Source: Acrocarpospora corrugata
GTDB taxonomy: Bacteria; Actinomycetota; Actinomycetes; Streptosporangiales; Streptosporangiaceae
Assembly: GCF_009687845.1 (NCBI RefSeq)
Contig: NZ_BLAD01000040.1
Location: 97,666 to 161,665 of the forward strand
Length of the DNA stretch: 64,000 nt
Direction: 5' to 3'
Shown here: one piece after another, positions 1 to 64,000 of the stretch
Numbering within the stretch: the stretch's first letter is position 1
Layout of the letters: each line of letters starts with the position of its first letter
Notes under the pieces: model-generated
Database searches by the model: none
What the model saw: the letters and a program-made list of their open reading frames with translations, nothing else
Told to the model about the DNA's origin: nothing
Translations under genes and position numbers: made by a program

Positions 1-30
1 CCCCCGAAACCCCCGAAACCCCCGAAACCC
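1..30. repeat. 9-bp tandem repeat at window edge
   Basis: The unit CCCCCGAAA is repeated three times and starts a fourth copy. The window edge cuts it, so the array may be longer to the left. Bases 31-200 hold no convincing gene; a short AT-richer stretch just before 201 is probably the 5' region of the next gene. Confidence 0.8.
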
Positions 31-200
31 AGTGAACGCACCAGAACACCGGAAACGCCCCGCCACACGCGTCCTTCACGTCATAGGCAGGTCAGCAGGC
101 ATGGCGATCTTCTGGCTACTCCTCCTGCTACCACTAATCCTCGACGCACGATAGCCACTGCACCGTTGCCCATCTCACGCCCACCAGTTTCAATGAGATC

Positions 201-686
201 GTGAAACTGCGCGGGGAGCGGATTTTCCGGCTCACCCATGCCGTTCTGGGCCTCGGACTAATCATCCTGGCCCTCGAATGGGTACGCATCACTCTCGCCC
301 TCAATCCTCCTTTCCACTTGGCGGAGGCCCTCCAAACCCCACCCGAAAACCTGATATCCGCCGCCTTCCTGGCCCTGCCACTACTGGCCTTGGGCGGCCC
401 ACTCCTGGTGCGCGCGCCGATAGTAGGAATAACCTGCACCGCCAAAACCATCAAAACCCACGGCTTCTACCGAACCCGCAGCATCAAAACCAGCAACGTC
501 ACAGGCATCCGCCGCGGCACCCTGGGAAGAGCCGACCTCTGCTGGGACGACGAACGCGGCTGGCCCCACCGAACCCGCATCGCCGCCTTCTCCGTCCTCC
601 GGCTCAGAAGGGTCCCGGCCTGGATCGAGGAACACAACACCCGCTGCCTCGACGACCTGGAAAACTGGATCGACCAGCACAAATGA
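201..686 (+). CDS. small membrane protein with PH-like soluble tail
   Basis: This 161-residue protein starts at GTG 201. It has two hydrophobic segments, at about residues 12-33 and 51-72, followed by a basic soluble region of about 85 residues. The layout of two helices followed by a small mixed alpha/beta domain with a conserved-looking 'GFYRTRSI' turn resembles bacterial PH-domain (DUF2581-type) membrane proteins, but this is a weak family guess. It faces away from the methyltransferase that follows and is separated from it by 15 bases, tail to tail. The function is unknown. Confidence 0.6.
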   Translation: MKLRGERIFRLTHAVLGLGLIILALEWVRITLALNPPFHLAEALQTPPENLISAAFLALPLLALGGPLLVRAPIVGITCTAKTIKTHGFYRTRSIKTSNVTGIRRGTLGRADLCWDDERGWPHRTRIAAFSVLRLRRVPAWIEEHNTRCLDDLENWIDQHK

Positions 687-701
687 CCCGCGAACTTCCG
701 C

Positions 702-1352
702 TCACATCGCCGCTGGCCGGTAAACCGCTACCACGAGCCCGGTGGACCAGCGCATGAGAGTTGCCAGTACGTGCGGTTCCCCGGTGATGGCGTCGAGGAA
801 GTCGGTTACGCGGGACTCGTGTTCATCGGGCCAGGTGGGCACTGGGAGTAGGTCGTCACCGATGTAGAAGGCGCCCGGGGACAGGTTGGCGAGAACGAGG
901 TGGCGCGAGGTGAACTTGCCGATCAGGCAGTCCACGAAGGCGAAGTCGAATGGTGGGCCGGTGTGGTTTCGCAGCCATTCGGCGGCGTCGGCCACGACCA
1001 GTTCGGCGCGGTCGTCTTCGTCGATCACGGTGCGGGCGCGGGCGGCGGTGGCCGGGTCCGCTTCGATGGTGGTCAGGCGGGACGTCGGGTCCATTCCGTC
1101 CAGGAGCCAGGCCGTTCCGACGCCGATGCCGGTTCCCAGTTCCAGTACCCGGCCGCCCGGCTTGGACGCGACGAGAGTCCGCAGCAGGGAACCGGTCCGG
1201 TTGTCGCAGGAGAACGGGAAGCCGGCTTGCTGCGCGGCGCGGACCCGGGCGGGGATGTGGGTGGGCTCGTCGAGCATGTCTCCCCATGTCATGGGCCGTC
1301 GGCTCGGGCCGGCTGGGCCGGCCGAATCCGGGATGGGATGTCGGGCGAACAT
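702..1352 (-). CDS. class I SAM-dependent methyltransferase (O-methyltransferase-like)
   Basis: The 216-residue protein contains the SAM-binding motif I 'VLELGTGIGVGTAW' at about residues 69-82, an acidic ribose-binding position after strand 2 ('TTIEADP'), and 'FDFAFVDC' as motif IV. These features fit caffeoyl-CoA/catechol-type O-methyltransferases, which methylate small molecules. The acceptor cannot be predicted. An internal ATG at residue 21 ('MTWGDML') is an alternative start. The gene stands alone, convergent with the membrane protein gene and divergent from the deaminase gene. Confidence 0.75.
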   Translation of the reverse strand: MFARHPIPDSAGPAGPSRRPMTWGDMLDEPTHIPARVRAAQQAGFPFSCDNRTGSLLRTLVASKPGGRVLELGTGIGVGTAWLLDGMDPTSRLTTIEADPATAARARTVIDEDDRAELVVADAAEWLRNHTGPPFDFAFVDCLIGKFTSRHLVLANLSPGAFYIGDDLLPVPTWPDEHESRVTDFLDAITGEPHVLATLMRWSTGLVVAVYRPAAM

Positions 1353-1632
1353 CCGTCTTGACGGGGTCGGCGCGGTGATTAATCTGACTACTGTTCACCT
1401 GTTGTGGAGCGGCCGAATCTGAGCGTAACTCAATTGTGCGCTTCGGCGCGTGAGACGAAATCGGGCGACGCTGAAGATCGGGGAGGTTCGCTGTTATCTC
1501 CGTTACTCCGATACCGGCTTCTCTTCGGCGACCTGGAGCTCCGGAACGGCGACGTCGCCGGCACGGTTGTCCCGTCGGCCGCCTGCTGTTGGACGGGTCT
1601 CATCCACACTCACCGCGCCGACAGGAGCACTC

Positions 1633-3831
1633 ATGAGCTTCAAGTCCAAGACCAGGAACAAGGCCAAGCGCAAGAAGCCCGCCGCCCACAGTGACTCCGA
1701 TTCGGGGGCCGAACCGAAGGAGCACAAGGGCGGCGTCGAGATCAATGATGACGACGACGGCAGCCCCAGCACCTCGTTCTCCAAAACCAAGCGCTCCGCG
1801 CAGACGTGGACTCCCTCGAACACGACCACGACCCCGAAGTCGAGCAGCAGGACGCCCAGCACGACCACGAAATCGAACAACAACACGCCGAAAGCGACGT
1901 CGAACACGACGTCCAGAACGACGGTGACCACGAACGACAGGTCCGAGGATTCGGGCGACATGTCGGAGAAGTCGGGCGACCGCCAGGACACCACGCCCGA
2001 TCAGCGCTGGCTGTTCGACAGCGGCGCGGACCTGGCGGACGCCGAAGCCGACGGCGAGGCCGTCAGCACCTTCGAGCACCTCGGCTGGGAGGGCCTCGCC
2101 CTCTACCTGGAGGGGGATCGCGACGACGACGAGTCCGAGGCGAACCGGGCCTTGGACCAGCTGCGGGTGACCAGCCTGCTGACGGTCCGGGGCATGCGCT
2201 TCTGGCTCTCCGTCGTGAAGGGCATCAGCAAGGTCAGCTCCCTTCCGGAAATCATGGCCGCGCTCGACGGCATCGACGTCCGCGCCTACGACGCGGCGCT
2301 GACCGCGCTCGGCCTGCAGATGGAGATCGACGACCCCACCTGGGGCAAGGTGCTCGCGCACGCCCTGGTCACCCGGCCCGGCCGGTCCGACCCGGACGAG
2401 CTCGACGAGATCCTGGCCTTCCTCGAACTGGTCGGAGAGGACAAACAGGAGTTTCTTTCCGAATTCGCCCGCCGCAGCGTCTTCGGCACCGGCACCGGGC
2501 CACGCATCCTGGCCTCGGCCGACGACCAGGACGTCAGCGGGGAGATCGTCGACGCGGTCAAGGGGCACATGAAACACCTCCTGCGCGAGATGCGCAAGGT
2601 GATGGAGGCGCCGCTGCGCACAGCCAGGACCAAACCCGAGAACCTCAAGGAACAGCGCTCGCTGGACCGGCTCGCCTGGGTGCTGTGCAATCTCGAACGC
2701 AGCCGTGAATGCGTGGCCATCGCCACCTCCAAGCTGCAGGAACTGCACATCTTCGCCAACATCCCCGATCAGAACATGGACACCGACCTGCTCAACCTGG
2801 CCGAGGTGGCCGACACGGACCTGCCCGAGGCGCAGCAGGCCACCAAGGAGTTCTACCAGCGGCTCCTGGCCAGCGGCATGGGCGCCCGCGGCCGGATCAC
2901 GGACCAGACGCTCATCAAGGCCGAGCGCCGCCTCCGCAAAACGATCACCTATCTGGGTGAGCTGAAAGCGAAGTGGACGCAGCTCAAGGTCGAGGGCCAC
3001 ACCGGGAGGTACGGCCAGGGCCGGGACGCCATGGTGCACGCCGAGGCGGGCGCGGCCGACCTCGCCTTCCAGCAGTCGAAGGCCATCCAGAACATGCCAG
3101 ACCTGGAGTTCCAGGAGATGCTGCTGAACCAGGAGGGCATAACCCGCCGCATCGAAGATCTCGAAGTGATGATCGGCATCTCCAAGCTGTGCTGCTTCCA
3201 CTGCCTGCTGCTGATCCGGGCGCTCGGCAAGGTCGCCGGCATCGACCTGGCCATCGCCGGCACGCACTTCAACACCTACAACTGGCCGGTCGCCGACGTA
3301 CTCTCCACTCCGGAGGTGCTTGAGGCGTTCCTGGGCTTGGACGAGACGTCCAAGAGCCCGTACGCCAAGACTCTCAGGGCGGCGCTGGCCACGGAGGAGG
3401 GCCGCCGGGCGGTCATCATCGGCATCAAGGAGTCCAAGGACCTCGGCGGCGGCGACAACACCACCGACTACATCTCCAGCGAGGACGAGGCCGACGACGA
3501 ACTCGCCCTCACCCTCGCCAAGGACGAGGGCGCCGGGCAGGGTCTGGTGCGGCGCACGACCACTCCGCGGATCAAGAAGGACCAGGACAGCGACTCCGAC
3601 TTCGAGGACGATGGGGAGGACTCGGACGACAAGGTGGACGACTTCGGCTTCCCGATCAAGGAGAAGCAGCCCGTGAAGAAGCAGACCGCGAGATCCAGCG
3701 TGGTCAAACGCAAGGTCTCGTTCGCCGAGACGAGCGTCAAGAAGCGCCCCCGGACGCGAAGCGCCGCGGCCGAGAAGAGAAGCGCGGTGAAACCGAGCAA
3801 AAACAAGGACTCGGACTCCGAATCCGGGTAG
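1633..3831 (+). CDS. OTT_1508-like nucleic-acid deaminase domain protein with low-complexity tails
   Basis: ATG 1633 is chosen because AGGAG lies five bases upstream; the frame is open from GTG 1450, but that part looks non-coding. The 732-residue product has three parts. Residues 1-115 are rich in Ser, Thr, Lys and Asn with homopolymer-like runs. Residues about 120-600 are a helical body ending in a deaminase core: H469-A-E471 (zinc His and catalytic Glu), 'IGISKLCCFHC' with C521-x-x-C524 (zinc Cys), and 'GTHFNTYNWP' at 543-552. The last 130 residues alternate acidic Asp/Ser/Glu stretches with basic Lys/Arg stretches. The IGxSKLxCxxC...GTHxxxYxW pattern is that of the OTT_1508-like branch of the deaminase superfamily, which occurs in bacterial effectors and fungi. 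There is no signal peptide and no obvious immunity gene. The deaminase call is confident; the target (DNA, RNA or free nucleotide) is unknown. Confidence 0.8.
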   Translation: MSFKSKTRNKAKRKKPAAHSDSDSGAEPKEHKGGVEINDDDDGSPSTSFSKTKRSAQTWTPSNTTTTPKSSSRTPSTTTKSNNNTPKATSNTTSRTTVTTNDRSEDSGDMSEKSGDRQDTTPDQRWLFDSGADLADAEADGEAVSTFEHLGWEGLALYLEGDRDDDESEANRALDQLRVTSLLTVRGMRFWLSVVKGISKVSSLPEIMAALDGIDVRAYDAALTALGLQMEIDDPTWGKVLAHALVTRPGRSDPDELDEILAFLELVGEDKQEFLSEFARRSVFGTGTGPRILASADDQDVSGEIVDAVKGHMKHLLREMRKVMEAPLRTARTKPENLKEQRSLDRLAWVLCNLERSRECVAIATSKLQELHIFANIPDQNMDTDLLNLAEVADTDLPEAQQATKEFYQRLLASGMGARGRITDQTLIKAERRLRKTITYLGELKAKWTQLKVEGHTGRYGQGRDAMVHAEAGAADLAFQQSKAIQNMPDLEFQEMLLNQEGITRRIEDLEVMIGISKLCCFHCLLLIRALGKVAGIDLAIAGTHFNTYNWPVADVLSTPEVLEAFLGLDETSKSPYAKTLRAALATEEGRRAVIIGIKESKDLGGGDNTTDYISSEDEADDELALTLAKDEGAGQGLVRRTTTPRIKKDQDSDSDFEDDGEDSDDKVDDFGFPIKEKQPVKKQTARSSVVKRKVSFAETSVKKRPRTRSAAAEKRSAVKPSKNKDSDSESG

Positions 3832-3834
3832 CGC

Positions 3835-6800
3835 TCAGCAGGTGGACCGGTACGCCACCGAGGGGAGATAGGCGGCCCACTCCTCGCGGGTGAGGCCGCG
3901 CCCGATCTCCCGGCAGAGCTGCCCGGCCACGGGCTCGGGCCGGAGGGGCCACCGGATGATCCTGCCGTCCTCGCCACCGGAGATCAGGTCTCCGTCGGTG
4001 GTGAAGGCCAGGCCTCTGATCGGGGCCGTGTGGCCGGTGAGGGTGACGCTGGGCCTCCCGGACGCGAGGTCCCACACGGTGATCGTGTGGTCGTCGCCCG
4101 CGGAGGCGAGAGCGCGGCCGTCCCGGCTGAAGGCGAGGGCCTGGACGGGGGCGGTGTGCCCGGTCAGGGTGCCGGACAGGGCTCCGGTCCTGCTGTCCCA
4201 GAGTTTGACGGTCCGGTCGGCGCCCGCGGTGGCGAGCAGCTTGCCGTCGGGGCTGAAGGCGACGTCGAGGATCGAGCCCTGCCTGGTCCGGAGCGCGTTG
4301 ACCTCGCGGTTTCCGAGCAGGTCCCAGAGGACTAGGTCGCCGGTGGGGCTGGTGATGGCGAGCAGGGGGTCGCGGGGGCTGAACGCCAGCGCCGAGGGGA
4401 GATACCCGGGGCCGGGGAACGGCGACTCGATCGGGTGCTCCGGGTCGCGCACGTCCCAGCGGAACCGGCCGAGCGCGGTCGCGGCGAGGAAACGCCCGCC
4501 CGGCTCGAAGGCGACATCGGTGGAAGCGCCGAGCCCCTGGTAGGTGGCGGTGGCGAGCCTGAGCCGGCGATCCACGTCCCAGATGGTGAGCGTGTGACTG
4601 CGGGTCACGGTGGCGAGCAGCTTGCCGTCGGAGCTGAAGGCGACGGCGCGGACGTGATCGGGGTGATCGCCGAGGGTGGCGACCGGGTTCCCGCCCGGGT
4701 CCCACAGCCGGACGGTGGTGTCGCTGCTCGCGGACGCGACGAGCCGCCCGTCGGGGCTGATCTCAAGGTCGTTCACGGCCAGGCTGTGCCCGCTGAACGG
4801 CGGTACGGCCGGTTCGCGGACCACGATGGTCCGGCCGAACCCGCCGGAGGCGAGCATCGACCCGTCGGCGCTGAGAGCGAGAGACAGCGCCTCGGTGCGG
4901 CTTCTGTCCTGGTACGTCGCCACGGGCTGCCGCCGCGCGACGTCCCAGACGGTGATCAGGCCGTCCTCGTCGGCGACGGCGATCCGTCCGGCGGCGGGGG
5001 CGGACATGTCCCAGGTGTAGGGCGACCGTTCCGGCAGCGCGGACAGGGAGGTCACCCCGCCGGGCGTGACGCGCCAGAACCGTACCCCGAAATAGGCGGA
5101 TCCGGTGGCGAGGGTGCCGTCGGCGGAGTCGAAGCCCAGCCGGTGCACGTGTTCGGCGGGAACCGTGCCGGCCTTGGTCCCGGTGGCGACGTCCCAGACG
5201 AAGGGTTTCTCGTTCCCGCCGGTGGCCGACACCAGGAACCGCTGGTCGGGGCTGAACGCCAGCACCGCGACCTCCTCGCGGTGCCCGGTCAGGGTGCGGT
5301 GGCTCCCGTCGCGCAGGTCCCACATCTCGATCGCGCCGCCGCCCACCCCGATGGCGATCTTCGTCTGGTCGGGGCTCAGCGCCATCGCGTCGGTGATCTT
5401 CTCCCGTAATCGCCGGAACACCGGCCGCCGGGACTCCAGGTCCCACACGGCGACCGTGCCTTCGCTGGCCGTGATCGCGGCCACCCTGGCGGTGGCGGCG
5501 AGCAGCCGGCCGTCGCGGCTGAACGCCACCGCCCGCGCGTGCACCTCCCCCGTGAGTTCCGCGTGCTCGGCGAAGCTCGCGAGCCTGGTACGGCTCCGCG
5601 GATCCCACAGCCCGACCGTCCCGTCGGTCCCCGCCGAGGCCAGCCGCGAACCGTCCGGGCTGATCGCCACCCCGAAGATCGAGGCCCCTTCTGCGTTGAG
5701 CTCGATCCGCCGCCGCGCCGCGGCCGAGACGCTCAGCAGCGCGCCCCGCGTCTCGGCCTCCGGATTGAGCCGGTACGCGGCCACCGCCAGCATCCCCGCC
5801 AGGTCGGGATCGGTGCCGAGCAGCGACCTGGCCTGTAAGGACAGCTGCCGGGAGACGGCCACCAGCTGCTGGCGGCCGGCCTCCTGGCCTTCCCGCACGG
5901 CCACTCCCCCGCCGAGCAGGGCGAGCAGGAACAGCGCCGCCATCCCGGCGAGCAGGCGTTGCAGCAGCCGGGTGCGGCGTCTCGTCGCGGTCCGCTCCCC
6001 CTCCTCCAGGGTGCGGCTGGCCCGCAGGAAGGCGTTCTCGACCTCGTTCAGCTCCTGCGGATGATCCTCCGCCCAGGTCCTGGCGGCGAGCAGCCGGGCG
6101 CCCCGGTACAGGGCCCCCGGGTCGCGCTCCAGTTCCTGCCACGTCTGCGCGGCGTCGGTGAGCCGCCGGTGCGCGAACAGGTTCTCGCGGTCGTCGGTGA
6201 GCCACCTGTGGAGCCGGGGCCAGGCCCGGATCAGCGCCTCGTGCGCCACGTCCACGGTCTCGGCCGCGAGCACGACCAGCCGCGCGGCCGCGAGCCGGTC
6301 CAGCACGCCGGCGGTGACCTCGGCGTCGGCCAGGCCGACGAGCTCCGCCCGGGAGATCGGCCGCCTGGTGTCCTCGGTGCCGTCGCCCAGCGCGGTCAGC
6401 CGGACGAAGATCCTGCGGGCGGCCCGCTGTTCGGCGGGGGCGAGCTCGTCGTAGACGCGTTCCGCGCTCTGCGCGATGGCTCCACGTACGCCGCCGGCCG
6501 CCTGGTAGTCGGTCAGCGTCAGGCTCGGGCCGGCGCGGTTGCGCCAGGTCTCCAGCAGCGCGTGCGAGACCAGCGGCAGGCTGCCGGGTTCGGCGTCGGC
6601 GTCGGCCAGCACGGTGGCCAGCAGGTCGGGTTCGACGGTGAGCCCGGCCTGGGCGGCGGGCCGTACCACGATCTCCCGCAGGTCGGCCGGTGCCACCGGG
6701 CCGACCAGGAGCTGGGCTTCGCCGCCGAGCGCCTCGACCAGGTCCGGGTACTGGGTCAGGTGGGCGAGGAAGTCGGCCCGTACGCCGAGGACCAGCCCGG

Positions 6801-8028
6801 TGCGGCGGCCGTCGCCGAGCGCCAGGCCCAGCAGGGCCTCGACGAAGCGGCGTCGTTCGCCGTCGTCCGCGCACAGGGTGAAGGTCTCCTCGAACTGGTC
6901 CACCACCAGCAGCAGGCGGGATTCCGGCAGGCCGCGCAGGGCGGCGGCCAGGACGCCGGGGTCGGCGGCGACGCCGTCGCGGAGCGTCCTGGGGTCGCCG
7001 CCGGACGCCTTCGCCACCAGGTCGGTGAGCGTGTCCAGCGGGTGCTCGCCCGGTGTCATGATCAGGCCACGCTCGCTGGAGAGTTTCCCGAGCAGCCCGG
7101 CCCGGAGCAGGGACGACTTCCCGCTTCCCGACGCGCCGAACACGCCGACCACCGGGAGGCGGCCGGTCAGCTCGCGGAGCCGGTCGATCAGCCTGGCCCG
7201 GCCGAAGAACCGCCCTTCGTCCTCCGGCTGGAACGCCATCAGACCCCGGTACGGGGATTCGTCGGAGGTCTGCGGCGACCGGCCCGGGTCGGGGAGGAGC
7301 TCCTCGTCGCCGCGGAGCATCGCCTCGTGCAGCCGCTGGAGCACCGGACCTGGTTCGATGCCGAGCTGCGTGTGCAGCAGCTCCCGGGTGTGGCGGAACG
7401 ACTCCAGCGCCTCGGCCTGGCGGCCGGACCGGTAGAGGGCGAGCATGAGGTGACCGCGCAGGCTCTCCCGGTAGGGGTGCTCCCGGGCGAGGTCGGCCAG
7501 CTCTGCGGCCAGCTCGGCGTGGCGTCCCAGCCCGAGCTCGGCTTCGGCCAGCCGCTCGTAGGCGGTCAGCCGCGCCTCCTCCAGCCGCCGGGCCTCTTCG
7601 GCGATGGGCGCGCAGTCTCCGAACTGCGCGAACGCCGCCCCCCGCCACAGGTTCAGCGCGGCGCGCAGCCGGTCCCTGGCCGGTTCGAGCTCGCCGCGGT
7701 CCAGGGCCGCGCTCCCCTGTGCGGCCAGGCCGCGGAAACGCGCGGCGTCGAGCCCGTCGGGGATGATCGCGTACCCGCCCTGCCGGCCCGGCAGGACGTG
7801 CGCGCCGAACGCCCGCCGCAGCTGGTGGACGTAGAGGTGGATGTTGCGCCGCGCGGACGCGGGCGGCTGGTCGCCCCAGACGGCGGCGATCAGCCAGTCG
7901 GCCGACACCGGCTGACCGGCCTTGGACAGCAGCGCGGCGAGCGTCAGCTGGAATTTGGGTGCGCCATCGACGGGAACCAGCCGGCCATCGCGGGCGACGC
8001 TGAGTGGCCCGAGAACGTGAAATTCCAC
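3835..8028 (-). CDS. BTAD-nSTAND-WD40 regulator (AfsR/SARP-like)
   Basis: The start is GTG 8028 ('VEFHVLGPL', the usual beginning of SARP-type winged helices), with GGCGGAG just upstream; in-frame sequence further out is not conserved-looking. The 1397-residue protein has an OmpR-like DNA-binding domain (about 1-95), a bacterial transcriptional activation domain (95-245), a STAND P-loop ATPase with Walker A 'GASGSGKSS' near residue 297 and a Walker B-like 'LLLVVDQFEE', one transmembrane helix near 690-712, and about 13 WD40 blades from 770 to the end. It is probably a membrane-tethered sensor-regulator that uses the propeller as an input domain and ATP to switch. Its 3' end nearly abuts the convergent deaminase gene (3 bases). 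Confidence 0.85.
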   Translation of the reverse strand: MEFHVLGPLSVARDGRLVPVDGAPKFQLTLAALLSKAGQPVSADWLIAAVWGDQPPASARRNIHLYVHQLRRAFGAHVLPGRQGGYAIIPDGLDAARFRGLAAQGSAALDRGELEPARDRLRAALNLWRGAAFAQFGDCAPIAEEARRLEEARLTAYERLAEAELGLGRHAELAAELADLAREHPYRESLRGHLMLALYRSGRQAEALESFRHTRELLHTQLGIEPGPVLQRLHEAMLRGDEELLPDPGRSPQTSDESPYRGLMAFQPEDEGRFFGRARLIDRLRELTGRLPVVGVFGASGSGKSSLLRAGLLGKLSSERGLIMTPGEHPLDTLTDLVAKASGGDPRTLRDGVAADPGVLAAALRGLPESRLLLVVDQFEETFTLCADDGERRRFVEALLGLALGDGRRTGLVLGVRADFLAHLTQYPDLVEALGGEAQLLVGPVAPADLREIVVRPAAQAGLTVEPDLLATVLADADAEPGSLPLVSHALLETWRNRAGPSLTLTDYQAAGGVRGAIAQSAERVYDELAPAEQRAARRIFVRLTALGDGTEDTRRPISRAELVGLADAEVTAGVLDRLAAARLVVLAAETVDVAHEALIRAWPRLHRWLTDDRENLFAHRRLTDAAQTWQELERDPGALYRGARLLAARTWAEDHPQELNEVENAFLRASRTLEEGERTATRRRTRLLQRLLAGMAALFLLALLGGGVAVREGQEAGRQQLVAVSRQLSLQARSLLGTDPDLAGMLAVAAYRLNPEAETRGALLSVSAAARRRIELNAEGASIFGVAISPDGSRLASAGTDGTVGLWDPRSRTRLASFAEHAELTGEVHARAVAFSRDGRLLAATARVAAITASEGTVAVWDLESRRPVFRRLREKITDAMALSPDQTKIAIGVGGGAIEMWDLRDGSHRTLTGHREEVAVLAFSPDQRFLVSATGGNEKPFVWDVATGTKAGTVPAEHVHRLGFDSADGTLATGSAYFGVRFWRVTPGGVTSLSALPERSPYTWDMSAPAAGRIAVADEDGLITVWDVARRQPVATYQDRSRTEALSLALSADGSMLASGGFGRTIVVREPAVPPFSGHSLAVNDLEISPDGRLVASASSDTTVRLWDPGGNPVATLGDHPDHVRAVAFSSDGKLLATVTRSHTLTIWDVDRRLRLATATYQGLGASTDVAFEPGGRFLAATALGRFRWDVRDPEHPIESPFPGPGYLPSALAFSPRDPLLAITSPTGDLVLWDLLGNREVNALRTRQGSILDVAFSPDGKLLATAGADRTVKLWDSRTGALSGTLTGHTAPVQALAFSRDGRALASAGDDHTITVWDLASGRPSVTLTGHTAPIRGLAFTTDGDLISGGEDGRIIRWPLRPEPVAGQLCREIGRGLTREEWAAYLPSVAYRSTC

Positions 8029-8264
8029 CCAGACTCCGCCCCCATCGGACTTCGGACATGAAGAATCCTGGATTGCCACATGATCTGTCAAATCTCTGGT
8101 CAGGACCGACTGGATGCCCGTCCTTCCTGCGTCTATACCGCGCCTATACCGGCGGATACGATGATCGCCCTGAGCCGGGTCATCTGGACGGGCGGCCCGC
8201 ACCCACACCCGGCGGGGGCTGGTACGGGCCGCCCGCCGCAAGCCGACCGCACAGGGAGTGGCTG
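8029..8264. promoter_or_regulatory. divergent promoter region between two SARP-type regulators
   Basis: These 236 bases separate the GTG starts of the two divergent BTAD regulators. They must hold both promoters. It contains a locally AT-richer stretch (about 8060-8170) but no clear palindrome or direct repeats that I would call a SARP operator. Confidence 0.4.
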
Positions 8265-11248
8265 GTGGAGTTCCGCCTGCTCGGGCCGATCGAGGTGACG
8301 GCCACCGGAGTGCCGGTCCCGCTCGGCGGCGCCAAACCCCAGACGCTGCTGGCGGCGCTGCTGCTGGAGCACGGGCACATCGTGCCGATGCCGCGCCTGA
8401 TCGACATCATCTGGCCGGACGACCCGCCGGGAACCGCCAAGGCGGCCATCCAGACCTACGTCAAGTCGTTACGCCAGTCCCTGGCCCGGTACGGCGCCGC
8501 CGACGTGATCGTCACCCGCGCGCCCGGCTACCTGGCCCAGATCCCCGCCGGATCGCTGGACGTGGACCGCTTCGCCCAGCTGCTGACCGAGTCGCGGCAG
8601 GCGCCGACGCGGGAGGAGACCTCCGACCTGCTCGGCGCGGCGCTGGCCCTGTGGCGCGGGCCCGCCCTGGCCGGGCTGCGCAGTTCGCTGCTGGCCGGGG
8701 AGGTGGCCCGGCTGGAGCAGCTGCGGCTGACGCCACCGAGGAGCGCATGGCCGCCGAACTGGCGCTGGGCCGCCACGGCCGGCTGGTGGCCGAACTGGCC
8801 GCGCTGGTCGGCCGCCATCCGGTCAACGAGCGGCTGCGCGGCCAGTACATGACCGCGCTGTACCGGCTCGGCCGCCAGTCCGACGCCCTGGCCAGCTTCC
8901 GGGACGGCCGCCGGGTGCTGGTCGAGGAGCTCGGGGTGGACCCGGGGCCGGAGCTGGCCGCCCTGTATCACGCGATCCTGCGCGGTGATCCCGGGCTGCT
9001 GGCGCCGCCGTCCGGCCAGGAGACGCGGGTCGCCGTACCGGCCCAGCTGCCGCTCGCCCCCGCGGACTTCACCGGCCGGGTGCTCCAGACCTCCGAGCTG
9101 GTGGCGGCGCTGACGGCGGAGCCGGGCATCCAGGTCATCGCCGGGCGCGGCGGCAGCGGCAAGTCGGCTCTCGCCGCCCAGGTCGCCCATCTGGTCGCGG
9201 CGGAGTTCCCGGACGGGCAGCTGTACGCCGAACTGCGCGGGCTGAGCGAGACTCCCGCCGAGGCGGGTGAGGTGCTGGGTCGCTTCCTCACGGCGCTCGG
9301 CGTGGCTCCGGCGGCCGTCCCGGCCGGGATCGAGGAACGCGCCGAGCTCTATCGGGGCCTGCTGGCCGGGCGGCGGGTGCTGGTGCTGCTGGACGACGCC
9401 GCCGGGGAGCGGCAGGTGCGCCCGCTGCTCGTCGGCGGGAGCGGCTGCGCGGTGCTGATCACTTCGCGTAACCGGCTGGGCGGGCTGGCCGGCGTGAGCC
9501 GTACCGACCTGGATGTGCTCGATCCCGCCGAGGCGGTCGATCTGCTGGTGCGGATCGTCGGAGCGGACCGGGTGTCCGCCGAGGAGCCGGTGGCGCGGGA
9601 GATCGCCGAGCTGTGCGGACGGCTGCCGCTGGCGATCAGGATCGCCGGGGCCCGGCTGGCCACCCGCCGTCGCTGGCCGCTGCGGCTGCTGGCCGACCGG
9701 CTGACCGACGAACGGCGGCGGCTGGACGAGCTCTCGATCGCGGACCTGGAGGTGCGGGCCGGCTTCGAACTCAGCTACCGAGGGCTGGACGCCGGCGCGC
9801 GCCTGGCGCTGCGGCGGCTGGGCCATCTGGGGGTGCCGGAGTTCGCCCCGTGGATCGTCGCCTGGCTCACCGGCGCCCCCGAGGCCGAAGCCGAGGACAC
9901 GGTGGAGCGGCTGGTCGACGCGCAGGTGGTCGACTTCAGCCGGGTCGACGACCTGGGCACGCCCCGGTACCGCGTGCACGACCTGGTCCGGATCTACGGG
10001 CGGGAACGGGCCGAAGCGGAGGAACCGGCCGAGGAGCTGGCGGCGGCCGTGGGCCGGGTGCTCGGCGGCTGGCTCACCCTGGCCGACCAGGTGGCCGCCG
10101 ACGCGCCATCCGACGAGATCGGCTGGCCGCGTCCCGCCATGCCGCCGTCCGCGGTCCCGCCCGAGCTGGTCGCCCGGGTGCTGGCGGCCCCGCACGACTG
10201 GTTCGAGGTCGAGCGGCCCGCCCTGGTCGCCGGTCTGGAGCGGGCCGCCGCGCTGGGCCTGCACGAGCTGGTCTGCCAGTTCGCCTCGGCCCGGCTGGGC
10301 CCGTCGTTCCTGGGCGTCAACCGGTTCGAGTCCCGCGAGCGGATCAACCGGGCCGCGCTGGCCGCCGCCCGGCACGCGGGCGACCGGCACGGCGCGGCGA
10401 CCATGCTGGCCGAACTGGGCCTCCTCCGCTACGACCAGGATCGTTTCCCTGAGGCGCACCGCGTCCTGGACGAGGCGCTCGGCGCCTTCCGCGAACTCGG
10501 CGACGCGCGGGGCCAGGCGGTGGCGCTGTCCGGGCTGGGCGTGATCTGCCGGGAGGCCGGCCGCCTGGTCGAGGCGCTGCACTTCCTGGACGAGGCCGCC
10601 CGGCTCAACGAGCTCGGCGGGGACGCCGGGACCGCCTATCCCCGGCGGCTGGCCGCGTCGGTGCGGCTGGAGCGCGGCGACTTTCCGGCCGCCTGGTCCG
10701 GTCTGGAGGAGTCGCTGGCCGCCTACCGCCGCGCCGGCAGCCGCCGCGGCGAGGGGGTGACCCTGCGCACCATGAGCCTGTGGCACCGGGCGACCGGCCA
10801 GTACGGCCCGGCGATCGAGACCGCGGAAGCCGCCAGGGTCATCTTCGGCCGGCTCGGCGACAAGCTGATGGAGGCCTACTCGGTCCGCGCGTGGGCCAAG
10901 GCCCAGCTGCGCCAGGGCAACACCGAGCAGGCCCTGGCCCCGCTGGAGGGGGTGCTGTCGGTCTGCCAGGCGATGGGCGACCGCTGGGGGCTGGGCGTCA
11001 CCCTGCGCACCCTCGGCGAACTCCATCTGGCCGGCGGCCAGCTGCGGGACGCCGCCGCCTGCCTGACCGCGGCGATGGAGGTGTGGGAGGGCATGGACGC
11101 CCCGCTCTGGCGCGCCCGCACCGAACGCGACCTCGCGCTGCTGCACGAGGCCAGGGGCGAGGCCGACATCGCGGCGGCGCTGCGGGAACGCGCGACCAAG
11201 GTCTTCCACGACCACGGCGCCCGCGAGTACGGCGAGCTCACCCGCTGA
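8265..11248 (+). pseudogene. BTAD-NB-ARC-TPR regulator with a 1-base frameshift
   Basis: GTG 8265 follows AGGGAG. The first frame encodes a winged helix and the start of a BTAD domain ('VEFRLLGPIEV...LEQLRL'). At about 8732 the reading continues one frame over ('TEERMAAELALGRHGRLV...') to the stop at 11248. The text fits loss of one G in 'ctgacg(g)ccacc'. The second frame holds the rest of BTAD, an NB-ARC ATPase with Walker A 'GRGGSGKSA' near 9150 and a Walker B-like 'VLVLLDDA', then TPR-like helical repeats to the end. An intact product would be about 990 residues, an AfsR-type regulator. The shift may be a real mutation, a programmed shift or a sequencing error; nothing else in the gene is damaged. 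Confidence 0.8.
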
Positions 11249-11383
11249 GACCGCTCCCTGCGGATTTCAGCGAAGTTTCAGCACCTCGTCCGAACCTTCC
11301 GGTATCAGCAACAGGCACTCCCACCGAACGAAGTCCATGAGACTACGGCCGGGCGGTCTGCTCCGAGCACCGAAGGACGAGAA

Positions 11384-12025
11384 ATGATTCTGCTCTCCGA
11401 TCCCGCGATCAGCCGAATGCCGGTCGAGGAGTCCGGCGAAGTACTGATCGACCTCCACACCGTCCAGGCCCTCCGCCTCGACCCGCGCATGGCCGGCACC
11501 GGACGCGGCTACTCCCACCTCCGCCTCAGCCTCGTCGACCGCCTCGTGACCGCCCAGACCCTGCTGCCCCCCGGCCTGCACTTCCTGATCGTCGAAGGCT
11601 TCCGGCCGATCGACCTGCAAGCCCGCTACTTCGACGCCCACGTCGACCAGCTCAGCAGCACCGACCCGGGCCACGACCAGGACTGGTACCGGCGCAGGGC
11701 CAGCCACTACATCTCCCCGCCCGAGGTCGCCCCGCACGTCGCCGGCGCCGCCGTCGACCTGACCCTGTGCGACACGGACGGAACCGAGCTCTGGCTGGGC
11801 ACCGAGGTCAACGACACCGACACCGAGTCCTGCCACACCGCCAGCGACGCGATCTCCGCCGAGGCCGCCGAACACCGCCGCATCCTCGGCGCGTCGCTGA
11901 CCGCGGTCGACTTGATCAACTACCCCACCGAGTGGTGGCACTGGTCCTACGGCGACCGCTACTGGGCCTGCGTCACCGGCGCGTCCGCCGCCCGCTACGG
12001 ACCGGCGGCACTGCCAGGCTCCTGA
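11384..12025 (+). CDS. VanX-like D-Ala-D-Ala dipeptidase (peptidase M15D)
   Basis: The 213-residue protein keeps the whole VanX active site: R74 in 'EGFRP', the zinc ligands H118 and D125 in 'PHVAGAAVD', and E183 plus H186 in 'TEWWHW'. The family hydrolyses D-alanyl-D-alanine or related D,D/L,D-dipeptides in the cytoplasm. There is no signal peptide. No vanH or vanA ligase gene is nearby, so a role in peptidoglycan or dipeptide turnover is more likely than glycopeptide resistance. It follows the NB-ARC regulator by 135 bases and is closed by a strong hairpin. Confidence 0.85.
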   Translation: MILLSDPAISRMPVEESGEVLIDLHTVQALRLDPRMAGTGRGYSHLRLSLVDRLVTAQTLLPPGLHFLIVEGFRPIDLQARYFDAHVDQLSSTDPGHDQDWYRRRASHYISPPEVAPHVAGAAVDLTLCDTDGTELWLGTEVNDTDTESCHTASDAISAEAAEHRRILGASLTAVDLINYPTEWWHWSYGDRYWACVTGASAARYGPAALPGS

Positions 12026-12035
12026 CGAACCACTG

Positions 12036-12065
12036 CCGATGGCGTCCCCTCAGGGACGCCATCGG
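12036..12065. terminator. bidirectional hairpin terminator, 13-bp perfect stem
   Basis: The arms CCGATGGCGTCCC and GGGACGCCATCGG are perfectly complementary around a 4-base loop (CTCA). It sits between the convergent dipeptidase and exonuclease genes and probably terminates both. There is no long U-tract, as is common in high-GC actinomycetes. Confidence 0.85.
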
Positions 12066-12076
12066 CTACGAAAGGC

Positions 12077-12775
12077 TCAATTCTCCGCACGGTACGGCCG
12101 CACCGGCCATGAGCCGTCGATCGAGTTGTCCTTGCCCTGCGAACGCCAATACTCATTCAGCCGGGTCGCCCATTCCCGCGACCAGTCCATCTCCCGCCTG
12201 TGCAACTCCGCCAGCGTCAGATCCCCGACCTCGGCCGGATAACTCCTGGCCAGCCGCCAGGCCAGCCGGGCCGCGGCGAGCGCGTCCTGAGTGGCGTCAT
12301 GGGCCGTCTCGTGCCGGACCTTGTAGTGGCGGCAGGTCTCCTCCAGGGTCCGCTTGCCCTTGCGCCGATCCAGCGCCCGGTCGATCACATGCGGGTCGAC
12401 GACGGGCCCGGTCACGTTGAGCCCGCTGCCGAGATGCCTGCGCAGCTCACGGTCGAGCACGGTCAGGTCGTAGGCGATGTTGAAGCCGATCACCGGCCTG
12501 CCGGCGCCCCAGGCGCGCTCCAGACGGTCGACGATCATCCGCACGGCCTCGACCGGCTTGAGCCCTTCGGATCGGGCCCGCTCGGTGGTGATTCCGTGCA
12601 CCGCCGTGGCTTCGGCCGGGATCTCCATGCCGGGGTCGACGAGGGCGGCGGTCACGTCGGCCGGTTGCCCGTCACCGACGAAGACGATGGTCACGGCGAC
12701 GATCCTGGCGGCCTCCTGGCCGGCCCCGGTCGTCTCGACGTCGAAGCCACAGAGGCGTCCATCGGCCCAGCTCAT
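12077..12775 (-). CDS. DnaQ-like 3'-5' exonuclease (DEDDh)
   Basis: With the start at ATG 12775 ('MSWADGRLCGFDVETTG') the protein is 232 residues. In-frame starts 21 and 78 bases upstream exist, but no start has a clear ribosome site. The DEDDh motifs are all visible: D12-x-E14 in 'FDVETTG', 'VHGIT', 'GFNIAYDLTVLDREL' with the second Asp, and 'HDATQDA' with the catalytic His and last Asp. The family includes the proofreading subunit of DNA polymerase III and stand-alone exonucleases. The short length without a polymerase partner suggests a stand-alone enzyme for DNA or RNA trimming. Confidence 0.85.
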   Translation of the reverse strand: MSWADGRLCGFDVETTGAGQEAARIVAVTIVFVGDGQPADVTAALVDPGMEIPAEATAVHGITTERARSEGLKPVEAVRMIVDRLERAWGAGRPVIGFNIAYDLTVLDRELRRHLGSGLNVTGPVVDPHVIDRALDRRKGKRTLEETCRHYKVRHETAHDATQDALAAARLAWRLARSYPAEVGDLTLAELHRREMDWSREWATRLNEYWRSQGKDNSIDGSWPVRPYRAEN

Positions 12776-12883
12776 AACAGCACCACTTCGCGGCATGCAC
12801 TCATGATCGGCATTCTTACAAAAGAGCGCCGACCGCCATCCGCGATTCACCACTTTTCACCCGGCGAATAGCGCGTCCCGGCC

Positions 12884-13093
12884 GTGCTCGGTGTGCGGCT
12901 TCACGAGCTTTGGGCGTGCACGTGGTCACCAGGCCCCAACCGGATAAGAGCTGGAGAGCCGGTGTCGACTGTCCGCTGGGCGCCCCTCACCGACGTCGAG
13001 CCGCTCCGGGTCGCGCTCGCCTGGCACGACGGTTCGGAGAACCCGCTGGTGCGCGGATTCGCCGACGTCGTGCGCGGGCTCGCCGGTGAGTGA
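12884..13093 (+). pseudogene. LysR-type regulator fragment (C-terminal end only)
   Basis: The last ~35 residues ('LRVALAWHDGSENPLVRGFADVVRGLAGE') read like the end of a LysR effector-binding domain. The rest of a roughly 300-residue regulator is absent and the upstream part is not recognisable. It abuts the aldehyde dehydrogenase gene tail to tail (3 bases). It is best read as a remnant. Confidence 0.5.
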
Positions 13094-13096
13094 CCG

Positions 13097-14521
13097 TCAG
13101 CGCTGGATGGACTTGGTCTCCAGGAACTCCTCCAGGCCGAGGCGGCCGAACTCGCGGCCGTTGCCGGACTGGCGGTAGCCGCCGAAGGGGGCGAGCGGGT
13201 TCCACTGAGCGCCGTTGATGTCGACCTGGCCGGAGCGGAGCCGCCTGGCGATGGCGAGGGCGTGTTCCGGCGCGCCGAAGACGCCGCTGGTGAGGCCGTA
13301 GATCGTGCTGTTGGCGATCTCGACGGCTTCGTCCTCGTCCGCGTACGGAATGATCGTCAGGACCGGGCCGAAGATCTCCTCCTGGGCGGCTTCCGAGGCC
13401 GGGTCGACGTCGGCCAGGATCGTCGGCCGCACGTAGGCGCCCCGCTCCAGCCCCTCCGGACGGCCGGGGCCGCCGAAGACGAGCTTCGCGCCGTCGGCGA
13501 TGCCGCGCTCGATGTAGCCGTGCACCTTCCGGCGGTGCTCCTCTGAGGCCATCGGGCCGATCCGGGTGGCTTCGTCCGTCGGCTCGCCCACGGTGTACTG
13601 CCCGGCGGCGGCGACCGCCAGTGCCACGACCTCGTCCTGCCGCCACGCGGGGACCAGCAGCCGCGGCCACGCGCCGCAGACCTGGCCGCCGTTGGTGAAC
13701 GCCATCGCCACCCCGATGGTGACCGCCTGCTCCAGGTCGGCGTCGTCGAGCACGACGTTGGCCCCCTTGCCGCCCAGTTCGAGGGCGACGCGCTTGACCG
13801 TCTCCGACGCGACCGCGGAGACCCGCCGGCCGGCCCGGGTGGAGCCGGTGAAGGACACCATGTCGATGTCCGGGTGCGCCGAGATCGCCTCGCCGACGAC
13901 GGCGCCGGTGCCGTACACGACGTTGAAGACGCCGGCGGGCAGGCCGGCCTCGGCGGTGACCTCGGCGAGGATGCGCGCGGTCAGCGGCGCGATCTCGGAT
14001 GGTTTGAACACCATGGTGTCGCCCGCGATCAGGGCGGGCGCCAGCTTCGAGACGATCTGCTGCAGCGGGAAGTTCCACGGCGTGATCGCCGCGACGACGC
14101 CGATGGGCTCGCGGACCAGCAGCGAGTTCCCGAGTTCCTCGGTCCAGTCGAAGTCCGCGGCGAGCGCCGTGAAAGCCTGCGCGACCGCGATCGGGAAGTG
14201 CACCTGGGCGGTCCGGGACAGGCTGATCGGCGAACCCATCTCGGCGGTGATCGCGGTGGCGATCTCCTCCGCGCGGGCCCCCAGGCCCTCGGCGATCCGG
14301 CGCACGACGGCGGCGCGTTCGGCCGGGGCGGTCGCGGCCCACGCCGGGAAGGCGGCCCGCGCGGCGGCGACGGCCCGGTCGACGGCGGCGGCGGTGCCGG
14401 CCGGGATCTCGGCGATGGCCTCGCCGGTCGCCGGGTTGGACACGGTGATGGTGCCGGTGGATCCGGTGACGGCCTCGCCGCCGATCCAGTGGCCGGGTGT
14501 GCTGAACGCTGATGTGGTCAT
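13097..14521 (-). CDS. NAD(P)-dependent aldehyde dehydrogenase
   Basis: ATG 14521 ('MTTSAFSTPGHW') gives 474 residues, the usual length. N150 in 'TPWNFPLQ', E248 in 'ELGGKGA' and the nucleophile C282 in 'GGQVC' form the expected catalytic set, and 'FTGSTRAGRRV' is the cofactor-binding turn. The enzyme oxidises an aldehyde to the carboxylate; the substrate is unknown. It is divergent from the MmyB-type regulator at 14650 with 128 bases between them, so that regulator is a reasonable candidate to control it. Confidence 0.9.
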   Translation of the reverse strand: MTTSAFSTPGHWIGGEAVTGSTGTITVSNPATGEAIAEIPAGTAAAVDRAVAAARAAFPAWAATAPAERAAVVRRIAEGLGARAEEIATAITAEMGSPISLSRTAQVHFPIAVAQAFTALAADFDWTEELGNSLLVREPIGVVAAITPWNFPLQQIVSKLAPALIAGDTMVFKPSEIAPLTARILAEVTAEAGLPAGVFNVVYGTGAVVGEAISAHPDIDMVSFTGSTRAGRRVSAVASETVKRVALELGGKGANVVLDDADLEQAVTIGVAMAFTNGGQVCGAWPRLLVPAWRQDEVVALAVAAAGQYTVGEPTDEATRIGPMASEEHRRKVHGYIERGIADGAKLVFGGPGRPEGLERGAYVRPTILADVDPASEAAQEEIFGPVLTIIPYADEDEAVEIANSTIYGLTSGVFGAPEHALAIARRLRSGQVDINGAQWNPLAPFGGYRQSGNGREFGRLGLEEFLETKSIQR

Positions 14522-14649
14522 GGCCCGACTCTGGCGGCGGCGGAACCGCGCATCCAGGCACACCTGATCCGTGGTTGCGCCTGACCTGGAGGAAACACCG
14601 TTGAGCTGGGAGTTGTTAGCACTGACGGCGACGGAAAGGACATCGGATC

Positions 14650-15483
14650 ATGGATCGGGCTCGACTCGCCGAGTTCCTCAGGACCCGGCGTGAGGCGCTG
14701 CAACCCGAGGACGTCGGGCTGCCGCGCGGGCGGCGGCGGCGCACCGGCGGGCTGCGCCGCGAGGAGGTCGCCGCGCTGTGCGACATGTCGGTCGACTACT
14801 ACAGCCGGATCGAGCAGCGGCGCGGCCCGAACCCGTCCGAGCAGATGCTCGCCGCGATCGCCCGCGGGCTGCGGCTCTCCCTGGACGAGCGGGACCATCT
14901 GTTCCAGCTCGGCGGCTATGCCACGCCGCGCCGGGTGCTGCGCGCCGACCACATCAACCCCGGCATGATGCGGATCTTCGACGGCCTTGAGGACGCGGCC
15001 GCCCTGGTGGTGAGCCATCTCGGCGAGACGCTGATCCAGACCCGGCTGGCGGTCGCGCTGCTGGGCGACGACAGCGCGCACACCGGGCTGGCCCGGAGCC
15101 TGCACTACCGGTGGTTCACCGACCCCAGCTCCCGGCTGATCCATCCCGAGGGCGACCGCGCCGGGCACAGCCGCCTCATCGCCTCCGATCTGCATCGCGC
15201 GTACACCAGGGACGGCAGGGGTTCACGCGCGGCCGACATCGTCGACGCGCTCCTCGCCGCCAGCCCGGAGTTCGCGGAGATCTGGGGTGAACATCCCGTC
15301 ACGGGTCCGTACTGCGGGCCGAAACGTATTCAGCATCCGGGGCTCGGGCTGGTCGAGCTGCACTGCCAGATACTGCTCGATCCCGACCAGTCCCAGTCGT
15401 TGCTGGTCTACACGGCGACACCGGGCAGCGAGAGCTACGAGAAACTCCAGCTGCTCTCGGTCGTCGCCGGGCAGGGCCTCTGA
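14650..15483 (+). CDS. XRE-family regulator with MmyB-like ligand domain
   Basis: The 277-residue protein has an N-terminal helix-turn-helix ('LRREEVAALCDMSVDYYSRIE', about residues 35-55) and a C-terminal PAS-like MmyB domain with the family's 'RWFTDP' and 'HPVTGPYCGPKRI-H' features. Members are actinobacterial repressors or activators that often sit head to head with the dehydrogenase they control, as here. AAGGACATCGG precedes the ATG and contains a plausible ribosome site. Confidence 0.85.
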   Translation: MDRARLAEFLRTRREALQPEDVGLPRGRRRRTGGLRREEVAALCDMSVDYYSRIEQRRGPNPSEQMLAAIARGLRLSLDERDHLFQLGGYATPRRVLRADHINPGMMRIFDGLEDAAALVVSHLGETLIQTRLAVALLGDDSAHTGLARSLHYRWFTDPSSRLIHPEGDRAGHSRLIASDLHRAYTRDGRGSRAADIVDALLAASPEFAEIWGEHPVTGPYCGPKRIQHPGLGLVELHCQILLDPDQSQSLLVYTATPGSESYEKLQLLSVVAGQGL

Positions 15484-15556
15484 CATATGCGGCGAATGTC
15501 CACTTGTGACGTGATTATGCTGGTCTAGCGGTGCCGGTACGGGTCAGGATGCTCTC

Positions 15557-16507
15557 ATGATCCGGAAGTGGCGCTGGGTGCTCGCGCTGGTGGCCGTGGC
15601 CGCCGTCGTGGCGGCCATCATGTGGTGGCCCTCCCCCGCCGAACCCGTCCAGCCGTCCGATGGTGCGGCCGTGCAGGTCGCCTCGCCGGATCAGCGGACC
15701 CGCGTCCTCACCGTGAAGTCGGCCGCGCTGGGCAGGCCGGCCAAGGTCACCCTGCTGCTCCCGCCGGGCTGGACGCCCGGGTCGGGGCCGTGGCCGGTGC
15801 TGTACCTGCTGCACGGATGCTGCGAGTCGTCCACGTCGGGGGGATGGCTGGAGGACGACAGCACGGCCCATGCCACCAGTGCCGCGCCGGCCCTGATCGT
15901 GATCCCCGAAGGCGGCCCGACCAGCTGGTATTCCAACTGGCTGGAGGGCCCGAAGTGGGAGACCTTCCACCTCAAGGAAGTGCGCGAGATCCTCGAACGC
16001 GACTTCGGCGCGGGCGACCGGAGGGCGATCGCGGGACTGTCCATGGGCGGGCTCGGCGCGATGGGCTACGCCGCGCGCAACCCCGGCATGTTCCTCGTCG
16101 CCGCGTCCTACTCCGGCGTCCTGGACAGCCAGGCCCAGGCGGACGCGATCGTGGACATCACCAGGAACTGGGGCGAAGACGCCGCCAAACTCTGGGGCCC
16201 CGACCCCTACTCCGCCGCCTGGCGCGACCACAACCCGGCCGAGCTCACCGACCGCCTGAAGGGGGTACGGCTCTACGTCTCCTGCGGGGACGGCTCGCCG
16301 GGCCCACTGGACCCGGCGAGCGCGAGCGAGGACGGCAGCGAACGATTCCTCCTCAGCGAGGCCAAGACGTTCGTCGAACGGGCCGAGAAGAGCGGCCTCG
16401 ACGTCACCACCGACTTCTACGGGCCGGGCACGCACACCTGGCCGTACTGGAGCCGCGCGCTGAAGAACTCGCTGCCGATGCTGATGGCGGCCCTGACCGG
16501 CGAATGA
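15557..16507 (+). CDS. membrane-anchored esterase of the antigen 85/esterase D type
   Basis: The 316-residue protein has an N-terminal hydrophobic segment (residues 7-24) that is a signal anchor or signal peptide. The body is an alpha/beta hydrolase: 'LYLLHGCCES' forms the oxyanion-loop region, S162 in 'GLSMGG' is the nucleophile, and the His in 'GTHTWPYW' near residue 293 completes the triad. Relatives include tributyrin esterases and mycolyltransferases. In a genus without mycolic acids an extracytoplasmic ester hydrolase is more likely. It faces the small membrane protein gene tail to tail. Confidence 0.8.
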   Translation: MIRKWRWVLALVAVAAVVAAIMWWPSPAEPVQPSDGAAVQVASPDQRTRVLTVKSAALGRPAKVTLLLPPGWTPGSGPWPVLYLLHGCCESSTSGGWLEDDSTAHATSAAPALIVIPEGGPTSWYSNWLEGPKWETFHLKEVREILERDFGAGDRRAIAGLSMGGLGAMGYAARNPGMFLVAASYSGVLDSQAQADAIVDITRNWGEDAAKLWGPDPYSAAWRDHNPAELTDRLKGVRLYVSCGDGSPGPLDPASASEDGSERFLLSEAKTFVERAEKSGLDVTTDFYGPGTHTWPYWSRALKNSLPMLMAALTGE

Positions 16508-16516
16508 CGGCGTCGG

Positions 16517-17014
16517 CTAGGAGGGCGGCCCCTCTTCGGTCAGGGTGCCGCAGCGGAAGCCGGGCTCGCGTTCCGGGTCGAGCTGGAGGCCGCCGAGGTT
16601 GGTGGTCTCGATCGGGCGGCGGAAGGTCTCCTGCTTGTCGCAGTCGTAGAGCACGTAGGTGCCCTCGCTCTCGCCGAGCAGCATCATCCAGCGCCCGTCG
16701 TAGAGCGGCTTGTCGTCCTCGGCGCCGCGCAGGATCGCCCACTGGTCCTGGAAGCCGACGTACCCGAGGAGTTCGTTGGCCTGGCCGGTGTCGCGGACCT
16801 GTACGGCGCTCTCGACCATGCTCAGGATCAGCACGAACCCGAGACCGAGGCCGATCATGGCGGCCACCAGCACCTTCATCCCGGCGCGGCCGGCGTGCTT
16901 GCGGCGCAGCAGCCGGAACGGCACCAGGAAGGCCAGCACGCCCAGCCCGACCGCGATGGCGACCATGATGCCGAGGCTGACTTCCTTAGTTCGGGCAGAT
17001 GACAAAGCACGCAT
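16517..17014 (-). CDS. membrane protein of unknown function
   Basis: Two hydrophobic helices (near residues 18-34 and 46-67 counted from ATG 17014) are joined by a short basic loop, followed by about 100 soluble residues without a recognised motif. ATG codons at 17041 and 16966 are alternatives; none has a convincing ribosome site. Downstream of PPK2 on the same strand, with 48 bases between them. Confidence 0.6.
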   Translation of the reverse strand: MRALSSARTKEVSLGIMVAIAVGLGVLAFLVPFRLLRRKHAGRAGMKVLVAAMIGLGLGFVLILSMVESAVQVRDTGQANELLGYVGFQDQWAILRGAEDDKPLYDGRWMMLLGESEGTYVLYDCDKQETFRRPIETTNLGGLQLDPEREPGFRCGTLTEEGPPS

Positions 17015-17062
17015 AGTAGAGCAATCAGTTTTACTAAGCATGTCGATGTGCCCGATCAGCCG

Positions 17063-17869
17063 TCAGTCCTCGTCCCTCAGTCCGGCGGCGACGTCGGGAA
17101 CGTAGCTCTCGGGGCTGCGGGGCGGGCGGCGGTAGCCGGTGGCGGCGGGCCGTTCGGGGATCTCCAGCCGGGCGCGCCGCACCTCGCGGTACGGGATCGA
17201 GGAGAGCAGGTGGGAGATCATGTTGATTCGCGCGGCCCGCTTGTCCTCGCTCTCCACCTCGAACCAGGGCGCCTCGGGGATGTCGGTGTGCACGAGCATC
17301 TGGTCCTTGGCCCGCGAGTAGTCCTCCCACCTGGTGATCGACTCCAAATCCATCGGCGACAGCTTCCAGCTCCGCATCGGGTCCTCCAGCCGGGCCCGGA
17401 ACCGCTTCTCCTGCTCGGCGTCGCTGACCGAGAACCAGTACTTGCGCAGCAGCACGCCGTCCTCCACGAGCAGCCGCTCGAAGATGGGGCACTGGTGCAG
17501 GAATCTGGCGTACTCGTCCTGGGTGCAGAACTCCATCACCCGCTCCACGCCCGCCCGGTTGTACCAGCTGCGGTCGAACAGCACGATCTCCCCCGCGGCC
17601 GGGAGGTGCTCGACATATCGCTGGAAGTACCACTGGCTCCGCTGCCGCTCGGTCGGCACCGGCAGCGCCGCGATCCTGGTCACCCGCGGATTCAGGTACT
17701 CGACGACCCGCTTGATCGTGCTGCCCTTGCCGGCCGCGTCCCGCCCTTCGAAGACCACGACGAGGCGCACGCCCTCCGCCCGCACCCACTCCTGCAGCTT
17801 GACCAGCTCCCCCTGCAACCGGAAGAGCTCCTTCTCGTACGGCCGCCGCCGCACCTTGCCTGCACCCAT
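17063..17869 (-). CDS. ppk2: polyphosphate kinase 2 family protein
   Basis: GAGAGGTGG precedes ATG 17869 ('MGAGKVRRRPYEKEL'), giving 268 residues, the length of single-domain PPK2 enzymes. Walker A is 'EGRDAAGKGS' at 41-50, the Walker B/lid region is 'FDRSWYNRAG' at 98-107, and 'KYWFSV' follows as in the family. PPK2 enzymes move phosphate between polyphosphate and nucleotides, making GTP or ATP from polyphosphate or the reverse. Nucleotide preference cannot be read from the sequence. Confidence 0.9.
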   Translation of the reverse strand: MGAGKVRRRPYEKELFRLQGELVKLQEWVRAEGVRLVVVFEGRDAAGKGSTIKRVVEYLNPRVTRIAALPVPTERQRSQWYFQRYVEHLPAAGEIVLFDRSWYNRAGVERVMEFCTQDEYARFLHQCPIFERLLVEDGVLLRKYWFSVSDAEQEKRFRARLEDPMRSWKLSPMDLESITRWEDYSRAKDQMLVHTDIPEAPWFEVESEDKRAARINMISHLLSSIPYREVRRARLEIPERPAATGYRRPPRSPESYVPDVAAGLRDED

Positions 17870-17974
17870 GCCCCACCTCTCGTTCCCAGGGATCATAGGC
17901 GGACCGCTGGAACAAGATTCGGTGACGGCCCCATCACCGGCTGACCACCGCAGTGAGTCAGCCGGTGACCCCTC

Positions 17975-18784
17975 TCAGTGCCGCAGGGAGGCGAACAGCG
18001 TCACCCACTGGTCGGGATGGACGAACGCCACCACCGTGTCCCGGGCGATGCCGGCCAGGTCGAAGGCCGGGCCGGCATCGCCGTAGTGCCGGTGGAGCGA
18101 GGCGTACAGCGATCCGCCGACGCCGGAGAAGCCCAGCTCCACCAGCTCCTGCCAGGCTGCGCCGTCGTGGACCAGCGGTTCGGGCCGCCGCTCGATCCGC
18201 AGGATCGCCGAGTCGACGGACGGGACGGGCCGGAAGCTGTCCCTGCCGATCCGGCCGAGCAGCTCCCACGAGAACCACGGCCAGCTCTCCACCGTCACCA
18301 GGCTCCACCTGCCGAAGTCGCCGCTCCGCTTGCGGGCGTACTCCAGCTGGGTGAGCAGGGTGGCGGAGGTCAGCTCCGGCGCCCGGAGGCACCAGTCCAC
18401 GATCTCGGAGGTGATCGAGTACGGGATGTTCCCCACCACCGCGAACGGTTCCCGCGGCGGCCGGATCGTGGTGAAGTCGGCCTTGACGATCTTCAGTTTG
18501 GTCCTGGCCCTGAGTTCGGCCACCAGCAGCGGGTCGATCTCGTAGCCCACGACCTCGGCGCCCGTTCCGGCCAGGGCTGTCGTGAGTACTCCCCTACCGG
18601 CGCCCGGTTCGAGAATGAGGCCGCTCGGCCGGGCCGCCTTGACCACCATTTCCACGGCATGGCGATCGACCAGGAAGTTCTGCGACAGTTCACGCCGCGC
18701 CCGATCTCTGGGCGTGCGGCCGCCGCCGTTCCTGACCTTCTTCTGGGTGTGTGAATAGTTTCCGTGCGCGAAATTCTGCGCCAC
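17975..18784 (-). CDS. erm: 23S rRNA adenine-N6 methyltransferase, Erm family
   Basis: GTG 18784 is preceded by GAGAGGG eleven bases upstream. The 269-residue protein has the basic N-terminal tail typical of actinobacterial Erm enzymes, 'LSQNFLVD' (33-40), SAM motif I 'EPGAGRGVL' (59-67), the acidic 'YEIDP', and the catalytic 'NIPYSITS' (119-126). Erm enzymes methylate A2058 of 23S rRNA and block macrolide, lincosamide and streptogramin B binding. It lies downstream of a glycosyltransferase gene, behind a short leader ORF and hairpins that suggest antibiotic-inducible translation. KsgA is the main alternative, but the sequence around motif IV and the context favour Erm. Confidence 0.88.
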   Translation of the reverse strand: MAQNFAHGNYSHTQKKVRNGGGRTPRDRARRELSQNFLVDRHAVEMVVKAARPSGLILEPGAGRGVLTTALAGTGAEVVGYEIDPLLVAELRARTKLKIVKADFTTIRPPREPFAVVGNIPYSITSEIVDWCLRAPELTSATLLTQLEYARKRSGDFGRWSLVTVESWPWFSWELLGRIGRDSFRPVPSVDSAILRIERRPEPLVHDGAAWQELVELGFSGVGGSLYASLHRHYGDAGPAFDLAGIARDTVVAFVHPDQWVTLFASLRH

Positions 18785-18793
18785 AGCAAAAAG

Positions 18794-18871
18794 CCCTCTC
18801 GGGTCCTCGAGATGAATGGGATCTCGATGGGCCCTGGGCTCGCGTCCTGCGAAGCTAGCGAGCCAGAGCCC
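18794..18871 (-). promoter_or_regulatory. attenuator-like hairpin region between leader peptide and erm
   Basis: Three pairings are visible on the transcribed strand. Stem 1 joins 18858-18871 (the last codons of the leader) with 18829-18843: 14 pairs, one G-U and one bulge. Stem 2 joins 18821-18827 with 18807-18813: 7 perfect pairs. Stem 3 joins 18808-18812 with 18797-18801: 5 pairs overlapping the erm ribosome site GAGAGGG. Stems 2 and 3 share an arm and exclude each other. This is the architecture of erm translational attenuators; which fold is the ground state needs a folding calculation. Confidence 0.65.
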
Positions 18872-18908
18872 GGCTGCTGCGCATACGAATCATGCAGATG
18901 CAGTACAT
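18855..18908 (-). CDS. erm leader peptide MYCICMIRMRSSRALAR
   Basis: A 17-codon ORF (ATG 18908 to TAG 18855) starts 10 bases after the glycosyltransferase stop and ends 70 bases before erm. Residues 8-10 are Arg-Met-Arg, matching the +x+ motif (Arg/Lys-x-Arg/Lys) known to arrest ribosomes in the presence of macrolides in ErmD-type leaders. Its last five codons form one arm of a strong hairpin. The ribosome site is weak. Being so short it could be chance, but position, motif and structure agree. Confidence 0.7.
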   Translation of the reverse strand: MYCICMIRMRSSRALAR

Positions 18909-18918
18909 GCGGATGAGG

Positions 18919-20064
18919 CTACGAAGGATCCGCCGGAGGCGCGACATATTTTTCGCCGGCGAACTCCATGATCGCCTCCGCGGCCAGGTCCGGGCCGTCG
19001 ACCTGGTCGTACCAGGATTTGATCAGCCGCGCGGCGGCGCGATGGGACTCGCTGGCAAGCAGCTTGTCGGCCTGCGGGCCGACCTGGTCGAGGTCGATCA
19101 GCTCCGCCGCCCCGAGCCGCTGGAGCAGGCCGACATTGTGCTGCTGCTCAGGCTGGAGGGGCACCGCGATGAGCGGCGTCCCGGACGCCATCGCGGTCTG
19201 GACGCTGCCCTGCCCGCCCGTGGTGATCGCGAGGTCGACCCTCGGCATGATCAGGTGGCTCGGCAGCACGCCCTCCACCAGCACGTCGTCTCCGGCCAGA
19301 TCGGACAGGTCGTGTACGGTCGCCGCGACCAGCACCCGGGTGCGCAACTGCCCGACGATGCGCCTGATCAGGTCGGGCGGCGCGGACGTGAGCGCGACGT
19401 AGACGACCGGTCCGGGCAGGTCCAGGAACGCGGACACCCGCTCAGGAACCGGCAGGTCGAGGTGGGCGAACAGCGGGCCGGTGTAGCGGAACCCGTCCCC
19501 CAGCTCATCGGCGGGGAGGCCGAGCACCTGCGGCACCTCGGTGACGAGCGTCAGGTCGCCGCACAGCAGTTCGGGCAGGCTGCGGATCCCGGGCACGCCG
19601 AGTTCGGCGGCCACCCGGTTGAAGCCGGCGCAGTATCCGGTGACCTCCATGACCCTCGGTTCGAGCACGGGGGGCACCCAGCTGCCCGCGTGCTCGGCCA
19701 CCAGCTTGATCCCGGCCAGCCGGGTGGACAGCAGCGTGCTCAGCGCGAACCCGCTGACCGCGACCGTGACGCCGTGCTCCCGGAAGTACGCGGCCTCGGC
19801 CAGCGCGTGCTCGCGCAGCTCGTCGTCGCCGTACATGCTCTGGTCCGGCGGGCCGAGCCCGATGCCGTTCCGGACGAAGCTGGCGCAGCGTTCGTGGTCC
19901 ATACGCGGCTCGATGATGTCGCAGGGCACCCGGAGCTGGTTCTCGTGCGTGCCGCCGTGGGTGGCGATCCTGACCTGGGCGCCACGGCGGCGGAGCGCGC
20001 GGTAGAGGTCCAGCATCCGCGAGGTCTCCGACAGGTATCCGCAATGGGGGACAAGGGCGATCAT
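18919..20064 (-). CDS. GT1/MGT-family glycosyltransferase
   Basis: ATG 20064 ('MIALVPHCGY') gives 381 residues. The fold is the two-domain GT-B type; the donor-binding signature region reads 'TTGGQGS' (281-287) and 'PEQQHN' (305-310). Most family members have His in the first motif (THGGxGS), so the donor site is unusual. Macrolide glycosyltransferases (Mgt/Ole type) and natural-product glycosyltransferases belong here. Co-transcription with erm and divergence from marR suggest drug inactivation by glycosylation, but natural-product tailoring is not excluded. The promoter places the start at or next to the ATG, so the mRNA is probably leaderless. Confidence 0.75.
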   Translation of the reverse strand: MIALVPHCGYLSETSRMLDLYRALRRRGAQVRIATHGGTHENQLRVPCDIIEPRMDHERCASFVRNGIGLGPPDQSMYGDDELREHALAEAAYFREHGVTVAVSGFALSTLLSTRLAGIKLVAEHAGSWVPPVLEPRVMEVTGYCAGFNRVAAELGVPGIRSLPELLCGDLTLVTEVPQVLGLPADELGDGFRYTGPLFAHLDLPVPERVSAFLDLPGPVVYVALTSAPPDLIRRIVGQLRTRVLVAATVHDLSDLAGDDVLVEGVLPSHLIMPRVDLAITTGGQGSVQTAMASGTPLIAVPLQPEQQHNVGLLQRLGAAELIDLDQVGPQADKLLASESHRAAARLIKSWYDQVDGPDLAAEAIMEFAGEKYVAPPADPS

Positions 20065-20066
20065 AT

Positions 20067-20084
20067 TAGGTAATATATTGCCTA
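20067..20084. promoter_or_regulatory. MarR operator overlapping two divergent leaderless promoters
   Basis: The palindrome TAGGTAATATATTGCCTA matches in 8 of 9 pairs and fills the 19-base gap between the glycosyltransferase ATG (20064) and marR ATG (20084). For marR, GGGACA (20048-20053), a 17-base spacer and TAATAT (20071-20076) form a promoter. For the other strand, TTGTAC (20100-20095), 17 bases and TATATT (20077-20072) do the same. Both -10 boxes lie inside the palindrome, so a MarR dimer would block both genes. Confidence 0.8.
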
Positions 20085-20524
20085 TGTCTGAGCCGTACAA
20101 GGCCCCCGAGCCGCACGTGCACGCGTTCCGGGCGGTTCTCGCCCTCGCCCAGCGGCTGCGCTACCTGATGGACGACCGGCTGCGCGGGGACGGGCTCACC
20201 ACGCAGCAGGCCGCGCTGCTGACCGTGGTGGAGGCGCTCGGCGAACCGTCGCTCAAGGAGGCGGCGGCCGGGCTCGGCAGCACGCACCAGAATGTCGCCC
20301 AGCTCGTCGCGTCCCTGGAGCGCAAGGGGATGCTCCAGATCGCCGCCGACCCGGCCGACCGGCGCAGGCGCAGGCTGGTGACGACCTCGGCCAACGCGGA
20401 GTACTGGCGCGAGCGGAACATCGGCGACCACGCGACGGTCGCCACCTGGTTCTCCGGGCTCAGCCCCGGCGAACTGGAGACGCTGTGCGGGCTCCTCGAC
20501 CGCGTCCTCACCGATCTGAAGTGA
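20084..20524 (+). CDS. MarR-family transcriptional regulator
   Basis: The 146-residue protein has the MarR winged helix: 'LTTQQAALLTVVEALGEPSLKEAAAGLGSTHQNVAQLVASLERKG' region with the recognition helix near residues 65-80, and the wing with 'DPADRRRRRL'. The family are dimers released from DNA by small ligands. The 18-bp palindrome at its own start makes autoregulation and control of the glycosyltransferase-erm operon very likely. Confidence 0.9.
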   Translation: MSEPYKAPEPHVHAFRAVLALAQRLRYLMDDRLRGDGLTTQQAALLTVVEALGEPSLKEAAAGLGSTHQNVAQLVASLERKGMLQIAADPADRRRRRLVTTSANAEYWRERNIGDHATVATWFSGLSPGELETLCGLLDRVLTDLK

Positions 20525-20577
20525 TTCTTCGAAGAATTCTCTCCGAAGCTGTCGAAACGCCGTCATCTCCTTCGAAG
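20524..20577. promoter_or_regulatory. repeated CTTCGAAG palindromes
   Basis: The perfect 14-base palindrome ATTCTTCGAAGAAT (20524-20537) starts at the last base of the marR stop. Its core CTTCGAAG recurs at 20570-20577, with a near copy CTCCGAAG at 20541-20548. They lie upstream of the next gene and could be operator sites; the cognate protein is unknown. Confidence 0.4.
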
Positions 20578-20623
20578 CGTGGTCAGCGGGGCGAGAACGC
20601 CCCGGACTCGCAAGGAGAAGGAC

Positions 20624-21265
20624 ATGACTCAGCAGGTCACCTGCGACCCTCGGACCAGCCTCACCAAGTCGCTTCTGGGCTACGGCGTGATCGCCGGACC
20701 CGTGTACGTGACGGTCGGCCTGGCCCAGGCGCTCACCCGGGAGGGCTTCGACCTGGCCCGGCACCCGTGGAGTTTCCTGGCCAACGGCGACCTCGGCTGG
20801 ATCCAGATCGTCAACTTCGTCGTCGCGGGGCTGGCCTGCGTCGCCGCCGCCGTCGGCTTCGGCCGTGCCGTCGGCGGCTGGGCCTCCTGGCTGATCGGCG
20901 TGTACGGCGTGAGCCTGGTCGGCGCCGCGATCTTCAGGGCGGATCCGGCGCTGGGGTTCCCGGTGGGGACGCCCGACGGGCCCGGGGTCGTGACCTGGCA
21001 CGGGACCATGCACTTCGTCTGCGGGGCGGTCGGCTTCCTGGCCATGATCGCGGCCTGTGTGATCCTCGCGCGGCGGTTCGCGGCCGAAGGCAGTACCGGC
21101 TGGGCGGCCTATTCCGCGACCACCGGGATCGTGTTCCTGCTGGCCTTCGGGTCCGTCGCGGCCGGCGGCGGCGCGGCCTGGGCGAACGTGGCCTTCCTGG
21201 CCGGGATCCTGATCATCTGGGGGTGGCTGTCGGCCGTCTCGGCGCACCTGTACCGCCGCCTCTGA
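20624..21265 (+). CDS. DUF998-type membrane protein
   Basis: AAGGAG precedes ATG 20624 by six bases. The 213-residue protein has about six hydrophobic helices and the family-like 'HPWSFLANGDLGWIQIVNFVVAG' start of helix 2 and 'HGTMHFVCG' loop with paired His. DUF998 proteins are uncharacterised integral membrane proteins. It is the second gene after marR on the same strand, but the 99-base gap with palindromes suggests its own promoter. Confidence 0.8.
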   Translation: MTQQVTCDPRTSLTKSLLGYGVIAGPVYVTVGLAQALTREGFDLARHPWSFLANGDLGWIQIVNFVVAGLACVAAAVGFGRAVGGWASWLIGVYGVSLVGAAIFRADPALGFPVGTPDGPGVVTWHGTMHFVCGAVGFLAMIAACVILARRFAAEGSTGWAAYSATTGIVFLLAFGSVAAGGGAAWANVAFLAGILIIWGWLSAVSAHLYRRL

Positions 21266-21268
21266 GAC

Positions 21269-21850
21269 TCAGCCGGCGGCCTCGTGTATTTCGATTCCCG
21301 CCGCCAGCGCGGCCTCGCGGTAGGCGTCGCCCAGGCTGGCGACCGTGCTGTGGGCATTGAGCCCGCTGGGGTTCGGCACGACCCAGAGCCGCGCGCCCCC
21401 GAGATCTTCCTCTTGGGGGCCGGTGACCGCTCTCGGGCGGGCGAAAGCCGTGCGGTAGGCCGTGATGCCGAGGATCGCCACCACGTTCGGGCCGATCTGC
21501 CGGACCCGCTCGGCCAGCGACCGGCCGCCGGCGATCAGTTCCTCGGTGCTCAGCTCGTCGGCGCGCGCGGTCGTCCTTGCGGCGATGTTGGTGATGCCGA
21601 TGCCTCTCGCCCGCAGGTGCGCGAGGTCGCCGGGGGTGTATCCCGCGGACGCGTCGATCAGCCGGTCGACGATGCCCGCGCGGAGCAGCGCGGGGTAGAA
21701 ACGATTGCCCCGCCGGGCGAAATGCGCCTGCACGGCGGTCGTCCACAGGCCGGGGTTGATGCCGACGAACAGCAGCCGGACGTCGGGCCCCAGCAGGTCG
21801 GGCAGCGTGCCGCCGCGAAACGCGTCAAGCTCCTCGCGAGTGAATCCCAC
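21269..21850 (-). CDS. mug: G/U mismatch-specific uracil-DNA glycosylase (Mug/TDG)
   Basis: The 193-residue protein has 'GINPG' (30-34), the signature of the Mug branch with Asn in place of the Asp used by classical UNG, and 'NPSGLNAH' (160-167), the loop that enters the DNA. Mug removes uracil, thymine or ethenocytosine from mismatches with guanine and starts base-excision repair. It is convergent with the DUF998 gene (3 bases apart). Confidence 0.9.
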   Translation of the reverse strand: MGFTREELDAFRGGTLPDLLGPDVRLLFVGINPGLWTTAVQAHFARRGNRFYPALLRAGIVDRLIDASAGYTPGDLAHLRARGIGITNIAARTTARADELSTEELIAGGRSLAERVRQIGPNVVAILGITAYRTAFARPRAVTGPQEEDLGGARLWVVPNPSGLNAHSTVASLGDAYREAALAAGIEIHEAAG

Positions 21851-21907
21851 CGATCCAGAATGCCAGCCTCCCGATCCGGTACGCGCACAGCGTGCGGTCC
21901 CGAACGG

Positions 21908-23111
21908 TCAGGGGCGTCGCTGATCATCGGCCGGCAGCTCCGACGCGGCCGGGAGCGGCGGCTCAGGCTGGAGCGGCGGCTCAGGCTGGAGCGGCGGCTC
22001 AGGCTGGAGCGGCCGCGCGAAGGGGCGGCCGGCGGCGACGAGGGCGTCCACGGCCCGGACCGCGGTGGCCAGGCGCTTCTCGTGCGTTCCGCTCACGACG
22101 ACGTGCGGCAGTCCGGCGAGTTCGTGGCGGAAGCGCAGGTCCATCGCATGGCGGATGTGCTCGCCGTCGCGCCAGCCGTCCTGCTCGAACGGCATGCCGT
22201 CCACGCTCGTGTGGATCCACAGGTCGTGCCGGGCCCGCTCGTCGACGCGGAGGACCTCCTGGCTCACCGTGCCGAGGTAGCGTTCGTGCCGGAGGGCCGT
22301 GCTGAGGGCGTCTGTGTCGCAGAACAGCAGCGGGGATCCCACCCGCGCGGCCGCCTCCTCCCACGCGAGCTGCCTCTCCGCGATCAGCGTGAACTCCGCC
22401 GGATCCCACCGGAGGTCGTCCAGCCAGGGTTCCGGCTCTCCCGCCGCCTTGGCGGTCCGGCGGGCCACGGCCAGTTTTTCCTCGCAGTACGTCCTGCCGT
22501 ATTCGGGCACCCAGCGGGTCGTGGCCCAGACGCCGCCGCGAGCCGAGTAGTGCTCCGCGAGCGCGCGGGCGAGGGTGGTCGTGCCGGTCGACTCGGCGCC
22601 TGCGACCACCACGCGCCAGGCGAGATGGGCTCGCACGGCCGGGGTCAGCCAGGGCCAGCCGGCCACGGGGTCCGCCCGGACCAGAGCGCCGCTCACCGGG
22701 TGACGTTCCCGCCCGGGGTCGACCGCGACGTGCTCGGCCGCGAACCTGCGGGCCAGTTCGGGGCCGTACGCCTCGGAGGAGAACACGGCGTCGACCTCGG
22801 GGCCTCGCGCGCCGTGGGCCAGCGCCAGCGCGTGCCGGAACACCTCGACGTGCGCGGCCCAGATCTCCGGGTCGTCGTAGTCGATCTCGATGTCGTCGAC
22901 AACGGGCGCCACGACCACGTTCGGCTGCGGGTGCGCTTCCCGTAGCCAGGCCGTCCGGCAGGCCAGGGGGATGCTCTCCACGCTCGACGCCGCCACGATC
23001 ACGGTGACGAGGGCGCAGCGGGTGGCGGCGGGTGTCGATGAGGTGGTGGTGACCGGCGTGCGGTGGATAGAACTTGCCGACTATGAGACCGCGCGCGTGC
23101 GTACCGGTCAT
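21908..23111 (-). pseudogene. nadR: NadR-like NMN adenylyltransferase/nicotinamide riboside kinase, frameshifted
   Basis: ATG 23111 opens '[26 protein letters not shown]', with the nucleotidyltransferase motif GKFxPxHxGH. After about 26 codons the reading jumps frame; one extra C in 'gacaccc' (about 23031) explains it. The second frame gives the rest: the adenylyltransferase body and a kinase domain with Walker A 'GAESTGTTT', to the stop at 21908. A repaired product would be about 400 residues. NadR makes NAD from imported nicotinamide riboside. Its ATG overlaps the pnuC stop. Before the stop, three copies of a 6-residue unit EPPLQP are encoded. Confidence 0.8.
21952..22013. repeat. 18-bp tandem repeat in the nadR 3' end
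   Basis: GGAGCGGCGGCTCAGGCT is repeated three times and part of a fourth without error. On the gene strand it encodes a Pro/Glu-rich tail (LQPEPP units). Such in-frame units expand and contract by slippage. Confidence 0.9.
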
Positions 23112-23498
23112 GTGGCGGGCACCGCGGCGGGAGCGGGCCGGGCGGCCAGGTCGTGGCGCCAGGCGCGCAGCCCGGCGACGCACAACGCCAGGAAGAGCAC
23201 GTAAAGGGCGCTGGTGAGATAGAGCTCCTTGTACGCGTAAAGCGGGATGTAGATCAGGTCGGCGGCGAGACGATCTGCAGTGCGGCGTCCGCGTACAGGC
23301 CGACGGTCAGGAACACGAGCCCGAGCAGGATGACGTTCGCCACCCCGATCGGCCAGTTCCAGACGTGCTGGCGGACCACCAGCCAGACGGTGAGCGCCCC
23401 TGTCGCGAACCCGAGTAACTCGGCCCAGCTGGTCGAGACGCCACCGAGGGTGATCGCGGGCTCCAGCAGGGACCCAGCACATCGGACAGCGCCACCAT
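23108..23498 (-). pseudogene. pnuC: PnuC-like nicotinamide riboside transporter remnant
   Basis: ATG 23498 has GGAGG a few bases upstream. The reading starts '[10 protein letters not shown]', shifts frame at about 23478 (one base missing), continues '[20 protein letters not shown]...[10 protein letters not shown]', then jumps to '[23 protein letters not shown]' and ends at 23108. The middle of the transporter, roughly 90 residues, is missing at about 23268. PnuC has seven helices and about 210-230 residues, so this copy cannot work. Its stop overlaps the nadR start (ATGA), showing an ancestral pnuC-nadR operon. Confidence 0.75.
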
Positions 23499-23508
23499 GA
23501 CCTCCATA

Positions 23509-23525
23509 ATCGTCCAAATGACGAT
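23509..23525. promoter_or_regulatory. palindrome upstream of pnuC
   Basis: ATCGTC-CAAAT-GACGAT is a perfect 6+6 inverted repeat lying 11 bases upstream of the pnuC start. Position suggests an operator, possibly of an NAD-metabolism regulator, but I cannot match it to a known consensus. Confidence 0.4.
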
Positions 23526-23578
23526 AACAGCCGGTGGCGATCAGTGGAAATGTCGACCTATCTCGCCCGGGGACGGCG

Positions 23579-23609
23579 TCGCCCCGCGAGAGGCTTCCCC
23601 GCGGGGCGA
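23579..23609 (-). terminator. hairpin terminator after the DWDD peptide gene
   Basis: TCGCCCCGCG and CGCGGGGCGA pair perfectly across an 11-base loop, 26 bases past the small peptide gene and before the pnuC promoter. Confidence 0.7.
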
Positions 23610-23634
23610 ACAGGACTGGGACGTGGCGTGATCT

Positions 23635-23766
23635 CTACCAGTCGTCGTCCCAGTCATCGTCCCAGTCGTCGTCCCAGTCGTCGTCCCAGTCCATGTGCAG
23701 GGTCGGCGACACGGCCAGCACGGCCAGCGCCAGCAGGACGCCGGTACCGATGAGTCGTCTGTGCAT
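23635..23766 (-). CDS. small secreted peptide ending in Asp-Trp repeats
   Basis: ATG 23766 has GGAG eight bases upstream. The 43-residue product starts 'MHRRLIGTGVLLALAVLAV', a typical signal peptide, and the mature part after about residue 22 is essentially four and a half copies of the 4-residue unit DWDD. The tail is extremely acidic with evenly spaced Trp. I know no described family; it could bind cations, modify the cell surface, or be a ribosomal peptide precursor, although no modifying enzyme is adjacent. It has its own terminator and looks monocistronic. Confidence 0.65.
   Translation of the reverse strand: MHRRLIGTGVLLALAVLAVSPTLHMDWDDDWDDDWDDDWDDDW
23638..23693. repeat. 12-bp tandem repeat encoding DWDD
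   Basis: The 12-base unit GTCGTCCCAGTC recurs about four and a half times with one substitution. It is coding on the minus strand. Confidence 0.9.
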
Positions 23767-23906
23767 GAGAATCACTCCATAACCGGACTCGTCCGGGCCC
23801 TGAGGCCACCAGCCCTGGGACCACGGAGCGTCGCAATGGATTTCCCGGGATTGGCCAGCACGGCGCATGATTCAAATTCCAGGCTAAGCACGAAATCAGC
23901 GGAAGG

Positions 23907-24347
23907 TCACCCGCGAGAAGGCAAATCCCCAGCATGAGTACGGGCAACGATCGAGCCCACTGTCTCGGGAGACGAGGCTTCGCCTGGGCCCACCCGGGCT
24001 GCCAGTTGATCGCGGAGCCGGGCCAGGCGGGCGATCTCCTCGTTCAGGGCGGCGATCCGGCGCTGCGCGACCCCGGTGGGTTTCGCGCACGGGCCCGGCG
24101 CTCCGTACGGCGGGAGTGTGTCCTCTTCCAGCAGGTCCAGGCGGTCCGCGCAGTCACGCAAGTCCGCCACGGTGAGCCCGAGCGAGAGCAGCTCCCGGAT
24201 GACGCGGACGCGGGCGACGTCCCGTGGGCCGTACTGGCGCTGGCCGGTGACGGATCGGCGCGGCGGGGGCAGCAGGCCGTTCTGCTCGTAGAAGCGCAGG
24301 GCGCGGGGTGTGGTCCCGGCCGCTGCCGCCGCGTCGCCGATCCGCAT
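23907..24347 (-). CDS. MerR-family transcriptional regulator
   Basis: GGAGG precedes ATG 24347. The 146-residue protein begins 'MRIGDAAAAAGTTPRALRFYEQNGLLPPPRR', a canonical MerR helix-turn-helix and wing, followed by a dimer helix and a Cys ('PCAKPTG') near residue 100. It lies 14 bases downstream of an MDR oxidoreductase on the same strand, so the two are probably co-transcribed. Confidence 0.9.
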   Translation of the reverse strand: MRIGDAAAAAGTTPRALRFYEQNGLLPPPRRSVTGQRQYGPRDVARVRVIRELLSLGLTVADLRDCADRLDLLEEDTLPPYGAPGPCAKPTGVAQRRIAALNEEIARLARLRDQLAARVGPGEASSPETVGSIVARTHAGDLPSRG

Positions 24348-24361
24348 CGGTCCTCCTGGGT

Positions 24362-25384
24362 CTACGGTGCCACCACGACGGTCCCGATATGCCGTCCGCT
24401 CAGCGTTTCGTGCAACGCCCGGGGCGCGTTTTCGATGCCGTCGACGCGGACGTACGGGAAGGTGACGTCGCCCGTCCGCAGCCAGCCGGCGAACCGGTCG
24501 AGCCATTCCGCCTGGACCCCGAGGTCGCCCTGCGCGCTGTAGCCGCGCATCGTGACCTGCTTGATGAGGAACTGGAAGGAGTCGAACTCGACCGGGGCCG
24601 TCGTGCCGGTGCCGCCCTCGGAAAGCTGCCCCGACAGCGCTCCGACCAGGACGAAACGCGCATCCCGCCGGGCCGCCGCGACGGCCGCCCGCAGCTCTTC
24701 GCCACCCACGTTGTCGAAGAACACGTCGATGCCGTCCGGTGCGGCCTTGGCCAGCTGCTCCGCGACAGGATCCTCGCCGCGGATCAGGACCGCGTCGTAG
24801 CCGAGTTCCGAGACCATCCGGTCGGCTTTCTCCGGCGAGCCGGTACTGCCGATCACCCTCCCCGCGCCGAGCAGCCGGGCGATCTGCCCCGCCATCGATC
24901 CCACCGAACCCGCCCCGCCCGAGACGTACACCGTGTCCCCCGGACGGACTCGCGCGCCACGGGTCAGCGCGCCGTAAGCGGTCCGCCCCTGCGCCAGGTG
25001 CGCGACGGGGTCGGGGAGTGCGTCGCCCAGCAGGGAACACGCCGCGGCGGGCACGACCGCGTACTCGCGCCAGCCCAGCCAGTGCGAGACCAGCTCGCCC
25101 GGACGAGGCCCGCCGTCCCCGGCAGCGGCGACGACCTCGCCGATCGCCGCTCCGAACAGGGTGTCGCCGGGCTGCAGCCCAGGAAACGGCGCCCCCGCGA
25201 CGCTTCCACCGATCAGCGTCCGCAACGCCGCGAACACGTGAAAGAAACGGTTCCTGACCAGCAACTCGCCCTCCCCCGGCACCGGCACCGGCGTCTCGAC
25301 GACGGCGAAGTCCGCCGGCGTCGGCAACCCGGCGGGCACGGCAACAAGGCGCACTTCACGGGACACATCAGGCAGACCGGGCAC
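24362..25384 (-). CDS. NADP-dependent MDR-superfamily oxidoreductase (CurA/PTGR-like)
   Basis: The 340-residue protein has the Rossmann motif 'VSGGAGSVGSMAGQIA' (about 152-167), no structural-zinc Cys cluster, and the 'FDNVGGE' motif of the leukotriene-B4-dehydrogenase branch. The family reduces the double bond of alpha,beta-unsaturated carbonyls with NADPH in the cytoplasm. Together with the MerR regulator behind it, it suggests a response to electrophilic aldehydes or ketones. Confidence 0.85.
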   Translation of the reverse strand: MPGLPDVSREVRLVAVPAGLPTPADFAVVETPVPVPGEGELLVRNRFFHVFAALRTLIGGSVAGAPFPGLQPGDTLFGAAIGEVVAAAGDGGPRPGELVSHWLGWREYAVVPAAACSLLGDALPDPVAHLAQGRTAYGALTRGARVRPGDTVYVSGGAGSVGSMAGQIARLLGAGRVIGSTGSPEKADRMVSELGYDAVLIRGEDPVAEQLAKAAPDGIDVFFDNVGGEELRAAVAAARRDARFVLVGALSGQLSEGGTGTTAPVEFDSFQFLIKQVTMRGYSAQGDLGVQAEWLDRFAGWLRTGDVTFPYVRVDGIENAPRALHETLSGRHIGTVVVAP

Positions 25385-25521
25385 AAAGCTCTCCTCGCGA
25401 GGCTCGATTACGACTGCGCGAGGTTAACCCCTGACCCATACGTCAAAGGCAAGCCACCGACCCGGATTCCCGAGCCACCACCTGGGGGCGGTGCCGGCCC
25501 CAATGCCGGTATCGAGAACGC

Positions 25522-26391
25522 TTACACGTCGCCCAGGCCGAGGGCGGCGGCGGCGTGTTCCAGGGCGGCCAAGTGGTCGTCGACGGTGCTGAGGCCGGCG
25601 TTCATCGTGTTGATGCTGATGTGAGTCGCACCGTACTCGCGCCACCGACTGGCCAAGTCGGCGAGCCCGTCCGGATCGCCGCGCCACTGGAGGCGGCCGT
25701 CCATGCCGAGCGCGACGGGGTCGCGGCCCGCCAGGGTGGCGGCCTGGTCGACGACCGCCTTGGCCTCGGCCAGTTCGGGACCGGGGGCCATCTGCGGGAA
25801 CCACCCGTCGGCGAGCCGCCCGGCCCGCCGGTACGCCGGCGGCGACTGGGCCCCGAACCAGACCGGAATCGGCCGCTGCACCGGCAGCGGGGCCAGCCCG
25901 GCCCCGGTCACCCGGTCGAACTCGCCCTCGAAGCTGAACGACCGCTCGGTCCAGAGCCGGCGCATCAGCATGACCTGCTCCTCGATCCGCCTCCCCCGCG
26001 TCGAGAAGTCCTGGCCGAGCGCCTCGTACTCCACCCGGTTCCACCCCAGCCCCACCCCCAGCCGGAACCGCCCGCCGGTGAGCAGATCGACCTCAGCCGC
26101 CTGCTTGGCCACCAGCACCGTCTGCCGCTGCGGCAGGATGATGATCCCGGTCACCATCTCCAGCGAGGTCAGCGCGGCGAGATAGCCGAACAGCACCATC
26201 GGCTCGTGAAAGCTGGTGTCCACGTCATACGGCCCCCGCCACCCCTGGTGAACCTCCGGATCGGCGCCGATCACGTGATCGTAAGCCATCACATGCCCGA
26301 ACCCGAGCTCCTCCACCCGCTGCCCGTAGGCGCGCACCGCTCCCACGTCTCCCCCGATCTCCGTCTGGGGAAAAACGACGCCGACCCGCAT
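25522..26391 (-). CDS. LLM-class F420-dependent oxidoreductase
   Basis: GGGAGGAG precedes ATG 26391 ('MRVGVVFPQTEIGGD'). The 289-residue protein has the luciferase-like TIM-barrel pattern: 'FGHVMAYDHVIG', 'VTGIIILPQRQTVLVAKQAAEVDLLTGGRFRLGVGLGWN', and 'PVWFGAQSP'. In actinomycetes such enzymes use F420 or flavin for hydride transfer on diverse substrates. The gene stands alone on the minus strand with a hairpin upstream of it that ends the TetR gene. Confidence 0.9.
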   Translation of the reverse strand: MRVGVVFPQTEIGGDVGAVRAYGQRVEELGFGHVMAYDHVIGADPEVHQGWRGPYDVDTSFHEPMVLFGYLAALTSLEMVTGIIILPQRQTVLVAKQAAEVDLLTGGRFRLGVGLGWNRVEYEALGQDFSTRGRRIEEQVMLMRRLWTERSFSFEGEFDRVTGAGLAPLPVQRPIPVWFGAQSPPAYRRAGRLADGWFPQMAPGPELAEAKAVVDQAATLAGRDPVALGMDGRLQWRGDPDGLADLASRWREYGATHISINTMNAGLSTVDDHLAALEHAAAALGLGDV

Positions 26392-26466
26392 ACCAGGCTC
26401 CTCCCGAAGGCAACTCACTGAACATCATTCCGTACCCACCGCCGATCAACCCGCCCCGACGCTCCG

Positions 26467-26495
26467 CGCGGCCGGGGATGGCGTCCCCGGCCGCG
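26467..26495 (-). terminator. hairpin terminator, 12-bp perfect stem
   Basis: CGCGGCCGGGGA and TCCCCGGCCGCG pair perfectly around a 5-base loop. It lies downstream of the TetR-type gene and upstream of the LLM gene on the same strand. Confidence 0.8.
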
Positions 26496-26547
26496 ATGCC
26501 CCGCCTTCCGGCCGAACTCATGCCTGGGCGTGATCGACGGCTGGCGG

Positions 26548-27165
26548 TCAGGTCAGGCGGCGGGCCCGGTCGAGGCCGTCCAGGATCAGGTCGAGGCCGA
26601 ACTCGAACTCGTCGCCGTAGTCGTACCCGGGCTGGAGGACATGCTCGACGGTGAGTTCGGTGAGGTGGGGATATTCGCCGGAGGCGAAGCGCGCCATGAT
26701 CGCTTGCGCGACCTTCGCCGTCTCCGCCGGAGTGTCGAACGGCAGGTTCGGCTGCTGCATGGCGAATCCGTAGATGTAGCTGTCCAGGACGGAATAGGCG
26801 TGAGCCGCCATGGCGATCGAGAAGCCGGCGCCCCGCAGGGTTCCGAGCACAGCGTCGTGGTGTCGTAACGTCGCGGGCCCGGGCGTGGCCCGCGACTCCA
26901 TTCGCCCGACCGCCCAGGGGTGACGCGACAGGGCCGCGCGGATCGAGATCGCCCGGCGGCGCATGGCCGTCCTCCAGCCGGCTTCACCGGCTGGCAGCTC
27001 GATCTCGCCGAAGACAGCGTCGATCATGCCGTCGACCAGGTCGCCCTTGTTGGCCACGTGGTTGTACAGCGACATCGCCTCGATCCCGAGTTTCTCGCCG
27101 AGCTTGCGCATGGTGAGCGACTCGATCCCGTCCGTGTCGGCCAGGGCTACCGCGGCCCTCAGCAC
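26548..27165 (-). CDS. TetR/AcrR-family regulator, N-terminus possibly cut
   Basis: From GTG 27165 the protein has 205 residues. It begins directly in helix 1 of the TetR DNA-binding domain ('[46 protein letters not shown]') and ends in a TetR_C-type ligand domain. In-frame sequence upstream to about 27215 still reads '[10 protein letters not shown]', as intact relatives do, but no ATG or GTG is found before the frame runs into the neighbouring short-chain dehydrogenase remnant. The 5' end was therefore probably lost in a deletion; whether the GTG start makes a working protein is uncertain. Confidence 0.75.
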
Positions 27166-27205
27166 CTGCTCGCGGTTCAGCCGGTTTCGGCGCTCAGCGC
27201 CCGGG

Positions 27206-27587
27206 TCGCGCGCTGGCCTACAACCAGTCCAAACTCGCCAATCTGCTGTTCACCTACGAGCTGGCCAGGAGACTGCGGGCCACCTCTGTCACCGCGAACG
27301 CGCTACACCCCGGCGTGGTGAGCACCTCCTTCGGAGCCGAGGATCCCGGCCGCGTACAGCGCCTGCTCGTCCCGTTCATGCGGCCTTTCATGAAGACCCC
27401 GGCCCAGGGCGCCGCCACGTCGATCCACGTGGCGGCCGCTCCCGATCTCCAGCAGGTGACGGGCCGCTACTTCGCCAACGGCAAACCCAAGAGCTCCGCT
27501 ACCCGCAGCTACGACCAGGCCGCCGCCGCACGGCTCTGGCAGGTGAGCGCCGATCTGGCGGGCTTGACCTCAGTGCCCCGCCTTTGA
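27206..27587 (+). pseudogene. short-chain dehydrogenase/reductase, C-terminal half
   Basis: The frame reads '[20 protein letters not shown]' with the catalytic Tyr-x3-Lys, then 'ANALHPGVVSTSF' and continues to a normal SDR C-terminus ('SYDQAAAARLWQVSADLAGL'). The cofactor-binding N-terminal half is absent and there is no suitable start. It resembles the retinol-dehydrogenase-like SDRs of actinomycetes. It is truncated at the same place as the TetR gene on the other strand. Confidence 0.8.
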
Positions 27588-27877
27588 AGTTCCTGAGCTC
27601 GCCCCGGGCGACGGTCCCGGTCCTGTCGTTTGGCGAGGGTGAGGCTGGTGCGGCCGGTTCTCCTGATCTCGCTGTGCACCTCGATCGATCGGCGGGCGGC
27701 GGCTTCCCGGGTGAGCGGCTGCCGATAGGTGATCTCCTGATGGCTGATCACCCAGGCGGCCGGGGGGAGGACGTCGTAGCCGGCGTTGATCACGAGTTCG
27801 AGCAGGCGAGGGGCCGATATGTGGCCCAGGTGGTCGAAGTCGGTGACGCGGAGCTGCTGGGGTGACGGGGTCAGCAT
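27509..27877 (-). pseudogene. acyl-CoA thioesterase-like fragment
   Basis: The N-terminal 85 residues follow the hotdog-fold thioesterase pattern ('VTDFDHLGHISAPRLLELV', 'SHQEITYRQPLTREAAARRSIEVHSEIRRTGRTS'), with the acidic residue of the active site. The C-terminal strands are missing and the frame ends in unrelated sequence antisense to the SDR remnant. Its first codons overlap the end of the P450 gene by 7 bases, so the two were one transcript. Confidence 0.55.
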
Positions 27878-29112
27878 GGGCGGCCACGCCGTACCGCTGG
27901 GGAAGTCCAGGAGATGGGCAGGTGGGTCAGGCCGCGCATGACGCGGGAAGGGCGCCAGGTCAGCGATTCGGGTGGGACGGCCAGTTCGATGTGGCCCAGC
28001 CGGCGTAGGAGCAGGGGGAAGGCGATGCGGCCTTCGAGGCGGGCCAGTGCGGCGCCCACGCAGAAGTGCGGACCTCGGCCCAGGGACAGGTGGTCGTTGG
28101 GCGTGCGGGTCAGGTCGAGTTCGTCGGCGCGCTCGAAGCGGTCGGGGTCGCGGTTGGCGGAGGCGATGACCAGGCTGACGACGTCCCCGGCGGGGATGGT
28201 CGTGCCGTGCAGTGGGAGCGGTTCGGCGGCGGCGCGGAAGGTGGCTTTGCGGACCGGGGCGTCATAGCGCAGCAGTTCCTCGATGGCGCTGTCGATCAGG
28301 TAGGGCCGCTCGCGCAGCAGGTCGAGCTGGTCGCGGTGGCGGAGCAGGGCCAGCGTGCCGTTGCCGATGAGGTTGACGGTGGTGTCCTGGCCGACCAGGA
28401 GCAGAATGTAGGCGGTGCCGATCAGTTCCCGCTCGGTCAGGTTCCCGGCCTCGTCGCAGGCGGCGATGAGATGCATCAGCAGGTCGCCGCTGCCGTGGCC
28501 GCCTTCGCGGCGTTTGCGCGCGATCAGCTCGGCCAGGTAGGCGTGCAGACGCCGGTCCAGGTCGGCTTTGCCATCGCTGCCCGCCGCGTCGTAGGTGAGC
28601 GTGTCCAGCAGCATGCCGCGCAACTCGGGGGTGTCCAGGTCGTCGGGCACGCCCAGGATGGTACGGATCATCGAGAACGCCAGCGGAGCCGCGAAGTCGT
28701 CGATCAGGTCGGCCGTCCCCGGCGGCATCCGGTCGAGGAGGTCTTCCGCGGTGGCCTGGATGAGCGGTTCGAGCGCTTTGACCTGAGCGGGCACGAACGC
28801 CTTGTTGACCAGCTTCCGCAGCCGAGTGTGCTCTGGCGGGTCCGCGTTGACCAGATTGTCCTGCAAGCCCGCCGGGCCGGTGGGACAGGCGCGCCCGGTC
28901 GTGGCGGGCCGCTTGCTCAGGCGGGGATCGGCCAGCAGATCACGCACGTCGTCGTACCTGGTGATCTGCCAGACCGGCAGCCCACTCGGGCTGACCTCAC
29001 GATAGGCCGGAGCGTGCGCACGCAACCAGGCGAAGTACGGATACGGATCACGGTGCCTGGCAGCGACCAGCTCCTCCGGAGGGCATACGGACAGTCCACG
29101 CCGATTACTCAT
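27871..29112 (-). CDS. cytochrome P450
   Basis: The 413-residue protein shows the oxygen-binding I-helix 'GQDTT' (241-245), the ExxR pair E279/R282, and the heme loop 'LGRGPHFCVGA' with C351 as thiolate. The usual Phe at the start of the heme loop is Leu here. It resembles CYP105/CYP107-type soluble enzymes of actinomycetes, which need ferredoxin partners; none is adjacent. The start lies two bases from a perfect palindrome, so transcription is probably leaderless and repressed there. Confidence 0.9.
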   Translation of the reverse strand: MSNRRGLSVCPPEELVAARHRDPYPYFAWLRAHAPAYREVSPSGLPVWQITRYDDVRDLLADPRLSKRPATTGRACPTGPAGLQDNLVNADPPEHTRLRKLVNKAFVPAQVKALEPLIQATAEDLLDRMPPGTADLIDDFAAPLAFSMIRTILGVPDDLDTPELRGMLLDTLTYDAAGSDGKADLDRRLHAYLAELIARKRREGGHGSGDLLMHLIAACDEAGNLTERELIGTAYILLLVGQDTTVNLIGNGTLALLRHRDQLDLLRERPYLIDSAIEELLRYDAPVRKATFRAAAEPLPLHGTTIPAGDVVSLVIASANRDPDRFERADELDLTRTPNDHLSLGRGPHFCVGAALARLEGRIAFPLLLRRLGHIELAVPPESLTWRPSRVMRGLTHLPISWTSPAVRRGRPC

Positions 29113-29114
29113 AG

Positions 29115-29127
29115 TATCTACTAGATA
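29115..29127. promoter_or_regulatory. palindrome TATCTACTAGATA at the P450 start
   Basis: TATCTA and TAGATA flank a single base. The region 29110-29145 is far more AT-rich than its surroundings, as a promoter would be. The palindrome ends 2 bases before the ATG, fitting a leaderless promoter with a repressor site. The rest of the gap to 29338 shows no gene. Confidence 0.5.
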
Positions 29128-29338
29128 ACACTAAGTAACATCAAGTGAGGAAGGGCGGCGAGAACCGCCGCGTCAATCGTCCGACCAGATCAAGTTGCGT
29201 GCCACTCCTTCAGGAGCACGCCGAGCCGATCATGTCAGCGGATGCCGAGGCAGGAGAGCTCGCACAGCACTCGGAGCAGAAACCAACTGGAGGCCGCGCG
29301 AGTGCCTCCACGATATAAGGATCCGTTATATTGGCAGC

Positions 29339-29717
29339 ATGGCATAGGAGATCACGCTGCACACCGAGGTGAACGCCTGGTTTCTCGACATCTGCAAGAA
29401 CGACCCCGCCACCGCCGAGAAGATCGAAGAAGCGCTGGACGAACTCGCGCTGCAGGGCCCGAAGCTCGGCCGCCCGCTGGTCGACCGGATCCACCACTCA
29501 CGCGTCCTGCACAACCTCAAAGAGCTGCGGCCGCGTGTCCCTGGTGAGGCGGAGAATCCGGCTGCTGTTCGTCTTCGATCCCACGCGGGAGGCGATCGTT
29601 CTGGTCGCCGGCGACCAGTCCGGGGAATGGAGACGGTGGTACCGCGCCGCCATCCCCCTTGCGGAGGAACGTTACGCGGCATACCGAGCCGAGAAGGAGA
29701 AGGAGGAACAGCGATGA
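29339..29717 (+). pseudogene. RelE/HigB-like toxin, inactivated
   Basis: The frame from ATG 29339 has TAG as its third codon, followed by 'EITLHTEVNAWFLDICKNDPATAEKIEEALDEL', the usual start of phage-derived Gp49/HigB-like toxins. At about 29555 one extra A shifts the frame; the second frame gives 'RIRLLFVFDPTREAIVLVAGDQSGEW..WYRAAIPLAEERYAAY', the usual end. The stop overlaps the antitoxin ATG (ATGA), the normal toxin-antitoxin layout. Two independent lesions mean no full toxin is made. Confidence 0.8.
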
Positions 29718-30046
29718 GCGAGTTCGTGAAGTGGTCCGACACCAAGGCCAAGATCCGTGAGAGCGACCCCGACTGGGACTCCCCTGAGCGGATCACCGCC
29801 CGGGAGGCCAGCCGCGAGCAACTACGGGCAGAACTGCGCGGCACCCAACTCGCCGAGATGCGCAAACGTCTGGGCGTCTCCCAGAAGCTCCTCGCCGAAC
29901 GGATGGGCATCTCCCAGGCGCGCGTATCCCAGATCGAGCACGGCCAGATCGGCGGTCTGGACATCCTGCGCGCCTACGTCACCGCCCTGGGCGGAACCCT
30001 GGACGTGGTGGCCGACTTCGGCGACCACTCCGTGAAAGTCGCCTGA
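29714..30046 (+). CDS. XRE-family antitoxin (HigA-like)
   Basis: GGAGGAAC precedes ATG 29714. The 110-residue protein has an N-terminal helical arm ('DWDSPERITAREASREQL') and a helix-turn-helix 'LGVSQKLLAERMGISQARVSQIE' near residues 54-77. Such antitoxins bind the toxin and their own promoter. The gene looks intact although its toxin is dead. Confidence 0.85.
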   Translation: MSEFVKWSDTKAKIRESDPDWDSPERITAREASREQLRAELRGTQLAEMRKRLGVSQKLLAERMGISQARVSQIEHGQIGGLDILRAYVTALGGTLDVVADFGDHSVKVA

Positions 30047-30079
30047 GCAGCGTGAATCCTGGTTAATCGTCTGACTGTC

Positions 30080-30290
30080 GTGCCCGGCACCGTTGATCAG
30101 TATCCGGTCGGTGCGTTCGCGTCGGACGGTACCGATCCAGCGTTCAGCGATCGCGTTCGCTCCAGGCGCGCGTACGGCGTCTTGATGACGCGGGCGCCGA
30201 GCGAGATGAACACCGCATCGAACGCTGCGGTGAACTTCGCGTCGCGGCCACGAAGGACGAACCGCAGACTCGCTCTCTGCCTCAAGCCGT
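30080..30290 (-). mobile_element. IS integrase/transposase fragment
   Basis: The end of a DDE integrase core is recognisable: 'LRGRDAKFTAAFDAVF' with an active-site Asp, 'VIKTP', and, after a one-base deletion near 30160, 'RAPGANAIAERWIGTVRRERTDRILI' with the active-site Glu. This resembles IS481/IS3-group elements. No terminal repeats or N-terminal domain remain. Confidence 0.75.
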
Positions 30291-30361
30291 GAACCGTTGG
30301 CTGGCGCTCCGACGACAGCAAGGAAGCAGCCGTAAGGGCGGCCGACGACAGGAGCAATCCA

Positions 30362-30649
30362 ATGGTGAGAATGCAAGGCAGAAGACTGTGGGTTCGAAGC
30401 GCGATGATGTCGGTCGTGCTGTTCGTTGTAGCCAGTCCCGTCCTGCTGACTGGAACGCCGGCTCACGCCGACCTGACCGGCGATCCGCGCATGTACAACC
30501 AGGCGCGTGGCCGGTGTCTCGACGCTGACCTCGGCACGATTGACAAGCCAGGCAGCAGAATCATGTTGTGGGATTGCAGCGGTGGGGACAACCAGAAACG
30601 GACCGGAGGCACTCGTCCTCAGGAACCTTCACTGCGGGGCAACGTATGA
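30362..30649 (+). CDS. short secreted protein with a partial ricin-type lectin repeat
   Basis: AGGAG precedes ATG 30362. The 95-residue product has a signal peptide ending near 'TPAHA' (residues 31-35), then 'MYNQARGRCLDADLG...IMLWDCSGGDNQ', which reads like one beta-trefoil (RICIN) repeat. The usual QxW motif is altered (Gln-Lys-Arg) and the other two repeats are absent; the tail is unrelated. It is either a degenerate remnant or a very small secreted protein. Confidence 0.5.
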   Translation: MVRMQGRRLWVRSAMMSVVLFVVASPVLLTGTPAHADLTGDPRMYNQARGRCLDADLGTIDKPGSRIMLWDCSGGDNQKRTGGTRPQEPSLRGNV

Positions 30650-30763
30650 CGGGCGCAGTGGGCTGAGAGGCCCATATGCATTGCGAAAGCCCTGCTACGG
30701 CCACTACCAGGTCACCTTTGCCGCGCTGGCGTTAGCCGAGCCGGGCGGCCCTAACATACGCGC

Positions 30764-31645
30764 ATGACCGCGCACGGATTCACGCTCACCGCCAAAGGCC
30801 CGTTCGAATTCGGTGCGTCGTTACGCTTCGTGGAGGATTGGCCGGCCACCAGCGCGCTGCCTTCCCATGGGCGGGCGCTGCGTTTCGCCTATTGCGCGGA
30901 GTCCGACTGGCTGCCGATCGGCGTGACCGTGACGTCCGCGCCGGGCGGGGTGGCCGTCGCCACGACGCGGGCCGCCGGGCCTGGGATCCGGGGCGAGGTG
31001 GCGCGAATCCTCTCCCTTGACGTGGACGGTACGGGCTTCGGCGAAGTCGGTGAAGCCGATCCGGTGCTCGGTGACCTGCAGCGCCGCAGTCCCGGCCTGC
31101 GGCCGGTGTGCTTCTGGAGCCCGTGGGAGGCGGCGTGCTGGGCGGTGATCGTGCAGCGCTCGTCGATGCTGATCGCCGCCCGGATCAAGCAGCGCATCGC
31201 GGAGCGGTACGGCGCGGAGGTCACCGTGGACGGGCATGCGTACCCTGTTTTCCCGCCGCCGGTGACGCTGCTGGAGGCCGGCGGTCTCGGCCTGCCCGTA
31301 CAGAAGGAGGAATGGCTGCGCGGGCTGGCCCGCGCGGCGCTGGACGGGGTGCTCACCGCCGAGCATCTGCGCTCGGTCGATCCGGCGGAAGCCCTGGCCG
31401 AACTGCGGACACTGGCGGGCGTGGGGCCGTTCTCCGCCGGCCTGATCCTGATCCGCGGCGCGGGCGCGCCGGACGCGTTCCCGGGCGACGAGCCGCGCCT
31501 GTTCGCGATCCTGCGCGAACTCTACGGCCTGCCGGAGGACGCGCCGCCGACCGCGTACCGGAAGCTGGCCGAGGCGTGGCGGCCCTACCGGTCCTGGGCC
31601 TCCTTCCTGTTCCGGGCATCCGGCTACGGCGTCCTGGACGACTGA
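30764..31645 (+). CDS. DNA-3-methyladenine glycosylase II (AlkA-like)
   Basis: The 293-residue protein has the HhH-GPD hairpin 'LAGVGPFSAGLILIRGAG' (217-234) and the catalytic Asp at 242 ('FPGDEP'). The N-terminal half matches the AlkA accessory domain and 'FWSPWEAACWAVIVQR' opens the glycosylase domain. The enzyme removes alkylated purines from DNA. It stands alone. No methylated-DNA transferase gene is next to it. Confidence 0.85.
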   Translation: MTAHGFTLTAKGPFEFGASLRFVEDWPATSALPSHGRALRFAYCAESDWLPIGVTVTSAPGGVAVATTRAAGPGIRGEVARILSLDVDGTGFGEVGEADPVLGDLQRRSPGLRPVCFWSPWEAACWAVIVQRSSMLIAARIKQRIAERYGAEVTVDGHAYPVFPPPVTLLEAGGLGLPVQKEEWLRGLARAALDGVLTAEHLRSVDPAEALAELRTLAGVGPFSAGLILIRGAGAPDAFPGDEPRLFAILRELYGLPEDAPPTAYRKLAEAWRPYRSWASFLFRASGYGVLDD

Positions 31646-31828
31646 GATCCCAGGAGAAGGCGCGGAGCCCACGGCACACCCCCGAAACGCCGACGGACGC
31701 CCACCCGTCGCAAGGGGCCAGTGCCGGGCCGGCAGCAGCGCCCGCGCGCCCAAGGGGGAACGGTGCTCCAGCGGTTCCCCGTAACGAGCGCAGCTGTGGC
31801 GCGCCCAGGTGAAATCGCACTCGGCCGG

Positions 31829-31966
31829 ATGGAGCGGCAGATGCGGCTGGCGTGCTTCGGGGAACTCGCCGAAACTGAGATCGCCGAGCTGCTGGGCGTT
31901 CCGGTCGGCACGGTGCAGAGCCGCACCCACCGTGCCCAGTGGCATCTCCACCACGTGAACGGGTAG
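31829..31966 (+). pseudogene. ECF sigma factor fragment (region 4 only)
   Basis: The last 40 residues before the stop ('LACFGELAETEIAELLGVPVGTVQSRTHRAQWHL') are a clear sigma-70 region 4 helix-turn-helix. Region 2 and the linker are gone; the preceding 180 bases contain nothing recognisable. The TAG stop is followed at once by the GTG start of the P450 gene. Confidence 0.7.
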
Positions 31967-33166
31967 GTGCTCCAGTTGACCACGACCCCCCATGACCTCG
32001 GACCCGACTTCTTACAGGACCAGCACGGGACCTTCGCGCTGCTGCGCGAAACCGGCCCGGTGCGGGAGATCCTCACCCCCCAAGGCCAGCGCATGTGGAT
32101 GGTGACCCGATATCAGGAGGCCCGCGAGGCCCTCACCGACCCGGCCCTCAGCAAGGACATCCACACCGCCCGCGCCCGGTTCGACCCGTACACGCTGGCC
32201 CTGGCCGGGCTCGACATCGGCGGCGCGTTGTCGGAGCACCTGCTCAACAGCGACCCGCCCGAGCACACCCGGCTGCGCCGCCACATCGGCCGCGCCTTCA
32301 CCAGCCGCCGCGTCCGGGAACTGCGCCCCCGGATCGAACAGGTCGCCGCCACCCTGCTCGACGACTTAGCCGCCCTCGGCGAGGCCGACCTGCTCTCCGT
32401 GTACGCGTTCCCGCTGCCCATCACCATCATCTGCGATCTCCTCGGCGTACCCAAGGAAGACCAGGACGACTTCCGGTCCTGGTCGACCTCGATGGCCCGG
32501 CTCGACTCCGAACAGGCCGGGGCGGCGGCCATGGCGTTGGCCGGTTACCTCGGCCAGCTCGTGGCCGCCAAACGCGCGGCCCCCGGCGACGACCTGCTCA
32601 GCGACCTCGTCACTGCCGGCGACAACCCACTGAACGATCGCGAGATGCTGGCCATGGCGTTCCTGCTGCTGGTCGCCGGGCATGAGACGACGGTCAACCT
32701 CATCGGCAACGCCGTACTGGCCCTGCACCGCAATCCGGAGCAACGGGACCTGCTGCGGGCCCGCCCGGACCTGCTGCCGGGCGCCGTCGAGGAGTTCCTC
32801 CGGTACGACGGCCCCATCACCCTCGCGACCGTCCGGTTCGCCCTGCGCGGCACCGAGGTCGGCGGGGTGCCCATCCCGGAAGGCGACTTCGTGCTGGTCT
32901 CCCTGGCCGGAGCGAACCGGGACGAAGACCGTTTCCCCCACGCGGAGGACCTGCGGGTCGACCAGGACGCCACCGGCCACCTCGCCTTCGGCCACGGCGC
33001 CCACCACTGCGTGGGCGCTCCCCTGGCCCGGCTGGAGGCAGAGATCGCCATCGGCGCCCTGCTCGCCCGATTCCCCGATCTCACCGTTGTCGGCGACCCG
33101 GCTCAACTGCGCTGGCGCGGCGCCATGCTGCTACACGGCCTGGAAACCCTGCCGGTACGCATTTAG
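31967..33166 (+). CDS. cytochrome P450
   Basis: The 399-residue protein contains 'AGHETT' (237-242), E276/R279 of the ExxR motif and the heme loop 'FGHGAHHCVGA' with C348. All key residues are present. Like the P450 at 27.9-29.1 kb it is of the soluble actinobacterial type, but the two are clearly different proteins. GTG 31967 directly follows the stop of the sigma fragment and has no ribosome site of its own; a start a few codons downstream cannot be excluded. Confidence 0.9.
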   Translation: MLQLTTTPHDLGPDFLQDQHGTFALLRETGPVREILTPQGQRMWMVTRYQEAREALTDPALSKDIHTARARFDPYTLALAGLDIGGALSEHLLNSDPPEHTRLRRHIGRAFTSRRVRELRPRIEQVAATLLDDLAALGEADLLSVYAFPLPITIICDLLGVPKEDQDDFRSWSTSMARLDSEQAGAAAMALAGYLGQLVAAKRAAPGDDLLSDLVTAGDNPLNDREMLAMAFLLLVAGHETTVNLIGNAVLALHRNPEQRDLLRARPDLLPGAVEEFLRYDGPITLATVRFALRGTEVGGVPIPEGDFVLVSLAGANRDEDRFPHAEDLRVDQDATGHLAFGHGAHHCVGAPLARLEAEIAIGALLARFPDLTVVGDPAQLRWRGAMLLHGLETLPVRI

Positions 33167-33302
33167 CGCCTCGGCCACATCGGCGTGGAACCCCGCACGC
33201 CGGTACCTTCGAGAATGCCGGCCGCCCGAGGGCCGATTGCGTCGGCCCTCGGTTGTGTACGGAACCGCAGCCAGTGATGGCGGTGCAGCGGAGGTGGTGA
33301 AG

Positions 33303-33767
33303 GTGAACGACCTCGTCTCGCCGCAGATCCGGCGTGGGTGGCTCGACGACGCCGCCGCAGTCCGCGGAGTCTTCTTAGCCGCCACGGCCGACATGCCATA
33401 CCTGCGGGACACCGAACCAGACGCCGGAACCCCTGAATGGATCAGCGGCTTCCTGGCATGCGGTTACAGCCACGAACTATGGGTCACCGAACTGCGCGGC
33501 CAGATCGTCGCCTTCGCCACACTCAGCATCGACCAGCTCGGCCACCTCTTCGTGACACCCGGCTTCCAACGTCAGGGCATCGGCACCGACCTGATCGTCC
33601 ATGCCCAACGCGCCAGACCCGAAGGGCTGCGCCTGCACACCTTCCAGCGCAACGCGGGCGCGTGCCGCTTCTACGAACGACACGGCTTCACCGTGTCCGA
33701 ACTCGACGACGAACCAGGCGAACCGGACGTGACCTACTCCTGGCGCGACCAGCCTCCAGCACAATGA
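33303..33767 (+). CDS. GNAT-family N-acetyltransferase
   Basis: GTG 33303 follows GGAGG. The 154-residue protein has the acetyl-CoA-binding motif A 'HLFVTPGFQRQGIGTDLI' (RQGIGT loop) and the following 'NAGACRFYERHGF' motif B. The family acetylates amines of small molecules, peptides or antibiotics; the acceptor is unknown. It is convergent with the HAD gene. Confidence 0.85.
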   Translation: MNDLVSPQIRRGWLDDAAAVRGVFLAATADMPYLRDTEPDAGTPEWISGFLACGYSHELWVTELRGQIVAFATLSIDQLGHLFVTPGFQRQGIGTDLIVHAQRARPEGLRLHTFQRNAGACRFYERHGFTVSELDDEPGEPDVTYSWRDQPPAQ

Positions 33768-33797
33768 CCCGAAACCGCGCCCGACCCGGCACACCCT

Positions 33798-34316
33798 TCA
33801 GCAAGTCCGCAACCACTCGTCCAGTGCGACATAGTCGGCGTCGCCGAGTCCCTGACTGGGGTCGACACGATGGAGCAGGGCAGCTCCTCGATGGTGTGCG
33901 GATACCCAGGCTCGATCTGTATCAGTGATCTCATCGTCCACCCACGCGAACGCGCGCCCTGCCGCCCAGTCGACAAGGGCGCGGGTCTTCCAGTGCACCC
34001 CGTTCCGTGCGTCCTGTTCATCGGCATCGGATGGTTCCGGCCAGGTGACCACCGGCAACCGCGGAAGGCCGATCCGCGGTGCGATGCACTCGTTCGCGTC
34101 GTCCAGCCACGTCGTGGCCCAGATCAGATCGCACGGTAGTGCCGCCAGCCGAGGCCCGTGCGCGGGATTGATCCTGCCCAGAAGTGGATTCGAGCCGGAA
34201 CTCTCTGGCTCTTCGTCGGTCCGATAAGTCGGGTACTGCCATAGTGCCGCCCCGAATGGAATGAGGGGTCCGTCGACGTCTAGGAAGAGCAGCGGACGCC
34301 GGATGGAATCGGTCAC
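33798..34316 (-). CDS. HAD-like hydrolase
   Basis: GTG 34316 starts 'VTDSIRRPLLFLDVDGPL', placing the catalytic D13-x-D15 near the N-terminus. 'IWATTWLDDANECIAPRIGLP' and 'WVDDEITDTD' are the later conserved parts of the small HAD proteins common in actinomycetes. The 172-residue length is normal for this group. The role, phosphatase or other, is unknown. Confidence 0.8.
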   Translation of the reverse strand: MTDSIRRPLLFLDVDGPLIPFGAALWQYPTYRTDEEPESSGSNPLLGRINPAHGPRLAALPCDLIWATTWLDDANECIAPRIGLPRLPVVTWPEPSDADEQDARNGVHWKTRALVDWAAGRAFAWVDDEITDTDRAWVSAHHRGAALLHRVDPSQGLGDADYVALDEWLRTC

Positions 34317-34493
34317 GGCTGCACCATAGCCGTTCAATCCGACAGGTCCGACTCGACGAGAACGCTCGTCCAACGGCCAGCAGTGCGCTGGCGCTGTGGC
34401 ACAAACCAGTCGAATGGCGACCGATGGTAAATCCGAGCCTGGTGGTGGACGCGTGTGTCGCGCCAAGCGGGAGCAGCCGGTGACCGCTTCCGC

Positions 34494-36335
34494 TCAAGGC
34501 TGGAGCGGCATCGGATCGCCGCCGACAGGGACGAAGCCGGTGCCGACTCGATAGTTGGGTGACTGGTGCCGGAAGTAGGTGTTGTAGACCTGGCAGTAGC
34601 GGCCCCCGCGGGCCAGGAGCGTCATGTGGTCGCCTTCTTCGACGATCTGGCCGTGGTCCAGCACGATGATGCGGTCGACGTGCTCGATCGTGGACAGGCG
34701 GTGCGCGATGACGATCGAGGTGCGGCCGGCCAGTACCACGTCGAGTCCCTCCTGGATCTGGGCCTCGGTCAGCGGGTCGACGCTGGCCGTGGCCTCGTCC
34801 AGAACCACGATAGCCGGATTCTGGATGAGCAGCCGGGCCAGGGCGACGAGCTGACGCTGGCCCATGGACAGGGCGCGGCCGTCTTCGCCGACGTCGGTTC
34901 GCAGGCCGTGAGGCAGGGCGTCGAGCCAGTCGCCGCCGCCGACCGCCGCCGCGGCGGCGAGCACCTCTTCTTCGCTCGCCTCCGGTCTCGGGTAGCGGAT
35001 GTTGTCGGCCACCGTGCCGCTGAACAGGAAGGGGACCTGCGGCACCGCGCCGATCTGCCTGCGGTAACCGGCCAGATCCAGGGTCCGGATGTCGCGGTCG
35101 TCGATCAGCAGGCGGCCTTCCTGGAACTCGTAGAACCTGGTGATCAGCTTGCTGAGCGTCGACTTGCCCGCGCCGGTGTGGCCGACGAGCGCCACGGTCT
35201 CACCGGCCTCGATGACGAGGTTGAAGTTCCGTAGCACGGCATGGGCCGGGTCGTAGCCGAAGGTGACGTCCCGGAACTCGATGCGGCCGGCCAGTTCACC
35301 GGCGGGCTCGGCGGCGGTCTGCACCACCCGAGGCGTGGCGTCGATCAACGCGAAGACCCGCTCGGAGGCGGACAGGCCCTGCTGGAACTGGGACCAGAAG
35401 GCGGCGATGGACGTCAGCGGGAACCAGAAGAGCGATACTCCCTGCAGGAAGAGGTACCAGTCGCCGGCGGACAGGCCGCCCGTGAGCACGGCCGTGCCGC
35501 CCAGTTGCACGAGCGCGACCGTCGCCACCCCGGCCACCAGGAAGAGCACCGGGAAGATGGCCGAGAAGACGTAGCCCTGCCTGAGCGTCACCTGGTAGCT
35601 CTGCCGGTTGATGGGCTGGAACTCGTCGTAGACCTGCCGCTCCTGGCGGAAGTTCTTGGCCACGGCGATGCCGCCCATGGTCTCCTGCAGGTTGGCGTTG
35701 ACCCGGCTCAGCGAACGTTGCGCCCTGCGGGTGCCGGCCCTGGCCATGCGCCGGAAGAGCAGCGCCAGACCCACCACGATCGGCACGATCAGCATCGTCA
35801 CCAGAGCCAGTTCGATGCTGCGCAGGAACAGCATGACCGTGACGAACCCCACCATCAGCACCTGGCTGATCAGGTCCATCGTCAGCGTGGACACCGTGGC
35901 GAAGTCGTCGGTGTCGGAGGTCACCCGGCTGACAATCCTGCCTGACGGCGTCTCGTCGTAGAACGAGAGGTCGCGTTCCAGCACGGCGTCGAACGCGTCC
36001 TCGCGCAGCCGCAGCACGACGTCGCCGGTGACCTTCGCGCTGTACGCCTGCCGCACGAAGTTGAACAGCCAGCCGAGCACCCCCGCGAACAGGAGAGCGG
36101 CGATGAGCTGCCAGCCCACCGCGGCGATCGTGCCGTCCTCGATCGCGTCCACGCCCCAGCTGGCCACCAGCGGCATGGCCGCCTGGCTCAGCGAGGACAG
36201 CACGATCATGGCCGCGACCAGGAACATCGCGCCCAGTCTGGGCCGGAAGTAGGACGCGATCCGGCGGAGCAGGTCACGGTCGCGGTAGCCGCGGTCGTAG
36301 TCTTCGGCGTCGAGGCCGTCCATGATGAAGCCCAT
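34494..36335 (-). CDS. ABC exporter half, catalytically complete subunit
   Basis: The 613-residue protein has six hydrophobic helices followed by a nucleotide-binding domain with Walker A 'GHTGAGKST', a divergent signature 'LSMGQRQL', and a canonical Walker B 'IVVLDEATASVD' with the catalytic Glu. Its ATG shares one base with the stop of the partner gene (TGATG), so translation is coupled. Heterodimeric exporters of this kind move drugs, lipids or peptides out of the cell. The cargo is unknown. Confidence 0.9.
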   Translation of the reverse strand: MGFIMDGLDAEDYDRGYRDRDLLRRIASYFRPRLGAMFLVAAMIVLSSLSQAAMPLVASWGVDAIEDGTIAAVGWQLIAALLFAGVLGWLFNFVRQAYSAKVTGDVVLRLREDAFDAVLERDLSFYDETPSGRIVSRVTSDTDDFATVSTLTMDLISQVLMVGFVTVMLFLRSIELALVTMLIVPIVVGLALLFRRMARAGTRRAQRSLSRVNANLQETMGGIAVAKNFRQERQVYDEFQPINRQSYQVTLRQGYVFSAIFPVLFLVAGVATVALVQLGGTAVLTGGLSAGDWYLFLQGVSLFWFPLTSIAAFWSQFQQGLSASERVFALIDATPRVVQTAAEPAGELAGRIEFRDVTFGYDPAHAVLRNFNLVIEAGETVALVGHTGAGKSTLSKLITRFYEFQEGRLLIDDRDIRTLDLAGYRRQIGAVPQVPFLFSGTVADNIRYPRPEASEEEVLAAAAAVGGGDWLDALPHGLRTDVGEDGRALSMGQRQLVALARLLIQNPAIVVLDEATASVDPLTEAQIQEGLDVVLAGRTSIVIAHRLSTIEHVDRIIVLDHGQIVEEGDHMTLLARGGRYCQVYNTYFRHQSPNYRVGTGFVPVGGDPMPLQP

Positions 36336-38152
36336 CAGAACGCCACCTCCTGCTCGCTCGCCAGGACCGGAGCCCCGGCCGGGTCGGTGATCTCGTCGTA
36401 GTGGGCGAAGATCCGCCGGTAGAGACGGCTGCGCGACAGCAGCTCGTCGTGGGTGCCGTAGTCGACCAGTTCGCCGCGCCTGAGCAGCAGGACCTTGTCC
36501 GCCCACCGGATCTGGGAGAGCCGGTGGGTGATCATGAGCGTGGTGCGGCCGTCGAGGACGCGGCCGATCGCCTGCTGGATCTTGTCTTCGGTGGCGGAGT
36601 CGATGGCGCTGGTCGAGTCGTCGAGGACGAGGATCGCGGGATCGGTCAGCAGCGCCCGCGCGATGGCCAGGCGCTGGCGCTGGCCTCCGGAAAGGGTGAC
36701 GCCACGCTCGCCGATGACCGTGTCGTAGCCGTCGTCGAGCTCGGCCACGAACTCGGCGGCCTGGGCGTCCTCCGCCGCCCTGACCACGGACTCGCGGTCG
36801 GCCCGCTGGCCCTGGCTGAAGGCGATGTTCTCGGCCACCGTCCGGGAGAAGAGCATGATGTCCTGCTCGATGGTGGACAGCTGGGAACGCAGCGAGTCGA
36901 GGTCCCAGTCGCGTACGTCGACGCCGTCCACGAGGATCCGGCCCGAGGTGACGTCATAGATCCGGGGAACCAGCTTCGTCAGCGTGCTCTTGCCGGACCC
37001 GGTCTCACCGACGATCGCCACCGTCTCCCCCGGCCGCACGGTGAACGTCACCCCACGCAGCACCGGCTCCCCTTCGTCATGGCCGAACGTCACGTCGTCG
37101 AAGACGATCTCCCCCCTGATGGGGGCGGCGTGGCCGTCGGCCCGCTGCTCCAGCTCCATCTCGGAGTTGATGATGCTCAGGATCCGGCGGCTGGACACGA
37201 TGCCGATCTGGAGCAGCGAGAAAGTGAAGATCGAAATCTGCGTCGGGAAGGCCAGCATGCCCATGAGCCCCATGAAGGCGACCAACTCGCCGATGGTGAT
37301 CGCTCCCGTGCCGTGCAGGTGGAGCGCGTGCCACAGCGCCCCCGCCATCGCCAGCGCGAACAGGAGCGTGGGCAGGTAGCGGGCCTGAACCAAGCCGTTG
37401 CGCACGAAGGAGTCGCGGTAGAGGCGCGCCTGGGCGCGGAACCGCCGCCGTTCCTGCCCCTCCTGCGCGGTCACCTTGATGACCTCGATGCCGCGCACGG
37501 CCTGGCTCAGCCCCGCGTTGAGGTCGCCGAACTGCTCGCGCATGCGGGTCGCCACCGGGTTGAGCTGCCGCATGTAGTGCCGGAGCGCGACGGCGAAGGT
37601 GATCGCGAAGATGCCGGGCACCAGCAGCAGGCGCGGGTCTATCGCGGCGATGAAGAAGAAGGGCACCAGGCCGTTCAGACTGGAGTCGACGATCAGGTCG
37701 GCGCCCGGCGTGACCATGATGGAGAGTTGCCGGATGTCGTTGGCCGCCCGGGCCATGAGGTCGCCGATCCGCTGCCGGTTGTGGAAGGTCTGGCTCTTGC
37801 CGAGCAGGCTCACGTAGAGCTCGTCGCGGGCGTCGCGCTCCAGCCGCTTGGCCAGGACCTCGCTCGACAGCCGCGCGACCAGGTCGAACAGCCCGCGCCC
37901 CAGCACGATCGCCAGCAGCGCCAGCGCGATCACGCCCAGCACGGACGAGGAGTCGCCGCGCCCGTCCAGCACGGCGTCGAAGGCCACGCCGGTCAGCTGG
38001 GGAACCACGGCGTTGAGCACCACCATGACCAGCGACCCGCCGAGAAACCCGGCCAGCTGCGTCGGATGACGGCGCAGATGGGACCAGAGCCAGCGAACCG
38101 GGCCGCGCCGGTCGTAGCGCGGCCCGGATACGTGGAACTCCGAATTGTTCAT
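36335..38152 (-). CDS. ABC exporter half, degenerate-site subunit
   Basis: ATG 38152 ('MNNSEFHVSG') is preferred to an ATG 39 bases upstream. The 605-residue protein has six helices and a nucleotide-binding domain with Walker A 'GETGSGKST', a canonical signature 'LSGGQRQR' and a Walker B 'ILVLDDSTSAID', where Asp replaces the catalytic Glu. Paired with the next gene this gives one good and one degenerate ATP site, as in TM287/288-type exporters. The two genes form an operon. Confidence 0.9.
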   Translation of the reverse strand: MNNSEFHVSGPRYDRRGPVRWLWSHLRRHPTQLAGFLGGSLVMVVLNAVVPQLTGVAFDAVLDGRGDSSSVLGVIALALLAIVLGRGLFDLVARLSSEVLAKRLERDARDELYVSLLGKSQTFHNRQRIGDLMARAANDIRQLSIMVTPGADLIVDSSLNGLVPFFFIAAIDPRLLLVPGIFAITFAVALRHYMRQLNPVATRMREQFGDLNAGLSQAVRGIEVIKVTAQEGQERRRFRAQARLYRDSFVRNGLVQARYLPTLLFALAMAGALWHALHLHGTGAITIGELVAFMGLMGMLAFPTQISIFTFSLLQIGIVSSRRILSIINSEMELEQRADGHAAPIRGEIVFDDVTFGHDEGEPVLRGVTFTVRPGETVAIVGETGSGKSTLTKLVPRIYDVTSGRILVDGVDVRDWDLDSLRSQLSTIEQDIMLFSRTVAENIAFSQGQRADRESVVRAAEDAQAAEFVAELDDGYDTVIGERGVTLSGGQRQRLAIARALLTDPAILVLDDSTSAIDSATEDKIQQAIGRVLDGRTTLMITHRLSQIRWADKVLLLRRGELVDYGTHDELLSRSRLYRRIFAHYDEITDPAGAPVLASEQEVAF

Positions 38153-38309
38153 GGTCACGACATGGCCCCCGGCCGAAGTCAACGCCTGCATCGAACTTGT
38201 TTTCTACCACTGGGGTCCGACAGTTTCGCAACAGGTATTTCTCTCGGCCGGTTGACCACCCGTCGCCGAACGTGACCGTCTACAAGCTACAGGCGCCCCT
38301 CCGGACCGG

Positions 38310-38840
38310 TCAGCGGCCTGATCTCCGGTACGCCGCGGCGCGGAAGTCGCGGAAGGTCTGGCCGGGTTCGTCGAACAGCGTCCACGGCCAGTCGGTCACG
38401 ATGTCGCCGATCATCTGGAACTGGTCGGCCGCCGCCGCGTGCTGGTCGGCCATGGCGAAGACGAACGCGAACATGTTCGGCGCCAGCGGCCAGCCGGGGC
38501 GGCGGGCGAAGGCCGGGTGGCGGACCGACCGATCGGCGGCGGCGTGCAGTTCGGCCAGCACGTCGGGACGGGCGAGGTAGCCGTCGGAGTCCCCCTCGTG
38601 CCTCATGACGTGCTCCAGATGGGCGGTGGGGATCAGCATTCCGAGCGGGCTGCCCGCGGGGGCCTGCGCCACCGCCTCCCGGGCGAAGGTGAACATCTCC
38701 TCGTCGCCGCCCATCCACTTGGCACAGAGCGCCTGCAACATCTGGCGGTACCCCTCCTCGTGGTGCGGATGGATGCGCACCACATTGTCGAACCGGCGCC
38801 AGGTCCGCCGGCTGATCGTCACCGACGGTGTCTTCTCCAT
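38310..38840 (-). pseudogene. hypothetical protein cut at its 5' end
   Basis: From about residue 13 ('[22 protein letters not shown]...') to the end the 176-residue frame looks like a helical domain with repeated Trp, His and Phe, of the kind seen in uncharacterised actinobacterial proteins of 300 or more residues. The first dozen residues are simply antisense of the kbl remnant on the other strand, so the original N-terminus has been lost at about 38805. Function unknown. Confidence 0.5.
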
Positions 38841-39484
38841 GGACGGCTACCTCGCCCCGCTCGACCAGATCTGCGACCTGGCCGAACGCCACGACGCCAT
38901 GGTCATGGTGGACGACTCGCACGCGGTCGGCTTCGTCGGCCCGCGCGGCCGGGGCACGAACTGCACGGCGTGACGGACCGGGTCGACATCCTCACGGCAC
39001 GCTCGGCAAGGCGCTCGGCGGCGCGTCCGGCGGCTACGTCGCCGCCCGCGCCGAGATCGTCGCGCTGCTCCGGCAGCGCTCGCGGCCCTACCTGTTCAGC
39101 AACTCGCTGGCCCCCGTCATCGCCGCCGGCTCACTGAAGGTCCTGGACCTGCTGACCGACGAGACCACCGGCCTTGGCGAGGCGCTGCGCGACCGGCTGC
39201 GCGCCAGCACCGCGCTGTTCCGCACCCGGATGACCGCGGAAGACTTCGACCTGCTCCCCGGCGAGCACCCCATCGTCCCCGTCATGATCGGCGACGCCGA
39301 CCGGGCCGGACGCGTCGCTGACCTGCTGCTGGAGTACGGTGTGTACGCGATCGGCTTCTCCTACCCGGTCGTCCCGCGCGACCTGGCGCGCATCCGCGTG
39401 CAGCTGTCCGCGGGCCACAGCACCGACGACGTCGAGCGCGCCGTGGCGGCCTTCGCCGCCGCCAGGGACGCGCTGGAGGACTGA
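38805..39484 (+). pseudogene. kbl: 2-amino-3-ketobutyrate CoA ligase fragment
   Basis: Starting abruptly at about 38805 the sequence reads '[18 protein letters not shown]' and '[19 protein letters not shown]', then after a shift at about 38957 '[12 protein letters not shown]', then after another at about 38993 '[19 protein letters not shown]' with the PLP Lys, and on to a normal C-terminus at 39484. About 170 N-terminal residues are missing. Kbl splits 2-amino-3-ketobutyrate in threonine breakdown. No tdh gene is nearby. Confidence 0.85.
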
Positions 39485-39488
39485 CTGG

Positions 39489-39662
39489 ATGATCGATTCC
39501 CGCAGACTGCGCACCCTGCGGGCCGTGGCGGACCACGGCACGGTGACGGCCGCCGCCGCGCTGTACCTGACCCCCTCCCTGATCCGCCGCGTACTCACCG
39601 GCCTGCGCACCTCAGCGGACCACGCCCGCCCGGGATGGCAAGACAAAGGCCCGGCCGGGTGA
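39489..39662 (+). pseudogene. LysR-type regulator fragment (N-terminal end only)
   Basis: 'MIDSRRLRTLRAVADHGTVTAAAALYLTPS' is the first half of a LysR helix-turn-helix. After residue 30 it diverges and ends within the terminator hairpin at 39648. It starts 4 bases after the kbl remnant. Confidence 0.65.
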
Positions 39663-39675
39663 AACCGGCCGGGCC
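39648..39675 (-). terminator. intrinsic terminator of the M14 carboxypeptidase gene
   Basis: GGCCCGGCCGG and CCGGCCGGGCC pair perfectly around a 6-base loop. On the minus strand the stem is followed by TTTGTCTT, a good intrinsic terminator just past the carboxypeptidase stop. Confidence 0.85.
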
Positions 39676-39686
39676 CGAGGTTTTGG

Positions 39687-42476
39687 TTAGGCGACGACGG
39701 AGCGGAGGGGGATGCCCGCCGTGCCGAGGTCGCGGATCAGGTCACGGACGTAGGGGTGTTCGTCGGACGGGAGTCCTTCGGGGTTGGGGATCGTGAGGTA
39801 GGACGAGCCGTCGGCGTTCGCGATCTGCGCCGTGTCGGTGTAGCGCTCAACGACCGCCTGGGTGCGGGCGAGGTCGGCGTCGGCCACCTGGATCACGATC
39901 GGGCGCCATTCGCCGCCCAGGTTGGGCAGCTCCTCCGGCTCGGCGATCGGCGGCAGGGCCTGGGCGGACCTGCGCTGCACGGCGGGGGTGCCCGCCGGCT
40001 GGAGCAGCGCGTTGGCCACCAGGTGGATGCCGTTCTCGTTGTAGGCCCGGAACAGCGGGTTGTAGGCGAACAGGACGGCGTGGCCGGCGCCGGTCGGCTC
40101 GTTGACCAGAGCCGCCGTGCCCTTGAGGGTGTCCGAACCCACCGTGTAGCCGTTGGACCAGAACGTGGCGTCGGCGGGGTAGGTGAGGACGTTGACCCCG
40201 GTGGTGCTCGGGTTGAGGATCGGGTCGCCGTTGTTGAACTGGAAGTCCTCCGCCGGGCGGCCGAGGGCGACCGGGTCGGCGGTGGCCGTGTCCACCCGGA
40301 AGTGGGAGCCGATGACCTGGTAGCCGGTCGGCTTGGCCTTCTCGGTGGTGGAGGTCAGGCCGGCGGCGCGGGCCACCCGGGTGCCCTCGTTGCGGAGCCC
40401 CAGGTAGGTGCCGCCCAAGGCGACCCACTGCCTGAGGTTGGCCAGGCCCTGCGCGGTGAGGCCGCCGGTGGAGCTGCTGCCGTCGGGGACGACCAGGGCG
40501 GTCCGCTCGGTGAAGGCGGCGGTGTTGCCGTTGATGTCGGCCGTGGTGACCGGCTTGAGGTTCAGGCCCCAGCGGGCGCCGAGCACGTAGCGCGCCTCGC
40601 CGTACGAGCCGGAGGTGGTGGTGATGCCGGTGCCGTTGAACAGGCCCAGGTCAGGGGTGCGCAGCAGGGTGCCCGAGGGCGCCGCGCCGCTGCCCGTGAC
40701 GGTCACGCCGAGCGAGGTGGCCAGTTCGTCCAGCTCGTGCCGGTCGACCGAGGGGGTCGGCAGGCTGACGACGCCGGTCGACAGGTCACGCGAGAGCGGC
40801 ACGCCCTGGGCGAGCAGCTTGAAGGTGAGCTCGGAGGCCGCCGCCGAGTCCAGCGGGTAGGAGTAGGAGCCCTTCTTCGAGGCCCCGGTGGCGACGCCAC
40901 CCTCCATCTTCCTGACCAGCTCAGCCTTGGGCGACAGCTCGTCACCGGTGTAGACCGTGTCCACGCCCGCCAGGAGCGGGTTGCTCCAGGAGGAGACGTC
41001 GTAGAAGTACGGGAACGGCGTGTACGGGTCCTCGCCGATGGTCGCCTGGATCCAGTGCTTCTGCGGCTGGTTCATCGGGATCCAGTACGCGCCCGCGGGC
41101 ACCTCCAGGTTGCCGGCGCTCCGGCCACCGAAGATCCGGGCGCTGGGCACGGTGACGGACTTCGTCAGCCGGTAGACCTCGACGTCCATGCCGCGCAGCC
41201 GCTCGACCAGCTTGCGCACGTCGCCGATCTGGCGGTCGGGCAGCAGGAAGTACGAACGGATCTTGATGTCGGGCACCGGGAACTGCACGGTGTTGGTCGG
41301 CTGCACGACCTCGTTGGGCTGGAGAGTGCCCGCGGCGCCCTCGGCGAGCGCGGTCTTCCAGATCGAGTAGTAGCTGCTGAGGACCTCGTGCTTGTTGTCC
41401 GAGGCCCAGCCGACCGTCGCCCACTGGGTGTTGAACTGCTGCTGCACCCGGTCCTGGACGGCCGAGGTGCTGCCCTTCTCGTACGTCATACCGGCGGCGC
41501 CGAACCCGGTGGCCGGCACGGTGTCGCCGTACCCCATGTAGAACAGGTCATAGGTGGCGTAGTTGAAGTAGCACTCGGTGGTGACGGCGCCACCACAGGC
41601 GCCGTTGAAGCCGAAGCCCGCGGCGTTGGCCGCACCGATGCGGTTGATCCAGTCGACCGGCTGGTCGGCGAGCTCGTGGTGGATCGGGTCGGCGTTCGGC
41701 GGGAAGAAGTACTGCCGGCCGCCCATCTCGTGCGCGTCGATGAAGACCTGCGGCGGGTACTGCCGGAGCAGTTCGATCTTGCCGTCGGTCTCCGGCTGGG
41801 AGCGGGCGAACCAGTCCCGGTTCAGGTCGAAGCCGTAGTCGTTCTGCCGCCGGTTGGCGTCGCGGCCGTCCGGGTTCTGGGTCGGCACGATGATCGTGAT
41901 CAGGTTGTCGTTGCGCTCGGCCACGTCGCAGGACAGGCCGCTGGCCAGCTCGTACAGGGTCTTGAGCGCGGCGTCCGCGCCGCTCTTCTCGCCGCCGTGC
42001 ACGTTGCCGGCGATCCAGACGATGGCCGGGGAGTCGTCGGCGATGCGCGCCGCCTTGCTGTCCGTCAGGGTACGCGGATCACGCAGCGCCGTGATGTCAT
42101 CGGCGATCTTCTTCAGCCGCGCGTCGGAGACGCGGTCCGAGTCGGACACGATGGCGTAGGGCAAAGCCTGGCCGGAGACGCTGTGCGCCATCGTGCCCGT
42201 ACGGACACGGTTGGAGGCGCCGCCCACGGCCTGGACATAGCTCGTGATCTCTGGCGTGGTGAGAATCCTGGGCTGTCCCGTGCCCAGGGGGAAACCGAAG
42301 AACTGCTCAGGACTCGGCACAGTGGTCACATGGGCGTTGGTGTCGGTGGTGCAGTCGGCAGGCACAGCCTGCGCCGACGTCGCCGGCGCCACGATGAACG
42401 CGGCCGACACCAGGACTGCGACACCTAACGTCTTGCCATAGGTGGATCTACTGCGCATCGTTGCGCGAAACCGCAT
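39687..42476 (-). CDS. secreted M14-family zinc carboxypeptidase
   Basis: GGAGG precedes ATG 42476. The 929-residue protein has a signal peptide ending near 'SAQA' (residues 34-37). The M14 domain has H160-x-x-E163 ('NVHGGEKSG'), 'NPDGRDANRR...DLNRDW' with the substrate Arg, and H249 in 'DAHE'. After about residue 480 a long beta-rich region follows that resembles class-I glutamine amidotransferase-like domains ('GLANLRQWVALGGTYLGLRNEG'). Such large proteins are exported and trim C-terminal residues of peptides outside the cell. It is monocistronic. Confidence 0.9.
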   Translation of the reverse strand: MRFRATMRSRSTYGKTLGVAVLVSAAFIVAPATSAQAVPADCTTDTNAHVTTVPSPEQFFGFPLGTGQPRILTTPEITSYVQAVGGASNRVRTGTMAHSVSGQALPYAIVSDSDRVSDARLKKIADDITALRDPRTLTDSKAARIADDSPAIVWIAGNVHGGEKSGADAALKTLYELASGLSCDVAERNDNLITIIVPTQNPDGRDANRRQNDYGFDLNRDWFARSQPETDGKIELLRQYPPQVFIDAHEMGGRQYFFPPNADPIHHELADQPVDWINRIGAANAAGFGFNGACGGAVTTECYFNYATYDLFYMGYGDTVPATGFGAAGMTYEKGSTSAVQDRVQQQFNTQWATVGWASDNKHEVLSSYYSIWKTALAEGAAGTLQPNEVVQPTNTVQFPVPDIKIRSYFLLPDRQIGDVRKLVERLRGMDVEVYRLTKSVTVPSARIFGGRSAGNLEVPAGAYWIPMNQPQKHWIQATIGEDPYTPFPYFYDVSSWSNPLLAGVDTVYTGDELSPKAELVRKMEGGVATGASKKGSYSYPLDSAAASELTFKLLAQGVPLSRDLSTGVVSLPTPSVDRHELDELATSLGVTVTGSGAAPSGTLLRTPDLGLFNGTGITTTSGSYGEARYVLGARWGLNLKPVTTADINGNTAAFTERTALVVPDGSSSTGGLTAQGLANLRQWVALGGTYLGLRNEGTRVARAAGLTSTTEKAKPTGYQVIGSHFRVDTATADPVALGRPAEDFQFNNGDPILNPSTTGVNVLTYPADATFWSNGYTVGSDTLKGTAALVNEPTGAGHAVLFAYNPLFRAYNENGIHLVANALLQPAGTPAVQRRSAQALPPIAEPEELPNLGGEWRPIVIQVADADLARTQAVVERYTDTAQIANADGSSYLTIPNPEGLPSDEHPYVRDLIRDLGTAGIPLRSVVA

Positions 42477-42773
42477 CTCGCCTCCAGGGCGGAGGGACGG
42501 GGGAACTCGGGAGAGAGCCCGTCCGGGGAACACAAAACCACTACGGACGGTATTGGAACGCAATAAAACGGACAAGATGGAAGGAAATCCAACTGTCTCG
42601 TGCCAACCGGTGTGATTGGGGTGTTTTCCCAGGCCAGAATGGTTTGTCTCGACCAAATCGACGCTTTATAACGTCCGATAACAACTAGGCGTCGGGTTCG
42701 TACACACCGGGCGGGCTCGACGTAGCCGGGGATCACCGCGACGTGCCGGCAGCGTACCGGCCTCAGGTTTCGA
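42477..42773. promoter_or_regulatory. divergent promoter region upstream of the M14 gene
   Basis: This 297-base gap holds the carboxypeptidase ribosome site and, around 42530-42680, an AT-richer stretch likely to be its promoter. I see no gene, strong hairpin or palindrome in it. Confidence 0.4.
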
Positions 42774-43271
42774 ATGGCCGTGTCGTATGTACTGATTTCG
42801 GCGGTGGCGGCGCTGCTCGCGGCGGTGATCGGCTGGTTCGTCATCCCGCGCGCGATGTCGCCGTGGGTCAACGTGGAGTACGCCAAGGACTCGGACCGCC
42901 CGGCGCAGGACCAGGCCGAGATCATCGCGGCGGGCGACGCCATGGGGCTCGGCCTGGCCGCGGCCGACCTGGCCGGCCGGGACCGCGATCTCTCCGACCG
43001 TGACCTGCTGCTCAGGGTGGCCGAGCGGTGGGCGGGTCAGGTCCAGGGCCTCGACGAGATCACGATGATCCGGGCGGTGGTGACGCCGGACGGCCGTCTG
43101 GCGCTGCCCTCGGTCCCCCCGGTCGTCGGCGCGGGCGACGCCGCCCGGGTTCCCGGGCGGCACGGCGGCGAGGCGCCTTCCGGCAGCTTCCACCGGCCGT
43201 CGGCGTCCTGCACCATGTCCGGGAATCCCACCACTCCGTGGTCGCGGATGCATCCGGAAAGCCGCTGGTAG
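42774..43271 (+). CDS. membrane-anchored hypothetical protein, C-terminus probably cut
   Basis: The 165-residue frame has one N-terminal transmembrane helix (residues 4-24) and a soluble helical part up to about residue 122 ('ITMIRAVVTPDGRLALPSVPPV'). The remaining residues are antisense of a lipoprotein remnant on the other strand and not credible as protein. The genuine gene was probably longer and lost its end at about 43140. No function can be assigned. Confidence 0.5.
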   Translation: MAVSYVLISAVAALLAAVIGWFVIPRAMSPWVNVEYAKDSDRPAQDQAEIIAAGDAMGLGLAAADLAGRDRDLSDRDLLLRVAERWAGQVQGLDEITMIRAVVTPDGRLALPSVPPVVGAGDAARVPGRHGGEAPSGSFHRPSASCTMSGNPTTPWSRMHPESRW

Positions 43272-43387
43272 AGCCCCGCCACCGTCGTCTCGCCGCCGGT
43301 GGCGGGCTCCTCGGTTCCGCAACCGGCCAGTCCGGTCAGCGCGGCGGCCACGACGAGCGCGGACTTCGTTCTTCTGGAAGTAATCAC
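43037..43387 (-). pseudogene. lipoprotein remnant
   Basis: GTG 43387 starts a lipoprotein signal 'ALVVAAALTGLAGC' with a good lipobox, followed by about 55 residues ('SGCIRDHGVVGFPDMVQDADGRWKLPEGA') of a family common in actinomycetes. After about 43150 the frame is antisense of the neighbouring gene. The C-terminal half is missing. Confidence 0.6.
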
Positions 43388-43577
43388 GCATTCACGGTGG
43401 CGCGTCGCCCGCCGCCCGCGATTCCCCCGAACGTGATGACCTGGCCACCCACATCTGGGGTATTGCCAGAACGTCGGCCATCCGCTAAGCGCGATAATCG
43501 GCTATTTCAAATCGAAGGAACCCGCAGTTTTCCTTCGTCACCCGGATGGAGCTGGCATCCGAATATTCGGGGACCGA

Positions 43578-44417
43578 TCAGCCGGGGATCTGAACGGGAC
43601 CGGGGTCGTCGAGAGCGCCGTCCCCCAGCTGTCCCTCGTCGACGGACGAGCTCGCCGGCGGCTCGGAGATCACTACCTTCCCGCCCCATCCGCTCACGCG
43701 ACCGTCCGACGCGTACGTGAGAGAGGTGTCCGCCACGCTCACCGTCATCGTGGCGTACACGCGCTTGACCTGCCCGCGTGCGTCCAGCCACACGGTGTAG
43801 TTCACCTTGGCCGTGGCACCCTCGCGGGTCTTGCCGCCCTCCCCGAAGATGGAGCGGAACGACGGCGAGACCCTGGCCAGCTTCACGCTGGAGATCCTGC
43901 CCTTGATGACGCTGCCCTGCCGCGAACTGGCCCTGTCGATGATCTCGTCCAGCGTACGCGGCTCGAACGGATTGACCAGCAGCGAACCGGGGAAGGCGCC
44001 GGCGGAGAACTTCCGGACCCACGTCTTCCCTGGCGGCAGGTATTCCCTGACCCGCGCCCCCGAAATGTACGAGTACTGCAACGTCGAAATCATCCGCGTC
44101 ACCCCCGCGGCCTTCCGCAGCTTCTCCCGGTCGGCCTCCGGCAGCGCGTCCAGGAACACCTTGCTGTACTGCGCCTTGTCCCTGATGTCGGTGGCGGCGA
44201 CCCCGCTCCGCCCGAAACCGACGAGGCCGACCTCGCGCATGGTGGCCAGCGCCTGCCCACCGGCGGAAATCTTCAGCAGGTTGCTGACCTTGACGCCCTT
44301 GCCGGTCGCGAACCGCGCCTTCAGCGCCTTGACCGGATCGGCTTTCGCGACGGCGGGCGCGGCGGGCACCAGCAGAACGGCCGCGCCCACAATGGCCGCG
44401 ACGACTAAACGCTTCAC
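43578..44417 (-). CDS. secreted protein of unknown function
   Basis: GTG 44417 follows GAAGGGA. The 279-residue product has a signal peptide ('MKRLVVAAIVGAAVLLVPAAPAVA', cleavage near residue 24) and a mature domain with 'VKVSNLLKISAGG', 'TVWLDARGQVKRVYATMTVS', recalling the curved beta-sheet of LppX/LprG-like lipid-binding proteins. The lipobox Cys is absent. The similarity is weak. It is flanked by gene-free stretches of about 190 and 294 bases. Confidence 0.6.
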   Translation of the reverse strand: MKRLVVAAIVGAAVLLVPAAPAVAKADPVKALKARFATGKGVKVSNLLKISAGGQALATMREVGLVGFGRSGVAATDIRDKAQYSKVFLDALPEADREKLRKAAGVTRMISTLQYSYISGARVREYLPPGKTWVRKFSAGAFPGSLLVNPFEPRTLDEIIDRASSRQGSVIKGRISSVKLARVSPSFRSIFGEGGKTREGATAKVNYTVWLDARGQVKRVYATMTVSVADTSLTYASDGRVSGWGGKVVISEPPASSSVDEGQLGDGALDDPGPVQIPG

Positions 44418-44711
44418 ACGAATCCCTTCACTTGGACGGAAATTTGAGGCCCCCGGATCACATGCCGATAACAATGGCCGCGACCGAACTTTCCGGGAGA
44501 TGAACGGCGTCGGTCGCGTGACCACACGAAGCCGTACGGTGAATCGGACGGGCGTGCTTCACGCCGAAGCGAGCAAATTCAACGGCGAGAGCGAAGCCGG
44601 CCGGAAACCTGGGACCCCCGACGTGCTTTTCTACCACAGCAACTCGGACAAGCCACACAAGTTTTTACGAAGTCACCTTATGTCGGGATTTATCCGGATG
44701 AAGGTCGTGAC
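44418..44711. other. gene-free stretch
   Basis: This 294-base gap contains the presumed promoter of the secreted protein gene (AT-richer at 44420-44480) and an AT-rich segment at 44625-44715. I see no open frame or hairpin with support. Confidence 0.4.
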
Positions 44712-45275
44712 TTAAGCGCAGGCGGCCTGTGCCGGGACGTGGCATCGAATATCGAGCACACGCCGGTTCAGCGGGCTGAGACCGGTACCGGCGCTGTTGA
44801 TCATCATGAGCTTCAGCTGACTACCGTCCATGTACGTCTGCGCCAGCGTCAGATACCCGTCGCTGGACGTCATGGTGCCGGAGAGCCTGTCCAGATAGAG
44901 CGAGTGGTTGCTGGTACCGGCGACCAGCACCACCTTGCCGGCATTGCCGGGATCGACCGCGACGACACCGTAGTTGCGCCCGCCGATGTCGGTACGCCCA
45001 CCGGTCAGATAGGGCCGGTCGGCCACGAGTTGGCTCGCTCCCAACGGGCCGACCGCGTACTGCGTGACCCGGCCCGAGGTCCATGACACCAGCCGTTGCT
45101 GGCCCGGCACGTTGACGATGAGCCCGTTGGCCGCATGGGAGTCCAGCAGATGTCCGTCAGCGGGGACAGCGGCGTCTGCTGAGCACCGGTCCGCCCACGG
45201 TAGAAGTGCAGCGTCGTGGAGACGACCGGCGTGGTGCCGCACGTGGTGAGTCGGTTCGGCAGGACTCCTTCTGTG
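44712..45275 (-). pseudogene. fragment of a secreted beta-rich protein
   Basis: The sequence reads 'LPNRLTTCGTTPVVSTTLHFYRGRTG' in one frame, then after a shift at about 45165 'GHLLDSHAANGLIVNVPGQQRLVSWTSG' and on to the stop at 44712 ('RRVLDIRCHVPAQAACA'). There is no start codon; an in-frame stop precedes it. The pattern suggests a propeller-like or surface protein that has lost its N-terminal part. Confidence 0.5.
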
Positions 45276-45280
45276 TTCGA

Positions 45281-46225
45281 TTATGAAGCGGTCTCCAAGG
45301 CGTCCAGCACCCGCATGGCGGGCAGCACGTCTGCCACCGTGCAACGTGGGGTGCGGCCCTCGGCAACGGCGGCGAGGAAGTCAGCGTCCTGCGCCTCGAT
45401 CGCCGCGTCCTGGGTGGCCGCGACGCCGGGCGAGTCGACGATCACGCCGTCGGGCCCGTACAGGCGGCCGTCTCTGATGTGCAGGGTCTGGTCTTCGGCG
45501 ATCAGGATGTAGTCGCTGACCGGTTCGCGGGAGTGGTAGGAGAGGGAGAGCGTGGCCAGGTCGCCGGCCGGGGTGATCAGGACCGCGGCGACGTCCATCG
45601 GGCTGCCGCTGCCCGGCCAGGGCGGCCCGCACCGGCCGTGCACGCTCACTTCGGGGGCGTCGAGCAGCCACAGGGCCGCGTCGACAAGATGCGCGCCGTG
45701 ATGCCAGAGCACGCTGTCGGTCCAGTCCCTGGCTCTGCCGGTCCAGCCCATGTTGCTCTGCCTGAGTTGCAGCGACCGTGCCACGATGTGGCGTAGCCGC
45801 AGCTCGCCGCGCTCGACCCTGGCCCGTACTTCCAGATGCGGCGCCCAGAACCGCAGCGTGTGGCCCATCGCGGCGAAGCGCCCGGTCTCTTCGGCGGTGC
45901 GCGCCACCAGTTCGGCTTCGGCCAGCGACACCCCGGCGGGGATCTCGCACAGCACGTCGCGCCCGGCCCGCAGCGCGGCGACGGTGAGTTCGGCGTGGAC
46001 GGGGCTGGGCGCGGCGACCACGACCGCGTTCACGTCGTCGTCGGCGAGCAGCGCCGAGGTGTCCGTGTACGAACGTGGAATGTCATGCTCGGCGGCGAAT
46101 TCGGCGTTCTCCTCGGGCTTGGGCCCGGCCACCGCGACGATCCGGCCGCCGGCCGCGCGGATCGCCCGGGCGTGGCAGGCGCCGATCGCGCCGGGCCCGA
46201 GAATGCCGATGCCGGTGGCCTTCAT
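45281..46225 (-). CDS. Gfo/Idh/MocA-family oxidoreductase
   Basis: The 314-residue protein starts with the Rossmann motif 'GILGPGAIGACH' (7-18), has 'EIPAGVSLAEAE' in place of the usual EKP motif, and a C-terminal beta-sheet domain ('WHHGAHLVDAALWLL'). The family oxidises or reduces sugars, inositols and related compounds with NAD(P). The Lys of the canonical EKP is missing (EIP), which may change the chemistry. Its ATG overlaps the amidohydrolase stop by four bases; it is the last gene of the nine-gene operon. Confidence 0.85.
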   Translation of the reverse strand: MKATGIGILGPGAIGACHARAIRAAGGRIVAVAGPKPEENAEFAAEHDIPRSYTDTSALLADDDVNAVVVAAPSPVHAELTVAALRAGRDVLCEIPAGVSLAEAELVARTAEETGRFAAMGHTLRFWAPHLEVRARVERGELRLRHIVARSLQLRQSNMGWTGRARDWTDSVLWHHGAHLVDAALWLLDAPEVSVHGRCGPPWPGSGSPMDVAAVLITPAGDLATLSLSYHSREPVSDYILIAEDQTLHIRDGRLYGPDGVIVDSPGVAATQDAAIEAQDADFLAAVAEGRTPRCTVADVLPAMRVLDALETAS

Positions 46226-46983
46226 GGATTCCCTCCGAAGATCGTGCCGGCGCTGCGGCCGAGCACCCGGTCCCGGTCCTCTGCGCTGAGGAACGGCATG
46301 TGGCCGGTGACGTGTGCGACGGCCGCGCTGTAGTCGGCGTCGGTGCCGCCGGCCCGGTTCCAGTCCCCGCTCCACATGATCCGGTCCGCCCCGAAAGCCG
46401 CCAGCGACATCCGCAGGTACGGCTCCGCGTCCGGATACGGGTACGGCGTGCCGGCGTTGACGAAGAAGCCCGACCACGACGTGGAGGTGTTCCGGCGCTC
46501 GGCCAGCCGGAGGAACCGCCGGAACCCGCGATACGGCGGAGGATCGTCGGCCAGCTTCAGCCAGCCGAGATGTTCGAGCCTGAAATGCACACCCGGATTC
46601 CGGTCGACGACGTCCAGAAACGCGTCACCGGCGACGTCGTCGAACGGCCCGGTGACACTGGCGACCAGCCGGTGCGTGTCCATCGCCCGCCACACACCGG
46701 AGGGCGTGCCGCCGGCCGGCAGCCGTACCCCCCGCAGCACGCCGCGCTCGCCGATCTCGTGAACGAGGCGCGGCGCGCCCGAATCCCGGGGATCCACCAG
46801 AGCGACTCCGGCGAACAGATCCGGCCGTTCCCGCACGCAGCGCTCAAGGTACTCGTTGTCGGAGTTCCCCAGATGCTGGACGAGGACGGCGCGGCCGATC
46901 CCGTGGGTCTTCATGGCGTCGAGGTAGTCGTCCACCGGCCGGTACTTGGTGAGGCCCACGTGGACGTGACAGTCGACGATCAC
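46222..46983 (-). CDS. TIM-barrel amidohydrolase (Amidohydro_2/ACMSD-like)
   Basis: The 253-residue protein begins 'MIVDCHVHVG' with the HxH metal-binding pair, has later 'RLEHLGW' with another His, and ends 'DRIMWSGDWN' where the conserved catalytic Asp is expected. Family members hydrolyse lactones or decarboxylate/hydrolyse small carboxylates. GTG 46983 overlaps the stop of the isochorismatase-like gene. A lactonase role would fit a sugar-acid pathway, but this is inference. Confidence 0.85.
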   Translation of the reverse strand: MIVDCHVHVGLTKYRPVDDYLDAMKTHGIGRAVLVQHLGNSDNEYLERCVRERPDLFAGVALVDPRDSGAPRLVHEIGERGVLRGVRLPAGGTPSGVWRAMDTHRLVASVTGPFDDVAGDAFLDVVDRNPGVHFRLEHLGWLKLADDPPPYRGFRRFLRLAERRNTSTSWSGFFVNAGTPYPYPDAEPYLRMSLAAFGADRIMWSGDWNRAGGTDADYSAAVAHVTGHMPFLSAEDRDRVLGRSAGTIFGGNP

Positions 46984-47711
46984 GCGGTCAGCCCCCGGCA
47001 GGCCGCCGCGAACTCCGCCGACGTGGCGGTGTATCCCACGTTGGACTCGATGTACCGGATCGCCAGCAGGTTGGCCAGTTCGCCGTCACGCGTCTCCGGA
47101 TATTCGAAGGTGCGCACGCAGTCGCGCAGGACCACCACCCGGTATCCCCGGTACATCGCCTCGGTGACCGTGTTGCCGAGGCAGATCCTGCTGTCGAAGC
47201 CGACCACGACCAGGTCACGGATGTCGCGCGCCCGCAGCGTGGAGTCCAGCGTGGTCTCGTAGAAGCCGCTGTACATCTGCTTGCGGATCAGCGGTTCCCC
47301 GTCGGCGGGCGCGATCACCCTGGAGTAGGCCAGGATGTCGTTGGGTTCCCGCCACGCCTCCAGCACGTCCACGTCGCAGGTGCGCATGGAGAGGTTGCGC
47401 CACTCGGTGCGCTCCTCCAGACCCGGCGAGAGATGGTTGGTGACGTGGATGACCGGCAGGCCGGCCTGCCGCGCCGCATCCCGGGCCGGCACGATGTGCT
47501 CCCGGACGATCTCCTTCACGACGGGGTCGGGGGCGTAGATGCCGGCCAGGCCGGGATGCTCCTCCTCGTCGTCGAAGCCCGCGCCGTAGGCGTCCACGAT
47601 GAGGAATCCGGTTCGCGCCGGATCGAGTTCCAGCTGCTCCTCCGCGTGACCGAGCGGATTGTCGAACGACGGGTACATCCGGTAGTACCGGCCGGGCAGG
47701 GTCAGCGTCAT
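46980..47711 (-). CDS. isochorismatase-like cysteine hydrolase
   Basis: The 243-residue protein has the triad of the family: D40 ('LIVDAYGAG'), K144 ('LIRKQMYSGFYET') and C177 ('DSRICLGNT'). Such enzymes are mostly amidases (nicotinamidase, N-carbamoylsarcosine amidase, ureidoacrylate hydrolase). In this operon hydrolysis of an amide or carbamoyl group in the imported compound is the most natural guess. Both ends overlap neighbouring genes by four bases. Confidence 0.85.
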   Translation of the reverse strand: MTLTLPGRYYRMYPSFDNPLGHAEEQLELDPARTGFLIVDAYGAGFDDEEEHPGLAGIYAPDPVVKEIVREHIVPARDAARQAGLPVIHVTNHLSPGLEERTEWRNLSMRTCDVDVLEAWREPNDILAYSRVIAPADGEPLIRKQMYSGFYETTLDSTLRARDIRDLVVVGFDSRICLGNTVTEAMYRGYRVVVLRDCVRTFEYPETRDGELANLLAIRYIESNVGYTATSAEFAAACRGLTA

Positions 47712-48577
47712 CGTGGTCCTTCGCTGGACTGAGTGCTGGGCTGGGTCTGGGTGATGAGGGCTTGGGTGCCCCGGTCTCCGCCGAGTGCGCGGGCCACCGC
47801 CCGGCACAGGTCGCGTACCAGGCTGGTGCCGGGCAGCCGGCGCGTGTCGCCGGCCTCGTCGAGGGCCAGCCCGAGGTCCTTGGCCAGGTGGGCCACCTTG
47901 AATCCGGGCTCCAGGTCGCCTTCGGTCAGCCGGGGCCAGGCGAAGTCGAGCAGCGGCGAACCCGCGACCCCGACGCGTATCGACTCGTGCACCCGGGCCG
48001 GGTCGAGGCCGGCCGCCTCGGCGAGCGCGTACGCCTCGCAGATGCCGAGCGTCACGTTCGCCACGAGCGCCTGGTTGACCAGCTTCGCCGCCTGCCCGGC
48101 GCCGGCGGGCCCGTGGTGCACGACGGTCGAGCCGAGCACCTCGAAGACCGGCCGGACCCGCTCGAACGCTCCGGCGTCACCGCCCACGAAGATGGAGAGC
48201 GTGCCGCTCCGCGCTCCGGCGGGCCCGCCGCTCACCGGAGCGTCCAGCACCGGGTAGCCGGTGGCCAGCCGCCGGGCCAGCGCGGGCGACGACGTCGACA
48301 TGTCCACCGCGACGGCGCCGGGCGAGGCGTTCGCCAGGATGCCGTCCGGGCCCAGGTAGGCCGCCTCCACGTCGGAGGGAAACGGCAGCATGGTGATGAC
48401 CAGGTCACGATCCCGGGCCGCCGCCGCGATCGAGCCGGCCCAGTCCGCGCCCAGTGCCAGCGACGGTTCCGCCCTGTCCCTGGTCCGGTTGTGCACGGTC
48501 AGCCGGTGCCCGGCCGCGACCAGCCGCGCCACCATCGGCGCGCCCATCAGGCCCGTGCCGATCCAGCCGATCCTCAT
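47708..48577 (-). CDS. 3-hydroxyisobutyrate-dehydrogenase-like oxidoreductase
   Basis: GGAGGGATCGG precedes ATG 48577. The 289-residue protein has 'GWIGTGLMGAPM' (4-15) for NAD(P), the substrate motif 'DAPVSGG' (112-118) and catalytic K165 in 'GQAAKLVNQ'. Relatives act on 3-hydroxyisobutyrate, tartronate semialdehyde, L-threonate and similar beta-hydroxyacids. With a dehydratase and an aldolase nearby, tartronate-semialdehyde-type or beta-hydroxyacid chemistry is plausible. Confidence 0.9.
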   Translation of the reverse strand: MRIGWIGTGLMGAPMVARLVAAGHRLTVHNRTRDRAEPSLALGADWAGSIAAAARDRDLVITMLPFPSDVEAAYLGPDGILANASPGAVAVDMSTSSPALARRLATGYPVLDAPVSGGPAGARSGTLSIFVGGDAGAFERVRPVFEVLGSTVVHHGPAGAGQAAKLVNQALVANVTLGICEAYALAEAAGLDPARVHESIRVGVAGSPLLDFAWPRLTEGDLEPGFKVAHLAKDLGLALDEAGDTRRLPGTSLVRDLCRAVARALGGDRGTQALITQTQPSTQSSEGPR

Positions 48578-49605
48578 CCGATCCCTCCAGCCAGCTCCGC
48601 CACACCGTCCAGGGGCCGGGGCGAGGATTCGGCGAAATGGCAGGCGGCCAGCCCGCCACCGGCCGCCGGGCGCAGCAGCGGGCGCTCCTCGCGGCAGCGC
48701 GCCGGCTGGCCCAGCTCGCGCCATCGGGCACATCTGGGCGCGAAGTGGCAGCCCGCCTTGACCGGCTCGGAGTCCGAGATCTCGCCCTTGATCACCGTAC
48801 GGGTGAAGCCGCCACCCGGCCGGAACGCCGGTATCGACCCGATCAGCGCCCGCGTGTACGGATGCACCGGATCCTCAAGCAGAGTCCGCCGCGGACCGAT
48901 CTCCACCAGCCGGCCGAGATACAACACCGCGATCCGCTCGCAGAGGAAGTAAACAGCCCGCAGATCGTGGCTGATGAACAGCATGGCCAGCCCGAGCTCC
49001 CTGCGCAGTTCGGCGAACAGGTTGAGCACCTGCGCCTGCACCGAGACGTCCAGCCCGGACACCGGTTCGTCGGCCACCACCAGAGCCGGCTGGACGGCGA
49101 GCGCCCTGGCGATGCCCAGACGCTGCCGCTGCCCGCCGCTGAACTGCTGCGGATACCGGTCCAGCATCGGCGTTGTGAGCCCGACCCGCCGCAGCAGCCC
49201 GCCGATCCGCTCCTCCAGCTCCGCCCCGGACGCCAGCCGGTGAATCTGGTACGGATCGGACAACACCGAACGAACCGTGCGCCGCGGATTGAAGGCATTC
49301 TGCGTGTTCTGGAAAATCATCTGAACGTCCCGCCGGAACTCCAGCGACCGCCGCCCGGACAGCCCCCGCAGATCCTGCCCGCGCAACTCGATCCGCCCGG
49401 CGGTCGGCTCCTCCAGCCGCACGATCAGCCGCCCGATCGTCGTCTTGCCCGAACCGCTCTCCCCCACCAGGCCCAGCGTCTCGCCGGGATACACGTCGAA
49501 GGACACGTCGTCGACCGCCCGCACCGCCGTACGTCCCGGCCCGAACCCGCGCTCCCTGAAGTCCTTCACCAGACCGCGCACCGACAGCAGCGACTCCCCG
49601 CTCAC
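48574..49605 (-). CDS. oligopeptide-type ABC importer ATPase (DppF/OppF-like)
   Basis: The 343-residue protein carries Walker A 'GESGSGKTT', signature 'FSGGQRQR', Walker B '[12 protein letters not shown]' and the C-terminal OppF region with Cys-rich '[10 protein letters not shown]...CREERP'. It powers import together with the second ATPase. GTG 49605 overlaps the stop of that gene. Confidence 0.92.
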
Positions 49606-50627
49606 CGGACCACCGCCTCAGCGGCGGAACCCGTGAAATGGCACCGGCTGCGCCGCCCGGCGCCGTCGGACGCGAGCTCCGGAGCCAGCGACGTGCACTT
49701 ATCCGGGTTGCCCAGCTGCTCGCGCAGCCGGCACCGCTCAGCGAAACGGCAACCGGCCGGCCAGGCCCGCGGATCGGGCGGCGCTCCCGGAATCGTGGTC
49801 AGCCGCTCGGGCGGATCACCGCCCAGCGGCGGAATGGCGTCGAGCAGCGCCCGCGTGTACGGGTGAGCCGGAGCGGTGCACACATCGACCACCGGACCCG
49901 ACTCCACGATCTGCCCCGCGTACATCACCAGCACCCGGTCACAGATCTCCGCCACCGTGGTCATGTCATGCGTGATGAACAGGATGCTGGTGCCCGACTG
50001 CTCTCGCACGTCGAGCAGCAACTGGAGAATCTGCGCCTGAATGGTGACGTCGAGCGCCGTGGTCGGCTCGTCGGCGATCAGCAGATCCGGCCCGAGCTGC
50101 ACCCCCATCGCCACGGCCACCCGCTGCTGCATCCCGCCCGACAGTTCGTGCGGATACCGCCGGACCTGCTGTTCCGGGCGCGGCAACCCGACCCGTTTGA
50201 GAATGTCCAGGATCCGGGCAGGCCGCTCGGCACGCGGCAGCTCGGGCAGATGAGCGGCGAGCCCCTCGCCGACCTGGGAGCCGATCCGGGTCACCGGATT
50301 CAGCGCGGCGCCCGCGTCAGATGGGATGAGAGCCATCTGCCGCCCCCGCAACCGGGCCAGCTCCCGCAGGCTGAGCGCCCCCAGTTCGATGTCACGCAGC
50401 CGCACCGACCCGGCCACGACCCGGCCGGGCCGGGGCACCAGCCCGAGCAGCGCCAGCATGGTCACGCTCTTGCCGCTACCGGATTCGCCGACCATGCCGA
50501 CGATCTCGCCGGCGCGCACCTCGAAGCCGACCCCGTCGACGGCCCGCGCCACACTTCCGCGCAGCGAGAACTCCACCGCGAGATCCCGCACCCGCAGCAC
50601 GGTCTCGGCAGTCTTCACATCATTCAT
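49602..50627 (-). CDS. oligopeptide-type ABC importer ATPase (DppD/OppD-like)
   Basis: ATG 50627 ('MNDVKTAE') gives 341 residues with Walker A 'GESGSGKSV', signature 'LSGGMQQR', Walker B '[12 protein letters not shown]' and the family's C-terminal Cys motif ('[19 protein letters not shown]'). The ATG shares one base with the permease stop. Confidence 0.92.
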
Positions 50628-51487
50628 CAGCCGGTCCTCTTCGCGTCGAGCCGATCGCGCAGCGAATCGGAGAGCAGGTTCATGGCGAAGACCGCCAGCA
50701 CGATCGGCACGCCCGCGACCAGCGCCAGCTCCGGATGCACCAGGATGAACTCCCTGCTCTCCGCCAGGCGCGAACCCCACGAGGCCTGCGGCGGCTGCAC
50801 GCCCAGCCCGAGGAAGCCCAGCGCGGCCTCGTCGAGGATGGCGAAGCCGAGCAGCACCGTCGTCTGCACCAGCACCAGCGGCACCAGCCCGGTCAGGATC
50901 TCGGTCCGGATCACCCGCAGCCGGGAGGCGCCGAGCACCCGGGCCGCGTCGACGTTGGGCCTGGACCGCAGGCCGACCACCGCGGATCTGATCAGCCGGG
51001 TGTAGAACGGCCAGTACGACAGCCCGAGCGCCAGCACGGTCGTGGTCACCGAGGCGCCGAACAGCCCGATCACGCCGATCGCCACCAGCAGCGACGGGAT
51101 CGCGAAGAACAGGTCGACCACCCGGGTCACCACCAGATCCACCCAGCCGCCCAGGAACCCGGTCAGCACGCCCAGCGGAATGGCGATGGCCGTGGCGATG
51201 GCCACCGCGCCGACCGCGATCAGCGCGGTCGCCCGCGCGCCGTACGCGATCCGGCTCGCCACGTCCCGCCCGAGCTCGTCGGTGCCCAGCCAGTGCGCCC
51301 CGCCCGGCCCGGCGAACCGGTTGCCGATGTCGATGGCGTACGGGTCCTGGCCGATCAGCCACGGGCCGATCACGATGGTGAGCAGCACCAGCAGGCCGAG
51401 GCTGGCGCCGACCGTGGTGAGCAGCGGCACCCGCCGCCGTGCCGCCGGCCGGGGCTCGGTGACGAGGACCGCTACCTGTGTCTTCAC
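50627..51487 (-). CDS. oligopeptide-type ABC importer permease (DppC-like)
   Basis: The 286-residue protein has an N-terminal helix, 'DELGRDVASRIAYGAR' typical of DppC/OppC, five to six further helices, and the coupling-helix motif 'VLGASRLRVIRTEILTGL'. GTG 51487 overlaps the stop of the partner permease by four bases. Confidence 0.92.
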   Translation of the reverse strand: MKTQVAVLVTEPRPAARRRVPLLTTVGASLGLLVLLTIVIGPWLIGQDPYAIDIGNRFAGPGGAHWLGTDELGRDVASRIAYGARATALIAVGAVAIATAIAIPLGVLTGFLGGWVDLVVTRVVDLFFAIPSLLVAIGVIGLFGASVTTTVLALGLSYWPFYTRLIRSAVVGLRSRPNVDAARVLGASRLRVIRTEILTGLVPLVLVQTTVLLGFAILDEAALGFLGLGVQPPQASWGSRLAESREFILVHPELALVAGVPIVLAVFAMNLLSDSLRDRLDAKRTG

Positions 51488-52428
51488 GTCAGCCTGACTC
51501 TCGGGTCGAGGAGGCTCTGGGCCAGCTCGCAGACCAGGTTGACCACGATGAACAGGCCGCCGTAGATGAGCAGCAGCGCCTCCACCATCGCGTAGTCCCG
51601 CTCGGTCACCGCACCGGTGACCAGGCGGCCGGTGCCGGGCCAGTTGAACAGCGCCTCCACCACGATCGAACCGGCCATCAGCGACGCGACCGTCAGCCCC
51701 AGCGCCGCGACGAGCGAGGGCAGGGCGTTGCGCAGCACATACCCGACGGAGATCTTCCGCGGCGCCAGGCCCTTCGCGCGGGCGAACGGGACGAACGGCT
51801 CCTGCGCCACCTCAACCACCGCCGATCGCGTCAGCCGGGCCAGGTACGGGCTGATCGCCAGCCCGAGCGTCAACGCCGGCAGCAACGTCAGCCGGAGACT
51901 CTGCGCCGGATCGTCGGCGAACGGCACGTAGCCCTGGGAGGGCACCAGGTGCAGCGTCAGGGCGAAGAGCAGCATCAGCAGCGTGCCCAGGAAGAACGCC
52001 GGCACCGCGAGCCCGAACAGGGTCGCCGACGTGATCAGCGAGTCCAGCCGGGAACCCGGCCGCATCCCGGCGGCCACTCCCGCCGGGATCGCGATCAGCA
52101 GGGACACCACCAGTCCCGCGCCCGCCAGCTGGAGGGTGGCCGGGATCCGGTCGACGATGATCGTGCTGATCGGCATCTGGGAACGGAAGGAGACCCCGAA
52201 GTCGCCCCGCAGCACCCCGGCGAGCCAGTCGCCGTACTGGCCGGGCAGGGGGCGGTCCAGGCCGAACTGCTCGCGCAGCTGGGCCACGACGGTGGGATTG
52301 CTGTTCACGCCGAGCATCGCGGTGACCGGGTCGCCGGGAATCAGCCGGACGTAGACGAACGAGAGCACGGACAGCCCGAAGAGCAGTGGCACCGCGAGCA
52401 GGACTCTCCCCAGTGCGTACCTGAGCAT
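51484..52428 (-). CDS. oligopeptide-type ABC importer permease (DppB-like)
   Basis: The 314-residue protein begins 'MLRYALGRVLLAVPLLFG' and contains 'REQFGLDRPLPGQY', 'VARLTRSAVVEVAQEPFVPFARAKGL' (coupling helix) and 'VVEALFNWPGTGRLV', all hallmarks of DppB/OppB. AAGGTGG precedes the ATG. A strong hairpin lies in the 74 bases between it and the binding-protein gene. Confidence 0.93.
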   Translation of the reverse strand: MLRYALGRVLLAVPLLFGLSVLSFVYVRLIPGDPVTAMLGVNSNPTVVAQLREQFGLDRPLPGQYGDWLAGVLRGDFGVSFRSQMPISTIIVDRIPATLQLAGAGLVVSLLIAIPAGVAAGMRPGSRLDSLITSATLFGLAVPAFFLGTLLMLLFALTLHLVPSQGYVPFADDPAQSLRLTLLPALTLGLAISPYLARLTRSAVVEVAQEPFVPFARAKGLAPRKISVGYVLRNALPSLVAALGLTVASLMAGSIVVEALFNWPGTGRLVTGAVTERDYAMVEALLLIYGGLFIVVNLVCELAQSLLDPRVRLT

Positions 52429-52448
52429 CGCCCACCTTCCTTTCCCAG

Positions 52449-52488
52449 GATCGGTGGTGACCGGCGCATCCGCCGGTCACCACCGATC
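52449..52488 (-). terminator. 18-bp perfect hairpin between binding-protein and permease genes
   Basis: GATCGGTGGTGACCGGCG and its exact complement flank the loop CATC. It stands between the stop of the binding-protein gene and the start of the permease gene. Such structures protect the upstream mRNA and partly stop transcription, so that binding protein is made in excess over the membrane subunits. Confidence 0.85.
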
Positions 52489-52502
52489 AGTCAACCGCCG
52501 GC

Positions 52503-54107
52503 TCAGCCGACGCTGGCCCGCACCAGGCTGTAGGAGTCGTCGTCCAGCGGCGCGGTGAAGTTCGTCACCCGCCTGCTGGCCGCGACCTGAGGCCATTGAT
52601 AGCCGACCACCAGCATCGGCAGTTCATCGGCCTGCCACTGCTCCAGCTCCTTGAAGATGGCGGTGGCATCCGCCGGGCTGCCCGCGCCGAGCGCCTTGTC
52701 GATCTTGGCGTCCAGCGACTCGTCGGCCAGGTGGGTGGTCAGCTCGGTGAGCGAACCACCGGTCCGGAACCAGTTCTGGTAGAGGTCCGCGGCTCCGCTG
52801 GCGCCGGCGCCGCCGTGGTACATGGCGAACTTGCCCTTGGCCACGTCACCCCAGTACGCCGCCGGATCGTACTTCTCCGGGGTCACCTGGATGCCGACGT
52901 CCTTCAGGTTCTGCTGCAGCACCTGGACATGACAGCCGGCGGCCGGCCAGTTGGACTCGTAGGGGACGGAGAGCTTGAACGGGGTGCCGTCGGCCACGCC
53001 GGCCACACCCTTGGCGGTCCGGGTTCCCCCGGCGCCCTCCACCCAGCCGGCCGTGTCGAGCAGCGCCTTGGCCTTGCTGATCGAATCCGCCCGGCCCGAC
53101 GTCCGGTAGGTGGAGATCTCGGTGTAGTTCGGATCCCACGGCCGCAGGATGTTGCCGTAGGTGACCCCGCCGGTGCCCGACCAGCAGGCGGTCTGCCGGC
53201 CCTCGCGGTCCACCGCGAAGGCCACCGCCTGGCGGACCTTCTTGTCGGAGAACGGGGCCTTGGTCCGGTCCCAGCCCCAGAACAGGGGGGCGAGCGCGTC
53301 GGACTGGAGCACCTGCACCGACCCGCCGGCGCTCTTGAGGCGCTCGGCGTCGGTGTAACCGATGTTGGCGATGTCGCCGGAACCGCTCTCGATGGCGGCG
53401 GCGTGCCCGGACGGGTCCTCCGAGAACGTGTACCGGATCTTGCTGATCTTCGGCGGCGTCGGGTAGTGCGGATTGACGTCGAAGATCGCGCTGCCCTTCG
53501 GGACATAGGACGTGAGCTGCCACGGCCCGGAGGTGGCGGTCGGCTGGGTGAAGTAGTCCGGCTTCGCCTCCACCGCCTTCTTCGACAGGATGGCCGCGCT
53601 GCCCGGCCGGCTGGCCGTCTCCGGGAAGATCCACGACGGCGCGGAGAGAGTGAAACGCACCGTCTTCTCATCTACCGCCTCGACGCTGGTCAGCGTCGAG
53701 AGCAGGCCCTTCATCACCTCGCCGGTCTTCATCCGCTCGAAGGAGAACTTGACGTCGGCCGCGGTCACGGGCGTCCCGTCGCTGAAGCCGACGCCGCTTT
53801 TGAGGGTGAACGTGTAGATCGTGTTGTCCGGTGAGGACTCCCACTTCTCCGCCAGCGCGCCCACGAGTTCGCCGCCGGCGTCCCGCTCGGTGAGGGTTTC
53901 GTACATCATCGCCATCGGGATCCGCGAGGCATCGGCCGCCGCGATATTGGGGTCGAGCCCTTGGCTCGGCTCGGGTTCCAGCATGGTGATCTCGGTGATC
54001 TCGGTGATCGCGGCACTCGGGGCGCCGGGCTCCGAGCCGCCACAGCCGGCCAGCGCAGATACGCCGACCAGCACGTAAGCCCCGACAAGCGCCGTCGTTC
54101 GTCGCAT
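52503..54107 (-). CDS. oligopeptide-type ABC importer substrate-binding lipoprotein (DppA-like)
   Basis: AAGGAGG precedes ATG 54107. The 534-residue protein has a lipoprotein signal with C22 in 'SALAGC', and the SBP_bac_5 fold signatures: 'LTERDAGGELVGALAEKWE', 'YTFTLKSGVGFSDGTPVTAADVKFSFERM' and 'VRQAVAFAVDREG'. It captures the substrate outside the membrane. Members bind peptides, glycosides, nickel or opine-like molecules, so the substrate is open. It is the first gene of the operon, divergent from the aldolase gene. Confidence 0.92.
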   Translation of the reverse strand: MRRTTALVGAYVLVGVSALAGCGGSEPGAPSAAITEITEITMLEPEPSQGLDPNIAAADASRIPMAMMYETLTERDAGGELVGALAEKWESSPDNTIYTFTLKSGVGFSDGTPVTAADVKFSFERMKTGEVMKGLLSTLTSVEAVDEKTVRFTLSAPSWIFPETASRPGSAAILSKKAVEAKPDYFTQPTATSGPWQLTSYVPKGSAIFDVNPHYPTPPKISKIRYTFSEDPSGHAAAIESGSGDIANIGYTDAERLKSAGGSVQVLQSDALAPLFWGWDRTKAPFSDKKVRQAVAFAVDREGRQTACWSGTGGVTYGNILRPWDPNYTEISTYRTSGRADSISKAKALLDTAGWVEGAGGTRTAKGVAGVADGTPFKLSVPYESNWPAAGCHVQVLQQNLKDVGIQVTPEKYDPAAYWGDVAKGKFAMYHGGAGASGAADLYQNWFRTGGSLTELTTHLADESLDAKIDKALGAGSPADATAIFKELEQWQADELPMLVVGYQWPQVAASRRVTNFTAPLDDDSYSLVRASVG

Positions 54108-54179
54108 CCCGCCTCCTTAGGGTTCCACGTAACTAGCGCAGAGATTAGGGCGCGATCCGAGCTCTGGTCAAGACCCCTG

Positions 54180-54194
54180 ACTTAGGTCATAAGT
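54180..54194. promoter_or_regulatory. candidate GntR operator ACTTA-GGTCA-TAAGT
   Basis: A perfect 5+5 inverted repeat around GGTCA sits in the divergent promoter region of the binding-protein and aldolase genes. It contains TAGGTCATA, which recurs at 58004-58012 near the regulator gene. TTACATTG a few bases downstream provides a possible -10 box (TACATT) for the aldolase gene. Confidence 0.55.
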
Positions 54195-54228
54195 GTTACA
54201 TTGACCTCACACGCACGAGAGGACGGTC

Positions 54229-55128
54229 ATGCAAGCCACCACCATCTGGGGCGGAATCTTCCCCGCCGCCCTGACAATGTTCGACGCACGCGGCCGGCTC
54301 GACGAGGACGCCTCCGCCGCCCACGTGGACTGGCTGATCGGGCAGGGCGCGCACGGCGTGGTCGTGGCCGGCACCAGCGGCGAGTTCATCTCCCTGTCCG
54401 GCGCGGAACGGCGCCGGCTCTTCGAGGTCACCGTGAAGGCCGCCGCCGGCCGGGTCCCGGTCATCGCCGGCACCGGGGCGTTCGGCACCGCGGAGACGGT
54501 CGAGCTGACCCGCGGCGCCGCCGAGGCGGGCGCCGCCGGCGCGATCGTGATCCTGCCGTACTACCAGCGCCCGCACCGCGAGGAGGTGCTGGCGCACTTC
54601 CGGGCGGTCGGGCGGGCCGCCGAGATCCCGATCATGGTCTACAACAATCCGGCCAACTCGGGGACCGAGCCGCTGACCGCCGCCTACCTGGCCACCCTGT
54701 ACCGGGAGGGCGCCGCGCAGGCGGTGAAGAGCACGTTCCCGACCGTGCACCAGGTGCACGAGGCGCGAGCGGCCACCGACGAGGGATTCCGCGTCTTCTA
54801 CGGCAGCTTCATGGCCCCGCTCGAAGGCATGGCCGGTGGCGCGCACGGCTGGGTGAGCGGGATCCTCAACGTGGTGACCCCGGACGCGGTCGCGCTCTGG
54901 GACGCCGTGCGGCGCGGTGACCTGCCCGCCGCCCGGTCCGCCTGGGCGCGCATCCTGCCGATCAAGTACCTCTACACGCAGCAGCCACTCGGGCCGGTCA
55001 GCGACCTGGCGATCTACCGGGAGATGCTGACGATGCGGGGCCTGCCGGGCGGGCACAGCCGCACGCCGCTGCTCCCGCTGACCCCGGCCCAGCGCGAGAC
55101 CCTGGCCCGCCTGCTCGCCGGGAGCTGA
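54229..55128 (+). CDS. DapA/NAL-family aldolase (dihydrodipicolinate-synthase-like)
   Basis: The 299-residue TIM-barrel protein has 'GTSGEF' (49-54; the pyruvate-carboxylate loop), Y138 in 'VYNNP' and the Schiff-base K167 in 'AVKSTF'. The family adds pyruvate to, or splits it from, aldehydes: 2-keto-3-deoxy-sugar-acid aldolases, N-acetylneuraminate lyase, dehydratases of the KDG type. Its place beside a sugar-acid-type dehydratase suggests cleavage or dehydration of a 2-keto-3-deoxy acid rather than lysine synthesis. Confidence 0.88.
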   Translation: MQATTIWGGIFPAALTMFDARGRLDEDASAAHVDWLIGQGAHGVVVAGTSGEFISLSGAERRRLFEVTVKAAAGRVPVIAGTGAFGTAETVELTRGAAEAGAAGAIVILPYYQRPHREEVLAHFRAVGRAAEIPIMVYNNPANSGTEPLTAAYLATLYREGAAQAVKSTFPTVHQVHEARAATDEGFRVFYGSFMAPLEGMAGGAHGWVSGILNVVTPDAVALWDAVRRGDLPAARSAWARILPIKYLYTQQPLGPVSDLAIYREMLTMRGLPGGHSRTPLLPLTPAQRETLARLLAGS

Positions 55129-55137
55129 CCCGGAACC

Positions 55138-55163
55138 GGGCTGCCCCGCACGCGGGGCAGCCC
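55138..55163. terminator. bidirectional hairpin terminator
   Basis: GGGCTGCCCC and GGGGCAGCCC pair perfectly around a 6-base loop between the convergent aldolase and deacylase genes. Confidence 0.85.
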
Positions 55164-55167
55164 TCGG

Positions 55168-56781
55168 TCAGGAGGTGGCGCCCGGCCCGCGCAGGGCCCG
55201 GCCAGGAGTCGCCCCCGTGAGTACGCCGTCGTCGAGCACCAGCCGGCCGTTCACCGCCACATAGGACATACCCAGCGCGAGTTCCCGGGGCCGTTCGAAA
55301 CTGGCGGGCGCGCTCACCGTGGCCGGGTCGAAGACCACCAGGTCCGCCTTCATGCCGTCGCGCAGCAGCCCGCGATCGGTGAGGCCGAGCCGCTGCGCCG
55401 GGAACGAGGTCATCTTGCGGATGGCCTCGGGCAGCGAGAGCAGCCGCTCCTCCCGGACGAAGTCGCCCAGCACCCGCGCGAAACAGCCGTACGCCCGGGG
55501 ACTCGGGTACGCGCCGATCAGCACCGCGTCGCTGGCGATCATCCCGAGCGGATGGCAGACGAACTTCCACAGCGTCATCGCGTGCGGGCTGGGCCTGGTG
55601 AAGGTGGCGCCCGGGTTGGCCGCGGCCAGCGCGCACAGCGTCTCGGTGAGGTCCTCTCCCCACTCGGTGACCACGTCGGAGAGGTTCCAGCCCTCGAACC
55701 GCGCGTGGGCCGGATCGCTCAGGTTCCCGAGGCGCACGTCGGCGAAGGGCCTGCTCACCACGTACTGCCGGACCGCCGCGCTGTCCCGCAGTTCGGCGCG
55801 CAGCCGGTCGCGCAGGGCCGGATCGGTGAGCCGTTCCTGGAGCAGGTCCGGCCCGTCCGCCTGCAGCCAGCCGGGCAGCAGCCGGACCAGCCGGGTGCCG
55901 CCCCACTCGTACGGATAGGTGTCGAAGGTGACGTCGAGCCCGTCCGTGCGCGCGTCCGCCACCAGGTCGAGCATCCGCTGGGCGCCGCCGGTGTAGGTGG
56001 CCCGAGCCGAGCGGGAGAAATGGGTCAGCTGCACCGGGATGTCGGCCCGCCGGCCGATCTCCAGCGCCTCCAGGAACGGGTCGAGGTAGGTGTCGCCCAG
56101 CGCGTACCGGACATGGGTGTGGTAGATCCCGCCGAACCGGGCCGCTTCCTTCGCCAGGGCGACCAGTTCGTCGGTGTCCGCGTGGCTTCCCGGCGGATAG
56201 TCCAGGCCGGTGGACAGGCCCAGCGCGCCGTCGCGCATCGCGTCCCTGACGATCCCGCGCATCCGGTCCAGCGCGACGCCGCCGGCCGGCGCGTCCGACC
56301 AGCCGAGCGCGCTGATTCTGGGCGCGGTGTTGCCGACGAAGACCCCGACGTTGACCGAGGCGGCGCCGTCGTAGCGGGCCAGCAGGTCGGCCACGGACCG
56401 CCAGGAGTAGTCGAGCTCCGGGTGGCCGGCGATGCCGGCGTTCATCCGGACGAACCGCAGCAGGTCGGCCGGGTCGTCGAACGGCGCGTAGGACAGGCCG
56501 TCCACGCCGAGGATCTCGGTGGTCACGCCCTGCCGTACCTTCATCTCCAGCGCCGGATCGACCATCAGCACCAGGTCAGAGTGCGAGTGCGCGTCGATGA
56601 AGCCCGGCGCGACGACGAGGCCGCGGGCGTCGATCCGGCGGTCGGCCGGCAGCTGCGACACCTCGCCGCGCAGCACGTAGGCCCGGTCGCCGCGGACCCC
56701 GACGGCGGCGTGGAACCCGGGGTTCCCGGATCCGTCGACGACCAGTCCGGAGTGGATGATCAGCCGGTACGGCCCGCTCAT
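55168..56781 (-). CDS. N-acyl-D-amino-acid deacylase family amidohydrolase
   Basis: The 537-residue protein has the metal-binding 'GFIDAHSHSD' (61-70), 'GLSTGLDYPPGSHADTDEL', 'YHTHVR' and a C-terminal beta-sandwich ('GLLRDGMKADLVVFDPATV'), the layout of D-aminoacylases. These zinc enzymes remove acyl groups from N-acyl-D-amino acids; some relatives act on other cyclic or acylated amides. Its ATG overlaps the dehydratase stop (ATGA). It is likely a pathway enzyme for the imported compound. Confidence 0.88.
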   Translation of the reverse strand: MSGPYRLIIHSGLVVDGSGNPGFHAAVGVRGDRAYVLRGEVSQLPADRRIDARGLVVAPGFIDAHSHSDLVLMVDPALEMKVRQGVTTEILGVDGLSYAPFDDPADLLRFVRMNAGIAGHPELDYSWRSVADLLARYDGAASVNVGVFVGNTAPRISALGWSDAPAGGVALDRMRGIVRDAMRDGALGLSTGLDYPPGSHADTDELVALAKEAARFGGIYHTHVRYALGDTYLDPFLEALEIGRRADIPVQLTHFSRSARATYTGGAQRMLDLVADARTDGLDVTFDTYPYEWGGTRLVRLLPGWLQADGPDLLQERLTDPALRDRLRAELRDSAAVRQYVVSRPFADVRLGNLSDPAHARFEGWNLSDVVTEWGEDLTETLCALAAANPGATFTRPSPHAMTLWKFVCHPLGMIASDAVLIGAYPSPRAYGCFARVLGDFVREERLLSLPEAIRKMTSFPAQRLGLTDRGLLRDGMKADLVVFDPATVSAPASFERPRELALGMSYVAVNGRLVLDDGVLTGATPGRALRGPGATS

Positions 56782-57953
56782 CGGGTGCCCCCACGGTCGA
56801 GCTCGGGTTTGAACGGATGCTTGACGATCTCCTCGACCCGCAGCCGGGGCCCGAGCCCGGGCGTGTCCGTGACCACCCACTCGCCGTTCTCGACCCGCGG
56901 CGGATCCTCGGTGTACCGCTCCCAGTACTGCGTCTGGGCCGGGGTGATCATCGACTCGGAGATCATCAGATTCGGCAGGGTGGCCGCGAGCTGCCAGGTC
57001 GCCGCGCTCTGCAACGGCCCGAACGGGTTGTGGAAGGCGATCGACAGCCCGTGCGCCTCCGCGCAGGTGGCGATCTTGCGGGCCGCCGTGATGCCGCCGC
57101 AGATGCCGACGTCCGGCTGCACCACCGCCACCGCGTGCGCGCCGATGAACGGTGCCGAGGCGAAGTGGTTGCCCCACCGCTCGCCGGCCGCGATCGGGGT
57201 GGTGGAACGGCGGCTCACTTCGAGCATCCAGTCCACCCGGTCCGCCGGGACCGGCTCCTCGATGAAGGTCAGGTCGTAGGGCGCGAGCGCCTCGCAGAGC
57301 CGGATCGCGTTGGCCACGTTCAACCGGCCGTGGCAGTCGAGCATCAGATGGATGTCCGGGCCGACCGCCTCCCTGGCCGCCGCGAAATACTCCGCGATCA
57401 CCTTGAACGTCCAGGTGGGCAGTAACTCGGTCTCGGTCTGCCGGGCCGGGATCAGCGCGGGCCGATCGTGCCTGACACTGGTGACCTTCTCGTAGAAGCC
57501 GGGCAGCGTGGTCTTCACGGCCGTGAAGCCCCGGTCCACCCGGTCCCGGATCTCGGCCGCCATCTCCTCCGGCGAGCCCCCGGCCTTCGCGTGCGTGTAG
57601 ACCGGCACCCGATCGCGGAACTTCCCGCCCAGCAGCCGGTGCACCGGCACTCCCAGCGCCCGGCCGTTGAGGTCCCAGAGCGCCTGGTCGATCGCGCTGA
57701 TCCCGATGGTGAGCAGGGTGCCGCCGAGGAAGGAGTCCCGGTACATGCGCTCGGCATGCTGCTCGATCCTGGTCGGATCACGCCCGATCAGGTACTCGGA
57801 CAGCTCCTCGATCAGGGCGGAGACCGATCTCGTGCGCCGGCGCATGGCCACCTCGGCCTCCCCCACCACCCCTTCATCGGTCTCGATCCGGATGTAGATG
57901 GCGTTGTAGAACCCGAAATCGGCGATCCACTGACGGACCCCGGTGACTCGCAT
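56778..57953 (-). CDS. mandelate-racemase/galactonate-dehydratase-type enolase-superfamily enzyme
   Basis: The 391-residue protein has metal ligands D206 ('LMLDCHGR'), E232 ('FIEEP') and E258 ('AAGERWGNH'), a catalytic H308 ('AFHNPFGP') and K147 in the first catalytic segment. This ligand set fits acid-sugar dehydratases, which abstract the proton next to a carboxylate and eliminate water to give a 2-keto-3-deoxy acid. An aldolase able to use such a product is encoded in the same island. It heads a two-gene operon with the deacylase. Confidence 0.88.
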   Translation of the reverse strand: MRVTGVRQWIADFGFYNAIYIRIETDEGVVGEAEVAMRRRTRSVSALIEELSEYLIGRDPTRIEQHAERMYRDSFLGGTLLTIGISAIDQALWDLNGRALGVPVHRLLGGKFRDRVPVYTHAKAGGSPEEMAAEIRDRVDRGFTAVKTTLPGFYEKVTSVRHDRPALIPARQTETELLPTWTFKVIAEYFAAAREAVGPDIHLMLDCHGRLNVANAIRLCEALAPYDLTFIEEPVPADRVDWMLEVSRRSTTPIAAGERWGNHFASAPFIGAHAVAVVQPDVGICGGITAARKIATCAEAHGLSIAFHNPFGPLQSAATWQLAATLPNLMISESMITPAQTQYWERYTEDPPRVENGEWVVTDTPGLGPRLRVEEIVKHPFKPELDRGGTR

Positions 57954-57982
57954 GGCACCTCCACGGAACGGCTCACTGCGAC

Positions 57983-58012
57983 AATGTAACTCAGGTTAGG
58001 CCCTAGGTCATA
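57983..58012. promoter_or_regulatory. promoter/operator region of the dehydratase-deacylase operon
   Basis: On the minus strand TTACATTG (58-type -10 box TACATT) lies 30 bases before the dehydratase start, with TATGACCTA (58012-58004) 14 bases further upstream. The same two words, TTACATTG and the TAGGTCATA core, occur at the aldolase promoter near 54183-54203. Confidence 0.5.
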
Positions 58013-58118
58013 CCTCCTGTGTCCTGGGTGGCACGGAAAGCGCTACGCTGTCCCCTCAGGTGCCCGGCCTGGCCGGTCGGCCAGTTCGGCAGCGACCCGA
58101 TTCTGGAGGGTGACCGGC

Positions 58119-58865
58119 GTGACCATCGGTGAGTCAGCACCAGAGGGGCAGTGGCGGCACACCCGGGTTCCGCTCGGGAAGCAGATCGCCGACCAGATCC
58201 GGGAGCTCATCAAGGCCGAGGGGCTGACCGACGGCGACCCCCTCCCCTCCGAGTCCGACCTGGCCAGCCGTTACGGGGTGAGCCAGCGGGTGGTCAGGGA
58301 CGCCCTGCGCACCCTGACCAACCAGGGCGTCGTCGAGACCCGCCAGGGCAAGCGGGCCACGGTCAGCGGCCTGCGGCCGATCGCCGTGGAGGACTACTTC
58401 CGGCTGGCCGTGGACGCCAACGAGGAAGCCATCGACGAGCTGCTCGAACTGCGGCTGGCCATCGAGACCAAGGCCGCGGGGCTGGCCGCCACCCGGGCCA
58501 CGGCCGCTGAGATCGCCGAGCTCCGCACGGTCATGGCCCAGCTCAGCGACGCCGAAGACGATCTGACCCGGCGGGTCGAGCTGGACATGGCCTTCCACGG
58601 CGCGATCGCCCGCGCCTCGCGCAACAGGTTCTTCCAGTCGATCCTGGACGCGCTCGCCGAGGCCCTCGCCGCCGAGCGGCACCGCGGCGGTCAGCTCACC
58701 GAGGCGGCCGGGCTGACCCACGCCGAGACCAACACCCAGCACCAGGCGCTGCTGCTGGCCCTGGAGGCACGGGACGCGCAGCTGGCCGAGCAGTGCATGC
58801 GGGCGATACTGGAGCGCGCCCGGCACTACTTCCGGGACCTGGACAGCTCAGCGCCGGGTGCTTAG
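58119..58865 (+). CDS. FadR/GntR-family regulator
   Basis: GGAGGG lies nine bases upstream of GTG 58119; an in-frame GTG at 58110 overlaps that site and is rejected. The 248-residue protein has a GntR winged helix ('LPSESDLASRYGVSQRVVRDALRTLTNQGVVETRQGKRA') and an all-helical FCD domain with metal/ligand residues ('ELDMAFHGAIARASRN', 'QHQALLLALEARD'). FCD regulators respond to organic acids such as sugar acids. It is divergent from the dehydratase operon and is the probable local controller. Confidence 0.9.
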   Translation: MTIGESAPEGQWRHTRVPLGKQIADQIRELIKAEGLTDGDPLPSESDLASRYGVSQRVVRDALRTLTNQGVVETRQGKRATVSGLRPIAVEDYFRLAVDANEEAIDELLELRLAIETKAAGLAATRATAAEIAELRTVMAQLSDAEDDLTRRVELDMAFHGAIARASRNRFFQSILDALAEALAAERHRGGQLTEAAGLTHAETNTQHQALLLALEARDAQLAEQCMRAILERARHYFRDLDSSAPGA

Positions 58866-58901
58866 CCTCGATCTGTCATAGGACAGACTTGGGGGGTTGG
58901 C

Positions 58902-61508
58902 GTGTCAGGTTCGGGCGAGTGGTGGACCGCGCGCGGCGATGGACGCAACCTCGGGCGTACCGATCTTCCGGGTGGGTATCAGCGGTCGCCGGTGGAGGTC
59001 TGGAGTCTCGGTACCGGCGGGGACGTCCGGTTCACCCGTACTGTGCGGGTCCGGGGTGTCGAAGCCTTGCTGGTGCAGGCGGGGAGCACGCTCGCCGCGA
59101 CCGGCTGGGACAGTCGGCCGATCTGGCGCGCGGACACGCTCGGCGTCACCCGGGTGCTGCACGCCGGGCGGTTCGGCGCTCCCGACTCGTGGCAGGCGCT
59201 GGTCACGACCGACGAACGCACCGTGACCCTGATCGACCTGGATACCGGCACGCCGATGTGGACCTGGAGCGCGGAGGCGCGGGCCAACCTCGCCGGTCCC
59301 GGCTCGTCCAAGGTGTTCGGCTCCCCCGGCGCGCTGCGCTGGGTGTGCTTCCCGACGTACTCGACCCGGGGCAGGTGCGTCGACTTCTCCGATCCTGGCC
59401 GGCCGGTCGTGGTGTGGGACGTGGACCACGGGGACGCGTACGACGCCGGGTTCGGGCCCACCGTGGTGGTCGCGGACGTGACCGGGGGCGGCCGGGCCGA
59501 GGTGCTGCTGTCCAGCCGGTGCGGTACGGGCTACGCCAGTGACGACACCGAGGCCCTGGTGCTCGGGCGCGAGAACGGCCGGCTCTACCAGGCGGTGATC
59601 GACGCCGGAACCGGTGCCGTGCGGCTGGTCACCAGCTACCGGCCCGATCCCGGCGACTATCCGTGCGCCCGCCCCTACGGGCTGCTGCAAGCCGTGTCGC
59701 CTGACGGCGGCCCACGCCTCGGCGCGGTACTGGTGAGCTGCCAGGTCGAGGAGTACCTGGCGGTGACCGGGCACTCCGGCGCTGGACTGCATCGCGCCTG
59801 GGGCCGCTTCGTGGAGAAGGACTGGCCCGAGGACCATCGCGAGCTGCGCCCGCAGATCACCTCGGTCGCGGACGTTCGCGGTTCGGGACGCCCCGATCTC
59901 GTCGTCGGCCTCTGGCAGGACGGCCGGTGGGCCACGCTAATCCTCGATCTTCTCTCCGGGCCGTCAGGCGGTGACCTGGTGGCCGGGGCGTCGGCCGCGT
60001 TGCCGGGACGGTACTTCTGGGGATGCCATGACCTCGACGGCGATGGACGTCCCGAACTCGTGGTGAGCCGCGAGTCCGCGCGCCAGCCGGCCGGCCGTAC
60101 CGTGCTGGAGATCGTGGACGGCACGACCCTGGAAACGCTCTCCACACTGGCCGACGCCACGCTGCTCACCTCCGGCGACTCGGCGCTTCCCGAACACGTC
60201 AACTTCCACGCCGAGCGGCGGAGCGCGGTCGAGGTGCGGGACGGCTCCGGTTCGCCCGGACTGCTGGTGCTCCGCGACGACGGCGTCCACGTCTGGAACG
60301 GGCTGACGTCGCGCCGGCTGGCCGGGCCGGAATACACCCGAGCCGACTGGTACGGCGGGGAGCTCATCCTTTCCACCGCGGACGGCCGGATCAGCCGGTG
60401 CGGTCCCGACCTGTCCCCCGTCGGCGAGCCCGTATCGGCCTCGGGCCGGTTCTGCCAGCCACTGGTGTGGACGCGGGACCACGGCCCCGAGATCGTCATC
60501 GACCTGGCCGGCGGCCAGGTCATCGGCGGGACACCCGGCCAGGAAGGACTGGACCGCGTATGGCGGGTGCCGGGCGCGACGCCGGCGCTGCACCGCGACA
60601 CCGAAGGCGTCCACCGGCTCGTCGTGTCCACCGCCGACGGCGACCGTCCTGCGGCGGTGGTACACCGTGAACCGGGCCGCCCGGACACCACGGCGATCAC
60701 TCTCACACTGACCGCGCCGCCGGCTCTGGCGCTCGTCCCGTTCGGCCTGACCTTCCGGCTGCTCGCCAACCTCCACACCGGCGTGCACACCGCGGCCCTG
60801 GCCCTGTACGACGAGCGCGGCACCCTGCTCTGGGCCGATCCCGCGCACGGCGGCCATCCGGCCCGGCCCGGCGTGCTGCCGCTGGGCGGGGACACCTGGC
60901 TGATCGCAGCCGACGACCACGGCCGGCTGCGCCTCTACGACGAAACCGGCAAGATCCGCGCCGAGAACGACTGGACCGCCGCCTACACCACACCGATCGC
61001 GATACCGGCCGCCGACGGCGGCACCGCCGCGCTACTGCGCGCCGACGGAATCCACGGCCTGGGACTGATCGGCCTCAACGGCGACACGGTATGGCGGGTC
61101 AACACCGAACTCTGGCGCTACTTCCCGGGCCGCTCCGCACTGGCCCGCGCCCCGGAACCTGGCCGGTGGCTACTCGGAGCGGTGTCACGCGACGGCCAGT
61201 TCACGGCACTCGACGCACACACCGGAGAGACCCGCTGGCACCTCGACACCGGCCCCACCATCCCCGAACGCGCCGTCACCGCCGGCGACCTGGACGGCGA
61301 CGGCCGCGACGAGTTCCTCGTCGGCACCCGTTCCGGCCGACTGCTGTGCCTACGCGACGGCGAAATCATCTGGGAATACCAGCTTCCCGCCGCAGTCACC
61401 AACCCCGTACTGGCCGACGTGAACGGCGACGACCACGCCGAACTACTGGTGTCCACCGCAGACGGAAAACTCCGACTCCTAGCCACTCAGCGGCCTATTA
61501 GAGTGTGA
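58902..61508 (+). CDS. large beta-propeller (FG-GAP/PQQ-like) protein
   Basis: The 868-residue protein (GTG 58902 after GGGGGG) is made of repeated beta-blades, several with calcium-loop-like 'DLDGDGRDEFLVG', 'DVNGDDHAELLVS', 'DLDGDGRPELVVS' motifs typical of FG-GAP/VCBS repeats. It has no signal peptide or transmembrane helix and no enzyme motif, so it may be a cytoplasmic or non-classically exported binding scaffold. It is 9 bases upstream of the sugar-binding-type gene and probably co-transcribed with it. The function is unknown. Confidence 0.75.
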   Translation: MSGSGEWWTARGDGRNLGRTDLPGGYQRSPVEVWSLGTGGDVRFTRTVRVRGVEALLVQAGSTLAATGWDSRPIWRADTLGVTRVLHAGRFGAPDSWQALVTTDERTVTLIDLDTGTPMWTWSAEARANLAGPGSSKVFGSPGALRWVCFPTYSTRGRCVDFSDPGRPVVVWDVDHGDAYDAGFGPTVVVADVTGGGRAEVLLSSRCGTGYASDDTEALVLGRENGRLYQAVIDAGTGAVRLVTSYRPDPGDYPCARPYGLLQAVSPDGGPRLGAVLVSCQVEEYLAVTGHSGAGLHRAWGRFVEKDWPEDHRELRPQITSVADVRGSGRPDLVVGLWQDGRWATLILDLLSGPSGGDLVAGASAALPGRYFWGCHDLDGDGRPELVVSRESARQPAGRTVLEIVDGTTLETLSTLADATLLTSGDSALPEHVNFHAERRSAVEVRDGSGSPGLLVLRDDGVHVWNGLTSRRLAGPEYTRADWYGGELILSTADGRISRCGPDLSPVGEPVSASGRFCQPLVWTRDHGPEIVIDLAGGQVIGGTPGQEGLDRVWRVPGATPALHRDTEGVHRLVVSTADGDRPAAVVHREPGRPDTTAITLTLTAPPALALVPFGLTFRLLANLHTGVHTAALALYDERGTLLWADPAHGGHPARPGVLPLGGDTWLIAADDHGRLRLYDETGKIRAENDWTAAYTTPIAIPAADGGTAALLRADGIHGLGLIGLNGDTVWRVNTELWRYFPGRSALARAPEPGRWLLGAVSRDGQFTALDAHTGETRWHLDTGPTIPERAVTAGDLDGDGRDEFLVGTRSGRLLCLRDGEIIWEYQLPAAVTNPVLADVNGDDHAELLVSTADGKLRLLATQRPIRV

Positions 61509-61517
61509 GGCCTCAAT

Positions 61518-62658
61518 ATGGACGCTTCTGGAGGTGGCAAAGTGGGCACCATCACGAGCGGCCGGGCGAGACTCCTGAGAGACCTTTCGATATCGCTGGT
61601 CAGCGGCCTGATCCTCGCCGTTGGCGGCGGAATTTACGCAACCGTCGCGATGCCCTCGATTACCGCGTCGGTCCCCCTCTGGATCGTCCTCTCCTCCACG
61701 GCGACCGTCGCCGGAACGGTATTCGCCTTCTCCCGCACCGCCGCCGCAGACGGCGTCAGGCATTCATTCTCGTGTCAGCCTTCGCGCAGAAACACTGGGT
61801 GGCCGAACTACTCGAGAACCTCATCAGATCCCTCGAACGCAACGGTATCGATCTGGTCCTGAAGATCCCCCCGTACGAGTGCTCCGGGCATGGGCAGGTT
61901 CAGCAGCTCACCGAGATCAGGAGAGGCTCTCATCCTTTGTCGGCGGTTTCATCATGGCCGCCGACCGTACCGCCACTCGCGCGGACTTCGAGAGCTTCTG
62001 CCGGGACGTGAGAATCCCGATCGTCTTCATCGACTCCTCACCCTTCGAGCAGCCCCGCGAGTATCCGCCGAACGTGGCGTTCGTGGGCTGCAGTTCAGCC
62101 GAGATCGGCGGCAAGGCGGCCGACTGGCTGGCCAAGACCGTCAACGACCGCGGAATCGACTCGCCAGATGTCCTCGTCATCGCCAGCACCGAACATCCGG
62201 ACCGCCAGAACACCTTCGTGGCCCGCCTCCAGGCGGCTCTCCCCTCCGCCCAGATCACCGTCAACGACCAGGCCATGTACGACCGCAAACGATCAAGCGA
62301 GATCGTCGACCAGCACCTGGACCGGGTCGGCACCATCCACGCCATATTCTGCACCAACGACGAGATGGCACTCGGCGCCGTCGACACCATCCAAAGACGA
62401 GCCGCCGCGGGCAACAGCCCCCAAGATCTCATCGTGGTCGGCGTAGACGCGACCAGGGAAGCCGTCGCCACCATCGACTCCGGCGGCACCGCCTTCCGCG
62501 CCACGGTCGTCCAGGCATCCCGGCAGGTAGCCGAGGTCGCGGTAAGCACCCTCCTCAAGCTACGCGCCGGAGGCCGCGTCGAGACGGTGACGATAATCCC
62601 CACCACCATCCATCCGATCGGCCACGCATCCTCGGCCGCCCACGGGCCCCGCGGCTAG
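61518..62658 (+). pseudogene. membrane-anchored sugar-binding-type protein with two frameshifts
   Basis: ATG 61518 opens a frame with two transmembrane helices (residues about 25-46 and 53-72). At about 61756 it shifts to 'QAFILVSAFAQKHWVAELLENLIRSLERNGIDLVLKI', and at about 61920 to 'ERLSSFVGGFIMAADRTATRADFESF...', which runs to 62658. Together the three parts form a periplasmic-binding-protein/LacI-type sugar-binding fold ('IFCTNDEMALGAVDTIQRR', 'LIVVGVDATREAVATIDSG'). Both shifts are single missing bases. Such sensors bind sugars or autoinducer-2; here it was tethered to the membrane. Confidence 0.7.
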
Positions 62659-62686
62659 CGCCGAGTGAACGTATAGCCGGAGCCGT

Positions 62687-63355
62687 TCAGCGGGGGGTCC
62701 TGGAGAGCTCGGAGATCACCTCGAGGATGATGTGCCGGGTCTCGTTGGGATTTGCGGCCACGGCGGTGAGTCTGTTGAACTCGTTCCAGTAAATCTCTAC
62801 GTCCGCGCTCCTATCAAGATACAGGGCTTGATTGAGAAGTTCGATGTATACCACGTCAGGCAGAGACGACTCCGCGAACCGGAGAATGGAAAACGAGCCG
62901 TCCGCTCTACGGGGAACGCCGAACGGGAGGATCTGAATACTGACATTCGGGAGATGACCCAGTTCGATGAGATGTTCCAGCTGAGCACGCATGATCTCTT
63001 TGCTGGCCTGCGGGCGTCGCAAGACGGCTTCGTCTACCAGAAACCACCGAGTCGGCGGGTCAGGCGCCCTGAGCAACTGCTGGCGTCTCATCTTGAAATC
63101 AACCTGAAGTGCCGGGTCGCCCTGGGCACCGTCCTCCTGGTCGAGAATTCCGACGGCACTGGCGTACTCTCTGGTCTGCAGTAGGTCCGGAATGTGGCCG
63201 GCCGCGAATTCGCACACGAGCGAGACGGCTTCCTCCAGGCCCACATAGGTATGGAGCCAGGGCGGTATGACGTCGGAATAACGCTGCCACCATCCCGGGG
63301 CGTTCGCCTGCCGGGCCTTTGCCAGCAAGGTCTCGCGCTCCGCTTCGTCGGTCAC
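62687..63355 (-). CDS. DUF5753-domain protein lacking its helix-turn-helix
   Basis: From GTG 63355 ('MTDEAERETLLAKARQANAPGWW') the 222-residue frame matches the DUF5753 half of actinobacterial XRE-DUF5753 regulators of about 285 residues, including 'FAAGHIPDLLQTREYA' and 'LPNVSIQILPFG'. In-frame sequence just upstream still reads 'PRIFLTLYG', the normal link from the helix-turn-helix, but a stop and IS-derived sequence follow. The DNA-binding half is therefore missing and the protein, if made, cannot regulate in the usual way. No DUF397 partner is adjacent. Confidence 0.8.
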   Translation of the reverse strand: MTDEAERETLLAKARQANAPGWWQRYSDVIPPWLHTYVGLEEAVSLVCEFAAGHIPDLLQTREYASAVGILDQEDGAQGDPALQVDFKMRRQQLLRAPDPPTRWFLVDEAVLRRPQASKEIMRAQLEHLIELGHLPNVSIQILPFGVPRRADGSFSILRFAESSLPDVVYIELLNQALYLDRSADVEIYWNEFNRLTAVAANPNETRHIILEVISELSRTPR

Positions 63356-63387
63356 TCCGTACAGCGTGAGAAAGATCCTCGGCGACT

Positions 63388-63692
63388 AACGCGCCGCGCC
63401 CACCGGGTCGGCGGCGGCCGTCGGCACCACCACCGCCTGGCGCTACGTGCGGGAGAGTGTCGACCACCCGGGCGCCCCTGGACCTCGATGCCTCCGTCGC
63501 CACCGGACGCGCCTGCCTTCCGGGCAGAATGCCGTTGATCGCTTCCACGCCCGAAATCGGGCCTTGGGCGAGCGCGCCATCTCGACCCTGAATACCTGGG
63601 GAGTTCGGGCCAAGTTCAGCTGCTGCCCCGCGCGATCGGGCAGCGATCCTCGTTCTGGAGGCCTTCAAAGCAGACCGCTACTCAGGATTAAA
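63388..63692 (+). mobile_element. IS5-like transposase remnant
   Basis: Pieces of a DDE transposase are recognisable: 'AVGTTTAWRYVRESVD' from the N-terminal helix-turn-helix region (63408-63462), then, after loss of the central domain, 'AVDRFHARNRALGERAISTLNTWGVRAKFSCCP' (about 63525-63630) and, one frame over, 'ILVLEAFKADRYSG'. These are the ends of the Tnp_4-type transposases common in actinomycetes. It begins exactly where the DUF5753 gene loses its DNA-binding part. Confidence 0.75.
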
Positions 63693-63699
63693 TGGCTCA

Positions 63700-64000
63700 A
63701 TGATCGACATTGAGAGTCAGGTCCTCGAAGAGGCCATCTATCGGCTTCAGTTGGAGATTCGTCAGTGGGTGCTCATCGATGCGATCATCGACAACGAGAT
63801 GAGTGCGGCTGTCTCGGCTGGCGGCCAGAGAGACATCGTCGATCTGGGGCGCAGCATCCGCAAGGCCGGCTGGGAACAGTTCCCGGACTGGCCGGGCGAC
63901 TACCGGCTTCTATCGCTCTGGGCCGCATCCGATGAGTGCAGGACGATTACTCTGAGCGGGGCCCAATGCGAGCTTGTCCTATCTGCGTTGGCCCGCTGGG
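63700..64000 (+). CDS. hypothetical protein, runs off the window
   Basis: ATG 63700 opens a frame without stop to the window end (100 codons). The product starts 'MIDIESQVLEEAIYRLQLE', is mostly helical and acidic, and contains 'DYRLLSLWAASDECRTITL'. The reading is continuous with the IS remnant's last frame, so the start is uncertain. I do not recognise the family. Confidence 0.5.
   Translation, partial: MIDIESQVLEEAIYRLQLEIRQWVLIDAIIDNEMSAAVSAGGQRDIVDLGRSIRKAGWEQFPDWPGDYRLLSLWAASDECRTITLSGAQCELVLSALARW

Follow-up and report, generated by a model that had tools for sequence, protein, structure and literature searches.

What does the locus encode? Within the window, by which we mean the whole stretch of 64,000 nucleotides analysed from the 9.27-Mb genome of Acrocarpospora corrugata, the minus strand carries an open reading frame (ORF) whose 43-residue product reads MHRRLIGTGVLLALAVLAVSPTLHMDWDDDWDDDWDDDWDDDW, with the stop codon directly after the last residue; a Shine-Dalgarno (SD) sequence, GGAG, lies at 23778-23775, 8 nt ahead of the ATG (Table 1). 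The product and its ribosome site are as the original prediction described them, and so is the tail of about four and a half DWDD units encoded by a 12-bp tandem repeat: Tandem Repeats Finder (TRF) reports a period of 12 and 4.5 copies and ranks this repeat second by score among its 57 rows for the 64 kb. The strongest tandem repeat of the window, at 21952-22013 (18 bp, 3.4 copies, score 124), encodes PEPPLQ units near the C-terminus of an AAA/NadR-like protein. The terminator that was predicted to close the gene stands in part, in that a strong 13-bp hairpin follows the stop codon, but it has no T-run, and a scan of 23450-24000 returned no T-run terminator. The window peptide is without a clear AxA cleavage site, and its N-terminus could therefore stay as a membrane anchor; in some homologues AxA-type sites can be read by eye, between APASA and IRTRGG and between APASA and RLRGG.

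Table 1. Features of the DWDD peptide locus, in window positions
Feature	Position	Strand	Basis or remark
43-aa peptide gene	23635..23766	-	ATG 23766-23764, stop 23637-23635; translation and homologues
N-terminal signal-like segment, residues 1-25, MHRRLIGTGVLLALAVLAVSPTLHM	23692..23766	-	translation; start common to the A6 alignment
DWDD tail, 12-bp tandem repeat, 4.5 copies	23638..23691	-	TRF score 101 and translation
13-bp hairpin past the stop codon, possible terminator without U-run	23579..23609	-	-26.4 kcal/mol, z -3.76
5' leader (predicted)	23767..23874	-	conservation; transcript start placed by inference ~7 nt past the -10
Conserved leader core GGAAATCCATTGCGACGCTCCGT; CGACGCTCCGT = 23833-23823	23823..23845	-	invariant bases in four genomes and in the family
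Shine-Dalgarno segment AUGGAGUG	23773..23780	-	complementary to core CGCUCCGU: 8 pairs, two of them G-U
Position of 5' hairpin P1 (GCGCC-GUGCU-GGCC)	23852..23866	-	cut to 3 bp in the window copy
Variable inner region, anti-SD to SD	23784..23822	-	z -0.41 here; family mean z -1.65
-10-like TAGCCT	23881..23886	-	sequence; box picked as best match
-35-like GTGACC, 18 nt before the -10	23905..23910	-	alignments; overlaps end of MerR-type gene
Conserved TTTGCC upstream of the -35	23920..23925	-	alignments; inside MerR-type gene

Is the ORF a real gene? It could instead be an ORF that arose by chance as a 12-bp repeat expanded, a reading favoured by the almost perfect repeat of the window copy and left untouched by pN/pS, which is uninformative here: the signal part gives 0.69 in frame versus 0.67 in frame +1 and 1.57 in the other frame, and the coding frame is not singled out. 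Against a chance frame, homologues with degraded repeats keep the start, the SD and the composition, and sister peptides with unrelated tails have the same start. We regard it as extremely improbable and judge from these comparisons that the ORF is a real gene. Protein search by itself was enough to bring up homologues in 3 of 60 relatives (two genomes of the same genus and one of another genus), all with the same start, SD and tail chemistry and all with the leader described below; two more matches, at E 0.05-0.07, are not homologues. Homologues that keep both start and signal are what the original prediction of a secreted peptide called for, and they point to an Asp/Trp-tailed product that is probably secreted or membrane-anchored.

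Ten further peptides of this Asp/Trp (DW) type were reached via the leader, making 13 with that of the window. They are carried by three of five Acrocarpospora genomes and by 10 of the 11 Sphaerisporangium genomes listed, among them S. melleum, S. corydalis, S. album, S. fuscum, S. perillae and S. sp. TRM90804; the other two Acrocarpospora genomes have no match by the DW profile or by the leader model R1 (below). Compared between species, with one genome per species, the 13 peptides are 41-50 aa long, and their tails are 57-82% Asp and 18-35% Trp, Tyr or Phe, with no fixed pattern of Asp spacing. DNA identity at a lag of 12 is 0.95 in the window copy versus 0.62-0.85 in the other 12; only the window copy has a near-perfect 12-bp period, so that it is composition that has been kept and not the DNA repeat. 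The DW profile was built from the 13 and finds the same 13 among 341 family genomes (E<=2e-15), and so adds no new member; the best E among the next 15 genomes is 6e-5. Four of these 15 were inspected. Three matches are unrelated proteins with a similar start, and the fourth (L238, at G185:C30:60500-61100) is a secreted-looking peptide rich in D, W and Y, ...YDDWGYDDWDDDYYYDDYYYDDWDDGYWDDDY..., whose signal differs. Its genome has no leader match, which argues that D/W/Y tail chemistry is not tied to the leader; this chemistry seems to have arisen more than once.

What do the DW loci share beyond the peptide? A predicted promoter and a leader of about 100 nt, both resting on conservation, recur in 13 of 13 DW loci, with a core, CGACGCUCCGU, that is complementary to the Shine-Dalgarno site. 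Across the four genomes compared first, the upstream region is more conserved than the peptide and includes CGGGAA and 17 consecutive invariant bases, CCATTGCGACGCTCCGT. Downstream of the promoter, P1 is followed by the core CGACGCUCC and, across a variable stretch, by the SD segment ACGGAGUGAU. When 62 non-redundant leaders were anchored on the best TANNNT box within 26 bases, all three fixed bases were present in 56 of the 62, a count that is partly a product of the construction, and columns far upstream of the box came into register, with TT near -38 from the box, then a C-rich stretch resembling TTTGCC, then GG near -25.

How far does this leader extend, and does it always precede a peptide gene? 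Searched with at most 3 mismatches, the 23-base pattern was located in 13 of 250 family genomes, versus 2 for the reversed control; a small signal-bearing peptide follows in 11 of the 13 pattern loci, L024 and L033 being the exceptions. Across 84,980 species genomes the pattern scan returned 14 stretches. The ten in Streptosporangiaceae are each followed by such a peptide, of the DW type in seven cases and of other types in two Nonomuraea and one Sinosporangium; the four in unrelated bacteria have no such peptide after them. A covariance model, R1, made from 13 leaders over 140 positions and applied at a cut-off of E<=0.01, gave 133 places in 76 of 341 family genomes, all of which were looked at. 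The window leader scores E 4.4e-33 with R1, its copy having been in the training set. R1 has one match in each of three Acrocarpospora genomes; of four further weak matches in the genome of the window, two were inspected and rejected (L187, L196).

At E<=1e-4 R1 retains 110 places, and an SD-started ORF stands in the expected position in every one of them. By a simple hydropathy rule 109 of these ORFs are signal-like, and the other, L077, is so by eye. The same rule passes 0/110 ORFs in frame +1, 0/110 in frame +2 and 4/57 other SD-ATG ORFs of the same loci. Those ORFs whose end was seen are short, 105 of the 110 ending within 203 aa; the other five (L080, L081, L082, L086, L087) reach the edge of the fetched DNA, and their length is open-ended. 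Among the weaker places 12 of 22 pass the signal rule, and the last one, G091, passes by eye, so that 123 of the 133 leader places lead into a signal-bearing ORF, in 68 of 341 genomes and 15 of 68 genera. A second model, R2, built on 101 matches, adds five family genomes (G009, G122, G143, G162, G177) and makes false matches inside the family in G113 and G010. Applied to 345 genomes of the class, R2 matched 34, of which 24 lie outside the family (best E 3e-5), and 0 of 8 inspected places outside the family lead into such a peptide. Our searches of open-licence papers turned up none on this leader or peptide family.

The R1 match, the SD and the signal-like ORF start are all present at the window gene, which places it in the leader-linked family of predicted secreted peptides. 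That a peptide family with a shared leader exists is nearly certain. The original prediction knew of no family like the DWDD peptide, and as far as reference collections go this holds, the peptide having no Pfam or NCBIfam match, but a family does exist in genomes; the shared leader and the sister peptides of different composition had been overlooked. The collections likewise name none of the family members compared with them: 0 of 10 reach the Pfam cut-off and 0 of 8 the NCBIfam cut-off, the closest NCBIfam model being CU044_5270 (19.6 bits versus 100), and the NCBIfam rodlin model reaches E 0.39 and 10.7 bits, versus a cut-off of 75, over residues 3-32 of one sister.

The tails of the 110 members were sorted by a simple rule set into Cys4 (37; for example CRWRHGCKYCKWGGEWHRVWC), acidic DW (13), acidic ends (12, a class that takes in some Arg/Glu-rich members), Arg/Glu-rich (8), His/Lys-rich (6), RRxFV (5), polyQ (4), NRNEN (4), HW (4), polyS (3), polyG (3), FH (2), FNPYG (2), polyN (1) and other (6, among them the plainly basic L079). 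The nearest leader in another genome belongs to the same tail class in 94 of 110 cases versus 16.6 expected, kinship being ignored in that expectation, and on this evidence the classes look like old lineages and not freshly swapped tails. Members found together in one genome make 77 pairs, and in 72 of these the classes differ. Six of the ten DW-bearing Sphaerisporangium genomes also hold a basic member, with net charges of -7 to -12 beside +15 to +25, and one Sphaerisporangium (G184) holds five leader-linked peptides (L048, L079, L101, L111, L227): DW acidic, His/Lys basic, polyS, Cys4 and His/Gly/Tyr-rich. Leaders in genera g82 and g59 (L074, L075, L078, L083, L085, L090, L096, L100, L115) measure about 200 nt and include a long additional stretch that is folded; the peptide genes there come as tandem pairs, 0.8-1.8 kb apart, whose tails differ.

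This diversity bears on the possibility that the DWDD tail is a calcium or lanthanide binder whose Asp clusters and Trp would scavenge or buffer cations at the cell surface. A tail of 57-82% Asp with Trp, Tyr or Phe in 13 of 13 members is what such a role would ask for, but the spacing of Asp is not fixed across species, and some sisters behind the same leader have basic, polyQ or polyS tails, so that metal binding cannot be what unites the family. As the function of the DWDD tail we consider it improbable.

Do the neighbouring genes point to a function? The ten ORFs around the window gene are PnuC-like, AAA/NadR-like (AAA from Pfam, NadR as an assigned label), MerR, ADH, luciferase-like, TetR, P450, UDG, DUF998 and glycosyltransferase. 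By eye, the PnuC-like and NadR-like genes, at 23108-23517 and 21908-23183 on the minus strand, look split across frames: one ORF matches PF04973 only over profile positions 1-54 of 175, and what resembles its continuation is read in another frame. These may be either pseudogenes or sequencing errors. Also by eye, a putative 23S rRNA adenine methyltransferase ORF lies beside the PF04101 glycosyltransferase at 17975-20100 (minus strand), a pair that resembles a macrolide self-resistance pair. Elsewhere, the S. perillae peptide lies between a cytochrome bd gene and a DUF1996 gene, the ORF on the DUF1996 side recurs in most of the Sphaerisporangium loci compared, and the A. macrocephala peptide has a sortase gene about 0.4 kb upstream. 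The ORF adjoining the S. corydalis peptide encodes a haem-oxygenase-like enzyme (PF14518), a 69% relative of which adjoins the S. melleum peptide while another lies farther off in S. perillae. Among the flanks compared, nothing is common to these loci and the window. A CydX-like role, suggested by the cytochrome bd gene beside a Sphaerisporangium locus, was dropped because the Acrocarpospora neighbours differ.

The neighbours also bear on whether the products are antimicrobial or signalling peptides, bacteriocin-like or modified, in which a constant signal would be joined to a variable active part and the leader would time release. The constant signal and variable mature part, with several different members per genome, fit this reading, as does the resemblance of the Cys4 cores to small disulfide peptides. 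Haem-oxygenase-like enzymes occur in natural-product pathways, and the PF14518 gene beside the S. corydalis DW peptide keeps a modified-peptide reading alive; it is the one such gene among seven ORFs checked in three other loci. Against it, Pfam shows no evident modifying enzyme or exporter among the ten ORFs that flank the window gene, which is weak counter-evidence because P450 and luciferase-like enzymes can serve such pathways. In addition, neighbours differ between genera, and in our judgement the polyQ, polyN, polyS, polyG and DWDD tails are unlike membrane-active peptides. We hold the antimicrobial or signalling reading to be unlikely.

Does the upstream block act as RNA or as DNA? An operator or an alternative sigma promoter of the form GGGAA-N15-CGTC would make it a DNA element and not an RNA leader. 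GGGAA..CGTC is the type of an ECF promoter consensus, which the block resembles, and RNAalifold finds no covariation, detecting no two-sided change in A4, an alignment of 13 sequences, and predicting no structure at all for A5, which was made from 100 of the 110 loci. However, true members may have GGGAA and CGT altered or absent, with a spacing that shifts by several bases, and for this reason the ECF-promoter reading was set aside; moreover, the TANNNT box with its conserved upstream columns lies further up, and the inner region folds better than controls. Over 58 leaders the inner region has a mean z of -1.65 against shuffles (sem 0.13), with 45 of 58 below -1, versus means of -0.08 (11/58 below -1) and -0.18 (12/58) for equal-length upstream and coding controls. 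A DNA element in place of a leader is quite improbable.

The case for an RNA leader is drawn further from its helices. The duplex between the core and its own SD averages -11.0 kcal/mol, versus -5.4 for other 13-mers of the same leader. When core and SD partners were re-dealt the mean was -10.6, with 8 of 1000 permutations as good as the true pairing, a contrast that relatedness can exaggerate. Only 34 of the 62 leaders have no stronger partner for the SD than the core, and outside the core the best 13-mer reaches -10.1 on average; the core locator misplaced the core in a few leaders (L119, L130, L138, L156). Across the P1 and SD helices two-sided changes occur in 7 of 14 pairs (22 cells), a result equalled by 0 of 500 shuffles on an alignment that had been fitted to the structure, and by eye CACCG/CGGUG stands in place of CGCCG/CGGCG in L214 and L228. 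In genus g86 (L158-L162, L223, L153) an unrelated stem replaces P1, reading GAUCCA/UGGAUC in L158-L162 and AUCGAA/UUCGAU in L153, and the GCGCUCCGU-like core and the SD are mostly kept. A two-state switch based on GGCGU:ACGCU pairing was dropped as a general feature because this genus replaces P1 entirely.

Other folding results point the other way. In single-sequence folding of the 62 leaders the predicted SD pairing is 0.80 versus 0.78 in shuffles, and by a crude locator it is mainly with the presumed anti-SD motif in 17 of 62. Folding of the whole leader is weak (mean z -0.70; 5' part alone -0.56), and the window's own leader, with its 3-bp P1, folds no better than shuffles (z 0.40). We regard the RNA structure of the leader as partly supported. 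Four things can be read from the sequences themselves: the conserved module, how closely it is tied to signal-bearing ORFs, the classes of tail, and the better-than-control folding of an inner region despite its variable sequence.

How might these elements work together? We propose that the locus product is a short secreted or membrane-tethered acidic-aromatic peptide of a Streptosporangiaceae family defined by a shared module: a TTTGCC element, a sigma70-like promoter, a 5' leader of ~100-200 nt and a conserved signal-peptide start, after which Asp/Trp, His/Lys, polyQ, polyN, polyS, polyG, NRNEN, Arg/Glu or Cys4-core tails may follow. The core CGACGCUCCGU would pair with the Shine-Dalgarno segment ACGGAGUG and hold translation down, and a signal that opens this helix would cause the cell to make the peptide set together. 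For such translational control by the leader we see the odds as about even. The DWDD product would then be exported or, given a poor cleavage site like that of the window copy, remain anchored, and would form a disordered surface polyanion able to bind cations or basic partners. In our best reading, to which we give a probability of roughly 0.45, the leader marks a co-regulated set of secreted, often low-complexity peptides, of which the DWDD peptide is the polyanion.

Genera of the Acrocarpospora and Sphaerisporangium type are spore-forming in habit, and outside the cell the products could serve the envelope of hyphae, spores or sporangia as disordered polymers that are polar or carry opposite charges. 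A matrix or polyelectrolyte role of this kind, argued from this habit and by analogy with SspA of Actinoplanes (below), is the weakest step of the proposal and is doubtful. More speculative is the idea that in Streptosporangiaceae one previously undescribed structured RNA leader is the common switch for complementary secreted simple-sequence polymers, from polyanion and polycation to polyQ, polyN, polyS, polyG and Cys-rich, mostly of different classes within a genome, that co-assemble, plausibly by charge, into a material of hyphae, spores or sporangia; we think this unlikely. What makes up the matrix around actinomycete sporangiospores is reportedly still being worked out (PMC13293333; PMC12691653), and a candidate protein set is for that reason directly testable. 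A leader common to more than 120 predicted secreted peptides would offer a handle on when and why they are released, and a single label for many short genes whose tails look unrelated. If the products assemble outside the cell, they could serve as compact, genetically tractable models of bacterial low-complexity protein materials.

Finally, the family can be compared with several known systems. The chaplins and rodlins of Streptomyces are small, secreted, multi-copy surface peptides of sporulating actinomycetes. The leader-linked peptides are likewise small and multi-copy and are predicted to be secreted; unlike chaplins and rodlins, the DWDD peptide is without such a domain, and the tails of the family differ in composition. 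A second parallel is SspA of Actinoplanes missouriensis, described in PMC13293333 as a putatively disordered surface protein that is needed for rigid sporangia and has a sortase-dependent wall signal; no such signal is seen in the 43-aa DWDD peptide, and the parallel is one of analogy only. As in translation-controlling riboswitches and RNA thermometers, a conserved segment of the predicted 5' leader is complementary to the Shine-Dalgarno site. Unlike known riboswitches, the leader matches no Rfam 15 family at gathering score, with 0 matches in 8 leader loci and, over window positions 23400-24100, three weak matches that all lie on the opposite strand and far below gathering. As in prochlorosins and conotoxins, where a constant N-terminal part is joined to diverse mature peptides, the family combines a constant N-terminal part with a diverse mature part and has several members per genome. 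We know of no dedicated modifying enzyme for the leader-linked peptides. In contrast to prochlorosins and conotoxins, the N-terminal part here is a Sec-like signal instead of a modification leader, and what is held constant extends beyond the protein to include the promoter and the 5' leader.
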